From the IMG/VR virus record IMGVR_UViG_3300021961_000037, positions 50,095-114,094 of that record: DNA of 64,000 bases. The stretch is one strand, 5' to 3'. Origin of the DNA: a virus. How positions within the stretch are numbered: the first letter of the stretch is position 1; the number at the start of each line of letters is the position of its first letter. The notes beneath the pieces were generated by a model, which worked only from the letters and a program-made list of their open reading frames with translations, was not told the DNA's origin and did no database searches. Shown in pieces: positions 1 to 64,000 of this stretch. The translations under genes were made by a program, and so were the position numbers.

Positions 1-2
1 TC

Positions 3-482
3 GAAACATATGTGATGGACAACAATCATGTTGGTGTTCCAATGTCATCTTTCCTTTACAACTATGACGATGTCGGAACGCATGAAATGATGAATGTTGC
101 CCAACCGCCAGTGACTGTTTATTTGGACAACTCTCCAGTTGCATCTGTTAACTCGGTTAAAATTGTGCACCCGAACGATGCAACCGAAATAACACAGGTT
201 GAAGGTCGTGACTACATTGTCCGTAAATACGGGATTGATTTGTATACCGCTTTTTCGAACGACAAAGTTATTGTTGATTATGAGGCTGGTCTTGATGGGG
301 AAAACATCAAGATGTTCAAGTTGATGATTCTGCGTGCTGGGACACGAGAGATGCAAAATATGCATGACGATGTTGTCGGAGTGAAAGACCTTGAAACACG
401 AAATGTTGCTCCACTTGAAACGGGATTTTTGGAAAAAGAACTTCTCGCAGTTAAGCGGTGGCGTCGAAACAGAATAGCCTGA
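3..482 (+). CDS. Head-tail connector-like structural protein, 5' end outside window
   Basis: The reading frame is already open at the first bases of the window, so this is probably the 3' part of a longer gene; a GTG at 12 and an ATG at 15 are possible internal starts. The protein has alternating beta-type segments followed by a helical stretch with MILRAGTREMQNMHDD and ends in a basic tail (KRWRRNRIA). Its place, directly before a virion-morphogenesis protein and two genes further from the sheath operon, fits a neck or head-tail adaptor protein that joins the portal to the tail. The function is inferred mostly from order. The stop lies two bases before the next start, so the two genes are probably translationally coupled. 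Confidence 0.6.
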   Translation, partial: ETYVMDNNHVGVPMSSFLYNYDDVGTHEMMNVAQPPVTVYLDNSPVASVNSVKIVHPNDATEITQVEGRDYIVRKYGIDLYTAFSNDKVIVDYEAGLDGENIKMFKLMILRAGTREMQNMHDDVVGVKDLETRNVAPLETGFLEKELLAVKRWRRNRIA

Positions 483-483
483 C

Positions 484-942
484 ATGACTGTTGAAGTGCG
501 TGTACGAGTTTTTGCTGAAGCGGCTATCCGGCGTATGCGCGATATGGAGCGCAGGTCTAAGGATTTCAGACCAGTTCTCAGATGGGCGAAGCGTGAAATT
601 GAAAAAGCAAACGCCCGAAACTTTGCTGCCAGCGGACTTCCTGTTGGTGGGTGGGCACCGCTTGATGCAAGGTACGCAGCGTGGAAAGCAACAAACTTTC
701 CTGGACGCCCAATCATGGAAGTGAACGGCAGGTTGGCGGACAGTCTTACGAGGCTGGATGGTCCGGTGAACAAAATACGGTTGAAGTCGGCAGAGTTTGG
801 CACCGATGTGGAATACGCAAAGTTTCATCAGTACGGAACAAGCAGGATGCCGAAGCGTCAAATTGTTTATGAGCCAAAGGGTTTTGCGAGGACATTGGCA
901 GAGCACACTGGCGAGTATGTTGTTTATGGGCGGTTCCGATGA
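484..942 (+). CDS. Phage virion morphogenesis / tail-completion protein
   Basis: A 152-residue basic protein. The segment YAKFHQYGTSRMPKRQIV, preceded by a helix with many Arg and Lys, is typical of the virion-morphogenesis family (Mu gpG and HK97 gp10-like neck proteins), which completes the tail-to-head joint. Length is normal for the family. The start follows the upstream stop by one base, and the stop overlaps the next ATG (ATGA at 939). Neighbours are all tail-neck genes, which supports the assignment. Confidence 0.75.
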   Translation: MTVEVRVRVFAEAAIRRMRDMERRSKDFRPVLRWAKREIEKANARNFAASGLPVGGWAPLDARYAAWKATNFPGRPIMEVNGRLADSLTRLDGPVNKIRLKSAEFGTDVEYAKFHQYGTSRMPKRQIVYEPKGFARTLAEHTGEYVVYGRFR

Positions 943-1526
943 CAGAGTTAATGCAGGGCGCACAATTCGCCAAAGCGTATGTAAATAATTACCTAAACGC
1001 TGACTTACCGTCTCGTTTAGTTAAGTATCGCAGCGGGTGGAATCTTGACGACCGTGAACTGCCGAATCCAGAACTTTTCCTCACATACGAGCCGATTGCT
1101 TTGGATCACTGGCCGACGGTAATAACTGTCGCTATTTCAACGAATCGCTTTGAGAGGTTGATGCTTGGCGCGGAGGGCGACCCCCTTTACAGAGTTAATT
1201 ACAACATGAGGACATATATCTGGACGAAAACAGAGGGTTCAGAAGAAGTGACCCTTATGCGAGACAGATTGACAACCGTACTTCGTTCGGCATTGCTTGA
1301 CAGACCCTCTCTTAATCGTCATGACGCGACATATGGATGTGATGCCCAGATTGATGAAGAAAGTCTCACCGAAGAATTTTCCGACTTGACCCTAATCAAG
1401 GGCGACCGCGTCTTGGCGGGAGCATATTTAGGGTATGATTTAATGTTGACAGAAGTTATTTATAGAGACCAAGTTGGTAGTCTCTCGGAAATCAGTACAG
1501 AAGTATATAACCTTCGTGGAGAGTAG
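939..1526 (+). CDS. Putative tail terminator / neck protein
   Basis: A 195-residue protein starting in a four-base overlap with the previous gene. It is a mixed alpha/beta protein with no catalytic motif. In contractile-tailed phages the gene between the virion-morphogenesis protein and the sheath often encodes the tail terminator or a tail-completion factor, and residues such as MRDRLTTVLRSALLD (a helix between beta strands) are compatible with that fold. The assignment comes from order and general look; I do not recognise a specific family. Confidence 0.5.
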   Translation: MTELMQGAQFAKAYVNNYLNADLPSRLVKYRSGWNLDDRELPNPELFLTYEPIALDHWPTVITVAISTNRFERLMLGAEGDPLYRVNYNMRTYIWTKTEGSEEVTLMRDRLTTVLRSALLDRPSLNRHDATYGCDAQIDEESLTEEFSDLTLIKGDRVLAGAYLGYDLMLTEVIYRDQVGSLSEISTEVYNLRGE

Positions 1527-1532
1527 TTTCAG

Positions 1533-1961
1533 ATGCGTGTTATAACGGATAAAACATTTGGTGGTGAAGACGGGATGGTTCGTATTTGGAACCAGACTGC
1601 TGGCCTCGTACAAGTTACGCCAGATGGTCATCTGTTGGGCGCCCATCAGTCTGCTTGGGTTGACGACAATGAGACTGTTCAGCACCTGATTGAAATCAAC
1701 CATGTCGTAGTTACTGCTGGGACATCAAAGAAAACCGCAAAAAAAAATACAAAAGCCAAAGCAAAGCCGATAGACCAGCCCCAGAAAGATACCTCAGAGG
1801 TTCTTCCTGTTGTCCTGGAGCAAGACCCTGAGGTAACTCAGGTTAATGAAACACAGCAAGAAACAGCAACAACTGATAATACTGCAATACTTGACAGTTT
1901 TGTTTTGGATAGTTCGCCTATCGCAGACAATACTGAAAGTGTTTCAGTCGAGAACATCTAA
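1533..1961 (+). CDS. Hypothetical protein with charged low-complexity tail
   Basis: A 142-residue protein. The first 70 residues look like a small beta-rich domain (MRVITDKTFGGEDGMVRIWN...). The rest is a Lys/Ala stretch (SKKTAKKNTKAKAKP) followed by an acidic Thr/Gln/Glu/Asp-rich tail without predicted structure. It sits six bases after the preceding stop and is the last gene before the sheath operon, so it may be a small structural or assembly factor. No family recognised. Confidence 0.55.
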   Translation: MRVITDKTFGGEDGMVRIWNQTAGLVQVTPDGHLLGAHQSAWVDDNETVQHLIEINHVVVTAGTSKKTAKKNTKAKAKPIDQPQKDTSEVLPVVLEQDPEVTQVNETQQETATTDNTAILDSFVLDSSPIADNTESVSVENI

Positions 1962-1967
1962 CTAATG

Positions 1968-1973
1968 TATACT
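1968..1973 (+). promoter_or_regulatory. Possible -10 element (TATACT) upstream of sheath gene
   Basis: The 62-base gap between 1961 and 2024 contains TATACT about 50 bases before the sheath start. No good -35 hexamer is visible at 16-18 bases, so this is weak on its own. The same kind of -10-only signal recurs in other gaps of the structural region. Confidence 0.25.
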
Positions 1974-2023
1974 CGCTGTAAGCAATATTTCCTGAGTTGC
2001 ATCAAGACGACGGAGGATGCCGG

Positions 2024-3484
2024 ATGCCCGGAGTAACAATTTCCACAGCAGTTCGCACAGGTGCGGTTAATACAGGTGTGGCGCCAGCCGCTACCTTCTT
2101 CGTCGTCGGTGAGACGACACGAGGAATCGACACTGAAGCAGTTCTCGTTACATCACTTGAGGATTACGAGACCAAGTTTGGCGCTCATACCACTGGTCAA
2201 TACACCTGGTACTCACTCCGAACATTCTTTGAAGAGGGCGGTGTCAACGCCTATGTTGGCCGCGCAACAGCAAGCGATGCGGTTGCTGCAAGTGCAGCCC
2301 TTCTTGACAGCACATCTGGTGCTGGTCTGACGTTGACAGCGGTCGGCGATGGATCATGGGGAAATGACCTCGAAGCCGTCGTTACTGTTGACGGTTCTGA
2401 GTTCACACTAACTGTCTCATACGAAGGTAGTGAAATTTTCTCTGGCACATACACAAGTCTTTCGGGTGCGCTTACGGGAATCAACTTCTCAAGCGGTGCA
2501 GCAAACTATTTCACCGCTGCTTACACGGTTGGTGCAGACCCGACTGAAACACTTGAAGCAAATGCTGGCGAGGCGTTCACATCTGGCGACAACGGAACAA
2601 TTGCGAAGTCGGACTTTGTTTCTGCTCTTGATTTGTTCAGCGCCGAACTTGGCTCTGGCTGTGTTGCGGCACCTGGTGTCGTGACTGGTTCGTCGGACGA
2701 CTCTGTGTACACGGGATTGCGTGAGCACGCAGTGGCAATGAACCGAATTGCGCTTTGCAGTTTCTCAACTGGGACATCGCTTTCTGGCGCACGTTCCGCT
2801 TCGGAGGCATACACCGGAACAGAGGGTCATGAGCACATGGCTTTCTATCACCCGTGGGTAGTGATTCCTTCTGGAACTGTTACCGTCAGCATTCCGCCCG
2901 AGGGCTATGTCGCTGGCGCACGTTCGCGCTCGCACAACCAAGTTGGTCCGTGGCGAGCATTCGCTGGCGTGAACTCTGAGGCTCAGTTTGTCTCTGGTCT
3001 CGACATGTCTGTCAGCCGATCCGAGGGAGACCTCATGGAGGCAGCACGTGTCAATCCGCTCCGTGTAATCAACGGACGCGTTCGTATCTACGGCGCACGG
3101 TCACATTCAACTGTCACCGAGCAGTGGCGTTTCATCACTGCACGAGACACAATCAACTACATTGTTGTTGAGGCTGAGAAGCGTCTTGAGGATCTCGTGT
3201 TCTCCACAATTGACGGACGTCAAACACTGTTTGCAAACATCATCAATGCTTGCCAAGCAGTTCTTGAGCCGGTTCGCATCAACGGTGGATTGTACGAGGG
3301 CTTTACCGCCGATGGTCGCCGAATTGACTACGGATACACGGTCAAGTGTGATTCTTCAATCAACCCGCTTTCGCAACTTGAGGCTGGCACGGTGAGGTGC
3401 CGTGTTGGTGTACGAGTTTCGAGCGTCGGTGACAAGATTGAAGTTGAACTCATCAAGTCAAACCTCACAACAGCATTGGCATAA
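2024..3484 (+). CDS. Contractile tail sheath protein
   Basis: A 486-residue protein. The ATG at 2024 is chosen over an upstream in-frame TTG at 1997 because GGAGGA at 2012-2017 is a strong ribosome site at proper spacing. The N-terminus (MPGVTISTAVRTG) and the following ATFFVVGETTRG resemble the start of phage tail sheaths, where the first strands join neighbouring subunits. The C-terminal part, with RVNPLRVINGRVRIYGARS, VEAEKRLEDLVF and an anti-parallel beta end (RCRVGVRVSSVGDKIEVELI), is the conserved sheath C-terminal domain. The sheath surrounds the tube and contracts to drive it through the envelope. A tube-like gene follows directly. Confidence 0.9.
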   Translation: MPGVTISTAVRTGAVNTGVAPAATFFVVGETTRGIDTEAVLVTSLEDYETKFGAHTTGQYTWYSLRTFFEEGGVNAYVGRATASDAVAASAALLDSTSGAGLTLTAVGDGSWGNDLEAVVTVDGSEFTLTVSYEGSEIFSGTYTSLSGALTGINFSSGAANYFTAAYTVGADPTETLEANAGEAFTSGDNGTIAKSDFVSALDLFSAELGSGCVAAPGVVTGSSDDSVYTGLREHAVAMNRIALCSFSTGTSLSGARSASEAYTGTEGHEHMAFYHPWVVIPSGTVTVSIPPEGYVAGARSRSHNQVGPWRAFAGVNSEAQFVSGLDMSVSRSEGDLMEAARVNPLRVINGRVRIYGARSHSTVTEQWRFITARDTINYIVVEAEKRLEDLVFSTIDGRQTLFANIINACQAVLEPVRINGGLYEGFTADGRRIDYGYTVKCDSSINPLSQLEAGTVRCRVGVRVSSVGDKIEVELIKSNLTTALA

Positions 3485-3496
3485 CGGAGGAAGTAA

Positions 3497-3982
3497 ATGG
3501 CACGCCCAGTTCTTTTTAAGAACCTCGCTACACAGCGTCAGGTTGTCGCAAAGATTACACCGAGCAACGCTGGTGGTGACCTTCCGACGTTCCCCGACTA
3601 CTTCACACAGGTGAGTGGTGGTGAAATCACAGCCGCTGTTGAAAAGGTTTACCACGGTGGCGACATTTTCCCAGAGACCCTGTGCGCTCCTTCGGAAATT
3701 GGTGACGTAACACTTACTGGCTACCTGTCCGCAGATGCCGATTTCTTGAGCCGTCTCCAGCAGTTGCGCCAGATGGTCGGTCGTGTCCGCTACAACATTG
3801 ATGTCCATGTGTTTGACTGCGATATTGCTGTTCCTGGCGCTGACCGCTCTTACACGAATGCGCTTCTGGTTGGTTTGACAGAGCCCGACGGTGATGCCAC
3901 CTCGGGAACCCCTGCAACCTTTGCGATGACTTTCAGCATCTCAACGGTTTCGGTGGCTCGTAACCCGCTCGCCGCTGGCTGA
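3497..3982 (+). CDS. Tail tube protein
   Basis: A 161-residue beta-rich protein starting MARPVLFKNLATQRQ after a clear site (GGAGGAAGTAA). Size and place, directly after the sheath and before a terminator and the tail chaperone, match the inner tail tube of myoviruses. The protein contains a KVYHGGDIFPE loop and a FAMTFSISTVSVARN C-terminal strand, consistent with a beta-barrel tube subunit. Sheath and tube end with a rho-independent terminator, which suits the very high copy number both need. Confidence 0.8.
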   Translation: MARPVLFKNLATQRQVVAKITPSNAGGDLPTFPDYFTQVSGGEITAAVEKVYHGGDIFPETLCAPSEIGDVTLTGYLSADADFLSRLQQLRQMVGRVRYNIDVHVFDCDIAVPGADRSYTNALLVGLTEPDGDATSGTPATFAMTFSISTVSVARNPLAAG

Positions 3983-3984
3983 TA

Positions 3985-4009
3985 AACCCCCTTTCGGGGT
4001 TCCATTTTT
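3985..4009 (+). terminator. Rho-independent terminator after tail tube gene
   Basis: A perfect 6-bp stem AACCCC / GGGGTT (3985-3990 with 3996-4001), loop CTTTC, followed by CCA and a run of five T (4005-4009). It starts two bases after the tube stop codon. Confidence 0.85.
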
Positions 4010-4038
4010 GATGGCATGGCTGTGTTAGTGTTGCCCGC

Positions 4039-4548
4039 ATGAGCAACGACTTTACTTTCACAAGCGGAAATAATGCTGATGCCGAGGCTGCGGATAGCAA
4101 TGTCCTGAATCAGTTGAAGGCGGTTATTCAGAAGACCACGAAGCGTGAGGATATCTTCATTCAGGTTCCTGAGCGTGACGGTGTTCTTGTCCGGGTTTCA
4201 CCGAATATCACGCAGAACCAGTTGCGTGCATGGCGTCGTAACGCTGGAGATGACACGAAGAAGGGTTTGGATACCCTGAAGTTTTCGTGCAACGTTATTG
4301 CTGCCACGTGCACTGGCATCATGATTAACGATGAGATTGTCACCAACGACATGGGTGTTGAGGTGACTTTTGCTTCTCAGGAAATCATGCAGATGACTGG
4401 TACTTCGCGTCCGCACCCAGATTGTGTTCAAGCATTTTTTGGTTTGGAGCCACACATTGAGGCGGCGGCTGTCGCCATCATTGAGGCTTCTGGATATGGT
4501 GACGCAGTTGAGGCTGTGGACCCTACGAAGAGGTCTTCGGAGAACTAG
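4039..4548 (+). CDS. Tail assembly chaperone (zero-frame product)
   Basis: A 169-residue acidic protein between the tube and the tape measure gene, the canonical place of tail assembly chaperones. These bind the tape measure protein while the tube polymerises. The protein has a compact alpha/beta core (REDIFIQVPERDGVLVRVS) and a C-terminal helical part (PHIEAAAVAIIEASGYG). The zero frame ends at TAG 4546-4548, but a second frame stays open and codes well to 4724; see the next entry. A long and a short form from one start is the rule for this family. Confidence 0.75.
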   Translation: MSNDFTFTSGNNADAEAADSNVLNQLKAVIQKTTKREDIFIQVPERDGVLVRVSPNITQNQLRAWRRNAGDDTKKGLDTLKFSCNVIAATCTGIMINDEIVTNDMGVEVTFASQEIMQMTGTSRPHPDCVQAFFGLEPHIEAAAVAIIEASGYGDAVEAVDPTKRSSEN

Positions 4549-4724
4549 TCAGCGACGACCGCATCAAAATTGCGGCTCGGCTCGGAGACCTCTTTCATTG
4601 CGACCCGATTAAGTTGCTTGACTGTGATATTGATGAATGGCTGATTCGCCTTGCCTGTGCTAAAGTTATAGAGCAGGATAGAGAAAAACAGGAAGCAGAA
4701 GCAAAGCGTCAATCCAAACGCTGA
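4512..4724 (+). CDS. -1 frame extension of the tail assembly chaperone
   Basis: The -1 frame is open from 4512 (after TGA 4509-4511) to TGA 4722-4724. Read from the zero-frame stop it gives LVSDDRIKIAARLGDL and then a helical, charged end (REKQEAEAKRQSKR), with clear coding character but no ATG, GTG or TTG start before about 4611. This is the arrangement of the lambda G-GT type chaperone pair, so the longer product is probably made by programmed frameshifting within 4512-4545. I see no canonical X-XXY-YYZ slippery heptamer there; GGACCCT (4518-4524), where Pro-tRNA could slip from CCT to CCC, is the best candidate. Confidence 0.65.
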   Translation, partial: GCGPYEEVFGELVSDDRIKIAARLGDLFHCDPIKLLDCDIDEWLIRLACAKVIEQDREKQEAEAKRQSKR

Positions 4725-4768
4725 TTCCGCTGGAGCGCTCAATATCCGTCTAATCAACGGAGATATGT

Positions 4769-7700
4769 ATGGCACGAGAGCGCGTAGTTATCAATATCGA
4801 GGTCAACTCGGATATTGCGACGATTGAGGCTACCCGTGCGGCTTTGGAGCGTCTTACTAAACAAAACCGTGACCTTAACGACGAGTATGACCGTCATAAG
4901 AAACGCATCACGGAAGTAACTAAAGAGAACAAGCGCCTTAACCGTGATAGTGACATGGTTGGCAATTCGTTGCGCAATCTTGGTAAGCATACGGCGACAT
5001 CCAGTAGGCGGTTTGCCGGTTTGCGTAAGTCTGTTTTGAGTTTGCGTAAGGATATTGGAACACTAATTAGCGCTTTTGGTGGAATGATTGGGGTTGTAAA
5101 CAAACTTTCTTTGATTGAGATTCCTCTTCTCGCTCTCGGCATGGCTGGCATAACGTCCTTGTTTAAGAGTGGTACAGGGTTTGTGAACCTTTATAGAGCG
5201 GCGATGAGTTCGCTTGCGTACACCGCTGCTGGCGTCGGTGTTGCTGTCACCACGGTTATATCTGCATTGCGTGAGTTCCAGTCAGTTCAATTTGCGCCAA
5301 TGTACGTGGATGGTGCGATAAATACCGAGGATCGTTTTGCTGCTGCGTCTGGGGCGATGCGAATGTTTGTTGATAATACGAGACTTGCTGTTGTTGGGTC
5401 CGAGTCGCTTCAGAAGGCTTTCGGTACTTTGAGTAAACAGAAGCCAGTGACTGGTGGAACTGTTGCTGCGTTTGAGGGCTTGATGAATATTGTCGCCGGT
5501 AGCGGTGGGGATATTGGGAAGGGAAGCGAGAAACTTGCAACATTTTTGGCGCAGGTTCAAAAGGGTGGACTCGGGAGTGCCGCTTCAGCAGCCAAAGACC
5601 TTGGTCCTGACTTTGAGAAAATCATTAAAGAAGCGCAAGCGCTTGGTTTAAAGACATCTGACGAGTTTTTTAAGGCGGCTGCTGACGGTGCTCTTGGTGA
5701 GACTTTTCAGAAGAAATATGCGGGCCAGTTGGATGCTCTTAACGACACCCTGATTGGTCGTTTTAAGACTGCTTTACAGAGCACAAAAAATCTTTTGGGC
5801 GATATTGGTGACCAGTTTCTGCAGCCTACTGGTGAAGCGGTAATCAAGATTCAGAGGATTATTGAGCGGACGATACTGCAACTTACTCCCATGTTGCGTC
5901 AGTTCGGAACCGACACATTTTTGGGTGATGTCGTTAATCTGATTGACAAGGTATCTGTCAAGTTTGTTGGTTTGATGAATAAATATCTTGGTACCACTCC
6001 AGGTTTGTTTGAAAAACTTGGCGAATACATGGATGCGATTGGTAAAAGGTTTGAGAAGGTTCAGGATTGGGCTCGACAGTTTGTTGATGCTGGTCAGTTA
6101 ATTACAGACAATTTTATTAAACCGATTTTTGAAGGTTTGATGGACAAGTTTGGTGGAGGAATGAATGTTCTCGCTAGTTTGGTTGAGGCTAATGCGCCGT
6201 TGCTGAGGTCTCTCGCTGACAGCATTGTTGATGTTATTGCTGCAATTGGTGAGTACGGGAACATGCTTAAAGAGGCGTTTATTGCGGTCATTCCGCTTCT
6301 CAATGTTTTCTTGAAGGTCACTGAAAAGATTTTTTCTATTTGGACGAAAATAAGTAAAGGTTTGTTGAGTGTTTTCGGTGGTATCGGTGGTGGTATCGGT
6401 AAGGCTCTTGCTGCTGTTCCTGTTCTATATGGCTCACTTATTCTTTTCAGTCGTTTTTTCAAAGTTTTTGGCGGAATGTTCGGGAAAGATATGAGCATTA
6501 AGGCGAACAATGTTTTCGTCAACGGTAGAGGTATTGGTGGTGGGCCGATGGGTGGACCTATGGGTGGCCCAGGCGGAAGGCCTATGGGTGGACCTGGGAT
6601 ACGAGGTCGAATGGGGTACTCATACAACCTTGCACGTAACAGTGGTGTGGGGATAGCGAGGTCTGCTCAGGCGGGTTTGCGATCTGGTTACGCTGGCGTA
6701 AAAGGTCTTGGTGGTTCTGGGGCATTCAACCAGTTGTACGGCTTGGGGAATATGGGTTTGATGCTCGGTGGAACTGCCTTGATGGGTGCTGGTCAAAAAA
6801 TGGGTGGGACATCAACTGCTGGTGGAGCAGCGCTCACTGGTTTGGGTGCGGCAGCAAATCTTGGCGCAGCGGGTTCAATGCTTGGTTTGGGGGAATTGAC
6901 ATTTGGTACTGGAAGTGCAGTCGGTACCGGCGCAATTCTTGGTGGCGCTGCCGCTATCGGCGGAGGTTATGCGGCTGGCTCGTATATTGGTTCTAAATTC
7001 ACAGATGATTCCGTTAGGTCGCGCGCAATGTCAGCAGCGACATCAGCGGCAGTTGGCGCTGCAATCGGAAGTGTTGTTCCTGGAATCGGAACTGCGGTTG
7101 GTGCTGGATTGGGTGCTGTTGTCGGTGGTGCTGTTGGGTATTGGAAGGCTGGCGCGGCGCGTAGAGATGCACGCAAAGCAGCAAAAGGCGTCATGGACAA
7201 CTTTTTCATGGAAACAGAAGACGCATTCGCGGCTGGAGATGTTGAGAAACTGAAGGCCCAACTTGAAGGATTGAACGCCGAAATCGCCAAAGCAGCAACT
7301 GGCGATATTGACTACTACAACAAAAAGATTGACGAGCAACGCAAAAAGATTGACGAAACAGCAAAACAGATTGATAACTATTCAAGGAACGCTGATCTTG
7401 CTGAAAGAATGTTTGGGAAGAGCACCGATGCGTTGAACAAACTAGCCGAAGAAGCCGGCATCAATGTGCGCGACAAGGTTCTTAATTTCACTGAAATGCT
7501 GAAACTTGTTGGGAAAACTTCCGAGGAGCAGACTCGACTGGTTAAGCAATTTTGGGGAACTCTCGGCGGTCAGGCTCTTGGTGGTGCGCTCGGAAAACTT
7601 GACAAAATCAGGGAGCGTCGAGATACACAAAACGCTCTGGATGCTTCACAGGCGTCGCTTTTGGGTGGAAATGTTTCTGGCGAGAATCTTCTTTCTTTCG

Positions 7701-8248
7701 TTGAAAATCAAATCAAGTTCTCTACGGCGGAGTACGGAGAATTGGGTGGTTTGGCTAATGCCTATGAATCAATCATTGCTGGTTTGTCTGGTGAAACCTT
7801 GGGCAAACTTGATGATAAAACAAAAGAAAAGTTGATGGCGCTTGCCAACGACATACTTGACCCAACAGCGTTGGTCAAATCAATGGATCAGGAAATGCTT
7901 GCGACAATGGTCGGCGGTGCGAGTGCGCTTGCTGGTATGTCTTCGTCAGACATACTTTCTTTGGTTAATCAAAAGATGAAGACAGATCCGAACTTCCTTG
8001 CGAATTTCGGCGCATATCAAAGTCGAAATAACATGACTCAAATGAATGCAATGATTACTGGTCAGGGTGGCATTGTTGGCGCTTCGTCTCCGTATGGTTT
8101 TATGCCTCAGATTACGGTGAATGTCAATGCTCCGGTAATTGACCCAGAAGTTGTTCGTCAGATTCGCCTAGAACTTGAAGCATCGTTGCGCACGGCAAGG
8201 GAAAAGGGTGGCACCTTCACTGGTGGTGCAGGGACGTTTAGGCGTTAA
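4769..8248 (+). CDS. Tail tape measure protein
   Basis: A 1159-residue protein, the longest gene of the tail module, starting after CGGAGA. Residues about 20-62 form a coiled coil (LERLTKQNRDLNDEYDRHKK). Residues about 97-165 are hydrophobic and membrane-like. A Gly/Met/Pro-rich linker (repeated PMGGP) lies near 590-610, and a second very hydrophobic Gly/Ala stretch spans roughly 690-795. The C-terminal third is helical. This mix is typical of tape measures, which set tail length, fill the tube and leave with the DNA, with hydrophobic parts possibly entering the host membrane. I see no peptidase or lysozyme motif. Confidence 0.9.
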   Translation: MARERVVINIEVNSDIATIEATRAALERLTKQNRDLNDEYDRHKKRITEVTKENKRLNRDSDMVGNSLRNLGKHTATSSRRFAGLRKSVLSLRKDIGTLISAFGGMIGVVNKLSLIEIPLLALGMAGITSLFKSGTGFVNLYRAAMSSLAYTAAGVGVAVTTVISALREFQSVQFAPMYVDGAINTEDRFAAASGAMRMFVDNTRLAVVGSESLQKAFGTLSKQKPVTGGTVAAFEGLMNIVAGSGGDIGKGSEKLATFLAQVQKGGLGSAASAAKDLGPDFEKIIKEAQALGLKTSDEFFKAAADGALGETFQKKYAGQLDALNDTLIGRFKTALQSTKNLLGDIGDQFLQPTGEAVIKIQRIIERTILQLTPMLRQFGTDTFLGDVVNLIDKVSVKFVGLMNKYLGTTPGLFEKLGEYMDAIGKRFEKVQDWARQFVDAGQLITDNFIKPIFEGLMDKFGGGMNVLASLVEANAPLLRSLADSIVDVIAAIGEYGNMLKEAFIAVIPLLNVFLKVTEKIFSIWTKISKGLLSVFGGIGGGIGKALAAVPVLYGSLILFSRFFKVFGGMFGKDMSIKANNVFVNGRGIGGGPMGGPMGGPGGRPMGGPGIRGRMGYSYNLARNSGVGIARSAQAGLRSGYAGVKGLGGSGAFNQLYGLGNMGLMLGGTALMGAGQKMGGTSTAGGAALTGLGAAANLGAAGSMLGLGELTFGTGSAVGTGAILGGAAAIGGGYAAGSYIGSKFTDDSVRSRAMSAATSAAVGAAIGSVVPGIGTAVGAGLGAVVGGAVGYWKAGAARRDARKAAKGVMDNFFMETEDAFAAGDVEKLKAQLEGLNAEIAKAATGDIDYYNKKIDEQRKKIDETAKQIDNYSRNADLAERMFGKSTDALNKLAEEAGINVRDKVLNFTEMLKLVGKTSEEQTRLVKQFWGTLGGQALGGALGKLDKIRERRDTQNALDASQASLLGGNVSGENLLSFVENQIKFSTAEYGELGGLANAYESIIAGLSGETLGKLDDKTKEKLMALANDILDPTALVKSMDQEMLATMVGGASALAGMSSSDILSLVNQKMKTDPNFLANFGAYQSRNNMTQMNAMITGQGGIVGASSPYGFMPQITVNVNAPVIDPEVVRQIRLELEASLRTAREKGGTFTGGAGTFRR

Positions 8249-8250
8249 TT

Positions 8251-9042
8251 ATGGCTACTACTGTAACTGCGTGGGTCCGCATAAACCCTGCCCTGACAAA
8301 TGCTTCAGCATTAACACAAAATGATTCAGTGCAGAATGTTGTCCCACTTATTATTCGTCTTCTTCCAGCAACACCAGACCAAATTGCAGAAGATTTCCAA
8401 CTTCCATACAACCCGTTGCAGGTTACTTACGGTGATCTATCTGATGAGGTTACGCAAATTGCGCGACCTGGAACTACACCGATTATTGCTTTCAAGTCAC
8501 ATCGGTTGATGACTGTTGACTTTTCGTTCATAGTTGCGCAACCAGGCGACGGGCTTGCCACGAGTGTTGATAGTTCTTTGCAGAATTTGCGTAAATTTGC
8601 TGCGAGCAGTAATAGGGTTATTTCTTTACTCAATTTTGATTCGTTGACAAACACGCCTTTTGTTTTCCGTAATTCCACTCAGGAACGTCTTACTGATGGA
8701 CTGTTTTTCAATATTGTTTCTCTTGAAATTCAGAGTGTCAGAAGGAACAAAAACAATGAGATAACTCAGGCGAATGTCAACATTAGTCTCGTTGAAAACA
8801 GGAACCCGCTGATTAATGTTGCGTTCATTCCGCCACTGAAGTACACAAAAAAACCAGAAAAATGTTCCAATAAAAAGTATCGGCGGAATAATCCGGGGAA
8901 ATGCCCCAAGAAGACCGAGAAGGTTACCTCTCCTTCGCAGTCCGAATTGTCAAGAGCGACGGCTGCAAATAATGCCTATGCGCAAAAAGATGGATTTACG
9001 CGATGCTTCTTTAACGCAGATGGATCAATGGTCTGTTCCTGA
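8251..9042 (+). CDS. Baseplate / tail-tip structural protein, tube-initiator position
   Basis: A 263-residue protein starting three bases after the tape measure stop and overlapping the next start (TGATG). The N-terminal ~200 residues are beta-rich (VVPLIIRLLPATPDQIAEDF, HRLMTVDFSFIV). They are followed by a basic linker with KKPEKCSNKKYRRNNPGKCPKK and a short Cys-containing end. The place between tape measure and hub protein is that of tube-initiator or LysM-type baseplate proteins (T4 gp53 / PBSX XkdP-like). I cannot see a true LysM repeat, so the name is positional. Confidence 0.55.
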   Translation: MATTVTAWVRINPALTNASALTQNDSVQNVVPLIIRLLPATPDQIAEDFQLPYNPLQVTYGDLSDEVTQIARPGTTPIIAFKSHRLMTVDFSFIVAQPGDGLATSVDSSLQNLRKFAASSNRVISLLNFDSLTNTPFVFRNSTQERLTDGLFFNIVSLEIQSVRRNKNNEITQANVNISLVENRNPLINVAFIPPLKYTKKPEKCSNKKYRRNNPGKCPKKTEKVTSPSQSELSRATAANNAYAQKDGFTRCFFNADGSMVCS

Positions 9043-10028
9043 TGATTACTTCCGATGTTCTTTCAATACAAAACCACGATACTTTGCAGAAAGTGGAATT
9101 CGCACAAGCGGTGACTGAATTGCGTGTAAATTATGACATCAATGGGTGTTCGCAGTTAACCGTGAACGTCGCTGATTACAAAATGCGAATGTGGGATAAC
9201 AACTATTTCCAAGTGAGCACACCAGTTTTGTTTAAGGGTGAACGATTTCGCATAGCATCAACCGAAATTTCGCAGGCTGATGGTGAATATGTAAATGTTA
9301 AACTGGAAATTCGCACTGAGGCTGTGCAAAAAATGAAAGAAGACAAGACGCCACAGTCCTACAGATCGTCAACTGGTTTCGAATTTGCAAGAAAGGTAGC
9401 GAACAAGTTCGGACTTGAGCCGATAATTCAGGAGGTCGCTGGTGTAAAACAGGCGACAATCAAAGTAAAAGAAAAAAACAATAAAGAGTCTGTTTGGGAT
9501 GTCCTGCAAAGATCAGCGCAAGATATCCAATTCATGTGCTTCGTTGCGGATGGAAGATTGTTTTATGCTTCACCGCAGTGGCTTCTCGGAAGATGGGGTT
9601 TGGAGTCAACGCCTGGGGCAACATTCGAGGTGTATAGGGGAAAAACGGAAAAACGAACTCTTCTGTATATTCCGTTGATTTATCCAGCAGACCCAAAGTT
9701 GAACTTTTTCTTGTTGCAAATGCCAAACATGCGAAGGTCTGAAGACTCGCCGAAGGAGTCGGAGGGGACAGCGCAATTGTGGGCTGGTGACCGCTACGAG
9801 GAGGGAATTGGGAGCGCCTATAATATTCGTGCTGGGATGACAGTTGTTGTGTATGGGGTTAGTGGATTTAATCAAGCATATTTAGTTACTTCGGTTGATT
9901 ATCAGTATGGGCTTTCGGAACCTGTTGAGGTTGCTTTTGCTACTGTGGCTAAGTTGGCTCCCGCCGATAAAGCGAAGATTGATGAAAAGGTTTCTGAGGT
10001 AACTGTGATTTCGGGAACTGGAGGATGA
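9042..10028 (+). CDS. Baseplate hub protein (gpD / XkdQ / gp27-like)
   Basis: A 328-residue protein. The sequence has the layout of hub proteins of contractile tails: an N-terminal beta domain (VTELRVNYDINGCSQLTVNV), a middle domain with SSTGFEFARKVANKFGLEP and SVWDVLQRSAQDIQFMCFVADGRLFYA, and a C-terminal beta barrel (AGMTVVVYGVSGFNQAYLVTSVDY). The middle motif, a helix then W-D-V-L-Q-R-x-A followed by a G-R-L-x-F/Y strand, is common to the gpD/XkdQ family. Such proteins form the trimeric hub that holds the spike. It overlaps its upstream neighbour and is two bases from the spike gene. Confidence 0.75.
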   Translation: MITSDVLSIQNHDTLQKVEFAQAVTELRVNYDINGCSQLTVNVADYKMRMWDNNYFQVSTPVLFKGERFRIASTEISQADGEYVNVKLEIRTEAVQKMKEDKTPQSYRSSTGFEFARKVANKFGLEPIIQEVAGVKQATIKVKEKNNKESVWDVLQRSAQDIQFMCFVADGRLFYASPQWLLGRWGLESTPGATFEVYRGKTEKRTLLYIPLIYPADPKLNFFLLQMPNMRRSEDSPKESEGTAQLWAGDRYEEGIGSAYNIRAGMTVVVYGVSGFNQAYLVTSVDYQYGLSEPVEVAFATVAKLAPADKAKIDEKVSEVTVISGTGG

Positions 10029-10029
10029 T

Positions 10030-10443
10030 GTGGTTGTAAATTTAAATGACGGTTTTGAAAACTTCCAGCGTGCAGATTCGCTTCAGAGAATTGATATTGA
10101 TTTTTCGTCTATACACATCGGCGTCGTGACCGCTGTTGGGTCAGCCACGAACACTGTTTTTGTGAAGATTCCGGCAATCAACGAGAATGCCGAATTGGGT
10201 CCTTTTAAGTGTCTTCAACCTTTTACAAATGTTGTTGAAACACCAGTCCAGCAAACATTGACGACCACATCTGGCTCCGACCCTGATGGCGGAACATTTC
10301 TTACGAGTGCAAGTTTAAGTTCAACCACAACAGACATTCAGGGTGTCTACGGTACTCTTAATTTGCCGAGTGTGGGCAACCGTGTTTTGGTCGTATTAAT
10401 GAATAATTCGTTTGATGAAGGTGCGGTGATTGGGAAACTATGA
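10030..10443 (+). CDS. Baseplate spike protein with OB-fold (gp5/gpV-like)
   Basis: A 137-residue protein with GTG start preceded by GGAGG at 10020-10024. The segments SIHIGVVTAVGSATNTVFVKIP, GTLNLPSVGNRVLVVLMNN and DEGAVIGKL are the strands of the OB-fold found at the N-terminus of cell-puncturing spike proteins. There is no lysozyme domain and no long beta-helix, so this is a short spike or hub plug. It lies between hub and gp25, the usual order. Confidence 0.7.
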   Translation: MVVNLNDGFENFQRADSLQRIDIDFSSIHIGVVTAVGSATNTVFVKIPAINENAELGPFKCLQPFTNVVETPVQQTLTTTSGSDPDGGTFLTSASLSSTTTDIQGVYGTLNLPSVGNRVLVVLMNNSFDEGAVIGKL

Positions 10444-10742
10444 ACACTTTAAGACTCCCCATCCGTTTTAAGACAAATTATTCAATGGAAACCATTTCTG
10501 ATGCCACCGACGAATATTATGCAAAACTGTTGGCAGATTCGCTCCGCATTGAGCCTGGTGAACTCCCGATTAGTACATCATTCGGTGTTCTTGACCCGTC
10601 CTTTGAATACCAGACACCGCTAAAAGCGGTTCAGAACGCTGCCCGCCATATCCCAGAAATTTCTGTAACAAATGTTTCGTCTAAACTGGATGATACGGGG
10701 AAAATCCTGCTCAAAGTTGATTTTACGATTAAGGAATCCTGA
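10440..10742 (+). CDS. Baseplate wedge protein, gpW/gp25 family
   Basis: A 100-residue protein. The core YYAKLLADSLRIEPGELP followed by TSFGVLDPSFEY is the hallmark of the gpW/gp25 baseplate wedge family; length is typical. It overlaps both neighbours by a few bases (ATGA junctions), so translation is coupled. Gp25 starts sheath assembly at the baseplate. Confidence 0.85.
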   Translation: MNTLRLPIRFKTNYSMETISDATDEYYAKLLADSLRIEPGELPISTSFGVLDPSFEYQTPLKAVQNAARHIPEISVTNVSSKLDDTGKILLKVDFTIKES

Positions 10743-11917
10743 TGGCTTCACCAGATTTTTCAGACTACGTTGACCTAACGCTTTTTGATACGACGGCGAA
10801 CACTATCTACAATGAGGCGATTGAGTACGCAAAGACAGCGTTCCCAGAGTTTTCTCCACGTGTCGGAACCGTTGAAAATGCAATTCTTGAAGCGTTTGCT
10901 CATGCTTCGTTCAATTTGACGACAACCATAAACAGGCTTCCTGATGGTTTGATGGAAGGTCTACTCAAACTCATGGGATTCTCCCGGATTGAAGCAACTC
11001 CAGCGGCTGGCGTAGTCAGTATTGAGGTGACGATAAATACTGGTGTAACAATTTCTGCTGGAACAATCGTTTCGTTTGATGTTTTTGACACTGGTGGCGT
11101 ACTCACACAGTACCTATTTGAAACAACCGAGGATTTGATAATTTCATCCGGAAATACCAGTGGAACGGTAAATGTTGTCGCCGTTTCAGCAGAGGAATAT
11201 CCGGATATACCAGTTCCCCAGGCGCTTACACTCGTTTCGACTACGCCATATATTTTTCAAGTTGAATTGCAAAGCGTGAGTACGGTCGGAACAAATACGG
11301 AATCAGATGAAGAATATTTTAATCGTGCCTCCAGATACCTTGCATCGCTGTCAAGTGCTCTAGTTACAGCAAATCAGATGACCAACTACATTTCCACAAT
11401 GTACCCAACGGTTTCACGATTCAAAGTGTACGACCTTACGGAATCTGTGGACATGGATTTCAGCGCTGCGGACGCCGCTGGAGAGGTCACCGTGGCAATG
11501 TGTGACAGTATTGGCGACCCGATTGATAGTGCTCAAAAAACAATCATCCAAGACGATCTTGAATCAAAAGTTATTGCAGGTCTCAATGTGGGTCTGTATG
11601 ACATGCAAATATTTGATGTTGATGTCGTAGCAGAGGTTGTTGTTGAGACAAATTATTCAACTGCAACAGTTTCTCTTGCCGTGTCCGCAGCAATCGAAAG
11701 TTATCTTTCAATCGCTGGTTGGGATTGGCAGGAAGGCGTTGCATCTAACAGACTTTCTGCTATCGCTGCCCGTGTTCCTGGTGTCAAGTATGTCGTTTCA
11801 ATGTCGTCTACTTTGCCTACTTCCGTGCCTAGCCTTGCCTCTGAGTCGGCTGGAGAAATCACCATAATCGAAAAGGGAGCAATCCCAATAGGCTCGTGCA
11901 CAACAACAGCGGTTTAA
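10742..11917 (+). CDS. Baseplate wedge protein J-like (gp6/gpJ family)
   Basis: A 391-residue protein directly after the gp25 gene, the standard J position. Seen features are an N-terminal helical part (VGTVENAILEAFAHASFNLTTTINRLPDG), the segment FSRIEATPAAGVVSIEVT, the ETTEDLIISSGNT loop, TESDEEYFNRASRYLASLSSALVT, and a C-terminal domain with AARVPGVKYVVSM. These match baseplate J-like proteins, which with gpI/gp53 form the wedges around the hub. Confidence 0.85.
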   Translation: MASPDFSDYVDLTLFDTTANTIYNEAIEYAKTAFPEFSPRVGTVENAILEAFAHASFNLTTTINRLPDGLMEGLLKLMGFSRIEATPAAGVVSIEVTINTGVTISAGTIVSFDVFDTGGVLTQYLFETTEDLIISSGNTSGTVNVVAVSAEEYPDIPVPQALTLVSTTPYIFQVELQSVSTVGTNTESDEEYFNRASRYLASLSSALVTANQMTNYISTMYPTVSRFKVYDLTESVDMDFSAADAAGEVTVAMCDSIGDPIDSAQKTIIQDDLESKVIAGLNVGLYDMQIFDVDVVAEVVVETNYSTATVSLAVSAAIESYLSIAGWDWQEGVASNRLSAIAARVPGVKYVVSMSSTLPTSVPSLASESAGEITIIEKGAIPIGSCTTTAV

Positions 11918-11918
11918 T

Positions 11919-13205
11919 ATGCTCCCAACAGTAAACTATATTGATGAATCTGAGCGCAGATTTGTTGAGTCAGCGTACTTTGCAACGCTTTTGGGCGGAA
12001 TATGGAAATCAGATGCGACTATTACCGAGGATCCGTTAACATATCAAGATTTTGCTTTTGGGTCAATTTTTGTTGACGCAGTTGCCGAATCGGAAACAAC
12101 CTACAACATCTGGTCAAACCCGTCAACAGATGTGCCGTCACAGTATGCAATCACAACAGACATAGAAAACACAGATTATATTGAGGCGTTTTGCTGGGTT
12201 CGTCCGACAAAAAATTGCACAGTAAATATCAACACTCAGTTGACGGAGGTGTACCTTGATGAACCAACAAACAATTTCATGCTTTCATCTGACACAAACG
12301 ATGTTTTTGAGGGCAATGTTGGTTCTCACATAATTGCTGTTGGTGGCGCCGACGAACCAATATGGCATTTGGTTAGAGCAAAACTGATTCAAATCCCGTC
12401 CGGTGACGCGCAATATTCAATTGGTTTGAAAATAAATGTCGTATTTGATGATGATGCATCGCCTGGTGAATTGAACATTTCAAGGCCAACGATTATCAGA
12501 ACTCATGCCATCTTTGAAAACGAGGCACTACAGGAAACATATCTATTCATACCAGATGTGTTTTTGGAGCAAGACACCGCAGATTTCACCTCCAACGAGG
12601 TCACATATCCGCTAATGCGTTTAATTGACGTCGCCTCTGACACTGCGCATGATGTTGCACAAAAAATTGATGAAATCAAATATATGGATATTGAATCAGG
12701 GTTTGACAGTACAGATACCGAAACATATAGCACCTTGATTAATCCTCTGTATTCGGATGTTCCGACACTCGGGTGGCTTTCTCAATTCCGAGGAAGAAAT
12801 CTTGTCGTCACATATGAGCCATCTACCGATGGAGAAGAGTGGGAACAGTTTATTCTGGATTCATCAACTCTTGACGGAACTGATGTTATGGCAACATCAT
12901 CAATTTCAACCTCTGGGATTTCGGGTGGAGTTGAAGAATATTTTCGCTGGCAGGTAGACACTGGGTATTACGGTCACAATGCCGGAACCATTTCATCAAT
13001 GCTTTCAGCAATCCAACTATTTCTTACTGGCGATAAAACAATCAATTATGTAGCCACGCCAACAAGCATCCATTTTCAAACAAGTATCACAGAAACGTAC
13101 GGATCAGATGCTTTGGCAATTGGTGACCCGAACCCGTACATTCTTGCGGTTATTGAACCAGCAAGACCACTTGGAATGATTGCGACCCACGAATTAGTTG
13201 CCTAG
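11919..13205 (+). CDS. Baseplate tail protein, gpI-like with added beta domain
   Basis: A 428-residue acidic protein after the J gene. The C-terminus (LAVIEPARPLGMIATHELVA) resembles the end of P2 gpI-type proteins, where a final beta domain packs against J. The middle part is beta-rich with many Thr, Asp and Val and looks like a carbohydrate-binding-type jelly roll (residues about 60-200). P2 gpI is much shorter, so this is an enlarged version, probably also the attachment point for fibres, which begin soon after. Confidence 0.65.
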   Translation: MLPTVNYIDESERRFVESAYFATLLGGIWKSDATITEDPLTYQDFAFGSIFVDAVAESETTYNIWSNPSTDVPSQYAITTDIENTDYIEAFCWVRPTKNCTVNINTQLTEVYLDEPTNNFMLSSDTNDVFEGNVGSHIIAVGGADEPIWHLVRAKLIQIPSGDAQYSIGLKINVVFDDDASPGELNISRPTIIRTHAIFENEALQETYLFIPDVFLEQDTADFTSNEVTYPLMRLIDVASDTAHDVAQKIDEIKYMDIESGFDSTDTETYSTLINPLYSDVPTLGWLSQFRGRNLVVTYEPSTDGEEWEQFILDSSTLDGTDVMATSSISTSGISGGVEEYFRWQVDTGYYGHNAGTISSMLSAIQLFLTGDKTINYVATPTSIHFQTSITETYGSDALAIGDPNPYILAVIEPARPLGMIATHELVA

Positions 13206-13225
13206 ATATTTACTTTCATATTTGG

Positions 13226-13253
13226 TTGGCATAAAAAGGTAAACTTGTAGTAT
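13226..13253 (+). promoter_or_regulatory. Sigma70-like promoter
   Basis: TTGGCA (13226-13231), 16-base spacer, TAGTAT (13248-13253), 20 bases before the ATG at 13273 in the first gap of more than 60 bases after the baseplate genes. It would start a new transcript for the small proteins and fibres. Confidence 0.5.
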
Positions 13254-13272
13254 CCCTAAAGACGGGAGAAAT

Positions 13273-13539
13273 ATGGACGATCAAGAAAACATTGACGATC
13301 CAGCAATCGTTGAAGTTGACACCGAAATGGATGAATTGCGCAAGGTATTGCGTAATACCATGTCGGAAAAACTCATAACGAATTTCGTCATTATTGCCGA
13401 AGTTACCGATGAGGATGGTCAATCGCTGTCCCTGTCCGTATCTGACAGCATTACGCCATGGCTGGCGTATGGGATGATTAACAGCGCTCTGGCGATGCTA
13501 GGGTCTGGAGAATACCAATTCCCTTCAACGGAAGAATGA
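13273..13539 (+). CDS. Hypothetical acidic protein
   Basis: An 88-residue protein with GGGAGAA before its ATG. The N-terminus is very acidic (DDQENIDDPAIVEVDTEMDE), followed by a beta/alpha part (ITNFVIIAEVTDEDGQSLSLSVSD) and a helix. It overlaps the downstream small membrane protein gene region. I do not recognise it; similar small acidic proteins are frequent between baseplate and fibre genes in actinophages. Confidence 0.6.
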   Translation: MDDQENIDDPAIVEVDTEMDELRKVLRNTMSEKLITNFVIIAEVTDEDGQSLSLSVSDSITPWLAYGMINSALAMLGSGEYQFPSTEE

Positions 13540-13547
13540 GGCTAATA

Positions 13548-13784
13548 ATGGATAAAAACATCAAAATGAACCTTGGCGACCAGGCGGTTAAGGGTGCAGT
13601 TCTCGGCGCTCTTGCGTACTTTGGCGACGCTTTCGGTTTGGATGCCACGCAGGTTGCGGTCGCCATGCCGGTTGCACTGACAATCCTCGCTTGGGTTTCT
13701 ACGAAGATTGGTGACAAGGGCACGACAGTCTTGTTCCGTGTTGTCAAGCAAGCGGCAGCAGCACAGGCAAAGAAAAGCAAGTAG
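13548..13784 (+). CDS. Small membrane protein, holin-like
   Basis: A 78-residue protein. The ATG at 13548 is preferred to one at 13536 because GAGG (13538-13541) lies six bases before it. One clear membrane segment (VAVAMPVALTILAWVS) is preceded by a hydrophobic Gly/Ala helix (AVKGAVLGALAYFGDAFG), and the C-terminus is basic and Ala/Lys-rich. This is holin-like, but the lysis genes proper are 40 kb away, so it could instead be a tail-associated membrane protein. Confidence 0.5.
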   Translation: MDKNIKMNLGDQAVKGAVLGALAYFGDAFGLDATQVAVAMPVALTILAWVSTKIGDKGTTVLFRVVKQAAAAQAKKSK

Positions 13785-13810
13785 TTTCAAGCCACGCGCA
13801 TTTGCTACCT

Positions 13811-13840
13811 TATACTTGTAGACGACACAAAATGTCGTCT
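13811..13840 (+). promoter_or_regulatory. -10-like TATACT followed by an 8-bp stem-loop
   Basis: TATACT (13811-13816) is followed at once by a perfect 8-bp hairpin: AGACGACA (13820-13827), loop CAAAA, TGTCGTCT (13833-13840). No T run follows, so it is not a classical terminator. It lies in the leader of the gene at 13859 and could protect the 5' end of the transcript or be a protein-binding site. Confidence 0.4.
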
Positions 13841-13858
13841 CCGAGTGTGGGGTAGTAA

Positions 13859-14209
13859 ATGCTTGCTGGAAGGTACAACATAGTCTGTGACCAAGGGTCA
13901 ACCTTTCAAAGGGTCATAGAGATTAAAGGTTTAGACAATTCTATTCTCAACCTTTCTGGATACACAGCCAGAATGCAGGTTCGTCGAGAAATTGACTCAA
14001 CAACTACGCTGATTGAACTGACCACAGAAAACGGTCGAATCACCATTTACCCATCCCTTGGAACGATTGAACTCAATCTCACCTCAACCGAAACTGCGGA
14101 ACTGGCACGGGGCGGCTATTACGACTTGGAGATAATTGACACCTCCAGTGGGGATGTCCAGAAAGTACTTCGTGGAGAGTTCAGGCTTGAAAAAGAGGTC
14201 ACCCGATGA
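13859..14209 (+). CDS. Tail structural protein, BppU-like N-terminal type
   Basis: A 116-residue beta protein. GRYNIVCDQGSTFQRVIEIKG, then SGYTARMQVRREID, a segment with RITIYPSLGTIELNL and YYDLEIIDTSSGDVQKVLRG-EFRLEKEVTR form the usual strand order of the small N-terminal domain of upper baseplate/fibre proteins, which docks fibres to the baseplate. It overlaps the next start (ATGA). Confidence 0.6.
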   Translation: MLAGRYNIVCDQGSTFQRVIEIKGLDNSILNLSGYTARMQVRREIDSTTTLIELTTENGRITIYPSLGTIELNLTSTETAELARGGYYDLEIIDTSSGDVQKVLRGEFRLEKEVTR

Positions 14210-14415
14210 CCACTCCAACACCCATCACTATTGGCGTGACTCTCCCTGATGGAAATTTTAATGCTGTAGTTGAAGATCAGAGAAACATTGTAACCATAAA
14301 CGAAGAAACCCCCAATACGGTTATTGTTACCGTGCCAGGGATAAACGCCTCAATTTATAGTGCTTCTATTGTTTACGGTAGCGGTGCGCCTTGGACTATT
14401 GAGGTTGAAATCTAA
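14206..14415 (+). CDS. Small beta-rich tail protein
   Basis: A 69-residue protein, all short beta strands (ITIGVTLPDGNFNAVVEDQ, TVIVTVPGIN). It overlaps its upstream neighbour by four bases and its downstream neighbour by one base, so the three genes 13859-14765 are translated as a unit. Probably a minor baseplate-distal or fibre-linking protein; no family recognised. Confidence 0.55.
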   Translation: MTTPTPITIGVTLPDGNFNAVVEDQRNIVTINEETPNTVIVTVPGINASIYSASIVYGSGAPWTIEVEI

Positions 14416-14765
14416 TGCCCACATACATTCCGTCCGATTACGGCAATATCGGAGATATTTACATTGATGTTGAGACCGGAGATTTCTACGGTCCGAAGAC
14501 TGAGAGTGGTTGGCCAGATACACCATTTTTTACGGCTTTAACATCTGTAACTGTTGATGCGGCGGTTCTAAATGACCGACATGTACATAGCCAACCAGTG
14601 GCGAGTGCTACTTGGGTGATTACCCATGCACTCGGAGGACGGCCATCAGTAACGGTCGTTGACTCTGGTTTGACGAAAGTATACGGGGAAATAGTGTATG
14701 ATAGTGACACACAAGTAAGAGTTATTTTTTCGGCTCCTTTCAGCGGTTTCGCGTATTTAACGTGA
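14415..14765 (+). CDS. Tail fibre-associated protein
   Basis: A 116-residue protein. The C-terminal ~65 residues (ASATWVITHALGGRPSVTVV, VYGEIVYDSD, VRVIFSAPFSGFAYLT) form a small beta domain seen again and again in phage collar and fibre proteins. The N-terminal part (SDYGNIGDIYIDVETGDFYGP) is the kind of short repeat that describes a fibre shaft. It is translationally coupled to the gene before and lies eight bases before the first fibre gene. Confidence 0.6.
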   Translation: MPTYIPSDYGNIGDIYIDVETGDFYGPKTESGWPDTPFFTALTSVTVDAAVLNDRHVHSQPVASATWVITHALGGRPSVTVVDSGLTKVYGEIVYDSDTQVRVIFSAPFSGFAYLT

Positions 14766-14773
14766 GGTAAATA

Positions 14774-16066
14774 ATGGCGCAAAAGTTCCTAACAAACCTT
14801 GATCTTAACCAGAACCAACTGGTTAATGCAACATTTGAGGTTCTTGCAACCGACCCCAGCAGTGGGAACTTTGAGGGTCGCCTTATTTACAACTCCACCG
14901 AAGACACAATCAAGGTTTATTCGGGTTCAGCATGGCGGAAAATGCTCCATGACGTCGTTGCTGGTGGCTCTTATACTGATGCGCTCACGATTTCTGAATC
15001 CAATGGGCAGATAACACTCACCCTAAACCTTGCTGACACCGACAGCGCTGGTCTTCTTTCAAGCACATTCTGGAATGACCTCAATGATGCGACCTCTGCT
15101 GCTACGGCAAGCAAACTCGTCAAGCGCGACGCCAATGGAAATATCAGCGTTGCCGACCCGACATCTGATTCGCATGCCGCAACCAAGGGCTATGTTGATG
15201 CCGCTCGTTCTGGTCTGGATGTTAAGCAGTCTGTTCGTGTTGCGACAACGAGCGCAATCAATATTGCGACAGATTTGGAAGACGGCGACACCATTGACGG
15301 TGTCACCCTTGCGACTGGTGATCGAGTCCTTGTCAAGAACCAGAGCACTGCCTCAGAAAACGGCATCTATGTTGTCGTCGCTTCTGGTGCGGCAAGCCGC
15401 TCAACGGATGCAGACAGCAATGCTGAAGTCACGGCAGGAATGTTCACCTTCGTTTCTGAAGGTTCAACCAATGCTGATTCGGGATGGGTTCTTACTACCA
15501 ATGACACAATCACGCTTGGGAGCACCTCTCTTGACTTTGCACAGTTCTCTGGTGCTGGTCAAGTAACAGCAGGTGACGGTCTAACTAAGACCGGCAACAC
15601 CCTTGATGTTGTTGGAACAACCGACAGAATCACAGTAAATGCTGACAGTGTTGATATTGCATCTACTTATGTTGGTCAATCAAGCATCACCACGCTCGGC
15701 ACAATTTCCACGGGAACATGGGAAGCCACGGATGTTGGTGTCGCACATGGTGGTACTGGCGCCTCCACTGAATCTGGTGCCAGAACAAATTTGGCTTCTG
15801 CGTCGTCGGAAGCATCAGGTCGAACAACGAGCACACCGACACTTTCTCGTGTTTCCAAGCAGGGTTGTGCTGCGAGCGTGGGCGGTGTTTCAACAACGAC
15901 CGTAACCCACAACTTCAACACTGTTGATGTCGTTGTTCAAGTTTACGAAGTTGCAACTGGCGCCACGGTAATCGGTGATGTAACACGAGCAAACTCAAAT
16001 ACGGTGTCAGTTGTTCTTAACGGAACTATTAGCGCGAACGACTACACCATCGTCGTCACGGGCTAA
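14774..16066 (+). CDS. Tail fibre protein
   Basis: A 430-residue protein starting MAQKFLTNLDLNQNQLVNA, a common fibre N-terminus. The body has the HAATKGYVDAARSGLDVKQSV, GDRVLVKNQSTASENGIYVV and DSGWVLTTND segments of a widespread shaft domain, then VAHGGTGASTESGARTNLA. The last ~70 residues (GCAASVGGVSTTTVTHNFNT) form a small C-terminal beta domain similar in style to the gene before it. Likely a trimeric host-binding fibre. No chaperone gene is evident next to it. Confidence 0.8.
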   Translation: MAQKFLTNLDLNQNQLVNATFEVLATDPSSGNFEGRLIYNSTEDTIKVYSGSAWRKMLHDVVAGGSYTDALTISESNGQITLTLNLADTDSAGLLSSTFWNDLNDATSAATASKLVKRDANGNISVADPTSDSHAATKGYVDAARSGLDVKQSVRVATTSAINIATDLEDGDTIDGVTLATGDRVLVKNQSTASENGIYVVVASGAASRSTDADSNAEVTAGMFTFVSEGSTNADSGWVLTTNDTITLGSTSLDFAQFSGAGQVTAGDGLTKTGNTLDVVGTTDRITVNADSVDIASTYVGQSSITTLGTISTGTWEATDVGVAHGGTGASTESGARTNLASASSEASGRTTSTPTLSRVSKQGCAASVGGVSTTTVTHNFNTVDVVVQVYEVATGATVIGDVTRANSNTVSVVLNGTISANDYTIVVTG

Positions 16067-16073
16067 TATCAAC

Positions 16074-16093
16074 ATTGGCTTCGAGGAGCCAAT
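16074..16093. promoter_or_regulatory. 7-bp stem-loop between fibre genes
   Basis: ATTGGCT (16074-16080), loop TCGAGG, AGCCAAT (16087-16093): a perfect hairpin in the 55-base gap between two fibre genes. No T run follows, so it is a weak terminator at best; it may be a processing or attenuation site that changes the ratio of the two fibres. Confidence 0.4.
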
Positions 16094-16121
16094 GACAATA
16101 TAACCGAAAGCGATTGAGGTC

Positions 16122-19100
16122 GTGGCGCAAAAATTTACTGTACCTATCACTATCAAGCAGTTGGCGTCTGCTGGCTCAGATGCGCTCACGGTTTTTGTAA
16201 ACGGTGAAGTTTACGGTCGCGTAAAAATTGAGGCTGGCGGTCGCTTATCGTGGAGCGACGGCACTGGTGTCTATGACACAAATCTTTATCGTGATGGCGC
16301 AAATACGCTCGCCACTGACGACATCTTCAAGGCGCTCACGGCACTGGTTTCTCCGACAACCAATGGTGCTCCGTCGGTAAGCGTCCCAGATGGAGCGATT
16401 GCGGTTGATAACACAAACAACCGCCTATATTTCAGGTCAAACTCAACATGGCGTGTTGTTGAGGGTGGGGCAACGGTTTCCGCAACTGCTCCAAGCAACC
16501 CACTCGAAGGCGCTCTGTGGTTTGACACTAGCGATGACACGCTTTATATCCGTCAGGGAAGCGCATGGGTTGTCGCTGGAGGTGGCGGTGCTTCGGTAGA
16601 GGTTGGAGCAACTGCCCCTTCTTCCCCCAGTGAGGGGGATATGTGGTGGGATTCCAACCTTCTTGAACTTTTCATTTACTACTCGTCAGCCTGGGTTCAG
16701 GTAACACCAAGTAGTGAATATTTTGACCTAGCAGACCTTGGCGACGTTTCCAGCACACCGCCAACAAATGGTCAAGTCCTCGTATTCAATAATTCAACTG
16801 GTGAGTATGAGCCGACAACTTTATCCACTAGCAGTTCACTTGATGGGCTAACCGACACAACATTAACCAGCCCAACATCTGGGGAATTCCTTAAGTACAA
16901 CGGAAGCGCATGGGTTAATGATGCAATTGACCTTGGAACAGACACAACAGGTAATTATGTTTCCGATGTAAGCGGAGGAACAGGTGTCACGGTTACCCAC
17001 ACACCAGGAGAAGGATCAACGCCATCGGTGGCGATTGGTCAGGATGTTGGGACAACCGCGGACGTAACTTTCAATACGGTCACCGCAGACCTCACGGGGA
17101 ATGCTGATACGGCAACTGCTCTACAGACTTCCAGGACGATTGAACTTACTGGTGATGTAACCGGTTCTGCATCGTTTGACGGAACAGCAAATGCGACATT
17201 GAGTGTCACGATTTCGTCCGACTCTGTCGCCCTCGGCACAGACACGACAGGTGACTATGTTCAGAACCTCGTCGCGGGTACTGGTGTCACGCTTGGTGCA
17301 AACTCGGGTGAAGGCGCAACACCAAGCATCGCCATCGGTCAAGATGTCGGAACAACAGCCGACGTCACGTTCAACACCGTAACTGCCGACCTTACGGGTG
17401 ACGTGACTGGAAATGCCGATACAGCCACATCGCTGGAGACCGCCAGAACAATCTCTCTTGGGGGTGACCTCTCTGGTTCGGCATCGTTCAATGGAACCGC
17501 CGATGTAACGATTACCGCAACGGTGCAGCCGGACTCGATTGCCCTTGGTACGGACACCACTGGCAACTACATGTCGGGTGTTACGGCTGGAACTGGAATC
17601 AGTGTCACCCACACACCAGGTGAAGGCTCAAATGCGACGATTGCACTTGATGCTGACCTGAGCAGTTTGGGTGACATAACCGTTACGAGTCCTGAACAAT
17701 ATCAGACATTGGTGTATGACGGTTCTGAGTTCATTAACGAATATCCGACAACAGTAAGCAATGTACAAAACGCAGAAACAACCACCCTCACTGTTGGAAC
17801 TGTTGTCTATCTGTTTGGCGGAACTGGTGACCGCGCATCGGTAAAGAGGGCAGACAATTCATCTGACACAACGTCGTCAAAGACTGTTGGAGTCGTTGCT
17901 TCTTCTATCAATTCTAGTGCCAACGGTCCAGTTGTCACTCGCGGATATGTGAATGGCATAAACCTAAGCAGTGGATATGCGGCAGGCGATATTCTTTGGC
18001 TTGGCTCAAACGGTCAATTCACTGCAACGAAGCCATCCACCCCCGACCATCTTGTCTTTGTCGGCGTTGTTGTTCGAGCAACAAACAATGGAATTGTATA
18101 TGTAGCAACACAGAACGGCTACGAACTTGAAGAACTCCATGATGTAAAAGTTAGTAGCCTCGCCAATAAAGACGTATTGGTGTGGAACAGCGCATCGGCT
18201 GTTTGGGTCAACGGACAAATTAACCTCGGAACAGACACAGTTGGTGACTACGTTCAGAACCTTGTTGCCGGAACTGGCGTAACCATAACAGATAACTCTG
18301 GCGAAGGAACAACGCCAACAGTTGCTATAGGTCAAGACGTTTCAACAAGCGCTTCTGTGTTGTTTGCAGAAGTAGAGACAACTGGAGATTTTACCGTTGG
18401 CGGCGACCTGTTCGTCACTGGAACACTTACAACTGTCAACGAAACAAACCTTGCGATTGAAGATACGTTCATATATCTCAACGATGGTTCGACAGTCACC
18501 AACCCGGATTTGGGAATCGTTGGCAACTACAACGACGGAACCTACGCACACTCTGGTGTGTTCCGTGACGCAACCGATGGTAAGTGGAAGTTCTTTGACT
18601 CGTACACCCCGGAGCCAACGGACCCGATTAACACTGGGCATGCCTCTTATGCTCCTGCGCCAGTCGTAGCCGAAACATTTGAGAGCACGGTATCCACTGG
18701 CACCGCACCGTTCACCGTTTCCTCAACGACTGAAGTAACAAACCTTCATGCTGATACTGCAAGTTCGCTGCACACAGCCCGCAACATTTCGCTTGGTGGA
18801 GATATTGCTGGCTCAGCCTCGTTTGACGGGTCTGGCGATGTCACCATCACCGCAACCGTTCAAGCGAACTCCGTTGCGCTCGGCACCGATACAACTGGCA
18901 ACTACATGGTTGACATCGCTGAGGGAACAGGTGTCACCATCACCCACACACCGGGTGAGGCGTCAACTGGAACAATCGCAATTGGTCAAGACGTTGGAAC
19001 AACTGCGGACGTTACTTTCAATACCGTCACGGCAGATGTAACCGGCGACCTGACGGGAAATGTCACGGGCAACGCCGACACTGCCACTACACTGCAAACT

Positions 19101-21917
19101 TCCCGAACTATCTCGTTGGGTGGAGACCTTTCGGGTTCTGCTTCCTTCAATGGTTCTGCGGACGTAACCATCACCGCAACGATTGGTGCCGACTCGGTTG
19201 CCCTTGGAACTGACACCACTGGCAATTACGTTCAGAATCTTGTCGCTGGTACGGGAATAACACTCACCAACAACACCGGTGAAGGTGCAACCCCAACGGT
19301 TGCTGTCACCGCAAACACATACGAAGCATTCGGTGCAGTTGCCACCCACGAATCAGACACAACCAACATTCACGGTATAACGGACACTGCCGCCCTTGTC
19401 ACTTTGGCTGGGACACAGACCCTCACCAACAAGACGCTTACCAGTCCAGTCATCACTGGTGTGTCTCCGCAAATAACCCTTGCTGGAGATTTGACTGGCT
19501 CAGTAACCCTGACCGACCTTGGCAACGGAACGCTTACGGCAACGATTGCCGCCAACTCCGTTGCTCTCGGCACAGACACAACGGGCAACTATGTAAACGA
19601 TGTAACGGCAGGTACGGGCGTCACAGTCACTCATACACCAGGTGAAGGCTCCAGCCCAACAATTGCAATTGGTCAGGCAGTTGGAACAACAAGCGACGTT
19701 ACCTTCAACACAGTTACAGCCGACTTGACGGGTGATGTAACTGGAAATGCAGATACCGCAACGACCCTTGCCGCTGCGCGGACGATTTCACTTGGTGGTG
19801 ACCTGAGTGGCTCGGCATCCTTTAACGGCTCGTCGGATGTAACAATCACGGCGACCATTGGTGCAGACTCCGTAACCCTCGGCACAGACACCACAGGAAA
19901 CTACGTCAACGACGTAACGGCTGGCACTGGCGTAACTGTTACTCACACCCCAGGAGAAGGTTCGAGCCCGACCGTGGCAATCGGTCAGGCAGTGGCCACA
20001 TCGGACAGCCCAACATTTGCAGGTGCAACTCTTGATGCAGTCCAAATTGGAATCACTGCTGCTGGAGAGATTGACACATCTTCTGGCAATCTCACAATTG
20101 ACTCTGCTGGCGGAACCGTAACGGTTGACGACAACCTGATTGTTTCTGGCGACCTCACCGTTTCTGGAACTACAACGACGGTAAATACCGAGACAATCAA
20201 TTTGGCTGACAACATCATCACGCTCAACAGCAATGAAACTGGCACCCCAAGCCAAAACGCTGGTCTTGAGGTTGAGCGTGGCACCTCAACAAATGTGCAA
20301 CTACGTTGGAATGAGACCAGCGACAAGTGGGAACTTTCCGAAGACGGTTCTAATTACTATGACATCGCTACCGAGGCATATGTTGATGGACAGACAATCA
20401 CATCGCTGGATGACGTAGGTGATGTAACAATCACCTCTGCCACATCTGGGGATTTCCTAAAGTGGAACGGTACGGCATGGGTCAATGACCCAGTGAACTT
20501 GGGTACGGATACGACTGGAGACTATGTCGGTTCGCTCGTCGCTGGCACTGGTGTTACCCTCACGAATAACTCCGGAGAAGGCGCAACACCGACCGTAGCA
20601 ATCGGTCAAGCGGTTGGCACGACAGACAACGTCACATTCAACAGCGTTACCGCCAGTCTCACGGGCAATGCAGATACTGCAACCACGCTGGCAACTTCAC
20701 GAACGATTGCCCTCGGCGGAGATTTGTCTGGTTCGGCATCGTTTGACGGCTCGGCAAACATCACCATCACTGCAACGATTGGTGCAGATTCAGTTGCCCT
20801 CGGAACGGACACCACCGGGAACTACATGGAGGATGTCTCGGCTGGAACGGGCATCTCGGTCACCCACACGCCAAGTGAGGGTTCCACGGCAACGGTTGCA
20901 CTCAACGCAACGTTGGACAACCTGAGCAATGTAAACGCCCCCGCACCTTCGGATGGTCAGTTCCTCAAGTACGTCTCTGCCTCGTCCGAATGGCAACCAG
21001 CGGCAATCCCCACCATCAACAACCTTGACGATGTCGGCGATGTAAACATCACGTCCGCAACATCGGGCGATTTCTTGAAGTGGAACGGGTCTGCGTGGGT
21101 TAACGACCCAGTAAACCTTGGAACCGATACAACAGGCGATTATGTGCAATCACTGGTCGCTGGAACCGGTATCTCTCTTGCGAATAACTCTGGCGAAGGT
21201 GCGACACCGACGGTAACGCTGAACGCAGCGATTGATGACCTTTCCGATGTGTCTGCGGCAGCCCCAACGAGCGGAGATGTTCTTTCGTGGAACGGGTCAG
21301 CATGGGTGTCGTCTGCACCATCAAGCGGCGCATCACTCACGGTTTCTGCGACAGCACCGTCGTCACCGTCCGAAGGGGACATGTGGTTTGAGTCCGATAC
21401 GGGTCGCACGTACGTGTACTACGACAGCGCATGGGTGGAAATCGGAGCCATTTCCGCAGGGTCGCGTGTCTCTATTTCTGCAAATGCACCGTCCAACCCG
21501 ACGGCTGGAGACACATGGTTTGACTCAGATACTGCCCAAACCTTCATCTATTACGACAGCCAGTGGATTGAAATTGGTGCCTCGGCAATGGCTGCCACCA
21601 TTGCCGGAACCGCCCCAAGCAATGCGATTGGCGGTCAAATATGGTTTGACTCCAACACAGGCGGCACCTATGTCTATTTCAACTCCACATGGGTGGAGGT
21701 TGGCGCATCTGCCCTTGACACGCTCCTCAACACGATTGAGGCAAAGGGCGACATCCTCGTTGGAACTGCAGACAATGCGGTAGACAACCTGACGGTTGGC
21801 TCCAACGGGCAGATTCTCGTGGCAGACTCGGCAGAGGCAACTGGTCTAAAATGGGAAACGCCAAACTACGCGTCAACAGGTAAAGCCATCGCAATGGCAA
21901 TCGTCTTCGGAGGATAA
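16122..21917 (+). CDS. Giant repeat-containing tail fibre (1931 residues)
   Basis: GTG start at 16122 (MAQKFTVPITIKQLAS), matching the style of the fibre before it; GAGG lies unusually close. After a ~100-residue head come short W-containing modules, then a shaft of repeats of about 100 residues. Each carries LGTDTTGNYV, AGTGVTVTHTPGEGS, VTFNTVTADLTG, NADTATTL and ISLGGDLSGSASF. I count 11 LGTDT motifs. Near residues 1300-1420 is a module with DNIITLNSNETGTPSQNAGL, repeated in the fibre at 35338. The end has four SATAPSSPSEGDMWF-like modules. It is probably the long side fibre. Its size and internal repeats make it prone to length change by recombination. Confidence 0.85.
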   Translation: MAQKFTVPITIKQLASAGSDALTVFVNGEVYGRVKIEAGGRLSWSDGTGVYDTNLYRDGANTLATDDIFKALTALVSPTTNGAPSVSVPDGAIAVDNTNNRLYFRSNSTWRVVEGGATVSATAPSNPLEGALWFDTSDDTLYIRQGSAWVVAGGGGASVEVGATAPSSPSEGDMWWDSNLLELFIYYSSAWVQVTPSSEYFDLADLGDVSSTPPTNGQVLVFNNSTGEYEPTTLSTSSSLDGLTDTTLTSPTSGEFLKYNGSAWVNDAIDLGTDTTGNYVSDVSGGTGVTVTHTPGEGSTPSVAIGQDVGTTADVTFNTVTADLTGNADTATALQTSRTIELTGDVTGSASFDGTANATLSVTISSDSVALGTDTTGDYVQNLVAGTGVTLGANSGEGATPSIAIGQDVGTTADVTFNTVTADLTGDVTGNADTATSLETARTISLGGDLSGSASFNGTADVTITATVQPDSIALGTDTTGNYMSGVTAGTGISVTHTPGEGSNATIALDADLSSLGDITVTSPEQYQTLVYDGSEFINEYPTTVSNVQNAETTTLTVGTVVYLFGGTGDRASVKRADNSSDTTSSKTVGVVASSINSSANGPVVTRGYVNGINLSSGYAAGDILWLGSNGQFTATKPSTPDHLVFVGVVVRATNNGIVYVATQNGYELEELHDVKVSSLANKDVLVWNSASAVWVNGQINLGTDTVGDYVQNLVAGTGVTITDNSGEGTTPTVAIGQDVSTSASVLFAEVETTGDFTVGGDLFVTGTLTTVNETNLAIEDTFIYLNDGSTVTNPDLGIVGNYNDGTYAHSGVFRDATDGKWKFFDSYTPEPTDPINTGHASYAPAPVVAETFESTVSTGTAPFTVSSTTEVTNLHADTASSLHTARNISLGGDIAGSASFDGSGDVTITATVQANSVALGTDTTGNYMVDIAEGTGVTITHTPGEASTGTIAIGQDVGTTADVTFNTVTADVTGDLTGNVTGNADTATTLQTSRTISLGGDLSGSASFNGSADVTITATIGADSVALGTDTTGNYVQNLVAGTGITLTNNTGEGATPTVAVTANTYEAFGAVATHESDTTNIHGITDTAALVTLAGTQTLTNKTLTSPVITGVSPQITLAGDLTGSVTLTDLGNGTLTATIAANSVALGTDTTGNYVNDVTAGTGVTVTHTPGEGSSPTIAIGQAVGTTSDVTFNTVTADLTGDVTGNADTATTLAAARTISLGGDLSGSASFNGSSDVTITATIGADSVTLGTDTTGNYVNDVTAGTGVTVTHTPGEGSSPTVAIGQAVATSDSPTFAGATLDAVQIGITAAGEIDTSSGNLTIDSAGGTVTVDDNLIVSGDLTVSGTTTTVNTETINLADNIITLNSNETGTPSQNAGLEVERGTSTNVQLRWNETSDKWELSEDGSNYYDIATEAYVDGQTITSLDDVGDVTITSATSGDFLKWNGTAWVNDPVNLGTDTTGDYVGSLVAGTGVTLTNNSGEGATPTVAIGQAVGTTDNVTFNSVTASLTGNADTATTLATSRTIALGGDLSGSASFDGSANITITATIGADSVALGTDTTGNYMEDVSAGTGISVTHTPSEGSTATVALNATLDNLSNVNAPAPSDGQFLKYVSASSEWQPAAIPTINNLDDVGDVNITSATSGDFLKWNGSAWVNDPVNLGTDTTGDYVQSLVAGTGISLANNSGEGATPTVTLNAAIDDLSDVSAAAPTSGDVLSWNGSAWVSSAPSSGASLTVSATAPSSPSEGDMWFESDTGRTYVYYDSAWVEIGAISAGSRVSISANAPSNPTAGDTWFDSDTAQTFIYYDSQWIEIGASAMAATIAGTAPSNAIGGQIWFDSNTGGTYVYFNSTWVEVGASALDTLLNTIEAKGDILVGTADNAVDNLTVGSNGQILVADSAEATGLKWETPNYASTGKAIAMAIVFGG
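16930..21200 (+). repeat. Protein-coding tandem repeats of fibre shaft (about 300 bp units)
   Basis: Units marked by LGTDTTG(N/D)Y and HTPGEGS or NNSGEGA segments recur 11 times inside the giant fibre gene. At DNA level they have diverged by many silent changes, so the repeats are old or selected to avoid recombination while the protein pattern is kept. Confidence 0.75.
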
Positions 21918-21920
21918 TTT

Positions 21921-22274
21921 ATGACAGCACCAAACATCGTCGGAGTCACGACCATAACGGGAAAGACGGCAGTCCTTGTCGTCACCACGAGTGCGACGGC
22001 TATTGTGGAGAACACAGCATCAAGCGGCAAAGTGTTCAAGGTGAACGCTTTGTATGTTTCCAACGTCGACGGAACGAATGCAGCAGATGTGAATGTTGAT
22101 ATTTACCGTTCTTCTACGGCATACCACATCGCCAAGACGGTTTCAGTTCCCGCAGATGCAACATTGGATGTGATTGCCAAGTCCATTTACCTTGAGGAAG
22201 GTGATGCCCTGCGCCTCACGGCAAACGCAAACTCCGACCTTGAGGCGGTCTGCTCTTACGAAGAGATTAGTTAG
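21921..22274 (+). CDS. Small beta-rich tail protein (family C, copy 1)
   Basis: A 117-residue protein with strands such as TAVLVVTTSATAIVENTAS, KVFKVNALYVSNVDG and ADVNVDIYRSS, ending EEISYL-like in acidic residues. Four similar-sized proteins follow at 23865, 27876, 32286 and 37496. They share the plan 'response to boundary, then NxDxxxRxxSLxIG, then VxPxxDTLVLDT' but have diverged. The role is unknown. Each copy sits next to a glycine-rich or other adhesin gene, so they may be adaptors or tip proteins. Confidence 0.6.
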   Translation: MTAPNIVGVTTITGKTAVLVVTTSATAIVENTASSGKVFKVNALYVSNVDGTNAADVNVDIYRSSTAYHIAKTVSVPADATLDVIAKSIYLEEGDALRLTANANSDLEAVCSYEEIS

Positions 22275-22276
22275 TC

Positions 22277-23146
22277 ATGGCGCAAATAGGCGGGATTATC
22301 GGTCCGAAGAAATCAGTAAGCATTTCTGAAGCATCCGGTGTTTGGAGCCTGGGTTTTGCCCAAAAAGAGCGAGGCGCTTCAAACTGGCCCACCTTTATTC
22401 CACAAATCAATGTTGAGTATTTAGTTATTGCTGGAGGTGGCAGCGGCGGACCAGGCGGTGGTGGAGAACGTGGTGGTGGAGGCGCTGGTGGTTACAGAAA
22501 TTCGGTTAGCGGTGAATTATCTGGTAGAAACTCGGCTGCGGAATCGCCACTAACTTTTGGTGCTGGAACATACACAGTCACGATTGGTGCTGGTGGTGCT
22601 GGTGGAAGCGGTATTCATAATAACGGAAACAATTCCGTTTTCCATACAATAACCTCCATTGGCGGTGGAAGAGGTGACTCTGGTGGCGGTGGACAAAACG
22701 TTGGAAGCGGTGGCTCAGGAGGAGGTGGTGGCGGTGCGGGGACTGCTGGACAAGGATTCAATGGAGGCACATCAATAAACAACTCTTCTGGCGGTGGTGG
22801 TGGCGGCGCAGGTGGCGCTGGAGGAAATGCCCCATCTGGAGTTGGTGGAGCAGGCTTGGCATCTTCAATAACTGGAACTTCTGTTGGTAGGGCAGGTGGA
22901 GGTGGTGCTGGAAATCCCAACTCTAATGGAGGAGGAAGTGGTGGTGGAAATGGCAATGTCAGCGGAACCGCCAATACAGGCGGAGGCGGAGGCGGCGCTG
23001 GTGGAAGCGGCGGCTCTGGAATCGTTATTGTTAGGTATTTGACCTCGGAAGCATCATGGGCATCGGTGACTGGTGGGACTGTAACTACTTCAGGCTCCTA
23101 CACAGTTCACACATTCACCACCAGCGGCACGCTAAGCATTTCGTAG
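22277..23146 (+). CDS. Glycine-rich tail adhesin (copy 1)
   Basis: A 289-residue protein. After ~50 residues with a VEYLVIAGGGSGG entry strand comes about 180 residues of Gly runs with Ser, Ala and Asn (GGGGGAGGAGG), then GGSGIVIVRYLTSEAS and a closing domain TSGSYTVHTFTTSGTLSIS. Gly-rich runs of this type form polyglycine-II helix bundles in the S16-type receptor-binding tip, so a host-binding role is plausible. Start follows the upstream stop by two bases. Related copies are at 24200, 28218, 29168 (two units) and 32664. Confidence 0.75.
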   Translation: MAQIGGIIGPKKSVSISEASGVWSLGFAQKERGASNWPTFIPQINVEYLVIAGGGSGGPGGGGERGGGGAGGYRNSVSGELSGRNSAAESPLTFGAGTYTVTIGAGGAGGSGIHNNGNNSVFHTITSIGGGRGDSGGGGQNVGSGGSGGGGGGAGTAGQGFNGGTSINNSSGGGGGGAGGAGGNAPSGVGGAGLASSITGTSVGRAGGGGAGNPNSNGGGSGGGNGNVSGTANTGGGGGGAGGSGGSGIVIVRYLTSEASWASVTGGTVTTSGSYTVHTFTTSGTLSIS

Positions 23147-23163
23147 GTTTTAGTACTATGTTC

Positions 23164-23169
23164 TATAAT
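23164..23169 (+). promoter_or_regulatory. -10-like TATAAT in intergenic gap
   Basis: TATAAT lies in the 54-base gap before the gene at 23201, about 30 bases before its start. No convincing -35 hexamer. The gap and the perfect hexamer make a promoter plausible. Confidence 0.4.
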
Positions 23170-23200
23170 GTAAGCACAAACATCACAGGAGAGTAAAGAA

Positions 23201-23569
23201 ATGGCTCATTTTGCCCAAATCAACGCCGACAACGTGGTGACACAGGTAATCGTCGTTTCCAACGATGATTGCGCTGGTGGCGACTATCCGACAAGCGACG
23301 CACCAGGTGCGGCATTCTGCAACAACCTGCTCGGCGGCACGTGGAAACAAACCTCGTATAACGGGAACTTCCGCAAGCGCTATGCAGGAATCGGTTACAC
23401 ATTCAATGCCGACCTTGATGCATTCATTGCCCCACAGCCCTACCCCTCTTGGACGCTGAACGAAGAAACTGCCGACTGGGAAGCACCTGTTGCACGACCA
23501 GCAGAAGGCATGTGGACGTGGAATGAAGCAAATCAGGAGTGGGATGAAGTCGCATCGACAGGGGTGTAA
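23201..23569 (+). CDS. PQPYPSW-type tail protein (copy 1)
   Basis: A 122-residue protein with ribosome site GGAGAG. It has HFAQINADNVVTQVIVVSND, KQTSYNGNFRKRYAGIGYTF, FIAPQPYPSWTLNEETADW and a W-x-x-P-x-x-R-P-x end. This family is frequent in fibre regions of cyanophages and other aquatic phages and is thought to be a virion protein. A shorter copy is at 33599. Confidence 0.7.
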   Translation: MAHFAQINADNVVTQVIVVSNDDCAGGDYPTSDAPGAAFCNNLLGGTWKQTSYNGNFRKRYAGIGYTFNADLDAFIAPQPYPSWTLNEETADWEAPVARPAEGMWTWNEANQEWDEVASTGV

Positions 23570-23572
23570 CCC

Positions 23573-23842
23573 ATGGCGCTTTCGTTCCCTGCTAATCCTT
23601 CGGTAAACGACACATACACGGAGGGAAGCCGTTCCTGGAAATGGAACGGCACAAAGTGGGAACTTGTTATCAGCACACTTGTTGCTGGTTCGGTATCTAC
23701 TGCTGAGATAAACAACGGCGCTGTTACTACGGCAAAACTCGCCGATGGTGCTGTGACCGCAGTCAAACTTGGTCCTGGTATTGGTGGCGGTCTTGACACC
23801 GAGGCTGAGGGTGCGATTTCAATAATGGATATAGGTTCATAA
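23573..23842 (+). CDS. Short fibre protein of the W-x-W-N-G type (copy 1)
   Basis: An 89-residue protein beginning MALSFPANPSVNDTYTEGSR followed by SWKWNGTKWEL, and then a short shaft (NNGAVTTAKLADGAVTAVKL). Similar openings are found at 27495, 31840 and 35158. The W-x-W-N-G-x-x-W motif is a small beta module typical of fibres. Four bases separate it from the preceding gene. Confidence 0.65.
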   Translation: MALSFPANPSVNDTYTEGSRSWKWNGTKWELVISTLVAGSVSTAEINNGAVTTAKLADGAVTAVKLGPGIGGGLDTEAEGAISIMDIGS

Positions 23843-23864
23843 TTAAGAGAGCGGAGTAGATGTT

Positions 23865-24200
23865 ATGGCGATTTCAAGAACAGAAACAAGACTGGGCGGT
23901 CCTACTTCGCTCGGTACCTCTACGACCGCAATTTGTTCTGCCAGTGCAGGCGTAACGGAGGTCATCAAGCAGTTGCTCATCTGCAATACGGATACTGTTG
24001 AGCGCACTTTTAGTCTCGCCATCGGTACTGCGGCGACGGCTACGAACCGTTTCTTTTCCGCCATGCCGATTGGCGCGAATGACACGATTGTTTTGGATAC
24101 TGCGATAGTTCTTGCTCCAACGGAAACACTTGAGGGTTTGGCTGATACGGCAAGCAAGGTCGTTGTTACTGCTCTTGGCTGGGAAAAGACGACTACCTGA
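23865..24200 (+). CDS. Small beta-rich tail protein (family C, copy 2)
   Basis: A 111-residue protein: TETRLGGPTSLGTSTTAIC, EVIKQLLICNTDTVERTF-SLAIG, and DTIVLDTAIVLAPTETLEG. It is clearly homologous to the copy at 27876 (TETRLGGPTQLGTSTTTVC), more distantly to the others. Stop and next start overlap by one base (TGATGG), tying it to the Gly-rich adhesin behind. Confidence 0.65.
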   Translation: MAISRTETRLGGPTSLGTSTTAICSASAGVTEVIKQLLICNTDTVERTFSLAIGTAATATNRFFSAMPIGANDTIVLDTAIVLAPTETLEGLADTASKVVVTALGWEKTTT

Positions 24201-25231
24201 TGGCTCTTTCTGCTGGTCTCGGCGCAGGCGGTAATCGACCTGGTGTTTGCACTAGCAGTACTCGCCCTGCTTCGCCCTATCTCGGGCAGACAATTTTTGA
24301 GACTGACACCAACAAAATGAAAGTTTGGTTAGGTTCAAATTGGTCATCTGGTACTGCACATACCACACCATTCGCAGTTGAATACCTTGTGGTTGCTGGC
24401 GGTGCTGGCGGTGGCTACACCCATGGTGGTGGTGGCGGTGCTGGCGGTTATAGGTCGTCGGTTTCTGGTGAGTCATCTGGTGGAGGTGGTTCAGCAGAAA
24501 CAACATTGGCTTTAGATTTGGGAACATACACCGTCACCGTAGGTGCTGGCGGAGCGGCTGGAACAACCTCCAATGCGACTGGTGTAAATGGTTCTAATTC
24601 GGTTTTTTCCTCTATTACTTCTACTGGTGGTGGTTACGGAAACAGTTACAACAACAGCCCTGCAAATGGAAACTCTGGTGGTTCTGGCGGTGGCGGTGCT
24701 GGTGCCAATACCGCTGGCAACGGTGGTGCAGGAACGTCAAGCCAGGGCTATGCAGGTGGTAACGCAAGTTCTAATGGTACGGCAGGTAACGGCGGCGGTG
24801 GTGGTGGTGCTGGTGCTGTTGGTGCTAATGCTACTGGTGCTATAGGGACGGGTTCTGCTGGTAATGGTGGTGATGGTGTGAGTTCTTCCATCAACGGTAC
24901 GGCTACCACTCGTGCTGGTGGTGGTGGTGGTGGTAGATGGAGTTCAGGAACTTTTGGTTCTGGTGGTTCTGGCGGTGGCGGGCGTGGAGGGTATCCATCG
25001 AATGTTGCAACTGCTGGAACGGCAAATACGGGTAGCGGTGGCGGTGGCGGTGGTGACGGCGATACGCCTGTCGGCGGTGCGGGTGGTTCTGGAATCGTTA
25101 TTATTCGCTATTTGACTGCCGATGCAAGCGGCTACACAGTCACAGGCGGAACAAAAGTGGTTGGTCCAACTGGAGCAACCTCTTACACCGTTCACACATT
25201 CACATCTAGTGGAAGTTTGGTGATTGCATGA
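24200..25231 (+). CDS. Glycine-rich tail adhesin (copy 2)
   Basis: A 343-residue protein. It begins with a 45-residue head (NRPGVCTSSTRPASPYLGQT) also found at 25228, 26105 and 30969, then the Gly-rich tip: VEYLVVAGGAGGG, long Gly/Ser/Ala/Asn runs, GSGIVIIRYLTADAS, and the end SYTVHTFTSSGSLVIA. The head probably attaches to a shared partner while the tip differs between copies. Starts in a one-base overlap with the family C gene. Confidence 0.75.
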   Translation: MALSAGLGAGGNRPGVCTSSTRPASPYLGQTIFETDTNKMKVWLGSNWSSGTAHTTPFAVEYLVVAGGAGGGYTHGGGGGAGGYRSSVSGESSGGGGSAETTLALDLGTYTVTVGAGGAAGTTSNATGVNGSNSVFSSITSTGGGYGNSYNNSPANGNSGGSGGGGAGANTAGNGGAGTSSQGYAGGNASSNGTAGNGGGGGGAGAVGANATGAIGTGSAGNGGDGVSSSINGTATTRAGGGGGGRWSSGTFGSGGSGGGGRGGYPSNVATAGTANTGSGGGGGGDGDTPVGGAGGSGIVIIRYLTADASGYTVTGGTKVVGPTGATSYTVHTFTSSGSLVIA

Positions 25232-25890
25232 CCGTCTCAGCAACAAGCAACGGTCTCCGTCCAGGAGTATGCACCTCAACTAATCGTCCGTCTACGCCGT
25301 TCGACGGAATGGTTATTTATGAGACGGATACGGATTTGGTGAAGGCGTATAACGGTTCGTCATGGGAAACCGTCGGACCTACTACGGCTAGCGGACTTTC
25401 CTATCTCACGGGTGCATCATTTAGCGCGGTGTCGACCGTCAGTTTTGCATCGGGCGTATTCACATCGACGTACCAGAACTATGTAGTGACGCTAAATCTG
25501 ACGGCATCAAGCACAGACCAAGATATTTCAATTCGCGTCAATAACGCTGGTACACCGCGAACCGCCGCAAACTATTACGGTTCCAAAACGACTATCACCG
25601 GCCCGGGTACGTCAACAAATACCGGAACCAATGGCGGAACGTCCCATAACGCTATGCGAACATTAAGCGCATACATAACATTGGGCGCAACTATTCAGGT
25701 TTATTCACCATTGGCAACGGGAACCAATACGTCGTGGACGGTTCAGGCGTTCGGCGCGGAATCAGTTAGCAGCGCAAACATTGTTAGCGGTTGTACGTAC
25801 AACGCACTAGAGGCGCATGATGGTCTAACTTTCGTTGTTGGTGGCACGATTACCGGCAATTACCGCGTGTACGGTATTGCGAACAGTTAG
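25228..25890 (+). CDS. Tail fibre tip protein with GVCTS head
   Basis: A 220-residue protein. The head LRPGVCTSTNRPSTPFDGMVIY-type segment with ETDT and NGSSWE is shared with 24200, 26105 and 30969. The rest is a beta domain (FASGVFTSTYQNYVVTLNLTAS, DISIRVNNAG) ending NYRVYGIANS. The protein at 30969 shows the same plan and end (GSYTIYGYAKV), so the two are paralogues. Likely receptor-binding or tip protein. Overlaps the previous gene by four bases. Confidence 0.65.
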   Translation: MTVSATSNGLRPGVCTSTNRPSTPFDGMVIYETDTDLVKAYNGSSWETVGPTTASGLSYLTGASFSAVSTVSFASGVFTSTYQNYVVTLNLTASSTDQDISIRVNNAGTPRTAANYYGSKTTITGPGTSTNTGTNGGTSHNAMRTLSAYITLGATIQVYSPLATGTNTSWTVQAFGAESVSSANIVSGCTYNALEAHDGLTFVVGGTITGNYRVYGIANS

Positions 25891-25898
25891 GAGTCATC

Positions 25899-26105
25899 AT
25901 GTCTAAACCACTAATCCAAATTGGCGACGAGGTTCGCGAGATGAACGACGCAGAAGTCGCGCAACGGCAACTTGACATTCAGACCGCCGAAGCAGTGAAA
26001 GCAGAAGCAGAAGCGGCAGCCGCTATTCGCCAGTCAGCACTTGCCAAACTTGCCGCTATCGGTCTAACCGACGACGAAATCAACGCAATCGTTGGGGGTG
26101 TCTAA
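25899..26105 (+). CDS. Small helical protein, LTDDEINAI end (copy 1)
   Basis: A 68-residue protein, mostly one Ala/Glu-rich helix, ending AAIGLTDDEINAIVGGV. A paralogue at 31631 ends AALGLTDDEINAIIGGV. Both directly follow a GVCTS-headed tip gene, so the pair moves together. It could be an assembly helper or a tip cap; there is no known function. Its stop overlaps the next ATG. Confidence 0.6.
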   Translation: MSKPLIQIGDEVREMNDAEVAQRQLDIQTAEAVKAEAEAAAAIRQSALAKLAAIGLTDDEINAIVGGV

Positions 26106-27313
26106 TGCCGTTATCTAATGTAATCGGTGCCTCATCCATCCTGAAGCCAGGTGTCTGCACGTCGTCAACTCGCCCTGCCTCCCCGTATGACGGGCAAGTT
26201 ATTTACGAGACAGACACGAACCTGACGCTTGTGTATGAGGGCTCAGAGTGGGCGGTATTGAATCAACAGGTTTTTGGCAGTCGCAACGTGGTTATCAATG
26301 GCGCGATGCAGGTGGCACAACGAGGAACAAGTACGGCGGGCATCACGACAAGCGGCTATTTCACGGCGGATAGGTGGCGAGTGAACTACTCGTCGCTTGG
26401 GACATGGACTCAAAGCGTTGAGAATGATGCGCCGACTGGTTCGGGTCTGCGCCAATCGCTAAAAATGCTTTGTACTACGGCTAATGCCGCACCTGCGGCA
26501 GGTGATGTTCTATTTATGCAGTACCGATTTGAGGGTCAAAATGTGCAACAGTTTCTCAAAGGAACTGCGTCAGCCAAATCTTTCATGCTGACGTTCTGGG
26601 TCAAATCAAATGTGACGGGAACTTTTATTGCTGAGGTTGCCGACGTTGACAACACTCGCCAAGTTTCCAAGTCATACACGATTTCGGCTTCGGAAACTTG
26701 GGAAAAGAAAACCATTGATTTCGGCGCAGACACAACGGGTGTGTTTGATAACGATAATGCTGGTTCGCTGTTTCTGAACTTTCACATGGGCGCAGGAACC
26801 AATTACACATCAGGAACACTAAACACGAATTGGGCAACAACCGTTACCGCAAACCGTGTTATCGGTCAAGTCAATGTCGCCGCCGCCACGAACAATTATT
26901 TCCAAATCACTGGTGTTCAGTTGGAAGCAGGTTCGGTGGCGACACCGTTTGAGTTTGAGGACTACGGAACGACACTTGCCAAATGCCAGCGGTACTACTG
27001 GCGACTTGTTGAAGGTTCAGGAGCCGAAAGAATCTCTGTTGCCGCAGCGCACAGTTCGTCTGATGCGAGAGCCGTAATAACATTTCCAACCACTATGCGA
27101 ACGAGTCCCACCCTAGAAATCGCAACTGGTGCCTACTATTCGTTTGAAAGAAACAATGCAGACGACGACATTACGAGCCTCACAATAGCCCAGGCTTCAA
27201 AAAGCAGTTGTTTGATTTACAACAACACGGAAATATCCTCAACCGCAGGACACGCTGGTAATTTTCGTGCAACCAGCGCATCTGCAAGACTATCGTTTAC
27301 TGCGGAACTGTGA
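26105..27313 (+). CDS. Tail fibre protein with carbohydrate-binding-like domain
   Basis: A 402-residue protein. The head has KPGVCTSSTRPASPYDGQ and then NVVINGAMQVAQRGTS, SGYFTADRWRVNY, followed by a jelly-roll-like region (FMLTFWVKSN, FIAEVADVDNTRQ, FQITGVQLEAGSVATPFEF) and a C-terminal domain starting LAKCQRYYWRLVEGSG. The 'INGAMQVAQRG ... DRWR ... QLEAG.VATPFE' pattern is widespread in phage fibres and resembles carbohydrate-binding modules. Likely a receptor-binding tail fibre. Confidence 0.75.
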   Translation: MPLSNVIGASSILKPGVCTSSTRPASPYDGQVIYETDTNLTLVYEGSEWAVLNQQVFGSRNVVINGAMQVAQRGTSTAGITTSGYFTADRWRVNYSSLGTWTQSVENDAPTGSGLRQSLKMLCTTANAAPAAGDVLFMQYRFEGQNVQQFLKGTASAKSFMLTFWVKSNVTGTFIAEVADVDNTRQVSKSYTISASETWEKKTIDFGADTTGVFDNDNAGSLFLNFHMGAGTNYTSGTLNTNWATTVTANRVIGQVNVAAATNNYFQITGVQLEAGSVATPFEFEDYGTTLAKCQRYYWRLVEGSGAERISVAAAHSSSDARAVITFPTTMRTSPTLEIATGAYYSFERNNADDDITSLTIAQASKSSCLIYNNTEISSTAGHAGNFRATSASARLSFTAEL

Positions 27314-27495
27314 TGAGAAAATATTACAAACAATCCATTATTGGCGGAGTATGGTCAATTTGGTATGAGGAAAACGGTTTTCGTTACTCTTTCACCGAAA
27401 CAAATTCCGAAAACGCCGACTATCAGGCGTACCTTGCGTGGGTTGCTGAAGGCAACACCGCAGAAGAATGGCAACCAGACGGCGGAGGTGAATAA
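27313..27495 (+). CDS. Small hypothetical fibre-region protein
   Basis: A 60-residue protein (MRKYYKQSIIGGVWSIWYEE...), rich in aromatic residues, with an acidic Gly end (PDGGGE). The ATG at 27313 overlaps the previous stop; a GTG three bases earlier is also possible. Its stop overlaps the next ATG. No family recognised, no copy elsewhere in the window. Confidence 0.5.
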   Translation: MRKYYKQSIIGGVWSIWYEENGFRYSFTETNSENADYQAYLAWVAEGNTAEEWQPDGGGE

Positions 27496-27872
27496 TGGCT
27501 ATTGATTTCCCCAACTCCCCCACGAACGGTGACCTGTTCTCTGCTGGTGGAAAGAACTGGCAGTACAACGGAACCGCTTGGGTTCTTCTAGGCATCATCC
27601 CCAACGTAAGACTTCTTGACGACGTAGGTGACGTAACAATCACCTCAGCAACATCTGGGGACTTCCTCAAATGGAACGGCTCTGCATGGGTCAATGACAC
27701 TATTCCGACCATCAACAACTTGAACGACGTGGGTGACGTAACGATTACATCTGCCGCTTCCGGAGAGTTTCTCAAATGGAACGGAAGCGCATGGGTCAAT
27801 GCCGTCGCTTCCACGGATGTCATGACAGACACCAAGAATGCGGCAATAATCACCATGGATATAGGAGCGTAA
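27495..27872 (+). CDS. Short fibre protein of the W-x-W-N-G type (copy 2)
   Basis: A 125-residue protein: MAIDFPNSPTNGDLFSAGGK, WQYNGTAWVLLG, then two copies of the module DDVGDVTITSA(T/A)SG(D/E)FL-KWNGSAWVN. The same module occurs in the giant fibre (near 20400 and 21030) and three times in the fibre at 35338. Ends in DTKNAAIITMDIGA, like the end of copy 1 (AISIMDIGS). Confidence 0.65.
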   Translation: MAIDFPNSPTNGDLFSAGGKNWQYNGTAWVLLGIIPNVRLLDDVGDVTITSATSGDFLKWNGSAWVNDTIPTINNLNDVGDVTITSAASGEFLKWNGSAWVNAVASTDVMTDTKNAAIITMDIGA

Positions 27873-27875
27873 GTT

Positions 27876-28214
27876 ATGGCAGTTGGCGACAGGACAGAGA
27901 CACGGCTTGGCGGACCCACACAGTTGGGTACGTCGACCACGACGGTTTGCACGGCTGCGTCAGGTTACGCAGAAATAATCAAGCAAATCATCATCACGAA
28001 CACTGACACGGTGGACCGCACGTTCAGTCTTGCCATTGGCTCGGCTGCAACGGCGGCAAACAGAATCATTTCTCAGTTGCCCATTGGCGCCAACGACATA
28101 ATGGTCTTGGACACTGCTTTGGTGTTGAATGCCACGGAAACCCTTGAGGGTCTTGCTGATGCTGCGAGCGTCGTGAATGTCACGGCGATTGGCTGGGAAA
28201 AGCAGGTTTCGTAA
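27876..28214 (+). CDS. Small beta-rich tail protein (family C, copy 3)
   Basis: A 112-residue protein: DRTETRLGGPTQLGTSTTTVC, EIIKQIIITNTDTVDRTF-SLAIG, IMVLDTALVLNATETLEGL, ending TAIGWEKQVS. Closest relative is copy 2 at 23865. As there, it stands between a short W-x-W-N-G protein and a glycine-rich adhesin, which shows that this three-gene set was duplicated as a unit. Confidence 0.65.
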   Translation: MAVGDRTETRLGGPTQLGTSTTTVCTAASGYAEIIKQIIITNTDTVDRTFSLAIGSAATAANRIISQLPIGANDIMVLDTALVLNATETLEGLADAASVVNVTAIGWEKQVS

Positions 28215-28217
28215 ACC

Positions 28218-29168
28218 ATGGGCGTTTCCACACCGTATGGCATTCAAGGGCTGAAGAACTATGTAAGGGTCACCACGCCTACGAGCATTGAATATCTGCT
28301 TGTTGGCGGTGGTGGAGCAAGTAGTGCTTCAAATGGTGGTGGCGGAGGTGGTGGCGGTGTTCTGTCTGGAACTACATCTGTTACTGGCGGTTCTGAATAC
28401 ACAATAACTGTTGGTGGTGGCGGGTCTGGTGCTGGTTCAACTGGAGTAAATAATGTCAAAGGCAATAACGGGTCAGACACGGTCGCTTTTTCTTTGACTG
28501 CTGGTGGCGGTGGTGCAGGCAACAGCCTAAACAACAGCGCTGGTGGTTCAAATGGACGAGCAAGCAATGGTTCTGGTGGCGGTGGGTCGGTGACAAACGC
28601 CGGTATAACGGCTGCTCATAATGCTGGTTCTGGAAACGGAACAGGGAAAAACGGAGGCGCTGGGCTTGGCGACATTGCTTCGGGTGGCGGAGGCGGTGCT
28701 GGTGCTGCTGGAACTGCCGGAACATCAACAAATGGCGGTACGGGTGGAAACGGTGTTCAAAATTCAATAAATGGAACAAACTTGTATTGGGCTGGCGGCG
28801 GCGGTGGAACAAGTAATGGAACTGCGGGGAATGGCGGTCTTGGTGGTGGAGGTGGCGGAGCAACCAATACTGGAACACCTGGTCAAGGCGGTGGGTCGGC
28901 ACTTAACTCTGGCGGCAATGGTGGTACTGGTACTGGGAATGATGGCGGAAATGGCGGCGACAATACTGGTGGCGGTGGTGGCGGTTCTGGTTGTCAACAG
29001 AATCAAGTAGCATCGGCAGTCGGTGCAAACGGTGGCTCTGGTGTAGTCATTATTAAATATCCAGATATTTACAGCGCTGCAACCTCTACGACTGGTTCTG
29101 TATCGCTGAGCACGGTAAACGGATACAAAATATATACATTCACCACTAGCGGAAGCATCACCTTCTAA
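28218..29168 (+). CDS. Glycine-rich tail adhesin (copy 3)
   Basis: A 316-residue protein. Short head with TPYGIQGLKNYVRVTTPTS, entry strand IEYLLVGGGGAS, Gly-rich region with Asn/Ser/Ala, a single Cys near SGCQQNQ, then GGSGVVIIKYPDIYS and a closing strand pair (GYKIYTFTTSGSITF). The tip lengths and loop residues differ from the other copies while entry and exit strands are kept, as expected when the Gly-rich loops vary in binding specificity. Confidence 0.75.
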   Translation: MGVSTPYGIQGLKNYVRVTTPTSIEYLLVGGGGASSASNGGGGGGGGVLSGTTSVTGGSEYTITVGGGGSGAGSTGVNNVKGNNGSDTVAFSLTAGGGGAGNSLNNSAGGSNGRASNGSGGGGSVTNAGITAAHNAGSGNGTGKNGGAGLGDIASGGGGGAGAAGTAGTSTNGGTGGNGVQNSINGTNLYWAGGGGGTSNGTAGNGGLGGGGGGATNTGTPGQGGGSALNSGGNGGTGTGNDGGNGGDNTGGGGGGSGCQQNQVASAVGANGGSGVVIIKYPDIYSAATSTTGSVSLSTVNGYKIYTFTTSGSITF

Positions 29169-30940
29169 TGAGTATCTCAGGCGCACGTAAACCAAGACTC
29201 GCTACAGAGTACGGTATTGCATCTGGCGGTACTGAATCAGATATAACCGTTTCAGGTGTCTCATACAAACTTCATACATTTGCGGCAACAGGTACGCTTT
29301 CGGTTACTCAACCCGGTTGGTTTGATGTGCTTACCATCGCTGGTGGCGGTGGAGGCGGTGGAAGCAATGGGAGCGACTTCCATGGCGGAGGCGGTGGCGG
29401 TGGCGGAGCCCAACTAACGACAATGTACCTATCCTCCAACGCAACAGTGACGGTCGGTGCTGGAGGAAATGGTGGTGCAATAGGTGGAGGAACAAAACCC
29501 TCAGATGGAACATCATCATCTGTCGGCGGTGCTGTTCTTTCAAATGGAGTTGCTGCTGCTGGTGGTGGTGCTGGCGCTGACGGTTGGGGTAACAAGAATT
29601 CCAATGGTGGTTCAGGTGGCGGTGGAGGAATGGAGGCATCAAGTACAAAAGGTTTTGGTATCCCAACACAAGGTAATGATGGTGGTGCAGGATTTAATAG
29701 CAGGGGTCCAGGAAACGGCGCTGGCGGTGGTGGTGGTGCGGGTGGAGTCGGTGGAGCCGGCACTTCGTCTGCTGGTGGCGCTGGTGGCGATGGCGTTGAC
29801 ATATCTTCGTGGCTTGGAAGTGGAGCCCCTTCGTCTCCGTACTACATGGCGGCTGGGGGAGGTGGAGCAAGATACAGCGGAAGTAGCGGTGCTGGCGGTT
29901 CCTCTATTGGCGGCAATGGTGGCTCCAATACGACAGGAAGCGCAGCGACTGCAAGCAGGGCTTCTGGTGGCGGTGGTGCTTCTGGTGCTGGATACAACTC
30001 TGGAGGAAACGGTTCTGGAGGAATCGTCTATATCCGTAGAAGAGTCTCTGGATCTGCTGTAGGAACGCTGACGTATCTCCCGGTTTTGAATAATGTCGAG
30101 TATTTGATTATCGGTGGCGGTGGCGGTGGGGGAGGACGTCATGGTGGTGGCGGTGGTGCTGGTGGTTACCGTTCATCGGTGAGCGGAGAATCCTCTGGCG
30201 GTGGCGCATCCGCCGAAGACAAATTATTATTTACTGCTGGAAGCACATACTCAATCACTGTTGGCGCTGGCGGTCCAGGTGGTACTGCAAACAATAACGG
30301 AACGCTCCCAAGAGCAACATCGGGTAGCAATAGTTCTGCTTTTGGTATTACATCAACTGGTGGCGGCGCGGGTGGAAACGGGAATGTTGCTGGTGAAGCA
30401 AATGGAATTGCTGGCGGTTCTGGTGGTGGCAGTGTTCCTTCTGGTACTGGTGGCGCTGGTACTGCAAATCAGGGGTATGCCGGAGGAAATGGCGGCAGTA
30501 CTTATCTTGGTGGCGGTGGAGGTGGTGCATCTGCTGCTGGTTCAAATTACTCTGGTTCGACTGCAGGCAATGGTGGCAATGGACTTGCGTCAAGCATCAC
30601 TGGCTCCTCCATAACCCGTGCTGGAGGTGGCGGAGGTGGTGGATGGACTGGCAACACTGCTGGAACTGGCGGTTCCGGTGGAGGCGGTGCTGGTGTCGCC
30701 AACTCTGGAACAAAAGCAACAAGTGGCACTGCCAACACTGGTAGCGGTGGCGGAGGTGGAGGCACTGACTCTGCCCCAAATGCTGGTGGTGGTGACGGTG
30801 GTGCAGGTGTCGTCATCGTTCGTTACCCGACAGCAAACGCCACTGGTCTATCGGTAACTGGCGGAACTATTACAACATCGGGCAGTTACACCATTCATAC
30901 ATTCAACGCAACTGGAACCTTCACGGTGGCACGGGCATGA
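29168..30940 (+). CDS. Double glycine-rich tail adhesin (copy 4, two units)
   Basis: A 590-residue protein with two Gly-rich units in one chain. Unit 1 starts near FDVLTIAGGGGG and closes at NGSGGIVYIRRRVSG. Unit 2 runs from NNVEYLIIGGGGGG through long Gly/Ser/Ala/Asn runs to GAGVVIVRYPTANA and a SYTIHTFNATGTFTVA end. This looks like an in-frame fusion or duplication of the single-unit genes. The start ATG overlaps the stop of the previous gene. Confidence 0.75.
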   Translation: MSISGARKPRLATEYGIASGGTESDITVSGVSYKLHTFAATGTLSVTQPGWFDVLTIAGGGGGGGSNGSDFHGGGGGGGGAQLTTMYLSSNATVTVGAGGNGGAIGGGTKPSDGTSSSVGGAVLSNGVAAAGGGAGADGWGNKNSNGGSGGGGGMEASSTKGFGIPTQGNDGGAGFNSRGPGNGAGGGGGAGGVGGAGTSSAGGAGGDGVDISSWLGSGAPSSPYYMAAGGGGARYSGSSGAGGSSIGGNGGSNTTGSAATASRASGGGGASGAGYNSGGNGSGGIVYIRRRVSGSAVGTLTYLPVLNNVEYLIIGGGGGGGGRHGGGGGAGGYRSSVSGESSGGGASAEDKLLFTAGSTYSITVGAGGPGGTANNNGTLPRATSGSNSSAFGITSTGGGAGGNGNVAGEANGIAGGSGGGSVPSGTGGAGTANQGYAGGNGGSTYLGGGGGGASAAGSNYSGSTAGNGGNGLASSITGSSITRAGGGGGGGWTGNTAGTGGSGGGGAGVANSGTKATSGTANTGSGGGGGGTDSAPNAGGGDGGAGVVIVRYPTANATGLSVTGGTITTSGSYTIHTFNATGTFTVARA

Positions 30941-30968
30941 AATCGTTTATCATTGAGGTGAGGTAATC

Positions 30969-31628
30969 ATGCCGTTTTCTTCAGTTTTAGGTGCATCTTC
31001 GGTCATCAAGCCTGGTGTCTGCACGTCCTCAACCCGCCCAACGGTTCCCTATGAGGGGCAGTTGATTTATGAGACGGATACAGACAGGGTTGCTTCTTGG
31101 AACGGCTCTGCTTGGGTATATACGGCGACTGGAGGGCTAATCACAGTAAAGGGGGAGACGGCATTCTCCAATGTCGCAAATGTGACCGCTGACGGCGTAT
31201 TCACTAGCGCATACACGAACTACCGAATGATTATTCGTTTTCAGATAAGTGTTGGGCAACTCTCGTTTCAGTTACGTGCCGCAACGGTTGACGCAACAAC
31301 GAATTATTCAACGCAAAGCATAGTCGCAAACGGTGCAACGCTATCAGGAGCACGTACAACAAGCACATCAAACGCAAACATCGGAAACAATGGTAACGGA
31401 GCGTTTTGGGGATTGGCAGTTGTGGAATTGAGCGGTCCACAACTAGCCGAGCCGACGCTTTACCAATCGCAATTTTTGCGACAAGACGGAAACTACACAA
31501 CGGCTACAGTAATTCAAAACTACTACGGTAATCATTCAGATTCAACAAGTTATGACGGCATAAAATTATTGGGTACTAGCGCCAACATTACGGGCAGTTA
31601 CACCATCTATGGATACGCAAAGGTCTAA
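30969..31628 (+). CDS. Tail fibre tip protein with GVCTS head (paralogue of 25228)
   Basis: A 219-residue protein with strong site GAGGTGAGG. The head is IKPGVCTSSTRPTVPYEGQ, then ETDTDRVASWNGSAWVY. The tip has FTSAYTNYRMIIRFQISVGQ and ends TGSYTIYGYAKV, parallel in every element to the gene at 25228. It is followed, as there, by the LTDDEINAI small protein. Confidence 0.65.
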   Translation: MPFSSVLGASSVIKPGVCTSSTRPTVPYEGQLIYETDTDRVASWNGSAWVYTATGGLITVKGETAFSNVANVTADGVFTSAYTNYRMIIRFQISVGQLSFQLRAATVDATTNYSTQSIVANGATLSGARTTSTSNANIGNNGNGAFWGLAVVELSGPQLAEPTLYQSQFLRQDGNYTTATVIQNYYGNHSDSTSYDGIKLLGTSANITGSYTIYGYAKV

Positions 31629-31630
31629 CC

Positions 31631-31840
31631 ATGAGAACCAACGACAACGGAATTGACCGAGAAATGACAGCAGAAGAAGCCGCAGCACATACTGCTTGGA
31701 TGACAGTAGCGGCACAAGAAGCAGAAGAACTCGCCCAAGCCGAAGCCGCTCGCATCGCCGCCAAGGAATCCGCCAAAGCCAAACTCGCAGCCCTTGGTCT
31801 AACTGATGACGAAATCAACGCAATCATTGGAGGTGTGTGA
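31631..31840 (+). CDS. Small helical protein, LTDDEINAI end (copy 2)
   Basis: A 69-residue helical protein (AEEAAAHTAWMTVAAQEAEE...) ending LAALGLTDDEINAIIGGV. Paralogue of 25899. The conserved end in otherwise diverged helices suggests that the last ~18 residues carry the function, for example binding to the neighbouring tip protein. Confidence 0.6.
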   Translation: MRTNDNGIDREMTAEEAAAHTAWMTVAAQEAEELAQAEAARIAAKESAKAKLAALGLTDDEINAIIGGV

Positions 31841-32028
31841 TGCCTATTGACTTTCCTGGCTCCCCATCCACTGGTGACCACTACTCCTACGACGAGCGCA
31901 CATGGAGATGGGATGGCTCTACATGGCGATTAGTGGTCAGTGGTACCATTGACTACAACATCGACGGGGGTGGAGCCGCCACTGTTTATGGTGGACAAAG
32001 TGTTATTGACGGAGGAGGCGTAGCGTAA
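31840..32028 (+). CDS. Short fibre protein of the W-x-W-N-G type (copy 3)
   Basis: A 62-residue protein, start ATG 31840 with GGAGG at 31829-31833. MPIDFPGSPSTGDHYSYDER, WRWDGSTWRLVV, and a Gly/Asp end (DGGGAATVYGG). The copy at 35158 ends similarly (YIYDGGTA), and both are followed by an Mtd-N-like head. Confidence 0.6.
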   Translation: MPIDFPGSPSTGDHYSYDERTWRWDGSTWRLVVSGTIDYNIDGGGAATVYGGQSVIDGGGVA

Positions 32029-32277
32029 ATGGCTGTAAGAATTCAGTTCAGGCGAGGCACTGCCTCTGAGTGGACCTCTGCCAACCCGACCCTTGCACAG
32101 GGCGAGTTTGCCCTAGAGACGGACACCGGCTACTACAAGGTCGGTGACGGTTCCACGGCATGGACTTCTCTCTCTTATGGGGGGACAACCGGTCAGCCAG
32201 GTACAAACGGAACAAATGGTCTTGATGCGGTATACGATACTGATCAAGCAGTAATAAGTGCACGAGTTTTTAGTTAG
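32029..32277 (+). CDS. Fibre protein with Mtd-N-like head
   Basis: An 82-residue protein: VRIQFRRGTASEWTSANPTL, AQGEFALETDTGYYKVGDGS, TAWTSLSYGG, then a short collagen-like GQPGTNGTNGLD stretch. The first part is the small domain found at the N-terminus of the BPP-1 major tropism determinant and many fibres. The protein is very short, so it may be a free adaptor or the remains of a longer fibre. A full-length relative is at 35338. Confidence 0.65.
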   Translation: MAVRIQFRRGTASEWTSANPTLAQGEFALETDTGYYKVGDGSTAWTSLSYGGTTGQPGTNGTNGLDAVYDTDQAVISARVFS

Positions 32278-32285
32278 GGGAAAAT

Positions 32286-32645
32286 ATGGCTACATTTGCA
32301 AAAACTATTCTGAGTGGTTCAACGGATGGAAAACTCATCAAGGTTGTTCAGACGGCAACTGCTGGAACCACAATCCATACTGGTCCGACTGACACCTCGC
32401 ATTTCCACGAAGTATGGCTGTACGCAGTCAATAGTGATACGACCGATCGCAAGTTGACGATTGAGTGGGGTGGCACTACGTCGCCCGACGATTTAATCGA
32501 GTACACAGTCAAAGCAGAAAACGGTCTATATTTGATTGTTCCTGGATTTATTCTTAAAGGTAATGCCACACCTCTTGTTGTGCGAGCATTCTGCGCTTCG
32601 GCAAACGTGGTGTCTGTGGGCGGATACGTTAACACGATTACCTGA
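32286..32645 (+). CDS. Small beta-rich tail protein (family C, copy 4)
   Basis: A 119-residue protein: AKTILSGSTDGKLIKVVQTA, then a segment with TSHFHEVWLYAVNSDTTDRK-LTIEWG and GLYLIVPGFILKGNATPLVV. The plan matches the other copies, but the sequence has moved further. Followed by a glycine-rich adhesin, as with copies 1, 2 and 3. Confidence 0.6.
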   Translation: MATFAKTILSGSTDGKLIKVVQTATAGTTIHTGPTDTSHFHEVWLYAVNSDTTDRKLTIEWGGTTSPDDLIEYTVKAENGLYLIVPGFILKGNATPLVVRAFCASANVVSVGGYVNTIT

Positions 32646-32663
32646 TTGGGAGGGTGATTAGTT

Positions 32664-33602
32664 TTGCCAGGTCAATCACGGAACACGCAGGGCGGAAAAT
32701 CGCTTGCAACGCAGTTGAGTCCTCGCAATATGCGGACTGGAACTGGTCAAGTGAACGCATTGTGGCAGGGTCAAGGTCCACCGTTTCTTGCTACTGGTGG
32801 TACTGGAACAACGCTGAACGGATTTAGGTATTTGGTATTCACAAGCAGCAGCACTCTTACCGTTACTGACGGTGGGACCGCAGAGGTTCTTGTTGTCGCT
32901 GGTGGCGGCGGTGGCGCATCAAACAACGGTGCTGGTGGTGGTGGAGGCGGTATCCGCACTAGTACTGGGCTTACTTATCAAAGTTTGGAATTCTCGTCCG
33001 GAACCTATTCCGTGACGGTCGGGAGTGGCGGCACAGCACCTGGCGATGGAGTCGTAGGCAATGGAGGCAAGGGCGGTAATAGCAGCATTGTTCACAGCGG
33101 TGGCACTCTTTCTGCAACTGGTGGCGGAGCAGGAGTTTACGTTGGCGATGGTGGTGATGGTGGTTCGGGTGGTGGCAGAAACCAATACAATGGTGGCAGT
33201 CGTGGCGGTTTAGGCAACCAAGGTGGCTACACGCCGTCAGAAGGAAATAATGGTTCTGCTGGCGGCTCACCGAATGGTATCGGTGGCGGAGGTGGTTTCA
33301 ATGCTGCAACCAGTACCGGTCACGGAGCACAAGGTTTGACAGTAAATAACCTTGATTCCAACTTGTCAACGATTCTCGGTTATACGGTTATTTCGTCTGG
33401 TGGTGGTGGTTCTGGTAACTGCAACGCTGGTGGAACAAACGGCGCTGGTGGAACAGGTGCAGGAGGAGGCGGATACGGCAATAATGCTGGTGCTGGTGTT
33501 TCCTATGGTTCTGGCGGAGGTGGAGGAAATAACTGTTTCGGCTCCGTCTATCACGGCGGTGTTGGAAAATCAGGTGTCGTTGTGGTGAGGTTCCCAGCGT
33601 GA
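32664..33602 (+). CDS. Glycine-rich tail adhesin (copy 5)
   Basis: A 312-residue protein with TTG start at 32664, GGAGG ten bases before. A ~75-residue head leads to AEVLVVAGGGGGASN, long Gly/Ser/Asn/Ala runs with some aromatic residues, two Cys (SGNCNAGG, NNCFGS), and a final GVVVVRFPA strand. The C-terminal closing domain of the other copies is absent. Oxygenase genes begin 300 bases further on. Confidence 0.7.
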   Translation: MPGQSRNTQGGKSLATQLSPRNMRTGTGQVNALWQGQGPPFLATGGTGTTLNGFRYLVFTSSSTLTVTDGGTAEVLVVAGGGGGASNNGAGGGGGGIRTSTGLTYQSLEFSSGTYSVTVGSGGTAPGDGVVGNGGKGGNSSIVHSGGTLSATGGGAGVYVGDGGDGGSGGGRNQYNGGSRGGLGNQGGYTPSEGNNGSAGGSPNGIGGGGGFNAATSTGHGAQGLTVNNLDSNLSTILGYTVISSGGGGSGNCNAGGTNGAGGTGAGGGGYGNNAGAGVSYGSGGGGGNNCFGSVYHGGVGKSGVVVVRFPA

Positions 33603-33895
33603 GCAAAATGTATGCCGAACTAGAAGGCTCTGTTGTTGTCAACATCATCGTTGCCGATGAATCATTTGTGAATAGTCAAGAAAATCCAGAACGATTTGTT
33701 GAATACACGGAGCAAAATCCAGCATTCATAGACGGAGATTATGTTGGAGGCTACTTCTATGCGCCACAGCCGTATCCGTCGTGGAGCAGGAACGGCGCTG
33801 GGTTGTGGGTTGCTCCAGTTGAACGTCCTCAGTATGCCGATTACTGGGATGAGGAAAATCAGCAGTGGGTTTTGTTAACTGAACTTCCCGACTAA
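33599..33895 (+). CDS. PQPYPSW-type tail protein (copy 2)
   Basis: A 98-residue protein with GTG start overlapping the previous stop and GAGG eight bases before. Contains VVVNIIVADESFVNSQ, YAPQPYPSWSRNGAGLW and APVERPQYADYWDEENQQW. Shorter paralogue of 23201 lacking the Cys-containing loop. Confidence 0.65.
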   Translation: MSKMYAELEGSVVVNIIVADESFVNSQENPERFVEYTEQNPAFIDGDYVGGYFYAPQPYPSWSRNGAGLWVAPVERPQYADYWDEENQQWVLLTELPD

Positions 33896-33904
33896 CATGT
33901 ATTT

Positions 33905-34438
33905 GTGCTTCAATTATTCGAAGACCTATTAGACCCGGATTATGCAAAAACTATTGAAAAAACAATGCTGTCAAACGCATTCCCATACTATTTCTTCGCC
34001 GACATTGATTATGGGAAAGGCAATGATGTTTATAACTTTGGATTTTCCCACACATTCGTTGACCAGTTTGCCGAATCACGAAGTGATTTTTTAGAACTTG
34101 TTTTGCCTGTTGCTTTTGCAATCGGTGATGCACTTGATCTGAAACTTACGCAACTTATACGAATTCGTGGGGTTATGTTGACACCAATTGGCATCGGATA
34201 CAACCATGTCCGACATACGGACTTGGCCAGTGACCCAGACTCATTGACTGCCGTGTACTATGTGAACGATTCGGATGGGGCGACCACCATATACAACGGA
34301 GAAGATGTAGTGAGTGTCAATCCAAAGCAAAACAGTGCTGTCGTATTTGATACACATATGGAACATCATGGTGCAAAACCCGTAAAAACAGCATCACGGG
34401 TGGTTTTGAATATAAACTTCAGAGGTGAACCACAATGA
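33905..34438 (+). CDS. 2OG-Fe(II) oxygenase, prolyl-hydroxylase-like (1)
   Basis: A 177-residue protein, GTG start. The double-stranded beta-helix motif is complete: H104-T-D106 in HVRHTDLASDP, distal His at 154 or 155 (HMEHHGAKP), and R165 for 2-oxoglutarate. The strands AVYYVNDSDGATTIYNG and SAVVFDT fit the P4H-like fold. Such enzymes hydroxylate Pro, Lys or other side chains using O2, Fe(II) and 2-oxoglutarate. It follows adhesin genes and overlaps the next oxygenase by four bases. Confidence 0.8.
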   Translation: MLQLFEDLLDPDYAKTIEKTMLSNAFPYYFFADIDYGKGNDVYNFGFSHTFVDQFAESRSDFLELVLPVAFAIGDALDLKLTQLIRIRGVMLTPIGIGYNHVRHTDLASDPDSLTAVYYVNDSDGATTIYNGEDVVSVNPKQNSAVVFDTHMEHHGAKPVKTASRVVLNINFRGEPQ

Positions 34439-35049
34439 CTTCCAAACCCATTATTGAGCAGTGGTTCCCTAAACCTTTATATATTGTGAATGACTTCATG
34501 GTCGATGAGTTGGTGATGTATAAAAAATGGTTATACGAACTGTTTTCTTTAAATGATGACATGAAGAGGACGGAAGAATTAAATGTAAATAGCACGCATA
34601 ACATGACAACTCTTCATACGCAGGATATTTTCAGGAACTTGTCAAACGAGATAACGAAGAATGCAACTCAATTCGTGAGAATGCTCGGGTATTCTGGCGA
34701 CCTTTTCATTAACAACATGTGGGCTAATCATGTTGTCAAGGGTGAATACTTATTCCCCCACAACCATCCGAACAGCATGTTGAGCGGCGCCTACTATGTT
34801 GAGTCTGACCACCCCGAAGATGTAATCAAATTTTACGATAATCCCATGAACATGCTTCCTGCGCCAGACGAGTACACATCACTTAGTTACGATTATTGTG
34901 CATACAGATGCCAGCCTGGAAGACTGATTCTCTTTAAGAGCGATTTCATTCATGGCTGCCCTGCCCTAAAAGGGGAAAGCAAAATTGTGATGTCTTTCAA
35001 TATTGGGTTTGTCGGTTCTTTTGATTTTGAGGTCACCAAACCCGCATAA
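34435..35049 (+). CDS. 2OG-Fe(II) oxygenase, HxH family (2)
   Basis: A 204-residue protein. The motif FPHNHPNSMLSGAYYVES (H109, H111), the distal H173 in SDFIHGCPALKGES, and K183 are the signs of the second family of phage 2OG-Fe(II) oxygenases (the type named 2OG-FeII_Oxy_5), seen often in cyanophages. Coupled to the previous oxygenase by an ATGA overlap. Substrate unknown. Confidence 0.75.
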   Translation: MTSKPIIEQWFPKPLYIVNDFMVDELVMYKKWLYELFSLNDDMKRTEELNVNSTHNMTTLHTQDIFRNLSNEITKNATQFVRMLGYSGDLFINNMWANHVVKGEYLFPHNHPNSMLSGAYYVESDHPEDVIKFYDNPMNMLPAPDEYTSLSYDYCAYRCQPGRLILFKSDFIHGCPALKGESKIVMSFNIGFVGSFDFEVTKPA

Positions 35050-35120
35050 AACTCAATGAGTATTTGCCCCAAATCACCTTAACTGCTAGTTTATTTCAAA
35101 TCAAATACATCTAAATGGTG

Positions 35121-35126
35121 TAAAAT
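35121..35126 (+). promoter_or_regulatory. -10-like TAAAAT in AT-rich gap
   Basis: The 108-base gap 35050-35157 is AT-rich and carries no gene. TAAAAT at 35121-35126 is about 30 bases before the start at 35158. No clear -35. A restart of transcription for the last fibre genes is plausible. Confidence 0.35.
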
Positions 35127-35157
35127 TAGGTAACTTCTGATTTGTTTGGAGACCCAG

Positions 35158-35334
35158 TTGAGTATCGCATTTCCGAGCGCCCCTTCCAACGACCAAGAAT
35201 TCATTGCCGCGGGGAAAGCATGGACATGGAACGGCTCACGGTGGCTCAGGTCTGAATACTCCATAATTGATGGTGGCAATTCGGGAAGTGAACAGAATAC
35301 CGCAAAATATATTTACGACGGTGGGACGGCATAA
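35158..35334 (+). CDS. Short fibre protein of the W-x-W-N-G type (copy 4)
   Basis: A 58-residue protein. TTG at 35158 is preferred to TTG 35146 because GGAG (35148-35151) is six bases upstream and the product then starts M-S-I-A-F-P-S-A-P like its paralogues (MAIDFPNSP, MPIDFPGSP). It contains KAWTWNGSRWLRSE and ends YIYDGGTA. An Mtd-N-headed fibre follows by three bases. Confidence 0.55.
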   Translation: MSIAFPSAPSNDQEFIAAGKAWTWNGSRWLRSEYSIIDGGNSGSEQNTAKYIYDGGTA

Positions 35335-35337
35335 CTT

Positions 35338-37494
35338 ATGACAGTTCGCAGAATACGACTAAGACGAGATACTGCTTCGGCGTGGACCTCTGCTAACCCA
35401 ACCCTTGCGCTTGGTGAAATTGCATGGGAGTCGGACACATCCAAGATAAAAATAGGTGACGGTACTACTGCATGGACTTCCCTTGCCTATTACAATGCCT
35501 CACTCAACAGCATTGGCGATGTTACGATTACTGACGTAGCCAACGGCGACTTTTTGCGTTGGAACGGTTCGGCATGGATTAATGACGCCGTAAACCTGTC
35601 AACGGACACGGTCGGCGATTTTGTCCAATCCCTTGTGGCGGGTACTGGTGTTACCGTTTCCAATAACAGTGGAGAAGCAGCCACACCAACAATTCAAATT
35701 GGGCAAGCCGTCGGCACGACAGACAATGTAACTTTCAATACCGTCACCGCCGATCTCACCGGTGATGTAACCGGAAATGCAGACACCGCAACAACTCTAG
35801 AGACGGCAAGAACAATCTCGCTCGGCGGGGACCTGAGCGGCTCAGCATCGTTTGACGGTTCAGCAGACATAACGATTACCGCCACGATAAGTGCCGACTC
35901 AACAGTCCTTGGCACTGATACAACTGGAGATTACGTTGAGTCACTTGTCGCAGGTACTGGCGTAACTCTCACAAACAACACAGGCGAGGGGGCAACCCCT
36001 ACGGTTGCAATCGGCCAAGCAGTCGAAACCACAAGCGATGTCACATTCAATACCGTCACCGCCGACTTGACGGGCAACGCCGACACTGCGACGACCCTTG
36101 AGACTGCTCGCACCATCTCGCTTGGTGGAGATTTGTCGGGCTCAGCATCATTTGATGGCTCGTCCGACGTCACAATAACTGCAACCATCGGTGCTGACTC
36201 TGTTGCCCTGGGTACCGACACGACTGGAAACTATGTTTCCGATGTAACTGGCGGAACAGGCGTAACGGTAACACATACTCCGGGTGAAGGTTCGAGCCCG
36301 TCAGTTGCCATTGGTCAGGCTGTTGGAACTGCAGATGATGTCACATTCAATACGGTGACTGCAGATTTGACTGGCGATGTCACAGGCAATGCTGACACAG
36401 CAACCACACTTGAAACCGCCAGAACAATTTCTCTCGGTGGTGACCTTTCGGGGTCTGCCTCGTTTAACGGTTCTGCAGATGTCACAATCACGGCGACGAT
36501 TGGCGCTGACTCGGTTGCACTTGGCACTGACACAACTGGCGACTACGTTGGTTCGCTCGTTGCTGGCACGGGTGTCACCTTGTCCAACAACTCTGGTGAG
36601 GGAGCCACACCAACGGTCGCCATCGGTCAGTCGGTAGGAACATCCGATAGCCCAACCTTTGCTGGAGCGACATTGGATGCAGTACAAGTTGGAATCACGG
36701 CAGCGGGAGAGATTGACACCGCCTCGGGCAACTTGACCATTGACTCTGCTGGTGGCACGGTAACCGTTGACGACAATTTGGTTGTAACAGGAGATTTGAC
36801 GGTTTCGGGAACGACCACAACGGTCAACACCGAAACTATCAACCTTGCCGACAATATCATCACCCTAAACAGCAATGAAACTGGTACTCCGAGTCAGAAT
36901 GCCGGTCTTGAAGTAGAGCGTGGAACATCGGCAAATGTTGAGTTGCGCTGGAACGAGACAAGCGATAAATGGGAATTGACAGAAGATGGAAGCACCTATT
37001 ACGACATTGCGACAGAATCCTATGTTGATGCGCAGTCCATTGCTTCACTTGATGATGTCGGCGATGTCACGATTACCTCTGCGGCTTCGGGCGAGTTCCT
37101 CAAGTGGAACGGCTCGGCGTGGGTAAATGATTCAATTCCAACAATCAACACGCTTGATGATGTCGGCGACGTCACGATTACCTCGGCGGCTTCGGGTGAG
37201 TTCCTTAAGTGGAACGGTAGTGCATGGGTAAACGATTCAATTCCGACAATCAACACGCTTGATGACGTCGGCGACGTAACGATTACATCGGCAGCGTCTG
37301 GCGACTTTCTCAAGTGGAATGGTTCTGCGTGGGTCAATGACCCAATTAACCTCGGCACGGACACCACTGGCAACTATATGGTCAATGTTTCTGCCGGAGA
37401 CGGAATAAATGTTTCACACACACAGGGTGAGGGTTCAACAGCAACAATATCCGCAAGGGATACTTTGGTAAGGTTCTACATGGAGGTCATCTGA
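35338..37494 (+). CDS. Repeat tail fibre with Mtd-N-like head (718 residues)
   Basis: Head: RRIRLRRDTASAWTSANPTL, IKIGDGTTAWTSLAYY. Then a shaft of the same ~100-residue repeats as the giant fibre (five (L/S)TDT motifs by my count), the TGTPSQNAGLEVERGTS module, and near the end three nearly identical 35-residue modules (LDDVGDVTITSAASG). It ends soon after HTQGEGSTATISARDTLV. It looks like a shorter mosaic of the giant fibre at 16122 on another head. Probably an alternative side fibre. Confidence 0.8.
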   Translation: MTVRRIRLRRDTASAWTSANPTLALGEIAWESDTSKIKIGDGTTAWTSLAYYNASLNSIGDVTITDVANGDFLRWNGSAWINDAVNLSTDTVGDFVQSLVAGTGVTVSNNSGEAATPTIQIGQAVGTTDNVTFNTVTADLTGDVTGNADTATTLETARTISLGGDLSGSASFDGSADITITATISADSTVLGTDTTGDYVESLVAGTGVTLTNNTGEGATPTVAIGQAVETTSDVTFNTVTADLTGNADTATTLETARTISLGGDLSGSASFDGSSDVTITATIGADSVALGTDTTGNYVSDVTGGTGVTVTHTPGEGSSPSVAIGQAVGTADDVTFNTVTADLTGDVTGNADTATTLETARTISLGGDLSGSASFNGSADVTITATIGADSVALGTDTTGDYVGSLVAGTGVTLSNNSGEGATPTVAIGQSVGTSDSPTFAGATLDAVQVGITAAGEIDTASGNLTIDSAGGTVTVDDNLVVTGDLTVSGTTTTVNTETINLADNIITLNSNETGTPSQNAGLEVERGTSANVELRWNETSDKWELTEDGSTYYDIATESYVDAQSIASLDDVGDVTITSAASGEFLKWNGSAWVNDSIPTINTLDDVGDVTITSAASGEFLKWNGSAWVNDSIPTINTLDDVGDVTITSAASGDFLKWNGSAWVNDPINLGTDTTGNYMVNVSAGDGINVSHTQGEGSTATISARDTLVRFYMEVI
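37051..37365 (+). repeat. Three tandem copies of a 105-bp fibre module
   Basis: Copies start at 37051, 37156 and 37261, each coding DDVGDVTITSAASG(E/D)FL followed by KWNGSAWVND. They are nearly identical in DNA, unlike the older repeats of the shaft, which points to recent duplication. Confidence 0.8.
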
Positions 37495-37495
37495 T

Positions 37496-37858
37496 ATGTC
37501 ATTGACACAAAAACGACTGGTTGGTCCAACCCAACTCACGACGACGACAAGCACGGTCCTATACACCGTGCCGCAAAGCACGACGACCATCGTGAAGCAG
37601 ATTATCCTCTGCAACACGACTGGTTCTGCAGTAACCGTGACGCTGGTTTGCAAGCCGTTGAACGTCGCTCAGGCTTCTTCGCAGAACTTCTTCAACACCC
37701 TGTCGGTTGGGGCAAACGAAACATTGACCTTCCAAACCAACTTGGTTCTGACAAACAACGGAAGCACAGCAAACGCAACGAACAGTGACCAAATCATTGG
37801 TTCCGCAAGTGCAAACACCGCCATCAACATCATCATGAACGGAGTCGAAGAAGCGTAA
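37496..37858 (+). CDS. Small beta-rich tail protein (family C, copy 5)
   Basis: A 120-residue protein: TQKRLVGPTQLTTTTSTVLY, TIVKQIILCNTTGSAVTVTL, VGANETLTFQTNLVLTNNG, ending INIIMNGVEEA. Fits the same plan as copies 2 and 3. Starts one base after the fibre stop and shares a base with the next start (TAATGG). Confidence 0.6.
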   Translation: MSLTQKRLVGPTQLTTTTSTVLYTVPQSTTTIVKQIILCNTTGSAVTVTLVCKPLNVAQASSQNFFNTLSVGANETLTFQTNLVLTNNGSTANATNSDQIIGSASANTAINIIMNGVEEA

Positions 37859-38595
37859 TGGTCGCTAGTTTTGTTCGCCTGAACAACTCGTCACTTTCGA
37901 CAGCAGAGTCAACATCAAGCATTTCTGGCTCGCTGGTGAATTTGGCAAGTTATCTGAACCTTCCAGACCCTGTCTATGGGACTGGAGCGGATGGCGACGC
38001 AACCATTTCGGCTGACACCACGCTGACAAGCGACAAGTTCTACAAGAACCTCACGATTAACGCCAACATAAAACTAAACCCAGGCGGGTACAGAATATTC
38101 GTACAGAATGTTTTGACCCTAAACAGCGGTTCGGAGATTGGCTACACCACTGGATTTTCCACGGCTGGGACTCTCGCTCAAGGCGGAGCAACAAATACGG
38201 CAGTTACGCACAGCCTTGGTGGTTCTAGTGGCGCACAGACGGCGACTGCGCCAACGGCCGCCCTTGGTGGTTCTGCGTACTACCAGCAGCCCCTACAAGC
38301 GATTCGTGGCTGGGCGGTAACAGCAGCCTCAACTACTCCGACGTTCTTGCGTGGTGGTGCTGGCGGCTCGTCTGGCGCTGGTGGCGGAGTTGTTCTTATT
38401 TCGGCTCGCTATATCACCGTTTCTTCGGGTACTGCGTATTTCAAGGCGCCTGGAACTGCTGGTTCCGGTGGCGGTGGTGGCGGGGTCATTCTTGTTGTTT
38501 CCTCTGCGTCGGTACTTAATGCAAGTGTTTCCACTGATGTAACTGGAGGAACTGGCGCATCGGCTGGCACGGTGAACTACATGCAGGTGGCGTGA
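37858..38595 (+). CDS. Tail adhesin with parallel-strand head (paralogue of 38597)
   Basis: A 245-residue protein. The head YGTGADGDATISADTTLTSD, FYKNLTINANIKLNPGGYRI and FVQNVLTLN is a short beta-solenoid-like domain found in many phage tip proteins. Then a Gly-rich part (FLRGGAGGSSGAGGG, APGTAGSGGGGGG) with strands GVVLISARYITVS and GVILVVSSASVLN. Head and plan are shared with the next gene. Confidence 0.7.
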   Translation: MVASFVRLNNSSLSTAESTSSISGSLVNLASYLNLPDPVYGTGADGDATISADTTLTSDKFYKNLTINANIKLNPGGYRIFVQNVLTLNSGSEIGYTTGFSTAGTLAQGGATNTAVTHSLGGSSGAQTATAPTAALGGSAYYQQPLQAIRGWAVTAASTTPTFLRGGAGGSSGAGGGVVLISARYITVSSGTAYFKAPGTAGSGGGGGGVILVVSSASVLNASVSTDVTGGTGASAGTVNYMQVA

Positions 38596-38596
38596 C

Positions 38597-39673
38597 ATGG
38601 CATTTGAGAGGCTTGGAGCAGACAGGAATCCCGTACAGAAGACGGGAACCGACAAATTGTTCGGTGCTGGCAGCGACGGAACAGTAACCATCTCCACGAA
38701 CACGTCGCTTTCACGCGACATGTATTACGCCAACCTCACTGTGAACTCTGGAATCACGCTTTTTACCAACGGATTCAAGATTTTTGTTAGCGGGAACTTG
38801 GTAAACGACGGCACAATAGGAATGCCTACTGGAACAGCACAGACGACTTCGGTCATGGCAGGAACGACCATGACGAGAATTGACGGTAATGCTGGGTATG
38901 TTTCGGGCGATGCCTTGTCGGGAACAATGACGATTGCCGAGGTCCGTGACATTGAAGCGCTTGTCACGGGCGTAATGCAAAAAGGTGCCACGCGAAGGGT
39001 GTGGTGGTCTGGTGCTACTGGAACTGCTGGCACTAGCGGAACCGCAAACCCCGGTGGTGGCGGAAATGCAACTGCTGGTACTGCGGGAACTGGTGGTTCG
39101 GCAGGTCAGGGCGGTGGCTCCGTTGTCGTTCTCGCCAAGTCAATTAGTGGGTCTGGAACATTTGTGAGCGAAGGAACTGCTGGAACTTCGGGAAATCCAG
39201 GAACCGCTGGAAGCAACGCACCGGGAAACCCAGGGCATAACCCCGGCGGGCATGCTGGCGCACATAATCCTGGCGGTCATGCACAAGGACATAACCCCGG
39301 CGGAACTGGCCATAACCCACCCGGTCACTTCCATCACCCCGGTCACCATCAGGCGCCGAATTGCGGAGTCCATGAAGTTTGGGGCTGCTCGCATCATCAC
39401 CCCGGTCACCACAACCCCGCGCACCAACACACAAACCCTGGAAACTCCTTCTCACATCCAGGAAACCCATTCCACTACTCACATCCAGGAAACCCATTCC
39501 ATTACAGTCACCCCGGCAACCCGTTCCACAACCCATCTTATTCTGGTGGCACTGCCAACCCAGGAAATGCAGGAAACCCAGGAAATGCTGGAAGTCTCGT
39601 TGTTTTGACCCGAGGAATCACTACCCATGTCGCAACCTCCAACTTGACATACGTGGAGGACCTAGATGACTAA
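38597..39673 (+). CDS. Histidine-rich X-Pro-Gly tail adhesin
   Basis: A 358-residue protein. Residues 1-140: beta-solenoid-like head (FGAGSDGTVTISTNTSLSRD, YYANLTVNSGITL) as in the gene before. Residues 140-210: Gly/Thr/Ala-rich strand pair with GGGSVVVLAKSISG. Residues 211-311: an extreme region of NPGGH, HNPGG and HPGH motifs, two Cys (256, 264) and three tandem HPGNPFHYS units; I count 25 His in residues 214-311. Residues 312-358: NPGNAG repeats and a final beta strand. The X-P-G triplets look like collagen-type or polyproline/polyglycine helices, the His could bind metal, and the prolines are possible targets of the nearby prolyl-hydroxylase-like enzymes (inference). Confidence 0.75.
   Translation: MAFERLGADRNPVQKTGTDKLFGAGSDGTVTISTNTSLSRDMYYANLTVNSGITLFTNGFKIFVSGNLVNDGTIGMPTGTAQTTSVMAGTTMTRIDGNAGYVSGDALSGTMTIAEVRDIEALVTGVMQKGATRRVWWSGATGTAGTSGTANPGGGGNATAGTAGTGGSAGQGGGSVVVLAKSISGSGTFVSEGTAGTSGNPGTAGSNAPGNPGHNPGGHAGAHNPGGHAQGHNPGGTGHNPPGHFHHPGHHQAPNCGVHEVWGCSHHHPGHHNPAHQHTNPGNSFSHPGNPFHYSHPGNPFHYSHPGNPFHNPSYSGGTANPGNAGNPGNAGSLVVLTRGITTHVATSNLTYVEDLDD
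39455..39529 (+). repeat. 27-bp tandem repeat coding HPGNPFHYS
   Basis: Two full and one partial copy (starts 39455, 39482, 39509). They encode the His/Pro/aromatic end of the adhesin. Differences between copies are few and mostly silent. Confidence 0.75.
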
Positions 39674-39680
39674 TATCGAC

Positions 39681-39686
39681 TATAAT
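39681..39686 (+). promoter_or_regulatory. -10-like TATAAT before the small gene at 39738
   Basis: TATAAT 52 bases before ATG 39738, just after the adhesin stop. TTGACA at 39644 is 31 bases upstream, too far for a normal spacer. Could begin the transcript of the enzyme island. Confidence 0.35.
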
Positions 39687-39737
39687 GGTAATGTCAACAG
39701 TGCAGTAACAAACGCAAGTTATTGGAGGATACCTAGG

Positions 39738-39974
39738 ATGCCATACGATTTTTCAAGCCTTTCAGCAGATGACGTTGCACAGGCAAAAGCCCGTGTAAAA
39801 AAGGAACTTGAGCGACAGATGTACGAGGCAACCCTCAAACTGGAACTCAACCCCGCGACATATGACTACGATGCCCACACCATTCCGGAAGACGAGTTTG
39901 CGCCGGGATATGCGTACAAACTGCAGATTTCTGCATGTTTGAGCCAAATTGCCTTCATTAATGGCATGGAGTAA
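39738..39974 (+). CDS. Small helical hypothetical protein
   Basis: A 78-residue protein (MPYDFSSLSADDVAQAKARV...), charged and helical, with GGAGG at 39724-39728. An in-frame ATG at 39666 with its own GGAGG would add 24 residues and overlap the adhesin stop; I prefer 39738 because a -10-like element lies between the two. No family recognised. Small helical proteins of this kind are common at the end of fibre blocks. Confidence 0.55.
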   Translation: MPYDFSSLSADDVAQAKARVKKELERQMYEATLKLELNPATYDYDAHTIPEDEFAPGYAYKLQISACLSQIAFINGME

Positions 39975-39996
39975 ACCTCTGGTTTGCTAGTCTTTT
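39973..39996 (+). terminator. Possible weak terminator before the enzyme island
   Basis: AAACC (39973-39977), loop TCT, GGTTT (39981-39985), then a run of five T at 39992-39996. The stem is short, so this is only a candidate. Confidence 0.3.
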
Positions 39997-39999
39997 TGC

Positions 40000-40602
40000 A
40001 TGGACCATACAGAACTAGCGCCTTGCCTTGTCTTGTTCGAGGACGTTTTCAAGCCCGGTAACTTCATTGAGTTGCTTGAGGCTGAATGTCAACAGCAGTG
40101 GGGGTATCTGTCGTGGTACCTCACAACCGTTGGGCAGGGTCAAACACGGGTTGAGTACAGGTCATCTCTTGCGTGTGAACTTGGGGCATTGGGTCAACCG
40201 CTAAATGAAATAGCGGAACCGCGAATAATGCCGCTAGCAGAAAAATGGCACGACATTCACAATGACCTGCAAAAGTGTATATGGTCGTATAGAAACATGT
40301 ACGACATTGACGTAAAAGAAGACGAAGGAATGACGGTGCTCAAGTACAGCAAGGGTGCAGAGTACCGAGGACATGTTGACCACGCTCCGTCAAACCAAAG
40401 AGTTTTTAGCATCGTTGCGTTCGCAAATGACAACTTTGACGGAGGTGAATTGACATTCCCGATATTTGATGTGACAGTAAAGCCAAAGGCTGGAAGTGCG
40501 GTTTTGTTTCCTTCAAACTTCCCGTATTTCCACTACGCGCAGGCTGTCGGTTCAACGAACAACACAGACACCAAGTACTCATTTGTAACTTGGTTTAGGT
40601 AG
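40000..40602 (+). CDS. 2OG-Fe(II) oxygenase, prolyl-hydroxylase-like (3)
   Basis: A 200-residue protein. Motif YRGHVDHAPSNQRVFSIVAF gives H125-x-D127. The strand FDGGELTFP and the stretch KAGSAVLFPSNFPYFHYAQAV give the distal H178, and K192 in TKYSFVTWFR is the likely 2-oxoglutarate anchor. All P4H landmarks are present. It begins the enzyme island and is four bases from the halogenase start, so they are co-translated and may serve one pathway. Confidence 0.85.
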   Translation: MDHTELAPCLVLFEDVFKPGNFIELLEAECQQQWGYLSWYLTTVGQGQTRVEYRSSLACELGALGQPLNEIAEPRIMPLAEKWHDIHNDLQKCIWSYRNMYDIDVKEDEGMTVLKYSKGAEYRGHVDHAPSNQRVFSIVAFANDNFDGGELTFPIFDVTVKPKAGSAVLFPSNFPYFHYAQAVGSTNNTDTKYSFVTWFR

Positions 40603-40606
40603 ACCG

Positions 40607-42070
40607 ATGCTGCCGAGGGTATGCATTGTAGGTTCTGGAACCTCCGGATTGGTTACCGCCTTGATGTTGAGGGCGTTTTTCCCCAACATCAAGGTGACGG
40701 TTATATCTTCCAAAGACATCGGGATAATTGGTGTCGGCGAGGGTTCTACTGAGCACTGGCGTCATTTTTTTCAGCAGCCATGCGATATAGACGCTGGAGA
40801 GATGGTTGCCCGGTGCGCCGCCACCCATAAATACGGAATCAAATTTGAGGGCTGGACTACACACACTCCAATCTATTACCACAGCATTAGCGGAGAGGGT
40901 CACGGACCAAATAACTTTAACGCTGTTTACTCTTTCGCCCACTTCAACGACTGGTTGCTAACGCCATCAATGATTCCACACCTGGATAATGACATGGTTG
41001 TAGATGACGTCAAGCAACCCCATGGCACCACAAATCAGTTTCACTTTGACACTCATAAACTAAACAACTTTTTGACGTATCTTGCCGAAAAACGTGGCGT
41101 AACATTTGGCGACGGGAAGATTGTAAAAATTGACAGGAATTCAGAAACGGGTTTTATTGAGTCGGTAACAACTGACACAAACATTAAGTGCGAGGCAGAT
41201 TTCTTCGTTGATGCAAGCGGATTTGCAAGAGTGCTGATGAGTAAACTTGTTGAAAACGATGAGTTTGTCAGTTACAGAAAATACCTGCCGTGCGACTCAG
41301 CAGCCGTGTTCCAGACGGAATCTGACCCATCTGGGAAAATCCACCCATATACGAGGGCTCGCGCGATGCCGCATGGCTGGATGTGGGAAATACCGACACA
41401 GGAGCGCAGAGGAAACGGCTATGTATTTGCCTCAGATTTCTGCTCCGACGAGCAGGCAGTCAAGGAACTGTCCGAGGCTCATGGTAGGGACATAGAGCCG
41501 GCAAGAATAATTAGATTCAAGTCTGGCTACTACAAGCACGGTATTGCATTTAACTGTGCGGCTGTCGGTCTTTCTAGTTCATTTGTGGAACCGCTTGAGG
41601 CGACCGCAATAAGCACCAGCATTCAGCAATCACGCATGATTGCGGCAATTTTGCCGACCTTCATGCGTGGCAATAAGGCACAAACAAAGAACTATCAGCA
41701 ACGCTACGAAAGTTTGCTTGAAAATATTGTCACGATGATTTCTCTCCACTACATCTCGGATAGAAATGATTCAGAGATGTGGAAGGCGCAACAACATGCC
41801 GAACTTCCGGAAACACTGAAGGTGCTCCTCGAATTGTGGAAGGAGAGAATGCCCGAAAAATACGATGTTCCGCATTTCGGGTATGAACTGTTTCTTTCAG
41901 AGCATCTTTGGCATGTTGCACAGGGTCAAGGAGTTCTTGATAAGTCTGTTGCCCTGGACCAATTAAACGCCTACTGCTCACATGACCCGTGTGCAAAAAT
42001 TTTCTCCTCCAAAAAACTGCAGGCAGCAGCAACAAGGAAAATTGACCATGCGCTTCTCTATAAGGCGTAA
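40607..42070 (+). CDS. Flavin-dependent (tryptophan-type) halogenase
   Basis: A 487-residue protein, full length for the family. FAD site: GSGTSG (9-14) in the first beta strand-helix; GVGEGST (42-48). The likely catalytic Lys is K75 in CAATHKYGIKFEGW. The halogenase signature W-x-W-x-I-P is present as WMWEIP (258-263), and the conserved Glu motif as VEPLEATAIS. These enzymes use FADH2, O2 and halide to make HOX, which halogenates an aromatic substrate held near the Lys. A flavin reductase is needed and none is seen, so a host reductase would supply FADH2. A cyanophage halogenase (VirX1) is known. Neighbouring oxygenases suggest a joint modification pathway, substrate unknown. Confidence 0.85.
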   Translation: MLPRVCIVGSGTSGLVTALMLRAFFPNIKVTVISSKDIGIIGVGEGSTEHWRHFFQQPCDIDAGEMVARCAATHKYGIKFEGWTTHTPIYYHSISGEGHGPNNFNAVYSFAHFNDWLLTPSMIPHLDNDMVVDDVKQPHGTTNQFHFDTHKLNNFLTYLAEKRGVTFGDGKIVKIDRNSETGFIESVTTDTNIKCEADFFVDASGFARVLMSKLVENDEFVSYRKYLPCDSAAVFQTESDPSGKIHPYTRARAMPHGWMWEIPTQERRGNGYVFASDFCSDEQAVKELSEAHGRDIEPARIIRFKSGYYKHGIAFNCAAVGLSSSFVEPLEATAISTSIQQSRMIAAILPTFMRGNKAQTKNYQQRYESLLENIVTMISLHYISDRNDSEMWKAQQHAELPETLKVLLELWKERMPEKYDVPHFGYELFLSEHLWHVAQGQGVLDKSVALDQLNAYCSHDPCAKIFSSKKLQAAATRKIDHALLYKA

Positions 42071-42908
42071 ATCGCCAACGGTTAAGCCTGGAATCTGGGA
42101 AAACCTTCCAGTCCCAAAACCAAACCAGTTATTTGCCGCCCCTGTTGACAATCGTTTGTGGCATCCGAAATTGGCGATTAGACCATCTCGCTCCAAAACA
42201 CCTGAATGGTTTAAGGATATTCCGCAAGGCGAGGCGAGCCTCAAGCGATGCTACGGGGTTGCAGACTATCTAAGAACTGGATACGTGGTTCCGATGTGGG
42301 CGACGTTGGACGTAAGAATGCCCCTAAATAAATTGGATAAAAGATGGGAAGCACGTTTTGATATACCAGCGTCCCATCTATTTACCGCAGAGATAGCAAC
42401 CGACCTTTCCGAGCAAGACAATAACTACTACTTTAGTTATGAATCATTGATGCGAAATCAATTTCCGATTCACCAAACGGGGAGTGAGTGCCCGGTTGCA
42501 AAACAAAAAAACCGCGAGTCTTCATACCTAAAATTACCAAGTCCCTGGGTGGTGAGAACTGCGCCCGGATGGTCCTCCCTCTTCCTGCCAACCCTCTGGG
42601 AGCCAAATGATGACTATGAGGTTCTTGGAGCCGTGGTGCATACGGATTACTATCCGAACGCCAACTGTGTAATAAACATAAAGACAAACAGACCGCTAAG
42701 GATTGAGGAGGGAACAATCATGCAACACATAATCCCCTTCAAGCGAGACGCATCAATCTTGGAGACAGAGGTAATACGAGGAGACCAAACCGCCCATACA
42801 CTGTTGAGGGATACTGGATTCGGTCCAGTTTTCACAACAAAAGAAGACACGCACGGCGGGTACAAAAAAGAACAACGCAGAATGGATGGATTGGTTTCTG
42901 ATGTATAG
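42048..42908 (+). CDS. Conserved hypothetical protein, DUF6065-like
   Basis: A 286-residue protein; ATG 42048 (MRFSIRRKSPTVKPG) with AAGGA before it, overlapping the halogenase end by 23 bases. Segments LKLPSPWVVRTAPGWSSLFLPT, VVHTDYYPNANCVIN and EEGTIMQHIIPFKRD recall a family of unknown function found beside oxygenases and aminotransferase-like genes in phages and bacteria (my recollection is DUF6065). It looks like a beta-sandwich. Possible role: substrate carrier or binding partner for the oxygenases/halogenase; no catalytic residues can be named. Confidence 0.6.
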   Translation: MRFSIRRKSPTVKPGIWENLPVPKPNQLFAAPVDNRLWHPKLAIRPSRSKTPEWFKDIPQGEASLKRCYGVADYLRTGYVVPMWATLDVRMPLNKLDKRWEARFDIPASHLFTAEIATDLSEQDNNYYFSYESLMRNQFPIHQTGSECPVAKQKNRESSYLKLPSPWVVRTAPGWSSLFLPTLWEPNDDYEVLGAVVHTDYYPNANCVINIKTNRPLRIEEGTIMQHIIPFKRDASILETEVIRGDQTAHTLLRDTGFGPVFTTKEDTHGGYKKEQRRMDGLVSDV

Positions 42909-43353
42909 AGTCATATTTTGCCCTCAAGAAAAACCAGTTGAAGATGCCTACGACATGGCAAAAGAGTGGGGGTTGTCCATACAGCACGGTGACTCGGCGC
43001 GCACCGAGGACATGGAGTTTGACAGGACGGAAGTGCAAGTTCTCTCCATTCCAATTCAGCGCGGATTTGATGCGGAAAGAATTGAGTGTTTGGTCAATAT
43101 GCCGGTGTCGGTAAAGTACTCAAACGATTGGGACGACGTTTCTGATTACACATTTCTACTGCGCCCAACTGGTATGCGTGTCGGCAAAACCAACTGGGGT
43201 GTCCCATCGATACTTATGGACAAACATAGGGCGGTAATGAACATTGCCGTTAGTTTCCCTGGCTCATACGAACTTGTCTCTGTCAAGGATGGAGTAGATA
43301 GAGAAATATCCGAGTTTATAGCGATGGAGCGCGAAGGGGAATATCCAGAGTGA
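42901..43353 (+). CDS. Hypothetical protein of enzyme island
   Basis: A 150-residue protein starting MYRVIFCPQEKPVEDAYDMA at 42901; ATG 42886 is also possible. Alpha/beta with KYSNDWDDVSDYTFLLRPTG and an acidic end. Its start overlaps the previous stop and its stop overlaps the next GTG, so it is part of the same translation chain as halogenase and oxygenases. No family recognised. Confidence 0.55.
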   Translation: MYRVIFCPQEKPVEDAYDMAKEWGLSIQHGDSARTEDMEFDRTEVQVLSIPIQRGFDAERIECLVNMPVSVKYSNDWDDVSDYTFLLRPTGMRVGKTNWGVPSILMDKHRAVMNIAVSFPGSYELVSVKDGVDREISEFIAMEREGEYPE

Positions 43354-44057
43354 TTGAATTTATCGGTCACAAATCAACACACATAGCAGTAGTCCCAGAC
43401 ATAATTCCTCCTGACTTGTGCAATGGCTTGATTGATGCATGCAAGCGCGACTGGAATTCTTTGTTTTACCAAGGCCCGACACTTTCTGGTGTGGATACAT
43501 CAATTAAGTACACGATGGATTTTGACTTCAGCGGGAAACAAGCACAGGAAAAAGGTTGTGATTACGACCTTTACAAAAATTACGAAGACAGAATCACGCA
43601 ATGCCTGTGGACCGCAGTATCTCTTTACGTTGAGGCGTATTCAGAAATGCGGGCTGCCCCAGGATTGTGGGATACCGGATATCGTCTTCAGACCTACAAG
43701 CAAGGAACTGGATATTATCGGTCGCACCACGACGGCGCGCCTTGGGACCCAGAACCGACAAGTCTTCGCGTGTTGGGTGTAGTGATGTATTTGAATACTG
43801 TTGAGCGTGGAGGAGAAACCGGCTTCCCTATCCACGACCTCAAAGTAAAGGCTAATGCTGGCTCAATAGCCCTTTTCCCAGCATCTTGGACACATCCTCA
43901 TCAGTCATGTGTTCCTGTTTCTTGCGACAAATGGATAATTAGCACCTTCATCGTATCTAATCGACGCCAGCCGACAATTAACGAACCAAGCCAACAAGTT
44001 CCAGTTACGGTCATTGACACCAATCCAGAGAATCAGGGAAATGAGGAGGGAACATGA
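43350..44057 (+). CDS. 2OG-Fe(II) oxygenase, prolyl-hydroxylase-like (4)
   Basis: A 235-residue protein, GTG start (GTGA overlap). Metal motif YYRSHHDGAPWD with H126-x-D128; strands VLGVVMYLNTVERGGETGFP; then NAGSIALFPASWTHPHQS with distal His at 182 or 184, and K194 in CDKWIISTFI. This is a canonical P4H-like arrangement. The last ~30 residues are a Pro/Glu-rich tail without structure. Overlaps the next oxygenase by four bases. Confidence 0.85.
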   Translation: MIEFIGHKSTHIAVVPDIIPPDLCNGLIDACKRDWNSLFYQGPTLSGVDTSIKYTMDFDFSGKQAQEKGCDYDLYKNYEDRITQCLWTAVSLYVEAYSEMRAAPGLWDTGYRLQTYKQGTGYYRSHHDGAPWDPEPTSLRVLGVVMYLNTVERGGETGFPIHDLKVKANAGSIALFPASWTHPHQSCVPVSCDKWIISTFIVSNRRQPTINEPSQQVPVTVIDTNPENQGNEEGT

Positions 44058-44704
44058 AATCCAAGTTCCCCCTAGTCATAAAGCAACTTGTTCCAAGCGC
44101 TGAAGTCCGAAAATTCATATCCGACACACAAGGCAGTCAAAGAACAGTCAAAAGCACTGGGTGGGGTCGTGCCACCAATGACATACCGATAATAAAAGAC
44201 ATGTCAACCCAAACTATTGGTGGTTCGTTTTGGGACATTATGTATTCTTGCGCCAAGGAGCACTTTGGTGAAACGGCGCTCCCTTCATACTGGAAGTGGT
44301 CTCGCTATTCGCCAAAATACGGGGCGCCGAATATTCCACCACACATTGACATAAATGCGTGTACTTACACAATTGATTTGCAGTTGATGGGGGATGTTGA
44401 GTGGGAGATATTTGTTGAAGGGACACCATACACAATGCAAGACGGTGACGCCCTTTTATACCTTGGCTCTGAGCAAATGCATTGGCGACCCAAATACCCG
44501 AATCGCAACTATAAATCATTCTTGGAAATGTGTTTTATTCATTTTGTTGAACCCGGGCACTGGTATCACGAAAATGGTCCAAAGTGGATAGATTCAGATG
44601 ATGTGAGATTGCCGTGGAGAGAGAAAATGATGCATTTGCTGCCAAAATATAAGTGCGACACATATCAGCCATTTGAGGACCCAACTGAATTTCCCGGGTA
44701 CTAG
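44054..44704 (+). CDS. 2OG-Fe(II) oxygenase-like protein (5)
   Basis: A 216-residue protein. NIPPHIDINACTYTIDLQL gives H97-x-D99, and GDALLYLGSEQMHWRP gives the distal H143; the 2-oxoglutarate anchor could be R151 or K154. Overall layout is a double-stranded beta-helix, but the flanks differ from the P4H type, so the substrate may be different (small molecule or protein surface). Coupled to the previous gene. Confidence 0.7.
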   Translation: MKSKFPLVIKQLVPSAEVRKFISDTQGSQRTVKSTGWGRATNDIPIIKDMSTQTIGGSFWDIMYSCAKEHFGETALPSYWKWSRYSPKYGAPNIPPHIDINACTYTIDLQLMGDVEWEIFVEGTPYTMQDGDALLYLGSEQMHWRPKYPNRNYKSFLEMCFIHFVEPGHWYHENGPKWIDSDDVRLPWREKMMHLLPKYKCDTYQPFEDPTEFPGY

Positions 44705-44713
44705 GATTACCAG

Positions 44714-45466
44714 ATGGCAAATAACAAAATCACTGTTTACTGGTCCCCATCACACGCACTGGGAAGCCAGTATGAGTACAATCACCTCTACCCGTTCCCT
44801 GACTCTCTATATCAGGAGTTGGCACCGCTCAAGGCTGACCTAAAAGAAAACCGGGATGATTTTCTGAGGTGTCCAGCAGTAGGCAACAAAATGAAGAAAA
44901 CATTTGTGTTTAGGTCCTCCACAGATACGCATGTGAAGATTGTTGACGGACAGTACGTATCGTATTGGGTCAACTCGGAAGACGACAAACGGCGTCATCA
45001 AACCACGGTTGAACTGCTTCATTCCCCAACTCTTTTGAATCATTTTTTGTTGAACTACCTACATCCGGTTATTTTTTTTACGGATGTTGATTCATTGATT
45101 ATGTCTCTTACTCCGCCGTATTTTCACAAAACAACCCATTCGCAATACGGTGCAATCGTTCCTGGGGAGTTTGACATTGCTTCATGGTTTCGACCAATAA
45201 ATTTTGAATTTCAACTATGGGAGGGAGTTGACGAACTAATCGTTCCTGCTGGCGAGCCGTTGGGGTATGTGGATTTCCATACGAGCAGTCAGGTTGAATT
45301 GCGCAGGTTTAACATGACTCAAAATTTAAAGAAGATATCAAGTTCGCTTGTTCACGTCTCGCCTCACCGAAGGTATGCAAAGTTGTCTGAGAAGTACAAG
45401 TTGTTCCGCAATGCCCGCATATCCCAAGGAATCCTCAGAGAGATACGCGACAACCTTGTTGGCTAG
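44714..45466 (+). CDS. Conserved hypothetical protein of enzyme island
   Basis: A 250-residue protein. Beta-rich middle: VIFFTDVDSLIMSLTPPYF, GEFDIASWFRPINFEFQLWE, DELIVPAGEPLGYVDFHTS. The order 'body, PxG(E/T)P(L/I)xxxxF' is similar in style to the protein at 42048, so both could be distant relatives with the same fold. Last + strand gene before the minus-strand block. Function unknown. Confidence 0.55.
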   Translation: MANNKITVYWSPSHALGSQYEYNHLYPFPDSLYQELAPLKADLKENRDDFLRCPAVGNKMKKTFVFRSSTDTHVKIVDGQYVSYWVNSEDDKRRHQTTVELLHSPTLLNHFLLNYLHPVIFFTDVDSLIMSLTPPYFHKTTHSQYGAIVPGEFDIASWFRPINFEFQLWEGVDELIVPAGEPLGYVDFHTSSQVELRRFNMTQNLKKISSSLVHVSPHRRYAKLSEKYKLFRNARISQGILREIRDNLVG

Positions 45467-45487
45467 CGCAACATTGCTGAAATTGCA

Positions 45488-45646
45488 CTACCACTTACCG
45501 ATGGGGCATTTTGCATCTGGCAGTCGAGTTTTTATTTTCATAAAACATCCGCATTCCTTGCATTGAACTGTGGGCTTAAAAAGCCTGGGACATTGGTTAC
45601 AAATCATCAGTCTTTTCATGTGGATTGGGGTGTTGTTTTGTTCCAC
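45488..45646 (-). CDS. Small Cys-rich (zinc-ribbon-like) protein, copy 1
   Basis: A 52-residue protein not found by simple length cut-offs. GTG start at 45646 with GAAGG seven bases upstream; stop TAG at 45490-45488. It has CNQCPRLFKP, then QCKECGCFMKIKTRLPDAKCPIGKW-type spacing (C-x2-C ... C-x2-C-x-C ... C). The copy at 47027 keeps all Cys and the CPIGKW end. The Cys pattern suggests a zinc-binding ribbon. It follows the oxygenase gene by 27 bases, so it is probably the last gene of the minus-strand operon. Confidence 0.65.
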   Translation of the reverse strand: MEQNNTPIHMKRLMICNQCPRLFKPTVQCKECGCFMKIKTRLPDAKCPIGKW

Positions 45647-45673
45647 TGGTTTGCCTTCTTGTTGTAAATGTTT

Positions 45674-46429
45674 TTAGCACTCGCCAAACGGGATTTTTGC
45701 GCTTTGCCGTATTCTTGAAATAACAGGTTCTACGGTGTTCCATTTAATGTTAGTCCCCCATGTTGAAGATATTGTGTATCTCGTGCATCCACCTATTTGG
45801 GTGACGCCGTGCAAGTGGTTGTTATCGGGGTCGTGCGCAAAAACCTTGCCTTTTTGGGGAATCATTGATTTTTCAAAAAATGGGTAAAATGTTTCTCCCC
45901 CAGAGTAATCATCATTCAAATAGATAACAGAACCGCATATTCTGTCCATTCCGTCAACATGGTCAATGTGTGTCATCTGATAACTTCCGGGCTCCCATCT
46001 GACTATTCCAATTTGGTCACAATACACATTTTCCCCATCGGCAAGTTGTTTACTGAATAAATCACGCAGACGATCATGTATGTCAATTACTAGTTTTTTA
46101 TATTTAGAATCTTGGTCATCGGACAGCATTGATTCACATAACAGTGGGGTATTTCTATCTTCCCAGAAACCAAAAGTTTGTTTTTTGGTGAGCCAAGCGT
46201 TTTTTGTTTTTGCACGATTAATCAAATAATCGCATTCTTCTGCTGACAAAAAATTTTCTTGCTCTACGCCTTTGAATGTTATTTCTTCGAATTTTGGCGC
46301 ATAACCGTATTCATATGTGTGTAAATGTTTCTTTAGATATTTTATGCTGAATGGTCTATTAGTTTTTGTGTCTACATAGCGAATAAAGTTTTGGTACTCG
46401 GCGGTTGATTTATCGGAAAAATCAAACAT
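45674..46429 (-). CDS. 2OG-Fe(II) oxygenase, prolyl-hydroxylase-like (6)
   Basis: A 251-residue protein. Residues 50-90 include NFLSAEECDYLINRAKT, the usual first helix of P4H-like enzymes. Metal motif MTHIDHVDGMDR gives H154-x-D156; strand SVIYLNDDYSGGETFYPFF; then FAHDPDNNHLHGVTQIGG with distal H207 and R217 in CTRYTISSTW. All catalytic positions are present. Its ATG directly follows the stop of the degenerate relative upstream. Confidence 0.85.
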   Translation of the reverse strand: MFDFSDKSTAEYQNFIRYVDTKTNRPFSIKYLKKHLHTYEYGYAPKFEEITFKGVEQENFLSAEECDYLINRAKTKNAWLTKKQTFGFWEDRNTPLLCESMLSDDQDSKYKKLVIDIHDRLRDLFSKQLADGENVYCDQIGIVRWEPGSYQMTHIDHVDGMDRICGSVIYLNDDYSGGETFYPFFEKSMIPQKGKVFAHDPDNNHLHGVTQIGGCTRYTISSTWGTNIKWNTVEPVISRIRQSAKIPFGEC

Positions 46430-47002
46430 TTATCTAACCACTGGTTGCTCCGGCTGCTGGCACGCCTGCATGTAGTTGTGCATTTTGGAGATGTCTTCCC
46501 TGTAGGTTTCTTGTGTATTGTCAAAACTCCACAATGATGAAATCACAAATATATCTTGGTTGGATAAATATGTAATGCCGTATTGTTCCGCATTTGTTAT
46601 TTCATCCGCTAAAACGCTACCAACATTTGGATAAAGTTTGTTCTTGTTGTTTTCAAGAATGATTTGATGATTGTCTGGTGCGCTTATGAATACGGCACAG
46701 TGAGCGCTGTCGTCTGGTTGATTAATGCAATATGTTGAAAGTATGTTTTTATTTTTCTCGTTCACCTTGAGAATGTCCATTTTTGTGCAGAACATTTCCT
46801 TACTAAACGATTTACCCATAAACTCTTTTGTTTTTGCGTGAGTTCTGAGTATCAGTTGGACTGTATGTTGCGACGAGTACTTTCTTATCGGCAACATTTT
46901 GAAAAATGAAAGGGTGTCATCGACCCATACATTTTCCGCTTCACATAACCAAACCAGATAATCACATTCTTCCGTGCTAAGCATGTGTTCCTTGAAATAC
47001 AT
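46430..47002 (-). CDS. Degenerate 2OG oxygenase paralogue
   Basis: A 190-residue protein. The start (MLSTEECDYLVWLCEAENVW) and the end (GSVLADEITNAEQYGITYLS, IFVISSLWSFD) line up with the neighbouring oxygenase at 45674, where the same places read LSAEECDYLINRA, HLHGVTQIGG and YTISSTW. The H-x-D motif is gone (TYCINQPDD region) and the distal His and the Arg are replaced. It is likely catalytically inactive and may act as a partner subunit, or be decaying. The reading frame is intact, which argues for a kept function. Confidence 0.55.
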   Translation of the reverse strand: MYFKEHMLSTEECDYLVWLCEAENVWVDDTLSFFKMLPIRKYSSQHTVQLILRTHAKTKEFMGKSFSKEMFCTKMDILKVNEKNKNILSTYCINQPDDSAHCAVFISAPDNHQIILENNKNKLYPNVGSVLADEITNAEQYGITYLSNQDIFVISSLWSFDNTQETYREDISKMHNYMQACQQPEQPVVR

Positions 47003-47026
47003 AAAAGACCGTACACCTCGTACTGG

Positions 47027-47254
47027 TTACCATTTACCTATCGGGCACACGGCTTCAGCAAGTTTGGTTTTCATGTTCATGAAGCATCCGCATTCTTTAC
47101 ATTGTTTGGTTAATTTGACAAAACGGGGACATGCTTCGCAGATTGAGTAACGTCTTTCTGCTTCCGCCTCCGATATGCGCTGCACATTCGGGTTGACCAT
47201 ATCCCAAGGTCGGGTTGTGCCCAATTTTTGCTTGTATTCCTTCCAAGCGCTCAT
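47027..47254 (-). CDS. Small Cys-rich (zinc-ribbon-like) protein, copy 2
   Basis: A 75-residue protein: a basic N-terminal helix (SAWKEYKQKLGTTRPWDMVN), SEAEAERRYSICEACPRFVK, and KQCKECGCFMNMKTKLAEA then VCPIGKW. Same Cys pattern as 45488, with a longer N-terminus. Proteins of this look stand next to oxygenase genes in several aquatic phages. Probably binds zinc; role unknown. Confidence 0.65.
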   Translation of the reverse strand: MSAWKEYKQKLGTTRPWDMVNPNVQRISEAEAERRYSICEACPRFVKLTKQCKECGCFMNMKTKLAEAVCPIGKW

Positions 47255-47266
47255 GTGCTTACATTA

Positions 47267-47527
47267 TCACGATGGTTCAGTGAATGTTCGTGTTTCCGCA
47301 TTCCATAGTGAACCCAATACAACCCCAATTGTTTCTGATCTTTCTTGCAATGGGATGATTTCTGGGTTTGATGACAGCCCTGCAATCAGTGGCTCCATGT
47401 TGGGGATATCTGGTATTCCGAATGTCCCTGTGTATTCTCCGTCAACGAGTACCGCAAAAAACTTCGGTGCCGTGATGTCGGCGTTTTCTGGCGGCGTTGG
47501 GTCTGATGGTGTTGGTGTATCTGACAT
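47267..47527 (-). CDS. Small hypothetical tail-region protein
   Basis: An 86-residue protein. Pro/Thr/Ser-rich opening (TPTPSDPTPPENAD), then KFFAVLVDGEYTGTFGIPD and an amphipathic end. The 'VLVDGEYxGTF.IPD' segment looks like small virion-associated proteins of cyanophages. Part of the minus-strand operon, 12 bases from the Cys-rich gene. Confidence 0.55.
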   Translation of the reverse strand: MSDTPTPSDPTPPENADITAPKFFAVLVDGEYTGTFGIPDIPNMEPLIAGLSSNPEIIPLQERSETIGVVLGSLWNAETRTFTEPS

Positions 47528-47556
47528 GTTGTCTCCTAATATTTGAACTTATGTTA

Positions 47557-48276
47557 TCAGCAAGCGATGTAAGTGTTATTCCATGCACCCCAATCGGTGA
47601 ATGCTGGGCAACTGCATGTGGTGCAAGCCCCAGAGCAACCTGTTCCACTTGCACCACTTGCACCGCATGAGCCGTCATACGAAGTTCCGTATCTGTACCT
47701 CAGGCTGAAACCTGGCCCGTTGCAATCTTCTTGGTAAACAGTTGTCCCAACACAGCAGACACAGCCCGGCAGTGGTGGCGGCGCCGTATAGCCACATACG
47801 CCATCTCGGTATGCTCCGTTGTATCCTCCGGTTCCTGGGCATGTCTGGCTACATCCACAGTCATAGTATTGGTACGAGAGTGTGCCGTCACATGTATATC
47901 CAACGTATGAACAGTTGTTCGGCCACGGTTCTGGAGCGCACGAACATGGCGGTGGCGGCGGTGGTGGCGGTGGTCCAGGTGCCACGGGTGTTACGGAGTT
48001 TGAAGCACTGGATGTTTTACTTACTCCATATCCAGTCACTGTTGTTACCGTAAATGTATACGCTGTGCCATTTGACAAACCGCTCACGGTTATGGGTGAA
48101 GATGCCCCAGAACCTGTTGCTCCGCCAGGGCTCGCCGTCACAACATATGTTGCATTACCTTTTCCATCGTAGGCGGGGAGAGTGAAAGAAACAGTTGCTT
48201 GACCATTCCCAGCCGATGCGCTTACGGATGTTGGAGAATCAGCGTATTTGCCTCCACCTGAAAAACCAGGAATCAT
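47557..48276 (-). CDS. FnIII / poly-Pro / Cys-rich adhesin
   Basis: A 239-residue protein. Residues about 13-98 form a fibronectin type III domain (SVSASAGNGQATVSFTLPAY, YVVTASPGG, LSNGTAYTFTVTTV). Residues 102-110 are nine Pro in a row. Residues 111-239 are Cys-rich: I count 18 Cys, in pairs such as CSC, CGC, CVCC, CTTCSC, with repeated Y-D-G and R-Y-R-Y. Such a tip could be held by disulfides and bind host surface sugars or proteins. The gene follows a fibre gene with a one-base overlap, so it is probably a tail tip protein. Confidence 0.65.
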   Translation of the reverse strand: MIPGFSGGGKYADSPTSVSASAGNGQATVSFTLPAYDGKGNATYVVTASPGGATGSGASSPITVSGLSNGTAYTFTVTTVTGYGVSKTSSASNSVTPVAPGPPPPPPPPPCSCAPEPWPNNCSYVGYTCDGTLSYQYYDCGCSQTCPGTGGYNGAYRDGVCGYTAPPPLPGCVCCVGTTVYQEDCNGPGFSLRYRYGTSYDGSCGASGASGTGCSGACTTCSCPAFTDWGAWNNTYIAC

Positions 48277-48983
48277 TATGCGCTCAAATCACCAACGAGA
48301 ACCCATGTATCAGTTGCCCTCTTGATAAGAGTTGCTGCAGACCATTGTGTACGCAGTTTCAAGCCTGGGGTGCCATTTACAGTAACCCCACCGGAACCAG
48401 CAACGGTTACTTGCCCTGCGCCGGTTTGCAAAAGATCAATTCTATCCCCGACAGCAAATGCGACAGAACTGTTTGATGGGACGGTCAGCGTGATAGAGGA
48501 AGCATTATTGAGTTCAACCAGTTTTGACAAGTCAGTCAATACGAGTGTGTATGTTGTCCCAGTCTGAGGATTTTGCACAGACCTGAAACCTGCTTGTGGC
48601 GTGCCTGTGCCCAGTTTTGTTTGAGTTACAGCCCCAGAACCGATTGTTGTGGCGCCAGTGTTGGTGATTGTTACATCGCCAGACATGTTTACTGATGTCG
48701 GGGAACCACCGCTGCTGAATACAACGATTTGACCAGATGTTCCAGAAAGCGAAATGCCAACCTCAACCCATGAACTTCCGTTATAAACATAGACCTTGTT
48801 GTCTGAGTCAAGGTACGCCAAACGCCCTTCCGAAAGGGTCGGCTCCCCCAGTCCGCCAAACGAAGCGTCACGGGTAGCAGCGTCTGGGAAGCGTGCAACG
48901 ACCTGATCCATCAGGTATCCGTTAACTTGGGATGCGGTTAAAACGCTCCCTGCCGTGAAAAGTCTTACGCCTGCGCCAGCCAT
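48276..48983 (-). CDS. Tail fibre protein (minus-strand block)
   Basis: A 235-residue protein, ATG at 48983 with GGGAG five bases upstream. Head: RLFTAGSVLTASQVNGYLMD and DQVVARFPDAATRDASFGG; then a short shaft (GDVTITNTGATTIGSGAVTQ); C-terminal domain SSITLTVPSNSSVAFAVGDR, IDLLQTGAGQVTVAGSGGV, TLIKRATDTWVLVGDLSA. That C-terminal domain is very common in phage fibres, where it may bind carbohydrate. It leads the minus-strand operon that continues into adhesin and oxygenase genes. Confidence 0.75.
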   Translation of the reverse strand: MAGAGVRLFTAGSVLTASQVNGYLMDQVVARFPDAATRDASFGGLGEPTLSEGRLAYLDSDNKVYVYNGSSWVEVGISLSGTSGQIVVFSSGGSPTSVNMSGDVTITNTGATTIGSGAVTQTKLGTGTPQAGFRSVQNPQTGTTYTLVLTDLSKLVELNNASSITLTVPSNSSVAFAVGDRIDLLQTGAGQVTVAGSGGVTVNGTPGLKLRTQWSAATLIKRATDTWVLVGDLSA

Positions 48984-49018
48984 GAAAACTCCCAATTCTT
49001 ATGGGTAAGAGTTAAGCA

Positions 49019-49047
49019 ATTATACCCTAATTGCAGTTGCTGAATAA
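49019..49047 (-). promoter_or_regulatory. Promoter of the minus-strand fibre operon
   Basis: On the minus strand: TTATTC (49047-49042), 17-base spacer, TATAAT (49024-49019), about 35 bases before ATG 48983. The -10 is perfect, the -35 poor. Confidence 0.5.
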
Positions 49048-49055
49048 AAAGTGTT

Positions 49056-49586
49056 CTATTTGAAAGGTTTACCAGTGGCCCATGCAACGAGTGCCCATCT
49101 TGTTCCGCTGGTTATCGGTCTAACTCTATGAACCGCCCAAGACGGGAAAACTGTAGCCACCCCGCGTTCACTCGGAACAACTCTAGAAACTGGGCCATCC
49201 AGTATTTCAACTTCTCCACCTTCATATTCGGAAGGGTCGGAAAGTTGTATGGTGATCGACAGTTTTCGTTTTTTGTTGTTTACCGGCGACCAGTCCGTGT
49301 GCCAATCGTAATGGTCTCCTATTTCATATTTGAAAATTTGAAGTTGCTCCATACCCGAAAGTTCAAATTCAAGTGAATTGAGTTTCTTGAACTGTGAGAA
49401 AACAAATTGCCGCATTGATTCGGTTTCAATTTCTGTCCCTTTGACTGATCGAATCTTGTTTTGCTCAATTCCTTTAGCGTAAAAAACGGATGCTTCCTGA
49501 AGCGGTTTTTTCTGTGTTTGCGAAATAAGGTAATCGCACTCCGTTTCGGACAAAACAAGTGCACTTTGAACGCCGTCTATGAGCAT
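49056..49586 (-). CDS. 2OG-Fe(II) oxygenase, PKHD type (7)
   Basis: A 176-residue protein. LVLSETECDYLISQTQ is the first helix; GDHYDWHTDWSPVNNKKRKL gives H96-x-D98; strand ITIQLSDPSEYEGGEVEI; then GVATVFPSWAVHRVRPITSG with distal H153, and R163 in GTRWALVAWATGKPFK. This is the layout of PKHD-type hydroxylases. It lies just upstream of the fibre promoter and faces away from the giant surface protein gene, whose start is 60 bases off. Confidence 0.85.
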   Translation of the reverse strand: MLIDGVQSALVLSETECDYLISQTQKKPLQEASVFYAKGIEQNKIRSVKGTEIETESMRQFVFSQFKKLNSLEFELSGMEQLQIFKYEIGDHYDWHTDWSPVNNKKRKLSITIQLSDPSEYEGGEVEILDGPVSRVVPSERGVATVFPSWAVHRVRPITSGTRWALVAWATGKPFK

Positions 49587-49645
49587 GCCCTTTTATTGTA
49601 GTTGGGCAACGTGATGTAGAATTGTTAAGTTCTTGGGGGTGGTGG

Positions 49646-52600
49646 ATGCGTTCCGGGCGCTTATTGTATATAAATCTCATATTTTTGAGTGCGCTTGCTT
49701 TGGTGCTTATGTTCCTGCCTGTCTCTGCAAGTGCTTCGGATGGCAACAAACTCGTCTTTTCGTGGTCGTCGGCAACAGTCTCCCAGCAAGTGAGTGTTCC
49801 GGAAGGCTGGGCGAGCGCGACCTCGGTAACCGCAACGGTTAGTGCCGCTGAAGCACAGGACTGGAAAGAAGCGTCCGACAAACTCATCATTGGAATCTCC
49901 CTGTATGGAGATGGTGGCGGGTTGATGTATAGCCACGACACAGGGCAAATAACACTTACTGATAACGGGTCATACAACGACTACACATTAAGCGTTACCT
50001 CTGAAGGAGTGGGTTCTGGTTGGGCGGATGTTGCATCTGTAAAAATATCAATCACAGGACAAGATGGCGAGTTATGGGCGGGCAACTATGGAACCGCTGT
50101 TGAGTCCGCATCGCTTCAACTGAATGATGGAACCGAACTTCTTAGCAATACTGAATTCACGTCCAATGCTGGCTGGGTGTCTTCTGCTGGATGGCAAACA
50201 TGTTCTGGTGATTCTGGTTCTCTGCCATGCGTGGGCATAAGCGCAGTTGAGATTGCTGCCGCTGCGACAACCACCACAACGACTACCACAACGGTTCCAG
50301 AGGTTGCGTTGTACTACCCATCTGGACCTCAACTCAATATAAGCAAGTCCACTGTCACCGATGGCGGGTGGTCACTTTGCTACTCGGGAACCTACGGTGC
50401 GACTGCCTCGCTAACCACAATTGAGTCCGACTGCGACGGCGAATACCTCATCCTTGCCGGTGGTCAAACCGGCTCAGACACCCTGATGCTTCTTGCTGCT
50501 GCCCCAAGGTCGGATGTGTTCACAAATACGACAACAGCCCACCTATCCAACGGGTCGTACTGGTACTACGGACGCGACCACAGTTCGTCAATCGGCTTTG
50601 CCCCAAATGCCACGATTCAGTTGAGCAGTGCAGACGTCTATAACACCTCTGACCAATACCGACTCTCCTGGCATACCAACTACTGCGGAAACCTGATGCT
50701 CTGTGGAGGCTGGCGTGTCGGTGCTGTCGTCGGTCTCAACTCAGGAGATTCATACACACGGTATGTGTATGAGTCTTCAGATGGTGCTTCGCCTACGACG
50801 ACTACAACTACTACAACTACTACGACAACTACAACTGTTCCAGCACCGACTTCCATTGAGGTGACCAACCTCTTGGATGACGGGTCAGAGGGAAGTCTTC
50901 GCTGGGCGATTACCCAAGCGAATGGAGCATCTGGTGGAGCCAATGACTCCATCACCTTCGCAGAGGGTCTTACTGGAACCATAACGCTCACATCAAACTT
51001 GCCAAATATCACCGACACCCTGACTATTGATTCCGACGATGCAATAACAATTGCTGGCAACTATCAGATGTACATATCAACCGGAGTGACCGCAACGGTT
51101 AACGACATGGGCTTTAGCCAGTCGTACATAACCAACGAGCGTGGAACCCTGTATGTGAACAGTTGCACCTTTACAAACCTTGGCAACTATGGGGTGGGCA
51201 ATAAGAATGGTGCGACCCTCACCTACATAGATGGAACCACATTTAATGGTGGAACACGAGGAGTCTGGTCAGACTGGGGAAATACGCCAAATCCGTTCAC
51301 CACGGACGACTCTGCATACCAGAACCGAATCTACGTAACAGACTCAACGTTCCAAAATCTGTCAGTTGGAATAGGAACCGAGCGTTCAGTATTTGTTTCT
51401 GGGTCGACATTTACGAATAACTCCACCCACATCAATGCAAGAGGAATAAACAAATACAGGATCACCAACAACACATTTAGCGGTGGAACTAACGGAATAA
51501 TCACGTTCTCCAACATCCCAGCGTGGGAAGGATTCTTTGCCAATAAATCAGTGGATGCAAACAATAGATACATCTCTGGGAATACGTTCACCAATGTTTC
51601 CAACTATGCAATTTATTTGGACGACTACTACGGCAGTGTTCCGGACCAGCAGGGTGCAACGATTAGGGACAACACATGGGACGAGACTGGTGTGTGGGTC
51701 AGTTGGAGGAATGCCAACGGAAGGTACAACGAAACAGAGGTTGACGGTGGAGAGTATCCGTATTATTCGTTGAGCAACACTTCCAGTGCTCCGCCGCCGA
51801 CTACCACGACAACCACAACCACTACAACTACAACAACAACTACAACAACTACTGTCGCTCCCGCTGCGCAGGAAGCGCCTCCCCCGACAACAATTGCTCC
51901 TCAGCCAGTAAGTCCTGAACCTGGGACGACGACAACGACGACCCTTGCCCCTGAGCCCGAGCCTGAGCCTGAGCCCGAGCCTGTTGAGACGACCATTCCC
52001 GAACAGCCCGATGAAGAGATATCACCTGAAGAAGACCAGCCCACGCCATCCGAAACAGGAACAACATTGCCTACTCTTCCTGAGGATGAGACTGACTTTC
52101 CTGACGAAGAAGAGGTGGATATCCCAGCCGATGAAGAAGAACAACAGCCCCAATCGCCAGAACCCCAACCAGAGGAAACATCAGAAGAAGAAGATTTTCC
52201 ATTTGATGTAAATATACCAAATCCAGAACTTGCCCAAGACCTAGAAGACGCTTTGGTTGATATTGGGGACGCATCAGCCGATGAACTTGATGAAGTCCTG
52301 TCCGACCTTATTGACGAAATACCTGACGACGAACTACTTGAATCCCTAGATGACGTGGTTGAGGCACTTCTAGAGAACGTTCCGGACGACCAGATTGACG
52401 AGGTGCTCGACAGTCTTGTTGAGGCAATCTTTGAGAACGTCCCGGAAGACGAGATTGCAGAAGCCCTAGAAGAAGTCATTGACGTTATTTCCGATGGGGT
52501 GAACGTAGATACCCTGACCGAAGAGCAAAAGCACGAAATTGCCACCGTAGTTGAAGCCATTATCGCCTCTGGCGTAACGGAAGAAGTCGCCGAAACGCTT

Positions 52601-53248
52601 GCCTCAAACGAGGCAGTTCTTGAGTCAATAAACACCGATGAGGCCGAGCAGGTGTTTGAGGTAATTGACGCAGAGGATTTGACCGATGAAGTAGCAGAAG
52701 AAATTGTGGCTGCCGTTCAGGATGCCCCAAGCGACATCCGTGAGGTCTTTGAAGATGTTGTTGACCTGTTTCAGGGTGTGTTTGACGATTATGTGATGCT
52801 TGGTTCAACAATTGATGTTGGTCAACGCCGAACCGTTGTTGCCGTTACCGCACTAACGACCGCCGTTGGTGGTGCTATTGCCTCTGGTGGGTCGCTTGGT
52901 GGTAGCCCATCTGGGGGGTCATCACCTTCCTCGCCGAACAATCCAAACGATGCGGCGCGAAAGGAAGATGAAGAAGAGGAACCTTCAGGAGAGATTGCTG
53001 GTGATGGGGTAGAATGGGTGAGGAACATACGAATCTTCAAGTATGTAAATGGGGTGAGAGTGGTGGATTGGAAAGCATTTATCAAGAAATTTGGTTACGG
53101 TGTTATGAATCTCGGGTTCACACTTGCTGGTTCCCTCGTGGTTTATTTGACACTTTCTGGGCCTATCCAAAGAATCGCTGGAATCACCACGCTTGCGGCG
53201 TTTGGTGCTGCGATGTGGATTCACATGAAGGAACCTGAAGGCGAATAA
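49646..53248 (+). CDS. Giant exported beta-helix protein with Thr linkers and C-terminal membrane anchor
   Basis: A 1200-residue protein; ATG 49646 with GGGGGTGG just before is preferred over TTG 49622. Residues 1-31 are a signal peptide (basic start, LIFLSALALVLMFLPVSASAS). Then two beta domains, separated by pure Thr runs ending VP (near 50270, 50800 and 51795). A right-handed beta-helix lies at about residues 415-680 (YVNSCTFTNLGNYG, ITNNTFSGGTNGI). Next come Pro/Glu-rich linkers (EPEPEPEPEPV), four acidic ~20-residue helical repeats (near 52260-52500), and a C-terminal end with two membrane segments. The protein is probably displayed on the infected cell surface; possible roles are adhesion, polysaccharide binding or superinfection block. 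It looks acquired from an actinobacterial host. Confidence 0.75.
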   Translation: MRSGRLLYINLIFLSALALVLMFLPVSASASDGNKLVFSWSSATVSQQVSVPEGWASATSVTATVSAAEAQDWKEASDKLIIGISLYGDGGGLMYSHDTGQITLTDNGSYNDYTLSVTSEGVGSGWADVASVKISITGQDGELWAGNYGTAVESASLQLNDGTELLSNTEFTSNAGWVSSAGWQTCSGDSGSLPCVGISAVEIAAAATTTTTTTTTVPEVALYYPSGPQLNISKSTVTDGGWSLCYSGTYGATASLTTIESDCDGEYLILAGGQTGSDTLMLLAAAPRSDVFTNTTTAHLSNGSYWYYGRDHSSSIGFAPNATIQLSSADVYNTSDQYRLSWHTNYCGNLMLCGGWRVGAVVGLNSGDSYTRYVYESSDGASPTTTTTTTTTTTTTTVPAPTSIEVTNLLDDGSEGSLRWAITQANGASGGANDSITFAEGLTGTITLTSNLPNITDTLTIDSDDAITIAGNYQMYISTGVTATVNDMGFSQSYITNERGTLYVNSCTFTNLGNYGVGNKNGATLTYIDGTTFNGGTRGVWSDWGNTPNPFTTDDSAYQNRIYVTDSTFQNLSVGIGTERSVFVSGSTFTNNSTHINARGINKYRITNNTFSGGTNGIITFSNIPAWEGFFANKSVDANNRYISGNTFTNVSNYAIYLDDYYGSVPDQQGATIRDNTWDETGVWVSWRNANGRYNETEVDGGEYPYYSLSNTSSAPPPTTTTTTTTTTTTTTTTTTVAPAAQEAPPPTTIAPQPVSPEPGTTTTTTLAPEPEPEPEPEPVETTIPEQPDEEISPEEDQPTPSETGTTLPTLPEDETDFPDEEEVDIPADEEEQQPQSPEPQPEETSEEEDFPFDVNIPNPELAQDLEDALVDIGDASADELDEVLSDLIDEIPDDELLESLDDVVEALLENVPDDQIDEVLDSLVEAIFENVPEDEIAEALEEVIDVISDGVNVDTLTEEQKHEIATVVEAIIASGVTEEVAETLASNEAVLESINTDEAEQVFEVIDAEDLTDEVAEEIVAAVQDAPSDIREVFEDVVDLFQGVFDDYVMLGSTIDVGQRRTVVAVTALTTAVGGAIASGGSLGGSPSGGSSPSSPNNPNDAARKEDEEEEPSGEIAGDGVEWVRNIRIFKYVNGVRVVDWKAFIKKFGYGVMNLGFTLAGSLVVYLTLSGPIQRIAGITTLAAFGAAMWIHMKEPEGE

Positions 53249-53331
53249 CCGCTAGGTTTCATTTTTGGTGTACAATGTTTAGACCTTTACGTCGCAAGCG
53301 CAGGCTTCAACGCCGCAAACGGGGGAAGAAC

Positions 53332-54165
53332 ATGGGAAAAGTTGCATGGGACTACATCAAGCCCGTAAAGCAACCAGCAGATGTTAAGGGATTCCAGCCT
53401 GGCAAGTTGCCGGACTCAATTCTGCGCCCTGTCAAGGGTGGCGGAAAAATGCATTGGATTGCTGCGTGCGCATGGGAAGCAATGGTTGAAAAAGCCAAAT
53501 CTGAGGGTCTTGAATTGAAGCCGACCTCAGCAGGCGACACATACCGATCATACGATTCCCAACTTGCCGGATTTAGACAACGCTACCAACTTCAGCCAAT
53601 TCCGGGAGCGAGCACTCGAACATTTGAAGGCAAAAAGTGGTATTTGAAAAAAGGATTTGCTCCTCTTGCTGCACCAGGCACATCGCAGCACAACACTGGA
53701 TTGGCGGTCGATGTGCATACCGCTGGAGAACCCAAGCGTCTCAACTGGCTAATCGCAAATGTCAAAGACTTTGGATTTTCATGGGAGGTTGTCCCACAAG
53801 AACCGTGGCACCTGCGCTACTGCGACGGCGATAATCCTCCGCCCGCAGTGAAGGCGTACATGGAAAAGAACGGCGTTACTGCGCCGGTCGCTGGAGCAAC
53901 CAGTTCTGCTTCTGTTCCAGCGGCTGGTTCTTCTGCACCATCGGTCAATGATGATGGTGGCGACTTGGAGAAGGGCGACAGCGGTCCACGCGTAACGAAA
54001 CTCCAAGAGGAACTTGCCGAAAGAGGCTTTTATAAAGGCAAGGCAGATGGTGATTTCGGTCCGAAAACTGCGGCTGCCGTAATTGCATACAAGGCGTCAA
54101 AGGGGTACGGCGCTGGTTCTAAGGCTGGCAAGCGAGTGCTGGATGATTTGGGGATTGGGCTATGA
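53332..54165 (+). CDS. Endolysin: M15 peptidase (VanY-like) with PG-binding domain
   Basis: A 277-residue protein; ATG 53332 with GGGGGAAG before it is preferred to ATG 53275, which would add a very basic 19-residue leader. The peptidase domain (about 35-170) has the zinc motif SQHNTGLAVDV (H120, D127) and EPWHLRY (E157, H160) of D-Ala-D-Ala carboxypeptidase/endopeptidases. A Ser/Ala/Pro linker leads to a peptidoglycan-binding type 1 domain (about 210-277; LEKGDSGPRVTKLQEELAER, GDFGPKTAAAVIAYK). It cuts peptide bonds of the wall at lysis. No signal peptide, so it needs a holin. Three membrane genes follow directly. Confidence 0.9.
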   Translation: MGKVAWDYIKPVKQPADVKGFQPGKLPDSILRPVKGGGKMHWIAACAWEAMVEKAKSEGLELKPTSAGDTYRSYDSQLAGFRQRYQLQPIPGASTRTFEGKKWYLKKGFAPLAAPGTSQHNTGLAVDVHTAGEPKRLNWLIANVKDFGFSWEVVPQEPWHLRYCDGDNPPPAVKAYMEKNGVTAPVAGATSSASVPAAGSSAPSVNDDGGDLEKGDSGPRVTKLQEELAERGFYKGKADGDFGPKTAAAVIAYKASKGYGAGSKAGKRVLDDLGIGL

Positions 54166-54413
54166 AAGATAAGACGATGTTCATTCTCGCCATCGGTGTG
54201 ATGGCGGCAATCCTCACCGCAATCGTTGGCGATTATTTGGTTGCCGCACTTGAAACACAGTCAACTGGTGAAGCAGTAGATGTTTCTGCAGAAGTAATGA
54301 CCCTCGTCCAAACGGCACTTGGTGGTGTAATCGGTATCCTCGGCGGATACTTCGGTGCCAAAGGCATGAAGAAAGACGGACACTGCGACAACTGTTCATG
54401 TGAGGACAAGTAG
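54162..54413 (+). CDS. Holin-like membrane protein (a)
   Basis: An 83-residue protein overlapping the endolysin stop. Two membrane segments: MFILAIGVMAAILTAIVGDYL and TALGGVIGILGGYFGAKG. The end is charged with CDNCSCEDK (possible metal or disulfide site). Typical size and layout of a class II holin next to an endolysin. Which of the three membrane proteins is the real holin cannot be decided from sequence. Confidence 0.65.
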   Translation: MKDKTMFILAIGVMAAILTAIVGDYLVAALETQSTGEAVDVSAEVMTLVQTALGGVIGILGGYFGAKGMKKDGHCDNCSCEDK

Positions 54414-54727
54414 TGGAATACTTGGTCGCCGCAATTTCCGCAGTCACGGCAATCGTAGTTGCTGTCGTTGAACGGCGAACCAGACGAGATGACGAGAAGT
54501 GGCAGCAAAATGCCGATGACCACAAGGCTCTTGTAGACAGAATGGACATGATTGGCTCGAATCTTGGTCGCTCACTTGACAGGGTTGAAGACAGCATCTC
54601 CCACCACATCATTCGTTTGGAAAACAAAGTTGAGCGCCACGATCAAGTTCTGTTTGACCATCTTGCATCTCATGCAGAATCTGACAAACCAGCAACTCCC
54701 CGGAAAAGGGCGGCGAAAAGAAAATGA
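54413..54727 (+). CDS. Membrane protein with coiled coil (DUF2746-like)
   Basis: A 104-residue protein, GTG start. One N-terminal membrane segment (YLVAAISAVTAIVVAVVE), then a charged coiled coil (DRMDMIGSNLGRSLDRVEDS) and a basic end (PRKRAAKRK). This layout resembles DUF2746 proteins of actinophage lysis cassettes and also i-spanin-like or antiholin-like proteins. Overlaps both neighbours. Confidence 0.55.
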   Translation: MEYLVAAISAVTAIVVAVVERRTRRDDEKWQQNADDHKALVDRMDMIGSNLGRSLDRVEDSISHHIIRLENKVERHDQVLFDHLASHAESDKPATPRKRAAKRK

Positions 54728-54996
54728 AAATGAACGAAACATTTAAAAACATTTTGATGCGCATTCTTGCAACATTCGCAGCCAGCGGTCTTGGTGTCAT
54801 CGGCGCAGGCACAATTGCCGGTGTTCCGGTTTGGAAAGCCGTGTTCATGGCGGGCATCGCTGGAGTCGCCACCGTTGTTGAGGGTTTGTCTCGGGCATTC
54901 CTTGATGATGGAAAATTGAGCGCCAAAGAAATCAATGAAGTGTTCGCCAAAGTTGACAAGAAAGCGAAGCGTTCATCCTCAGACGAGCAGGTGTAG
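54724..54996 (+). CDS. Holin-like membrane protein (b), r1t-type
   Basis: A 90-residue protein. ILATFAASGLGVIGAGTIAG and WKAVFMAGIAGVATVVEGLS are two hydrophobic helices followed by RAFLDDGKLSAKEIN and a basic end. The 'G-x-P-x-W-K-A ... A-G-x-A' pattern with a DDGKL tail is that of r1t-type holins of actinophages, so this is the best holin candidate of the three. Start overlaps the previous stop. Confidence 0.7.
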   Translation: MKMNETFKNILMRILATFAASGLGVIGAGTIAGVPVWKAVFMAGIAGVATVVEGLSRAFLDDGKLSAKEINEVFAKVDKKAKRSSSDEQV

Positions 54997-55184
54997 TGAA
55001 ACGCCTTATTTTTGTCTGTGCTTTACTTCTCGCTGGATGTGGATATGACGGACATTACCGCTACGAATGTCAAGACCCAGAAAATTGGGAAAACAAAGAG
55101 TGCAATCCACCAATATGCAAGGTAGACGGCGTTTGCTCCAAAGATTTGATTGGTTTCGACTGGGAAGGGGAGGAACAACCGTGA
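54996..55184 (+). CDS. Small lipoprotein, CGYDG type
   Basis: A 62-residue protein, GTG start. Signal with lipobox: RLIFVCALLLAGCGYDG, cleavage before Cys. The mature part holds YRYECQDPENWENKECNPP and more Cys (ICKVDGVC), a pattern seen in many aquatic phages. It is probably anchored to the outer face of the membrane; it may be an o-spanin-like or superinfection-immunity factor. Confidence 0.7.
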   Translation: MKRLIFVCALLLAGCGYDGHYRYECQDPENWENKECNPPICKVDGVCSKDLIGFDWEGEEQP

Positions 55185-55462
55185 AACAGCGTTTTACACC
55201 AGAAGACCTTGATGCACGATTGAAGTTCATCATCGGATGCATACTGGGCTGTGTTTTGCTCATCACTACGGTCGGCATTTTGTATGCCCTCGTTTTTGTT
55301 GCCCAGCCAACTGGAGTTCAGGCAGAGAATGACAAGATGTTCTTCAACGTGCTGTCATCGGTGGCGACGTTCATTACTGGGACGCTTGCTGGTTTGATGA
55401 TTTCTTCTGGTAAAACCAAGCCCGAGGCAAGCAGTGACGATACCACCGAAGAAACTGAATAA
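55181..55462 (+). CDS. Two-helix membrane protein
   Basis: A 93-residue protein, GTG 55181 with GGGGAGG upstream, overlapping the lipoprotein stop. Start KQRFTPEDLDARLKF, membrane segments IIGCILGCVLLITTVGILYA and NVLSSVATFITGTLAGLMIS, acidic tail (SSDDTTEETE). Similar proteins follow the CGYDG lipoprotein in cyanophages, so the pair seems to travel together. Role unknown, perhaps holin-like. Confidence 0.65.
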   Translation: MKQRFTPEDLDARLKFIIGCILGCVLLITTVGILYALVFVAQPTGVQAENDKMFFNVLSSVATFITGTLAGLMISSGKTKPEASSDDTTEETE

Positions 55463-55501
55463 ATCAGCCTAAAATAGCCATATTTCAGCACAATACCCGG
55501 C

Positions 55502-55530
55502 TTGTAAAACTGCCGATATTGCCCTAAAAT
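55502..55530 (+). promoter_or_regulatory. Promoter of subtilase gene
   Basis: TTGTAA (55502-55507), 17-base spacer, TAAAAT (55525-55530), about 30 bases before the ATG at 55561. Confidence 0.5.
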
Positions 55531-55531
55531 T

Positions 55532-55553
55532 ACCTCATTATTAAACATGAGGT
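55532..55553 (+). promoter_or_regulatory. Hairpin that covers the subtilase ribosome-binding site
   Basis: ACCTCAT (55532-55538) pairs perfectly with ATGAGGT (55547-55553), loop of eight bases. The second arm holds GAGG, the ribosome site of the gene starting at 55561. A folded hairpin would hide it. The mapped promoter would start RNA near 55537, inside the first arm, so only transcripts from upstream would be able to form it fully. Confidence 0.45.
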
Positions 55554-55560
55554 ATAACCA

Positions 55561-56979
55561 ATGCTTAAATATATTTTGGCTGTCTCGCTAAGCGCATCAG
55601 CCGTAGTATCGCAACCACTAGAAAATGACAGTGGGTGGAGACCTGCGTGGGGTCTTGACAGAATCAACCAGCGCACTTTGCCACTTGACGACATATACAC
55701 CCACGACCTCACTGGCTCTGGGGTGGATGTTTATGTATTTGATTCTGGAATAAATTCGTCGCACGAAGAGTTCGGTGGCAGAGTTTCTGATGGTTTCACT
55801 GTAATAGACGACGGGCATGGGACGGAAGATTGCTCAGGACATGGAAGCCATACGGCAAGCCTTGTCGGTGGAGAAACATATGGTGTCGCCAAAGATGTCA
55901 ATTTGATACCAGTTCGTGTCCTGAACTGCAGTAATGGAAACGGCTCCAGCGCAACACTTTACACAGCGATTGATTGGATTATTGAACACCACGAAGATGG
56001 GTCGCCAGCAATAGTGAACATGAGCATCGGCATGCTCAAATCAACAGCATTTAACGAGGCTATGCGTTCATTGATTGACGATGGTCTTATCGTCGTTGGG
56101 GCTGCTGGCAATCAGGGCAGAGATGCGTGTTCGTATTCTCCAGCGTCCGAACCAATGATTATTTCTGTTGGGGGAACAGATAAAACCGATGTTCGTGGAA
56201 CACAGTCAAACTATGGAGCATGTGTAGATATTTTTGCTCCGGGCTGGGATTTGGTCGGTGCATGGGTTGGTGGGGACGATGTCTATCGGTCAAGTAGCGG
56301 AACGTCAAATGCTTCACCAATCGTCAGCGGAATTGTTGCTCTAATGCTTGAAGACGACCCGACAATGACACAGGATGATGTTGCCAACCTTCTCATTGAC
56401 ACGGCGACAGTGGACGCACTCTCTGGGCTTGGGGATGGAAGCCCAAACCTTCTTGCTTTCACATACATGTTGGATTCCGTCGAAGCGTCTGAAATTACTA
56501 CGACAACCACAACTACCACTACCACAACGACGGTTCCGCCAACAACCACAACCACCGCTTTGACGACAACCACAACCGTTCCAGCAACCACAACCGCACC
56601 GGAAGCATCTGGCCCCTCATCTGATTCTGGCGGTTCAGAGAGTGTTGAATCCGAGGGCGGTCAAGACAACCCACAGGAAGACACCAGAGAGGTGGCAGTT
56701 ACCACAACCACCACAACCACTACGACAACCACGACAACCACAACGGTTGCCAACACCCCCAAAATCACCGATGAGCCGATCACGACAACGACAGTCGCAA
56801 AAACCCCACTAACCAAGAATCAAATCAAATGTTTACGGCTATTCAAAAACCCAAAGAACATTTCATCAAAACAATTGAAGTTGAAATTCAGGAAATTCAA
56901 ATGCGCTAGGGTGAATCTTGTAAAAGAAACGGTAGGTGCACACAATGGCGACAAAAAGACGGAAAGCAAGAAGAAATAG
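55561..56979 (+). CDS. Exported S8 serine protease (subtilase, proteinase K-like)
   Basis: A 472-residue protein. Short signal peptide (residues 1-~17), then at once the catalytic domain: D61 in VYVFDSGIN, H94 in CSGHGSHTAS, N184 in AAGNQG (oxyanion hole) and S249 in SSSGTSNASP. The usual ~80-residue I9 propeptide is missing. After residue ~305 come Thr-rich linkers with VP ends, an acidic Ser/Gly stretch, a second Thr run, and a basic C-terminal ~60 residues with two Cys. Probably acts outside the membrane, on host surface proteins or to help release. The linkers are like those of the protein at 49646. Confidence 0.85.
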   Translation: MLKYILAVSLSASAVVSQPLENDSGWRPAWGLDRINQRTLPLDDIYTHDLTGSGVDVYVFDSGINSSHEEFGGRVSDGFTVIDDGHGTEDCSGHGSHTASLVGGETYGVAKDVNLIPVRVLNCSNGNGSSATLYTAIDWIIEHHEDGSPAIVNMSIGMLKSTAFNEAMRSLIDDGLIVVGAAGNQGRDACSYSPASEPMIISVGGTDKTDVRGTQSNYGACVDIFAPGWDLVGAWVGGDDVYRSSSGTSNASPIVSGIVALMLEDDPTMTQDDVANLLIDTATVDALSGLGDGSPNLLAFTYMLDSVEASEITTTTTTTTTTTTVPPTTTTTALTTTTTVPATTTAPEASGPSSDSGGSESVESEGGQDNPQEDTREVAVTTTTTTTTTTTTTTTVANTPKITDEPITTTTVAKTPLTKNQIKCLRLFKNPKNISSKQLKLKFRKFKCARVNLVKETVGAHNGDKKTESKKK

Positions 56980-57673
56980 ACAAGAAACATATCTCTGCGG
57001 AATAGATGTCTCCCAATATCAAGGGGCTATTGCTTGGAAAAAGGTCGCAGAACACAAACTTGATTTTGCATACATTCGCAGCAATGTCGGAACAAAAGAA
57101 GACGAACGCCTTGAATACAACTCAAAACGAGTAAAGAAAAACAACATACCTTTCGGGTATTACGTTTATGTGAAGCCAGAACTTGATGCCGAAGAACAGG
57201 TTTCAATGCTTTTGGAGGCACACCACAAATATGGCGCAAATCTCATTCCACAAATTGATGTTGAACACCACGGCAACCTACACCCCAAACTGGTCAGACA
57301 GTCAGTTGACTACATTGTTCGCAGAGCAACAGAAGAACTAGGGAAACCACCGTCGATCTACAGCGGTGACTGGTTTTGGAATTCGCGCGTAAATTCACGT
57401 AGACACGGAAACTGCCCACTATGGGTTGCCAAATATGTTCAATACTCCAATGAGGCATTTGATAAAAACCCTGTTCCGGTTCCCCCATCAGAGTGGGCAA
57501 ATTGGGCTTTGTCTTTTTATAATCCCGCCCCACTCAAGGGGTGGAAAACGTGGGATGTCTGGCAATTTGCTGCTGGTTTCAACGGATGCGGAAAGCGGTA
57601 CGGTATGGTTTCAACAGATTTGGACCTGAATATCATGAAGGAACAGTCTTTTTCTAGATACCTATTGCAATGA
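56945..57673 (+). CDS. GH25 muramidase
   Basis: A 242-residue protein; ATG 56945 preferred over GTG 56936. It has the GH25 landmarks: CGIDVSQYQGAIAW (D21), YIRSNVGTKED, PFGYYVYVKPELDAEEQ and IPQIDVEHHG (D105, E107, the catalytic acid pair). It cuts the glycan chain of peptidoglycan. No signal peptide and a basic N-terminus. Overlaps the subtilase end. Together with the M15 endolysin this gives the phage two cell-wall enzymes of different bond type. Confidence 0.85.
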   Translation: MATKRRKARRNRQETYLCGIDVSQYQGAIAWKKVAEHKLDFAYIRSNVGTKEDERLEYNSKRVKKNNIPFGYYVYVKPELDAEEQVSMLLEAHHKYGANLIPQIDVEHHGNLHPKLVRQSVDYIVRRATEELGKPPSIYSGDWFWNSRVNSRRHGNCPLWVAKYVQYSNEAFDKNPVPVPPSEWANWALSFYNPAPLKGWKTWDVWQFAAGFNGCGKRYGMVSTDLDLNIMKEQSFSRYLLQ

Positions 57674-57834
57674 TTGTCATGTTCCCCTACTATGGGGACA
57701 TGAAGAAAAACCCAATCACATTTCTGAAGGTTGTTGTTTATCTTGTTTTCCCGTTCTTCATTGCTTACCCGATGATGAATTGGCGCAAGATACGGAAACG
57801 CTATTTGTACGGGAATCACCCGCTCCACGAGTAA
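57670..57834 (+). CDS. Small basic membrane protein
   Basis: A 54-residue protein from ATG 57670, overlapping the muramidase stop; ATG 57679 or 57700 (with GGGG just before) are also possible. One membrane segment (FLKVVVYLVFPFFIAYP) followed by a basic stretch (NWRKIRKRY). Could be a holin-like or regulatory peptide of the lysis block. A short hairpin (TCCCC/GGGGA) precedes ATG 57700. Confidence 0.5.
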   Translation: MIVMFPYYGDMKKNPITFLKVVVYLVFPFFIAYPMMNWRKIRKRYLYGNHPLHE

Positions 57835-57870
57835 ATGTTTGTTGTCACTCTGTGGCGGTTTGCATTGGGG

Positions 57871-57945
57871 TAAAATAGATACATGGGCAGTTGTGATGCC
57901 CGAAAGGGAAAAATAGGACTTCCCTGCGTGGGGGAGCCGAACCCG
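57871..57945 (+). ncRNA. Candidate structured RNA or leader with three stem-loops
   Basis: TAAAAT (57871-57876) could be a -10 with start near 57883. Directly after it stand GGGCA/TGCCC (57885-57889 with 57897-57901, 7-base loop), AGGGAA/TTCCCT (57905-57910 with 57920-57925, 9-base loop) and a weaker GGG/CCC pair (57930s with 57942-57944). The region has no reading frame of note. It could be a small phage RNA or a regulatory leader of the gene at 57988. The rest of the 153-base gap shows nothing more. Confidence 0.4.
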
Positions 57946-57987
57946 AATTTTGTAGTTTATAGCAAATATTTGGACTAGTGTTGTTTC

Positions 57988-58323
57988 ATGGTATTGACTG
58001 ACGAAGCAATGATTTGGCACAACGACGGCCACTCTGTGGGGTTGCGCATCAATAAAGAAAACTTAGAAGTCATATCTGTTGTCTGCCCTCACGAAAACAC
58101 TAAAGACCGCCCATGCGGACACTCAGACACGGAGTGTGTAGTTAGATGGTTTCTAACAACATACGGGATGGAATGCAATGTCGGTGTAAGTAAACCGACC
58201 GATCTGCTTGGTGTTGCTTGGACATTCGTCGGCGAAACATACAAAGACCTTGGATCATGTCAAGTTTGGGTAATCCCCACAGAAGATGAGGCTTTTTCGG
58301 CATGGATGGTAACTCAAAGTTAA
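57988..58323 (+). CDS. Hypothetical protein
   Basis: A 111-residue alpha/beta protein (MVLTDEAMIWHNDGHSVGLR...), with CPHENTKDRPCGHSDTECVV, which could bind a metal (C/H-rich), and WVIPTEDEAFSAWMVTQS at the end. No family recognised. Overlaps the next gene by 22 bases. Confidence 0.55.
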   Translation: MVLTDEAMIWHNDGHSVGLRINKENLEVISVVCPHENTKDRPCGHSDTECVVRWFLTTYGMECNVGVSKPTDLLGVAWTFVGETYKDLGSCQVWVIPTEDEAFSAWMVTQS

Positions 58324-58511
58324 TAGGCGGACTACTGCTCTTTGCCATAGGGGTGGTCGCCGGCGCAATCTCAATAATTTTCTATTCAATGTTCTCGGAA
58401 TATAAGCGTCTTGAACTTGATAGAAAACGTATCAGGGATGACAGTTTTGATCGAGCGCTCAACAAATTTCTTCGGGATTTAGAACACAAGAAGAACGAGG
58501 ACGATTTCTAA
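58302..58511 (+). CDS. Small single-span membrane protein
   Basis: A 69-residue protein. One membrane segment (LIGGLLLFAIGVVAGAISII) near the N-terminus, then a charged helix (YKRLELDRKRIRDDSFDRAL). Convergent with the gene at 58513, only one base apart. No function known. Confidence 0.5.
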   Translation: MDGNSKLIGGLLLFAIGVVAGAISIIFYSMFSEYKRLELDRKRIRDDSFDRALNKFLRDLEHKKNEDDF

Positions 58512-58512
58512 C

Positions 58513-58716
58513 TCAGCCGATTTTTCGTAAAAGGTCGTCAATGATGTCCAAACTCTTGCCGTTTGCATCAATCATTGCTATTGCGAGTTCCCTCCAGCGA
58601 TCACGGTCTATCTCAAGTGCGTCAATCTCTCCAACAAGTTCTGTATTGAGCAACACTTGTTGATCGTATTGTTCTTCAAGGATTTCGTTCACCTTGCAGT
58701 CGCAGTCTTCACCCAT
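58513..58716 (-). CDS. Small helical hypothetical protein
   Basis: A 67-residue protein (GEDCDCKVNEILEEQYDQQV...) that is almost all charged helix, likely coiled coil, with a CDC motif at the N-terminus. Overlaps the end of its upstream neighbour by eight bases, so the two are translated together. Confidence 0.55.
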   Translation of the reverse strand: MGEDCDCKVNEILEEQYDQQVLLNTELVGEIDALEIDRDRWRELAIAMIDANGKSLDIIDDLLRKIG

Positions 58717-58993
58717 TCAAATCACCAACCTCTACATCGGTTATTGTTTTGGAATCATACTGATATTTCTCATACATTGACATCAGGTTCTCTAGACACC
58801 TCATAAAGTTGGACCACCCATCCCGGTCTGACAAACCAACAAGCCCGTTCGTGGCTGTGACGGCGCGGGAAACCTGCCCCACCGACCATCGGTATTCAGC
58901 AAGTTCTTTTTCCAACTTTTCAACCTTGTATTCAAGGTCTTTCATTTGGCGAAATGTTTCCATATCCATTTTTGCTATCACTTTTTTAATCAT
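58709..58993 (-). CDS. Small coiled-coil hypothetical protein
   Basis: A 94-residue protein with a coiled coil (LEYKVEKLEKELAEYRW) and then GLVGLSDRDGWSNFMRCLEN. No family recognised. Lies downstream of tRNA-Thr in the same direction. Confidence 0.55.
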   Translation of the reverse strand: MIKKVIAKMDMETFRQMKDLEYKVEKLEKELAEYRWSVGQVSRAVTATNGLVGLSDRDGWSNFMRCLENLMSMYEKYQYDSKTITDVEVGDLNG

Positions 58994-59006
58994 TGCAGTT
59001 TCCTTC

Positions 59007-59082
59007 TGGAGCCCGAGGTGGGAATCGAACCCACTGTCTCCTCATTACAAGTGAGGTGCATGGCCGAATATGCTTCTCGGGC
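59007..59082 (-). tRNA. tRNA-Thr (anticodon TGT)
   Basis: Read on the minus strand: acceptor GCCCGAG/CTCGGGC, D stem GCAT/ATGC, anticodon stem CCTCA/TGAGG with loop CTTGTAA (anticodon TGT), T arm GTGGG TTCGATT CCCAC, discriminator T and encoded CCA. All four stems pair fully. It reads ACA and related Thr codons. Confidence 0.95.
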
Positions 59083-59262
59083 CTAAACCTGTTCGCTATC
59101 TGCCATCTCTTCGTATGCGTTAAGCGCAGACACTACCCGTAGTGTCAAGTCATCTTGTTCAAACTCTTCCTTGAACACGGTTGAAACATATAGCGTGTTG
59201 TAGAGAACCGTTGCGACATGCTTCCATGTTTTCTGCTCAGATGTCTTTTCCTGTGATATCAC
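59083..59262 (-). CDS. Small hypothetical protein before tRNA-Thr
   Basis: A 59-residue protein from GTG 59262 (a GTG at 59331 would add 23 residues but overlap the regulator gene by 95 bases). KTWKHVATVLYNTLYVSTVF and LRVVSALNAYEEMADSEQV are amphipathic helices. Stop lies directly next to the tRNA. Not recognised. Confidence 0.45.
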   Translation of the reverse strand: MISQEKTSEQKTWKHVATVLYNTLYVSTVFKEEFEQDDLTLRVVSALNAYEEMADSEQV

Positions 59263-59692
59263 TTCTGGTTGCGGTGATGAGTCGTTCAACTGTTCTGATG
59301 AGTCGTCTGAGGTCGGGGTGATATCTTGCACTTTTGTAGTTTATCCGATATTCGTACCGTCCGGACACTTTTGTTCTTGTAATCATTCTGTCTTTTCCCA
59401 GTAGGGCTAAGGCTCTTATTACTGCTGTTTCCGAGCATCCCAGTGTTACTGACATCTCACGGACTGTGAGCCCTGGGCGCTCCACAAGCATCACCAGGAG
59501 TCTTCCTGCTGGCGTGAAGAGGTTTACCTTGCTCTTGGCGGCGTAAGTAATCAAGTTCTGCTCGTCAAGTTCCAAAAGTATGGATTCAACTAATTCTTTT
59601 ACATCTGCATTGTTGGCTATTGCCTGAGCAACGACCTTTTCTAATGGTTGCCTAAGCACATGGTCACGTCTGTTGTCGTGTGCTGAGGTCAT
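59237..59692 (-). CDS. Winged-helix DNA-binding regulator
   Basis: A 151-residue protein from ATG 59692 (ATG 59737 would place the palindrome inside the gene). An N-terminal helical part is followed by a winged helix-turn-helix: LFTPAGRLLVMLVERPGLTV, REMSVTLGCSETAVIRALAL and the wing DRMITRTKVSGRYEYRINY. MarR/ArsR-like in layout. A palindrome just upstream (59696-59722) could be its operator, so autoregulation is likely. It is divergent from the early operon starting at 59848 and may control it. Confidence 0.7.
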   Translation of the reverse strand: MTSAHDNRRDHVLRQPLEKVVAQAIANNADVKELVESILLELDEQNLITYAAKSKVNLFTPAGRLLVMLVERPGLTVREMSVTLGCSETAVIRALALLGKDRMITRTKVSGRYEYRINYKSARYHPDLRRLIRTVERLITATRSDITGKDI

Positions 59693-59695
59693 AGT

Positions 59696-59722
59696 CGTGC
59701 ATCGTATCACTGTGATAGCACG
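59696..59722. promoter_or_regulatory. Operator-like palindrome
   Basis: TATCAC-T-GTGATA (59705-59717) flanked by CGTGC (59696-59700) and GCACG (59718-59722). Perfect inner arms with a one-base centre, placed four bases before the regulator ATG in the divergent gap. Confidence 0.55.
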
Positions 59723-59792
59723 CATGTTTTCCAACAAAAAATCAAAACATCGGATTTATTTACTTTTGTATTTGCAAACACCCAACCGATGC

Positions 59793-59821
59793 TTGACAAA
59801 ACAATGCACATCATAGAAATA
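59793..59821 (+). promoter_or_regulatory. Promoter of early + strand operon
   Basis: Perfect TTGACA (59793-59798). A -10 near 59814-59821 (TAGAAA or GAAATA) is poor. It lies 50 bases before ATG 59848. Confidence 0.45.
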
Positions 59822-59847
59822 TGTCATCATGGATACAAGGAGAAATC

Positions 59848-60141
59848 ATGACTAGTCAAGAGCAACCAAGAAAAGCCTTGCTTGGAAAACTCACGGAACT
59901 CACCGAAACAAGTGTGGATGCACCATGTCGAATCGGCGAAATCCACAAACAACTTGACCCGGAAACAGCACAAGCATTACTGAACGCTTTGCGCTCGGCG
60001 GCATCAACATCCGCCATCCACAAGGCAATCAAAGACGAAGGGTTACCACTCAGTAGGCACACCCTCAACCAAAAGAGGAAATGTTTCCGCCCACCCACAG
60101 ACGGGGAATGCCTCTGCTTCCCCAATAACACAGGAGCCTAA
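59848..60141 (+). CDS. Small HTH-type protein
   Basis: A 97-residue protein; ATG 59848 with AAGGAG upstream is preferred to ATG 59821. TSAIHKAIKDEGLPLSRHTL then NQKRKCFRPP looks like a helix-turn-helix that recognises DNA, with a Cys-containing end (ECLCFPNN). First gene of the early operon; similar short HTH proteins stand before metallophosphoesterase genes in other actinophages. Confidence 0.55.
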   Translation: MTSQEQPRKALLGKLTELTETSVDAPCRIGEIHKQLDPETAQALLNALRSAASTSAIHKAIKDEGLPLSRHTLNQKRKCFRPPTDGECLCFPNNTGA

Positions 60142-61344
60142 ATGTCTCTCCACGACAAACTTACCTCAATGACCCTAGATGCAAACGGCACCCCAGACGG
60201 CGACCGGGCATGGGCACAAGTAGAACTAGACGGAGGAGAGTTATCCACAGGAGCCCTCGCCATCCCCCTCACAGGAGACTGGGACGGCATACTCCGCTCA
60301 TTCGGACTAGACCCCAACGTATTTGAAATCGTAGACGACACCGTCCGGATGTCCAAATGGCAAACATCCAAACGCCTAGAAAACGGAGAAAGAGACCTCA
60401 TCTGGCTCTACTCCTACAGGGCACGCTTCCGCCGCAAAAACATCACCGCACTCCCAGAAGACGAAATAGACAAACTCCGCAAAACTGTACAGAAATGGAA
60501 ACCTTACAAACCCACACTCAAGAACCCTGATAGCAACCCATCAACCTTCGTAATCTGCTGGGCAGACCAACAAATCGGCAAATCAGCAGGAGGCGGCGTA
60601 AAAGCCACAGTAGACCGAATCCTCCAATCCTTCACAGACTGCGAAACCCGCATCAAAGAACTCCGCAAAACTGGGCGGAACATTGAGAAGATTGCCATCG
60701 TCAACATGGGAGACCCAGTAGAAGGCTGCGACGGCAACTACGCCAGCCAATTGTTTACAGTTGAATTAACCCAACGACAACAACTCCTACTAGCACTCGA
60801 CCTATGGGCACAAGGAGTCCGGCACCTCGCCCCACTCGCAGAATCCTCAGAATTCGTCTCCGTACTCTGCAACCACGGCGAATGGATGCGCAGAAACGGC
60901 AAATCCGTCACCTCAGACTCAGACAACGCAGGAGGCTTCCTCACCGACGCCCTACAACGAGTATTGGAAGGACGACCAGAAGTAGAACACCTAGAGTGGC
61001 GAATCCCCCACGACGAGTTCACCACAACAACCGTGCTATCAGGCATCAAAGTCGCATTCACACACGGCCACAAGATCACAGGCAAAGAAATTGAATGGCT
61101 CCGAGGACAATCCATCCGCATCCTCCGAGAAGAAGGACAAGAACCCGACATCTGGGTAACCGCCCACAAACACCACCTCAACGTCCAAGACTTCGGCCCC
61201 TGGTACCGCTTCCAATGCCCATCCAACGACGGCGGCTCCAAATGGTATACGGACATGAGCGGACAATGGTCAACCCCTGGAACCCTCACATTCCTCGTCG
61301 GAAACCACGACCCACGAGGCTGGTCAGATATGGCAGTCCTATGA
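60142..61344 (+). CDS. Metallophosphoesterase (calcineurin-like; exonuclease-type)
   Basis: A 400-residue protein. The phosphoesterase motifs appear in order: D142 in CWADQQIG, GDPVEG (D191), LCNHGEWMRR (N244, H245), FTHGHK (H308, H310) and TAHKHHLN (H342, H344). Domain covers about residues 133-390; the N-terminal 130 residues are a separate alpha/beta domain. Such proteins in phages are thought to be Mre11/SbcD-like nucleases or RNA/DNA phosphatases. The next tiny gene overlaps its stop. Confidence 0.8.
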   Translation: MSLHDKLTSMTLDANGTPDGDRAWAQVELDGGELSTGALAIPLTGDWDGILRSFGLDPNVFEIVDDTVRMSKWQTSKRLENGERDLIWLYSYRARFRRKNITALPEDEIDKLRKTVQKWKPYKPTLKNPDSNPSTFVICWADQQIGKSAGGGVKATVDRILQSFTDCETRIKELRKTGRNIEKIAIVNMGDPVEGCDGNYASQLFTVELTQRQQLLLALDLWAQGVRHLAPLAESSEFVSVLCNHGEWMRRNGKSVTSDSDNAGGFLTDALQRVLEGRPEVEHLEWRIPHDEFTTTTVLSGIKVAFTHGHKITGKEIEWLRGQSIRILREEGQEPDIWVTAHKHHLNVQDFGPWYRFQCPSNDGGSKWYTDMSGQWSTPGTLTFLVGNHDPRGWSDMAVL

Positions 61345-61421
61345 CCCTCACCTGCCCATGCCGATACACCAACATCTGGGGACACCGCCCAGTATGCGAC
61401 ACAGAAGACGACGATGAATAG
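61341..61421 (+). CDS. Tiny Cys-containing protein
   Basis: A 26-residue reading frame (MTLTCPCRYTNIWGHRPVCD...) with ATGA overlap to the previous gene. CPC and VC with His could bind zinc. Short, but coding strand composition matches its neighbours. The 126 bases after it hold no recognisable element. Confidence 0.4.
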   Translation: MTLTCPCRYTNIWGHRPVCDTEDDDE

Positions 61422-61547
61422 ACGCAACTTCCCCCATAAGCCCAACGATACCGATAGTTGCCGTCAGCGTCAACTCTACGCATCGCAGACACCTTGTGTA
61501 AAGCAACGCCGCATAATTCCTTCCACGATTCAAAAACGGGTATAAGC

Positions 61548-62162
61548 ATGACGACAGTTATCGGAATACAGGGAGACGAATACTGCCTCCTAGTAGCAGA
61601 CACCCGCATCTCCTCCACAACAGAAGACGGCATCCCCACCCAAATCAACACCCTCCGCTCAGACACCTCCAAAATCGCAGTAAACGGCAAATACCTCATC
61701 GCCACAGCAGGAGACCTCAGAGCCATCAACCTCCTCACCCACACACTCCAACTCCCCACCTGCCCACCCACACTAAAAGGCAAAAAACTAGACGAATTCA
61801 CCACCAACAAAATCATCCCCACCATCCGCCACCTCTTCGAAACACACGGCTACACCCACACCCCCACACAAGACAACCTCAAAGCCGGACACGACTCAGA
61901 ACTCCTCCTCGCCGTCAACAACACCCTCTACATCATTGACGGCGACTACGCCTGGTTCACCGACCAAAACAACACATACGCCATAGGCACAGGAGCCCCA
62001 TACGCCCTAGGAGCACTCAACGTACTCCCCCAACCCAAAAACCCCATCCAAGCACGCAAAAACGCCCTCAAAGCCATCGCCACCGCAGCCAAATACGACC
62101 CCAACACAGGACACCCATACCACACCCACATCCAACAAAACAGAAAAACTACAACAAAATGA
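61548..62162 (+). CDS. Proteasome/HslV-like Ntn hydrolase
   Basis: A 204-residue protein; ATG 61548 chosen because removal of Met leaves Thr as residue 1, as in proteasome beta subunits and HslV. TTVIGIQGDEYCLLVADTR then has Asp exactly at position 17, and the Lys of DTSKIAVNGKY (position 41 by my count) fits the catalytic K33 with a small insertion. YLIATAGDLRAINL, DSELLLAVNNTLYIIDGDYA and YAIGTGAPYALGAL match further strands and the G-x-G of this fold. It may be a phage peptidase, a decoy for the host proteasome or a self-processing enzyme. No propeptide. Confidence 0.7.
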   Translation: MTTVIGIQGDEYCLLVADTRISSTTEDGIPTQINTLRSDTSKIAVNGKYLIATAGDLRAINLLTHTLQLPTCPPTLKGKKLDEFTTNKIIPTIRHLFETHGYTHTPTQDNLKAGHDSELLLAVNNTLYIIDGDYAWFTDQNNTYAIGTGAPYALGALNVLPQPKNPIQARKNALKAIATAAKYDPNTGHPYHTHIQQNRKTTTK

Positions 62163-62476
62163 ACCACCAAAACCACACCCCACACCCCGATACACAAACA
62201 ACAAACAAATGGCAACAACACGCCAACTGCAAAGGCAAAACCAACCTCATGTTCCCCCAACACCACAAAGACATCACCTACATCATCAAAGCAAGAGAAC
62301 TCTGCTCCACCTGCCCAGTCACAACACAATGCCTCAACTACGCCCTCGAATACCACCCCATAGACATGCACGGCGTATGGGCAGGCATGACCAGCCGACA
62401 ACTCGCAGCAGAACAAAAACGACGAGGCATCAAACCAATACGCCCATCCATATCACAAATGTGGGAACTACTCTAA
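62159..62476 (+). CDS. WhiB-family iron-sulfur regulator
   Basis: A 105-residue protein overlapping the previous stop. Four cluster-binding Cys: C24, C49, C52 and C58 (CSTCPVTTQC), followed by the WhiB turn HGVWAGMTS and a basic end (EQKRRGIKPI). WhiB proteins are found only in Actinobacteria and their phages and bind RNA polymerase sigma factor; phage copies can alter host expression. This is the strongest host clue in the window. Confidence 0.9.
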   Translation: MNHQNHTPHPDTQTTNKWQQHANCKGKTNLMFPQHHKDITYIIKARELCSTCPVTTQCLNYALEYHPIDMHGVWAGMTSRQLAAEQKRRGIKPIRPSISQMWELL

Positions 62477-62533
62477 AACCCAAAAAAGTTCCCGCGTGCG
62501 TGGTTTTTTGTGGTTTGGTGTGGTTTTGTGTTT

Positions 62534-62606
62534 GCCCCTGTAACTCAGTGGTGAGAGTGGCACTCTTATAAGGTGTTGGTCGCAGGTTCGATTCCTGCCG
62601 GGGGCA
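62534..62606 (+). tRNA. tRNA-Ile (anticodon TAT)
   Basis: Acceptor GCCCCTG/CGGGGGC (one G-T pair), D stem ACTC/GAGT, anticodon stem GCACT/GGTGT (two G-T pairs) with loop CTTATAA, T arm GCAGG TTCGATT CCTGC, discriminator A, no encoded CCA. Anticodon TAT reads ATA, a rare Ile codon in GC-rich hosts. It sits between convergent operons. Confidence 0.9.
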
Positions 62607-62609
62607 CGG

Positions 62610-62945
62610 TTAGGTGAGGCGGATTCCGCAGGTGTTGCAGTAGGTGTTTTGGTTTAGTTTTGTGGGGGTTTTGTTGCAGGTGGTTTGTCCGCAGGGTTGG
62701 AGTGTTTTTTCGCCTGTGAGGTAGTCGAGTACGGGTTGGAGTGGGTTGGGTGGGGTGTTGTTTTGGAGTGGGGGTTGGTTGTTGTGGGTGCGGGTTGCGT
62801 TGGTGAGGGTGCGCACCACATATGTTTGTAAACTTTCTTCACAGTTTTGTGCTGTGGTGATGAGTTGGTTTTTGAGCCAGCCTGGGATGGGGATGGTGAG
62901 GTGGACGGTGTGGTCTTCTCGGGCGGGTTTAGGTTTGTGTGGCAT
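62610..62945 (-). CDS. Small protein with helical DNA-binding-like part and Cys end
   Basis: A 111-residue protein. VHLTIPIPGWLKNQLITTA then a second helix (ESLQTYVVRTLTNA) looks like a ribbon-helix-helix (strand-helix-helix) unit. A Pro/Asn/Thr linker leads to a C-terminal Cys-x-x-x-x-Cys ... Cys-x-x-Cys site (CGQTTC, YCNTCG), likely zinc-binding. Overlaps the next gene by 17 bases. Confidence 0.55.
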   Translation of the reverse strand: MPHKPKPAREDHTVHLTIPIPGWLKNQLITTAQNCEESLQTYVVRTLTNATRTHNNQPPLQNNTPPNPLQPVLDYLTGEKTLQPCGQTTCNKTPTKLNQNTYCNTCGIRLT

Positions 62946-63102
62946 CGCGTTCTATGAGGGTGGTTAAGTATTCGGTGATGGACATGTCGTATGCTTCGGC
63001 TTGTTCGATGAGTTGGGTTTTGACGGTTGAGGTGATGCGGAGGGTGAGGGTGGTGTTTCGGGTTGTGGGGGGTTTGGGTGGGCGTCCTGTGCGCTTCTTC
63101 AT
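62929..63102 (-). CDS. Ribbon-helix-helix DNA-binding protein
   Basis: A 57-residue protein from ATG 63102. Basic start MKKRTGRPPKPPTTRN, then NTTLTLRITSTVKTQLIEQA and EAYDMSITEYLTTLIERDA: a strand and two helices as in Arc/CopG proteins. Its ATG overlaps the previous stop (ATGA). A longer open frame to 63474 exists, but that part is a shadow of the gene at 63099. Confidence 0.65.
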   Translation of the reverse strand: MKKRTGRPPKPPTTRNTTLTLRITSTVKTQLIEQAEAYDMSITEYLTTLIERDATQT

Positions 63103-63521
63103 AGGTTTACCGTAGCATTGTAGGTTTCTGTGAAATGTAGTCGATCTGCGTTGGTGTGGAGGTTGAGGCCGACTTGTTGGATGATGGTTTGTAGTTTGGG
63201 GTGGATGCTGGTTGTTTCTATGGTGCCGGCGTTGACGGTGTCTCTGATGTGTGTGTATTGGTTCCAGGCTTGTGCTGCTGTTGGGGGTGCGTCGGGGAGG
63301 CTTCGCAGGTATTCGGCTTTGAGCATTCCTGGGGTGGGGAGGTATTGTTCTCTGGTGGCGAGACGGTCTGCTGCTTGGAGGATTCCGTCTTTGGGTGTGT
63401 CGGCGAGTAGCCGATGCCATGCTCTGTAAACGTTTTTTTGGTTGTCGGGGAGGTTGGGGAGTTCTTTGTTCCACATGGCGTAGATGATTTCTACTGTTTC
63501 GGTGAGTTCTTCTTTGTTCAT
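63099..63521 (-). CDS. Helicase-loader-like replication protein (G39P type)
   Basis: A 140-residue protein. ELTETVEIIYAMWNKELPNL, WHRLLADTPKDGILQAADRL and REQYLPTPGMLKAEYL follow the pattern of small phage helicase loaders/inhibitors such as SPP1 G39P (helical N-terminal domain with P-T-P-G-M-L). Stop overlaps the RHH start. In an early operon with other replication-type genes; assignment is by pattern only. Confidence 0.55.
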   Translation of the reverse strand: MNKEELTETVEIIYAMWNKELPNLPDNQKNVYRAWHRLLADTPKDGILQAADRLATREQYLPTPGMLKAEYLRSLPDAPPTAAQAWNQYTHIRDTVNAGTIETTSIHPKLQTIIQQVGLNLHTNADRLHFTETYNATVNL

Positions 63522-63557
63522 GTGCCGCTTTCCGCTACCGTCGCCTGTTGGATGGGG

Positions 63558-63941
63558 TTACCAGTTGGGGTCGTTGAGGAATTCTGTGCGGGCGTCCCGC
63601 TGTTCGCTGAGGGTGATGAAGCGTTCTACGTTGTCTGCGTGCCGGAAGATGAGTTCGATGTCGTTATATTTTTTGTTTCTGGGGTTGTGGCCCATGTGCC
63701 AGGGGGAGTTTTTGATGCCGTTGATGGCTTGTTTGCAGGCTTCGATTCCGTAGTCGTGGATTGCCCAACCGATGCGGATGGTGCGTTTGTCGTCTAGGAC
63801 GGCTTTGGAGGTGGGGTTGATGGTTTCTTTCCAGTGGGCGAACACTTGTTCTATGGCGTGTGGTGATACTTTGCGGGCTTTGGCTGCTTGTTGCCGGGTT
63901 TGTATGTGTGTTCGATCGGATTGTTTCACGGTAATCCCCAT
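63558..63941 (-). CDS. Replication-type hypothetical protein
   Basis: A 127-residue basic protein. The second half, with VFAHWKETINPTSKAVLDDK, RIGWAIHDYGIEACKQAING and WHMGHNPRNKKYNDIELIFR, is a conserved phage pattern found near replisome-organizer genes (helical, W-x-M/R ... L/I-F-R end). First gene of its operon; its ATG is only about seven bases from a -10 element, so the mRNA may be leaderless. Confidence 0.6.
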   Translation of the reverse strand: MGITVKQSDRTHIQTRQQAAKARKVSPHAIEQVFAHWKETINPTSKAVLDDKRTIRIGWAIHDYGIEACKQAINGIKNSPWHMGHNPRNKKYNDIELIFRHADNVERFITLSEQRDARTEFLNDPNW

Positions 63942-63947
63942 GATTGA

Positions 63948-63976
63948 ACTGTAACCGATAGTTTCAGTAAAGTCAA
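63948..63976 (-). promoter_or_regulatory. Promoter of early minus-strand operon, probably leaderless
   Basis: On the minus strand: TTGACT (63976-63971), 17-base spacer, TACAGT (63953-63948). The ATG begins at 63941, where transcription would start. No ribosome site lies between. Leaderless mRNA is common in Actinobacteria. Confidence 0.6.
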
Positions 63977-64000
63977 GTGATGTGGGAACGCTGGATATCT

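Follow-up and report, generated by a model that had tools for sequence, protein, structure and literature searches.

A phage flavin-dependent halogenase gene linked to putative histidine-rich tail adhesins

Enzymes of the flavin-dependent halogenase kind put chlorine, bromine or iodine onto aromatic rings. What does such an enzyme do in a phage, and on what does it act? We examined this for a halogenase gene, here called HAL, in a 64,000-nucleotide window comprising bases 50,095-114,094 of the 114,094-base IMG/VR record IMGVR_UViG_3300021961_000037. The record encodes a contractile sheath, tail fibres, a GH25 lysozyme, a VanY-type peptidase and two WhiB regulators (PF02467, matched among 14 control genomes only by the Corynebacterium rings). 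Together, these features fit an actinobacterial myovirus, and the two WhiB genes support the actinobacterial type that the original prediction gave this phage. No flavin reductase had been seen near HAL, and the whole 114-kb record contains no match to the reductase family PF01613, so reduced flavin would be supplied by the host. Farther along the window, two genes encode likely secreted or surface proteins, each with a possible signal sequence; one is a large Thr-rich repeat protein, the other a subtilase with linkers of the TTTTVP type (Table 1).

The HAL frame runs uninterrupted from its ATG through the stop codon. It matches Pfam Trp_halogenase (PF04820) over its full length (329 bits, cut-off 21, E 6e-98) and PHROG 2928, 'tryptophan halogenase' (E 1.4e-101). 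All of the halogenase motifs first read from the sequence were located, and in an alignment with 29 relatives G9, G11, G14, K75, W258, P263, E328, P329, L330 and E331 are invariant, which argues that the motifs are not there by chance. Structure comparison of the AlphaFold model (pLDDT 93) gave Z scores of 44.4 with PyrH (over 478 residues), 42.5 with PrnA, about 40.8 with RebH, 39.2 with MibH, 36.6 with VirX1 (21% identity) and 26.9 with CndH/Bmp2. Judged by its sequence and predicted fold, the window gene is an ordinary member of the known flavin-dependent halogenase family.

PrnA, RebH and PyrH belong to natural-product pathways, where their substrate is free tryptophan. They share PF04820, the catalytic Lys and Glu, the WxWxIP motif and the fold with HAL, but they are only about 25-27% identical to it, the window gene lies in no natural-product pathway, and PrnA and RebH form a separate clade. 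BrvH and Xcc4156 resemble HAL in length and fold, and we know of no natural substrate for either; they have no phage adhesin, and BrvH belongs to a separate, mostly bacterial clade.

Phylogenetic analysis by maximum likelihood (86 sequences; a short search with SH-aLRT support and no bootstrap) placed HAL within a virus-only clade of 53 entries (SH-aLRT 99), inside which its own subclade holds 34 (SH-aLRT 99). PrnA, RebH, BrvH and VirX1 all fall outside the virus-only clade. This position is consistent with a halogenase, and the proposal of a phage-encoded flavin-dependent halogenase thus holds by family, motifs, predicted fold and tree position. VirX1 was considered as the nearest relative of HAL and ruled out by the tree, in which it groups with S-WAM1 and the second halogenase of Syn10, nearer the bacterial tryptophan halogenases. 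The best 'bacterial' match to HAL (L099, PBNR01000075.1; 41%) is a contig of a 'Gammaproteobacteria' MAG on which the phage adhesin-halogenase module is present in full, and we therefore rejected its bacterial origin and treat it as viral sequence binned in the MAG. A bacterial relative from Microbulbifer (L103, 3127-6470) adjoins SapC and a Cupin_8 oxygenase and follows a large ORF, presumably a TonB-dependent receptor.

Viral halogenases are not rare, contrary to the original prediction. HAL matches 82 records of the phage collection, mostly cyanophages, and our IMG/VR scan yielded at least 585 confirmed relatives; a published survey found the gene in 20 of 153 cyanophages (PMC10452541). Several marine contigs (L060, L062, L068, L069, L071, L079, L080, L082 and L089) carry three to five clustered halogenase genes amid many 2OG-Fe(II) oxygenases.

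Profile matches confirmed that HAL adjoins 2OG-Fe(II) oxygenases, as had been noted; the earlier reading of this context overlooked the conserved association of the gene with a Gly/His-rich tail adhesin, the most telling feature of the locus (Table 1). The HID...H pattern of the family-8 protein suggests a further 2OG-type oxygenase. The labels of PHROG 274, 2297, 3531 and 2954 ('DNA endonuclease (V)', 'ferrochelatase') seem misleading, since members in the window and in L003 match or resemble 2OG-Fe(II) oxygenases. One minus-strand neighbour of 190 residues may be a degenerate oxygenase.

Table 1 Features of the HAL module and other genes in the window
Feature	Position	Strand	Remarks
Repetitive tail-fibre protein, 718 aa	35338-37494	+	Upstream of module
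Small conserved module protein fam5, 120 aa	37496-37858	+	PHROG 20100
Gly-rich adhesin paralogue, 245 aa	37858-38595	+	Without His-rich insert
Adhesin-like tail protein, 358 aa	38597-39673	+	Gly-rich ends; candidate substrate
Insert of adhesin-like protein	about 39173-39592		Hypervariable, His/Asn/Pro/Gly-rich
Small conserved module protein fam6, 102 aa	39666-39974	+	
2OG-Fe(II) oxygenase, 200 aa	40000-40602	+	PF13640, HVD...H kept; directly 5' of HAL
HAL, flavin-dependent halogenase, 487 aa	40607-42070	+	PF04820 / PHROG 2928, motifs intact
HAL GSGTSG (GxGxxG)	40631-40648		Residues 9-14
HAL Lys motif THKYGI			Residues 73-78, with catalytic Lys75
HAL WMWEIP	41378-41395		Residues 258-263
HAL FVEPLEAT	41582-41605		Residues 326-333, with catalytic Glu328
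P7084 protein	42048-42908	+	PHROG 7084; predicted dUTPase-like fold; listed ORF begins at 41982, invariant Met23 indicates start at 42048
Conserved module protein fam9, 155 aa	42886-43353	+	
2OG-Fe(II) oxygenase, 235 aa	43350-44057	+	PF13640, HHD...H kept
Family-8 protein, 216 aa	44054-44704	+	PHROG 2954 'ferrochelatase'; HID...H pattern
P7084-related protein, 250 aa	44714-45466	+	PHROG 17480/7084
2OG-Fe(II) oxygenase family member, 251 aa	45674-46429	-	PHROG 2297 'DNA endonuclease'; HID/HVD motifs
Protein of 190 aa	46430-47002	-	Beside minus-strand 2OG gene; without HxD/E motif
2OG-Fe(II) oxygenase, 176 aa	49056-49586	-	PF13640, E 2e-15
Large Thr-rich repeat protein	49622-53248		Possible signal sequence
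Subtilase with TTTTVP-type linkers	55561-56979		Possible signal sequence

The gene order of the module is conserved. It is the same in L002, whose halogenase is 74% identical to HAL and which has a glycosyltransferase-like gene downstream, and it recurs with variations in IMG/VR loci L019-L056, with halogenase identity down to about 41%. Pairwise distances of HAL co-vary with those of P7084 (Mantel r 0.86), the 2OG oxygenase (0.70) and the adhesin N-terminus (0.52), and none of these values was reached in 999 permutations. The directly 3' neighbour of HAL is P7084 in most modules.

We infer the tail-adhesin role of the 358-residue product from its place after the tail-fibre genes and because homologues in Halorubrum viruses carry the annotation 'putative adhesin'; the protein probably grips the host. 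Its histidines are concentrated in the hypervariable insert (25 of 26, with 21 in a single 80-residue stretch), which contains repeats such as HNPGG and SHPGNPFHY. In an earlier dereplicated set of 44 adhesins, His accounted for 16.1% of insert residues and 0.7% of residues elsewhere, a description rather than a test because the insert is bounded by its own His content; Trp did not differ. We scanned IMG/VR blind to the halogenase, with the adhesin N-terminus alone as query, and called an adhesin His-rich if some 80-residue stretch held at least 7 His. Of the 61 dereplicated adhesins with 300 or more residues, 58 were His-rich, and in 55 of these 58 the locus also held a halogenase; the remaining three loci end nearby, so that every His-rich adhesin locus with enough flank (55/55) carries the gene. 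These blind scans brought back the module.

A third scan, seeded with a halovirus adhesin, gave a pooled dereplicated set of 94 adhesins, with the halogenase scored within 8 kb. Median His content was 6.7% in the 59 adhesins with a halogenase and 0.7% in the 35 without (AUC 1.00), and the separation persisted against the 12 halogenase-free adhesins that retain P7084 or 2OG genes (AUC 0.99). Trp (AUC 0.53) and Tyr (AUC 0.37) were not enriched with the halogenase, and both were dropped as discriminating residues; Pro was also higher (AUC 0.89). In two complete Halorubrum virus genomes, an annotated adhesin (His 0-0.5%) and P7084 are both encoded, whereas PF04820 has no match. Five adhesins were discordant, including L262 (His-poor with a halogenase) and L374, L382 and L390 (mildly His-rich without one). 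Halogenase-free module variants were seen in L390, L403 and L392; L390 has a Tyr/Asn-rich adhesin insert and a weak FkbM-methyltransferase-like gene between the oxygenases and P7084. Alongside some phage halogenases (Syn1, S-PM2, HTVC008M and Campylobacter phages) no adhesin was recognised. A tree of the adhesin N-termini shows just three switches between presence and absence of the halogenase, which amounts to two to three independent contrasts, and the association could therefore reflect a single historical coupling. Histidine as the halogenation target is thus suggested by a correlation drawn from few independent events.

A second system shows the same pairing. VirX1 (PDB 6QGM) is CPUG_00131 of cyanophage Syn10, identical over 443 residues, and its gene adjoins a second halogenase gene. 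Upstream lie Gly_rich_2 (PF21722) tail-tip proteins with His-containing tips that are unrelated to the window adhesin, and downstream lie P7084 and a 2OG gene. All 11 isolated cyanophages (20 records) with this tip family have a halogenase within 2.8 kb, although these phages are related and do not represent 11 independent events. The family was located by tblastn in the phage collection (a low-complexity pattern scan gave only 11 loci), and IMG/VR loci L413-L416 agree with the pairing. We found no halogenase-free member of this tip family, so its His enrichment has no control. HAL and VirX1 are thus alike in enzyme family, fold and proximity to Gly-rich tail genes, P7084 and a 2OG gene, and differ in halogenase clade and tail-tip family, the host of the VirX1 phage being Synechococcus. 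The same pairing recurs with two families of adhesin and in two clades of halogenase.

On these grounds, we lean towards the view that HAL is a working halogenase that modifies the tail adhesin of its own phage as virions mature. Enzymes of this family oxidise halide via a flavin hydroperoxide and transfer it through the active-site Lys. With flavin reduced by the host, HAL would form the hydroperoxide from FADH2 and O2 and oxidise a halide with it; Lys75 would bear the electrophilic halogen, and Glu328 would help to activate an electron-rich ring in the hypervariable insert of the adhesin. Histidine is the candidate target residue because adhesins with a neighbouring halogenase can be told almost completely from those lacking one by their His content, but not by Trp or Tyr. 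Hydroxylation of the adhesin insert (at Pro, Asn or His) is probably the task of the 2OG-Fe(II) oxygenases, P7084 would assist the modification, and the altered insert may change host binding.

Halogenation of peptide-bound Trp by flavin-dependent enzymes has precedents: MibH, SrpI and ChlH halogenate ribosomally made peptides (PMC12518702, PMC10858898). These enzymes modify Trp of peptide natural products, whereas Trp is not enriched in the adhesins linked to HAL. Histidine does not figure in a 2025 review of peptide halogenation, and we know of no enzymatic halogenation of a peptide His.

HAL and the 2OG oxygenases might instead make a halogenated, hydroxylated metabolite or decorate host or phage glycans, their tail location reflecting a build-up of accessory genes. 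Halogenase genes (prnA) have been known in cyanophages since at least 2010, with a role called speculative (PMC2984593; see also PMC10452541). Iyer et al. proposed in 2021 that a cyanophage cluster of halogenase, 2OG and carbamoyltransferase genes makes a metabolite or decorates polysaccharide (PMC7824862), and the cluster resembles the HAL module in joining a phage halogenase to 2OG and cupin-like oxygenases. The marine islands of multiple halogenase and 2OG genes, the acceptance of many small aromatics by VirX1 (PMC8407142) and the glycosyltransferase-like gene of L002 would also suit such a role. However, the published cluster includes carbamoyltransferases and a methylase, none of which was recognised in the HAL module, and no link to an adhesin was seen there (PMC7824862); nor was any precursor-making gene recognised in the window module. 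HAL also tracks His-rich adhesins over divergent loci, and the pairing extends to two unrelated adhesin families, which would be unexpected for a roaming metabolite pathway. We consider a small-molecule or glycan role rather unlikely.

Less probable still is that a protein with the halogenase fold serves as a protein-directed monooxygenase, hydroxylating or cross-linking a side chain of the adhesin (aromatic or histidine) without halogenating it. The hydroxylase-rich surroundings would suit this, as would a weak match to the NCBIfam flavin monooxygenase QhpG, which at 41 bits lies far below the cut-off of 240. Against it, HAL keeps Lys75, Glu328 and WMWEIP, the first two being invariant among relatives, and its fold is much nearer to PyrH, PrnA and VirX1 than to the other flavoenzymes listed.

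P7084 raises the question of whether the module acts on nucleotides or phage DNA, with HAL halogenating a base, the 2OG enzymes oxidising it and P7084, so often directly 3' of HAL, handling the nucleotide. The P7084 model resembles dUTPase (best Z 9.8 over 119 residues, 2.2 A; best Foldseek E only 6e-4), but its consensus as read by eye (TDYYHxxN and GTPLxHxIPFKR) appears to lack the canonical catalytic motifs of dUTPases. The profile matches of the 2OG enzymes are to PF13640, and no TET/JBP match turned up. P7084 is also found with adhesins that have no neighbouring halogenase, including in haloarchaeal viruses (L331, L332). That it tracks the adhesin rather than HAL speaks against nucleotide chemistry, which we regard as very improbable, and suggests an assembly or adaptor protein. 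That HAL is a functionless passenger is barely credible: the frame and catalytic residues are intact in all aligned relatives, gene order is kept and distances co-vary.

Modification of the tail adhesin by HAL thus remains the reading we prefer. Our search brought up no publication that connects halogenases with phage tail fibres, which is weak evidence as subscription journals lay mostly outside it. The pairing of HAL with His-rich tail adhesins appears to be undescribed so far, apparently placing a known enzyme family in an undescribed protein-modification context. More tentatively, and short of calling it probable, we propose that a widespread phage system post-translationally halogenates (probably at histidine) and hydroxylates the hypervariable tips of tail adhesins, and that this is also the natural role of VirX1-type enzymes. 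Viral halogenases may act on the attachment protein of the very virus that encodes them, and the linkage offers a concrete, testable substrate for many of them, including the characterised VirX1. If true, the system would represent a pathway of protein halogenation directed at a receptor-binding protein of the virion, and phages would offer enzymes for the modification of His-rich polypeptides. Phages would then chemically widen the amino-acid alphabet at their host-facing surface, with consequences for host recognition.
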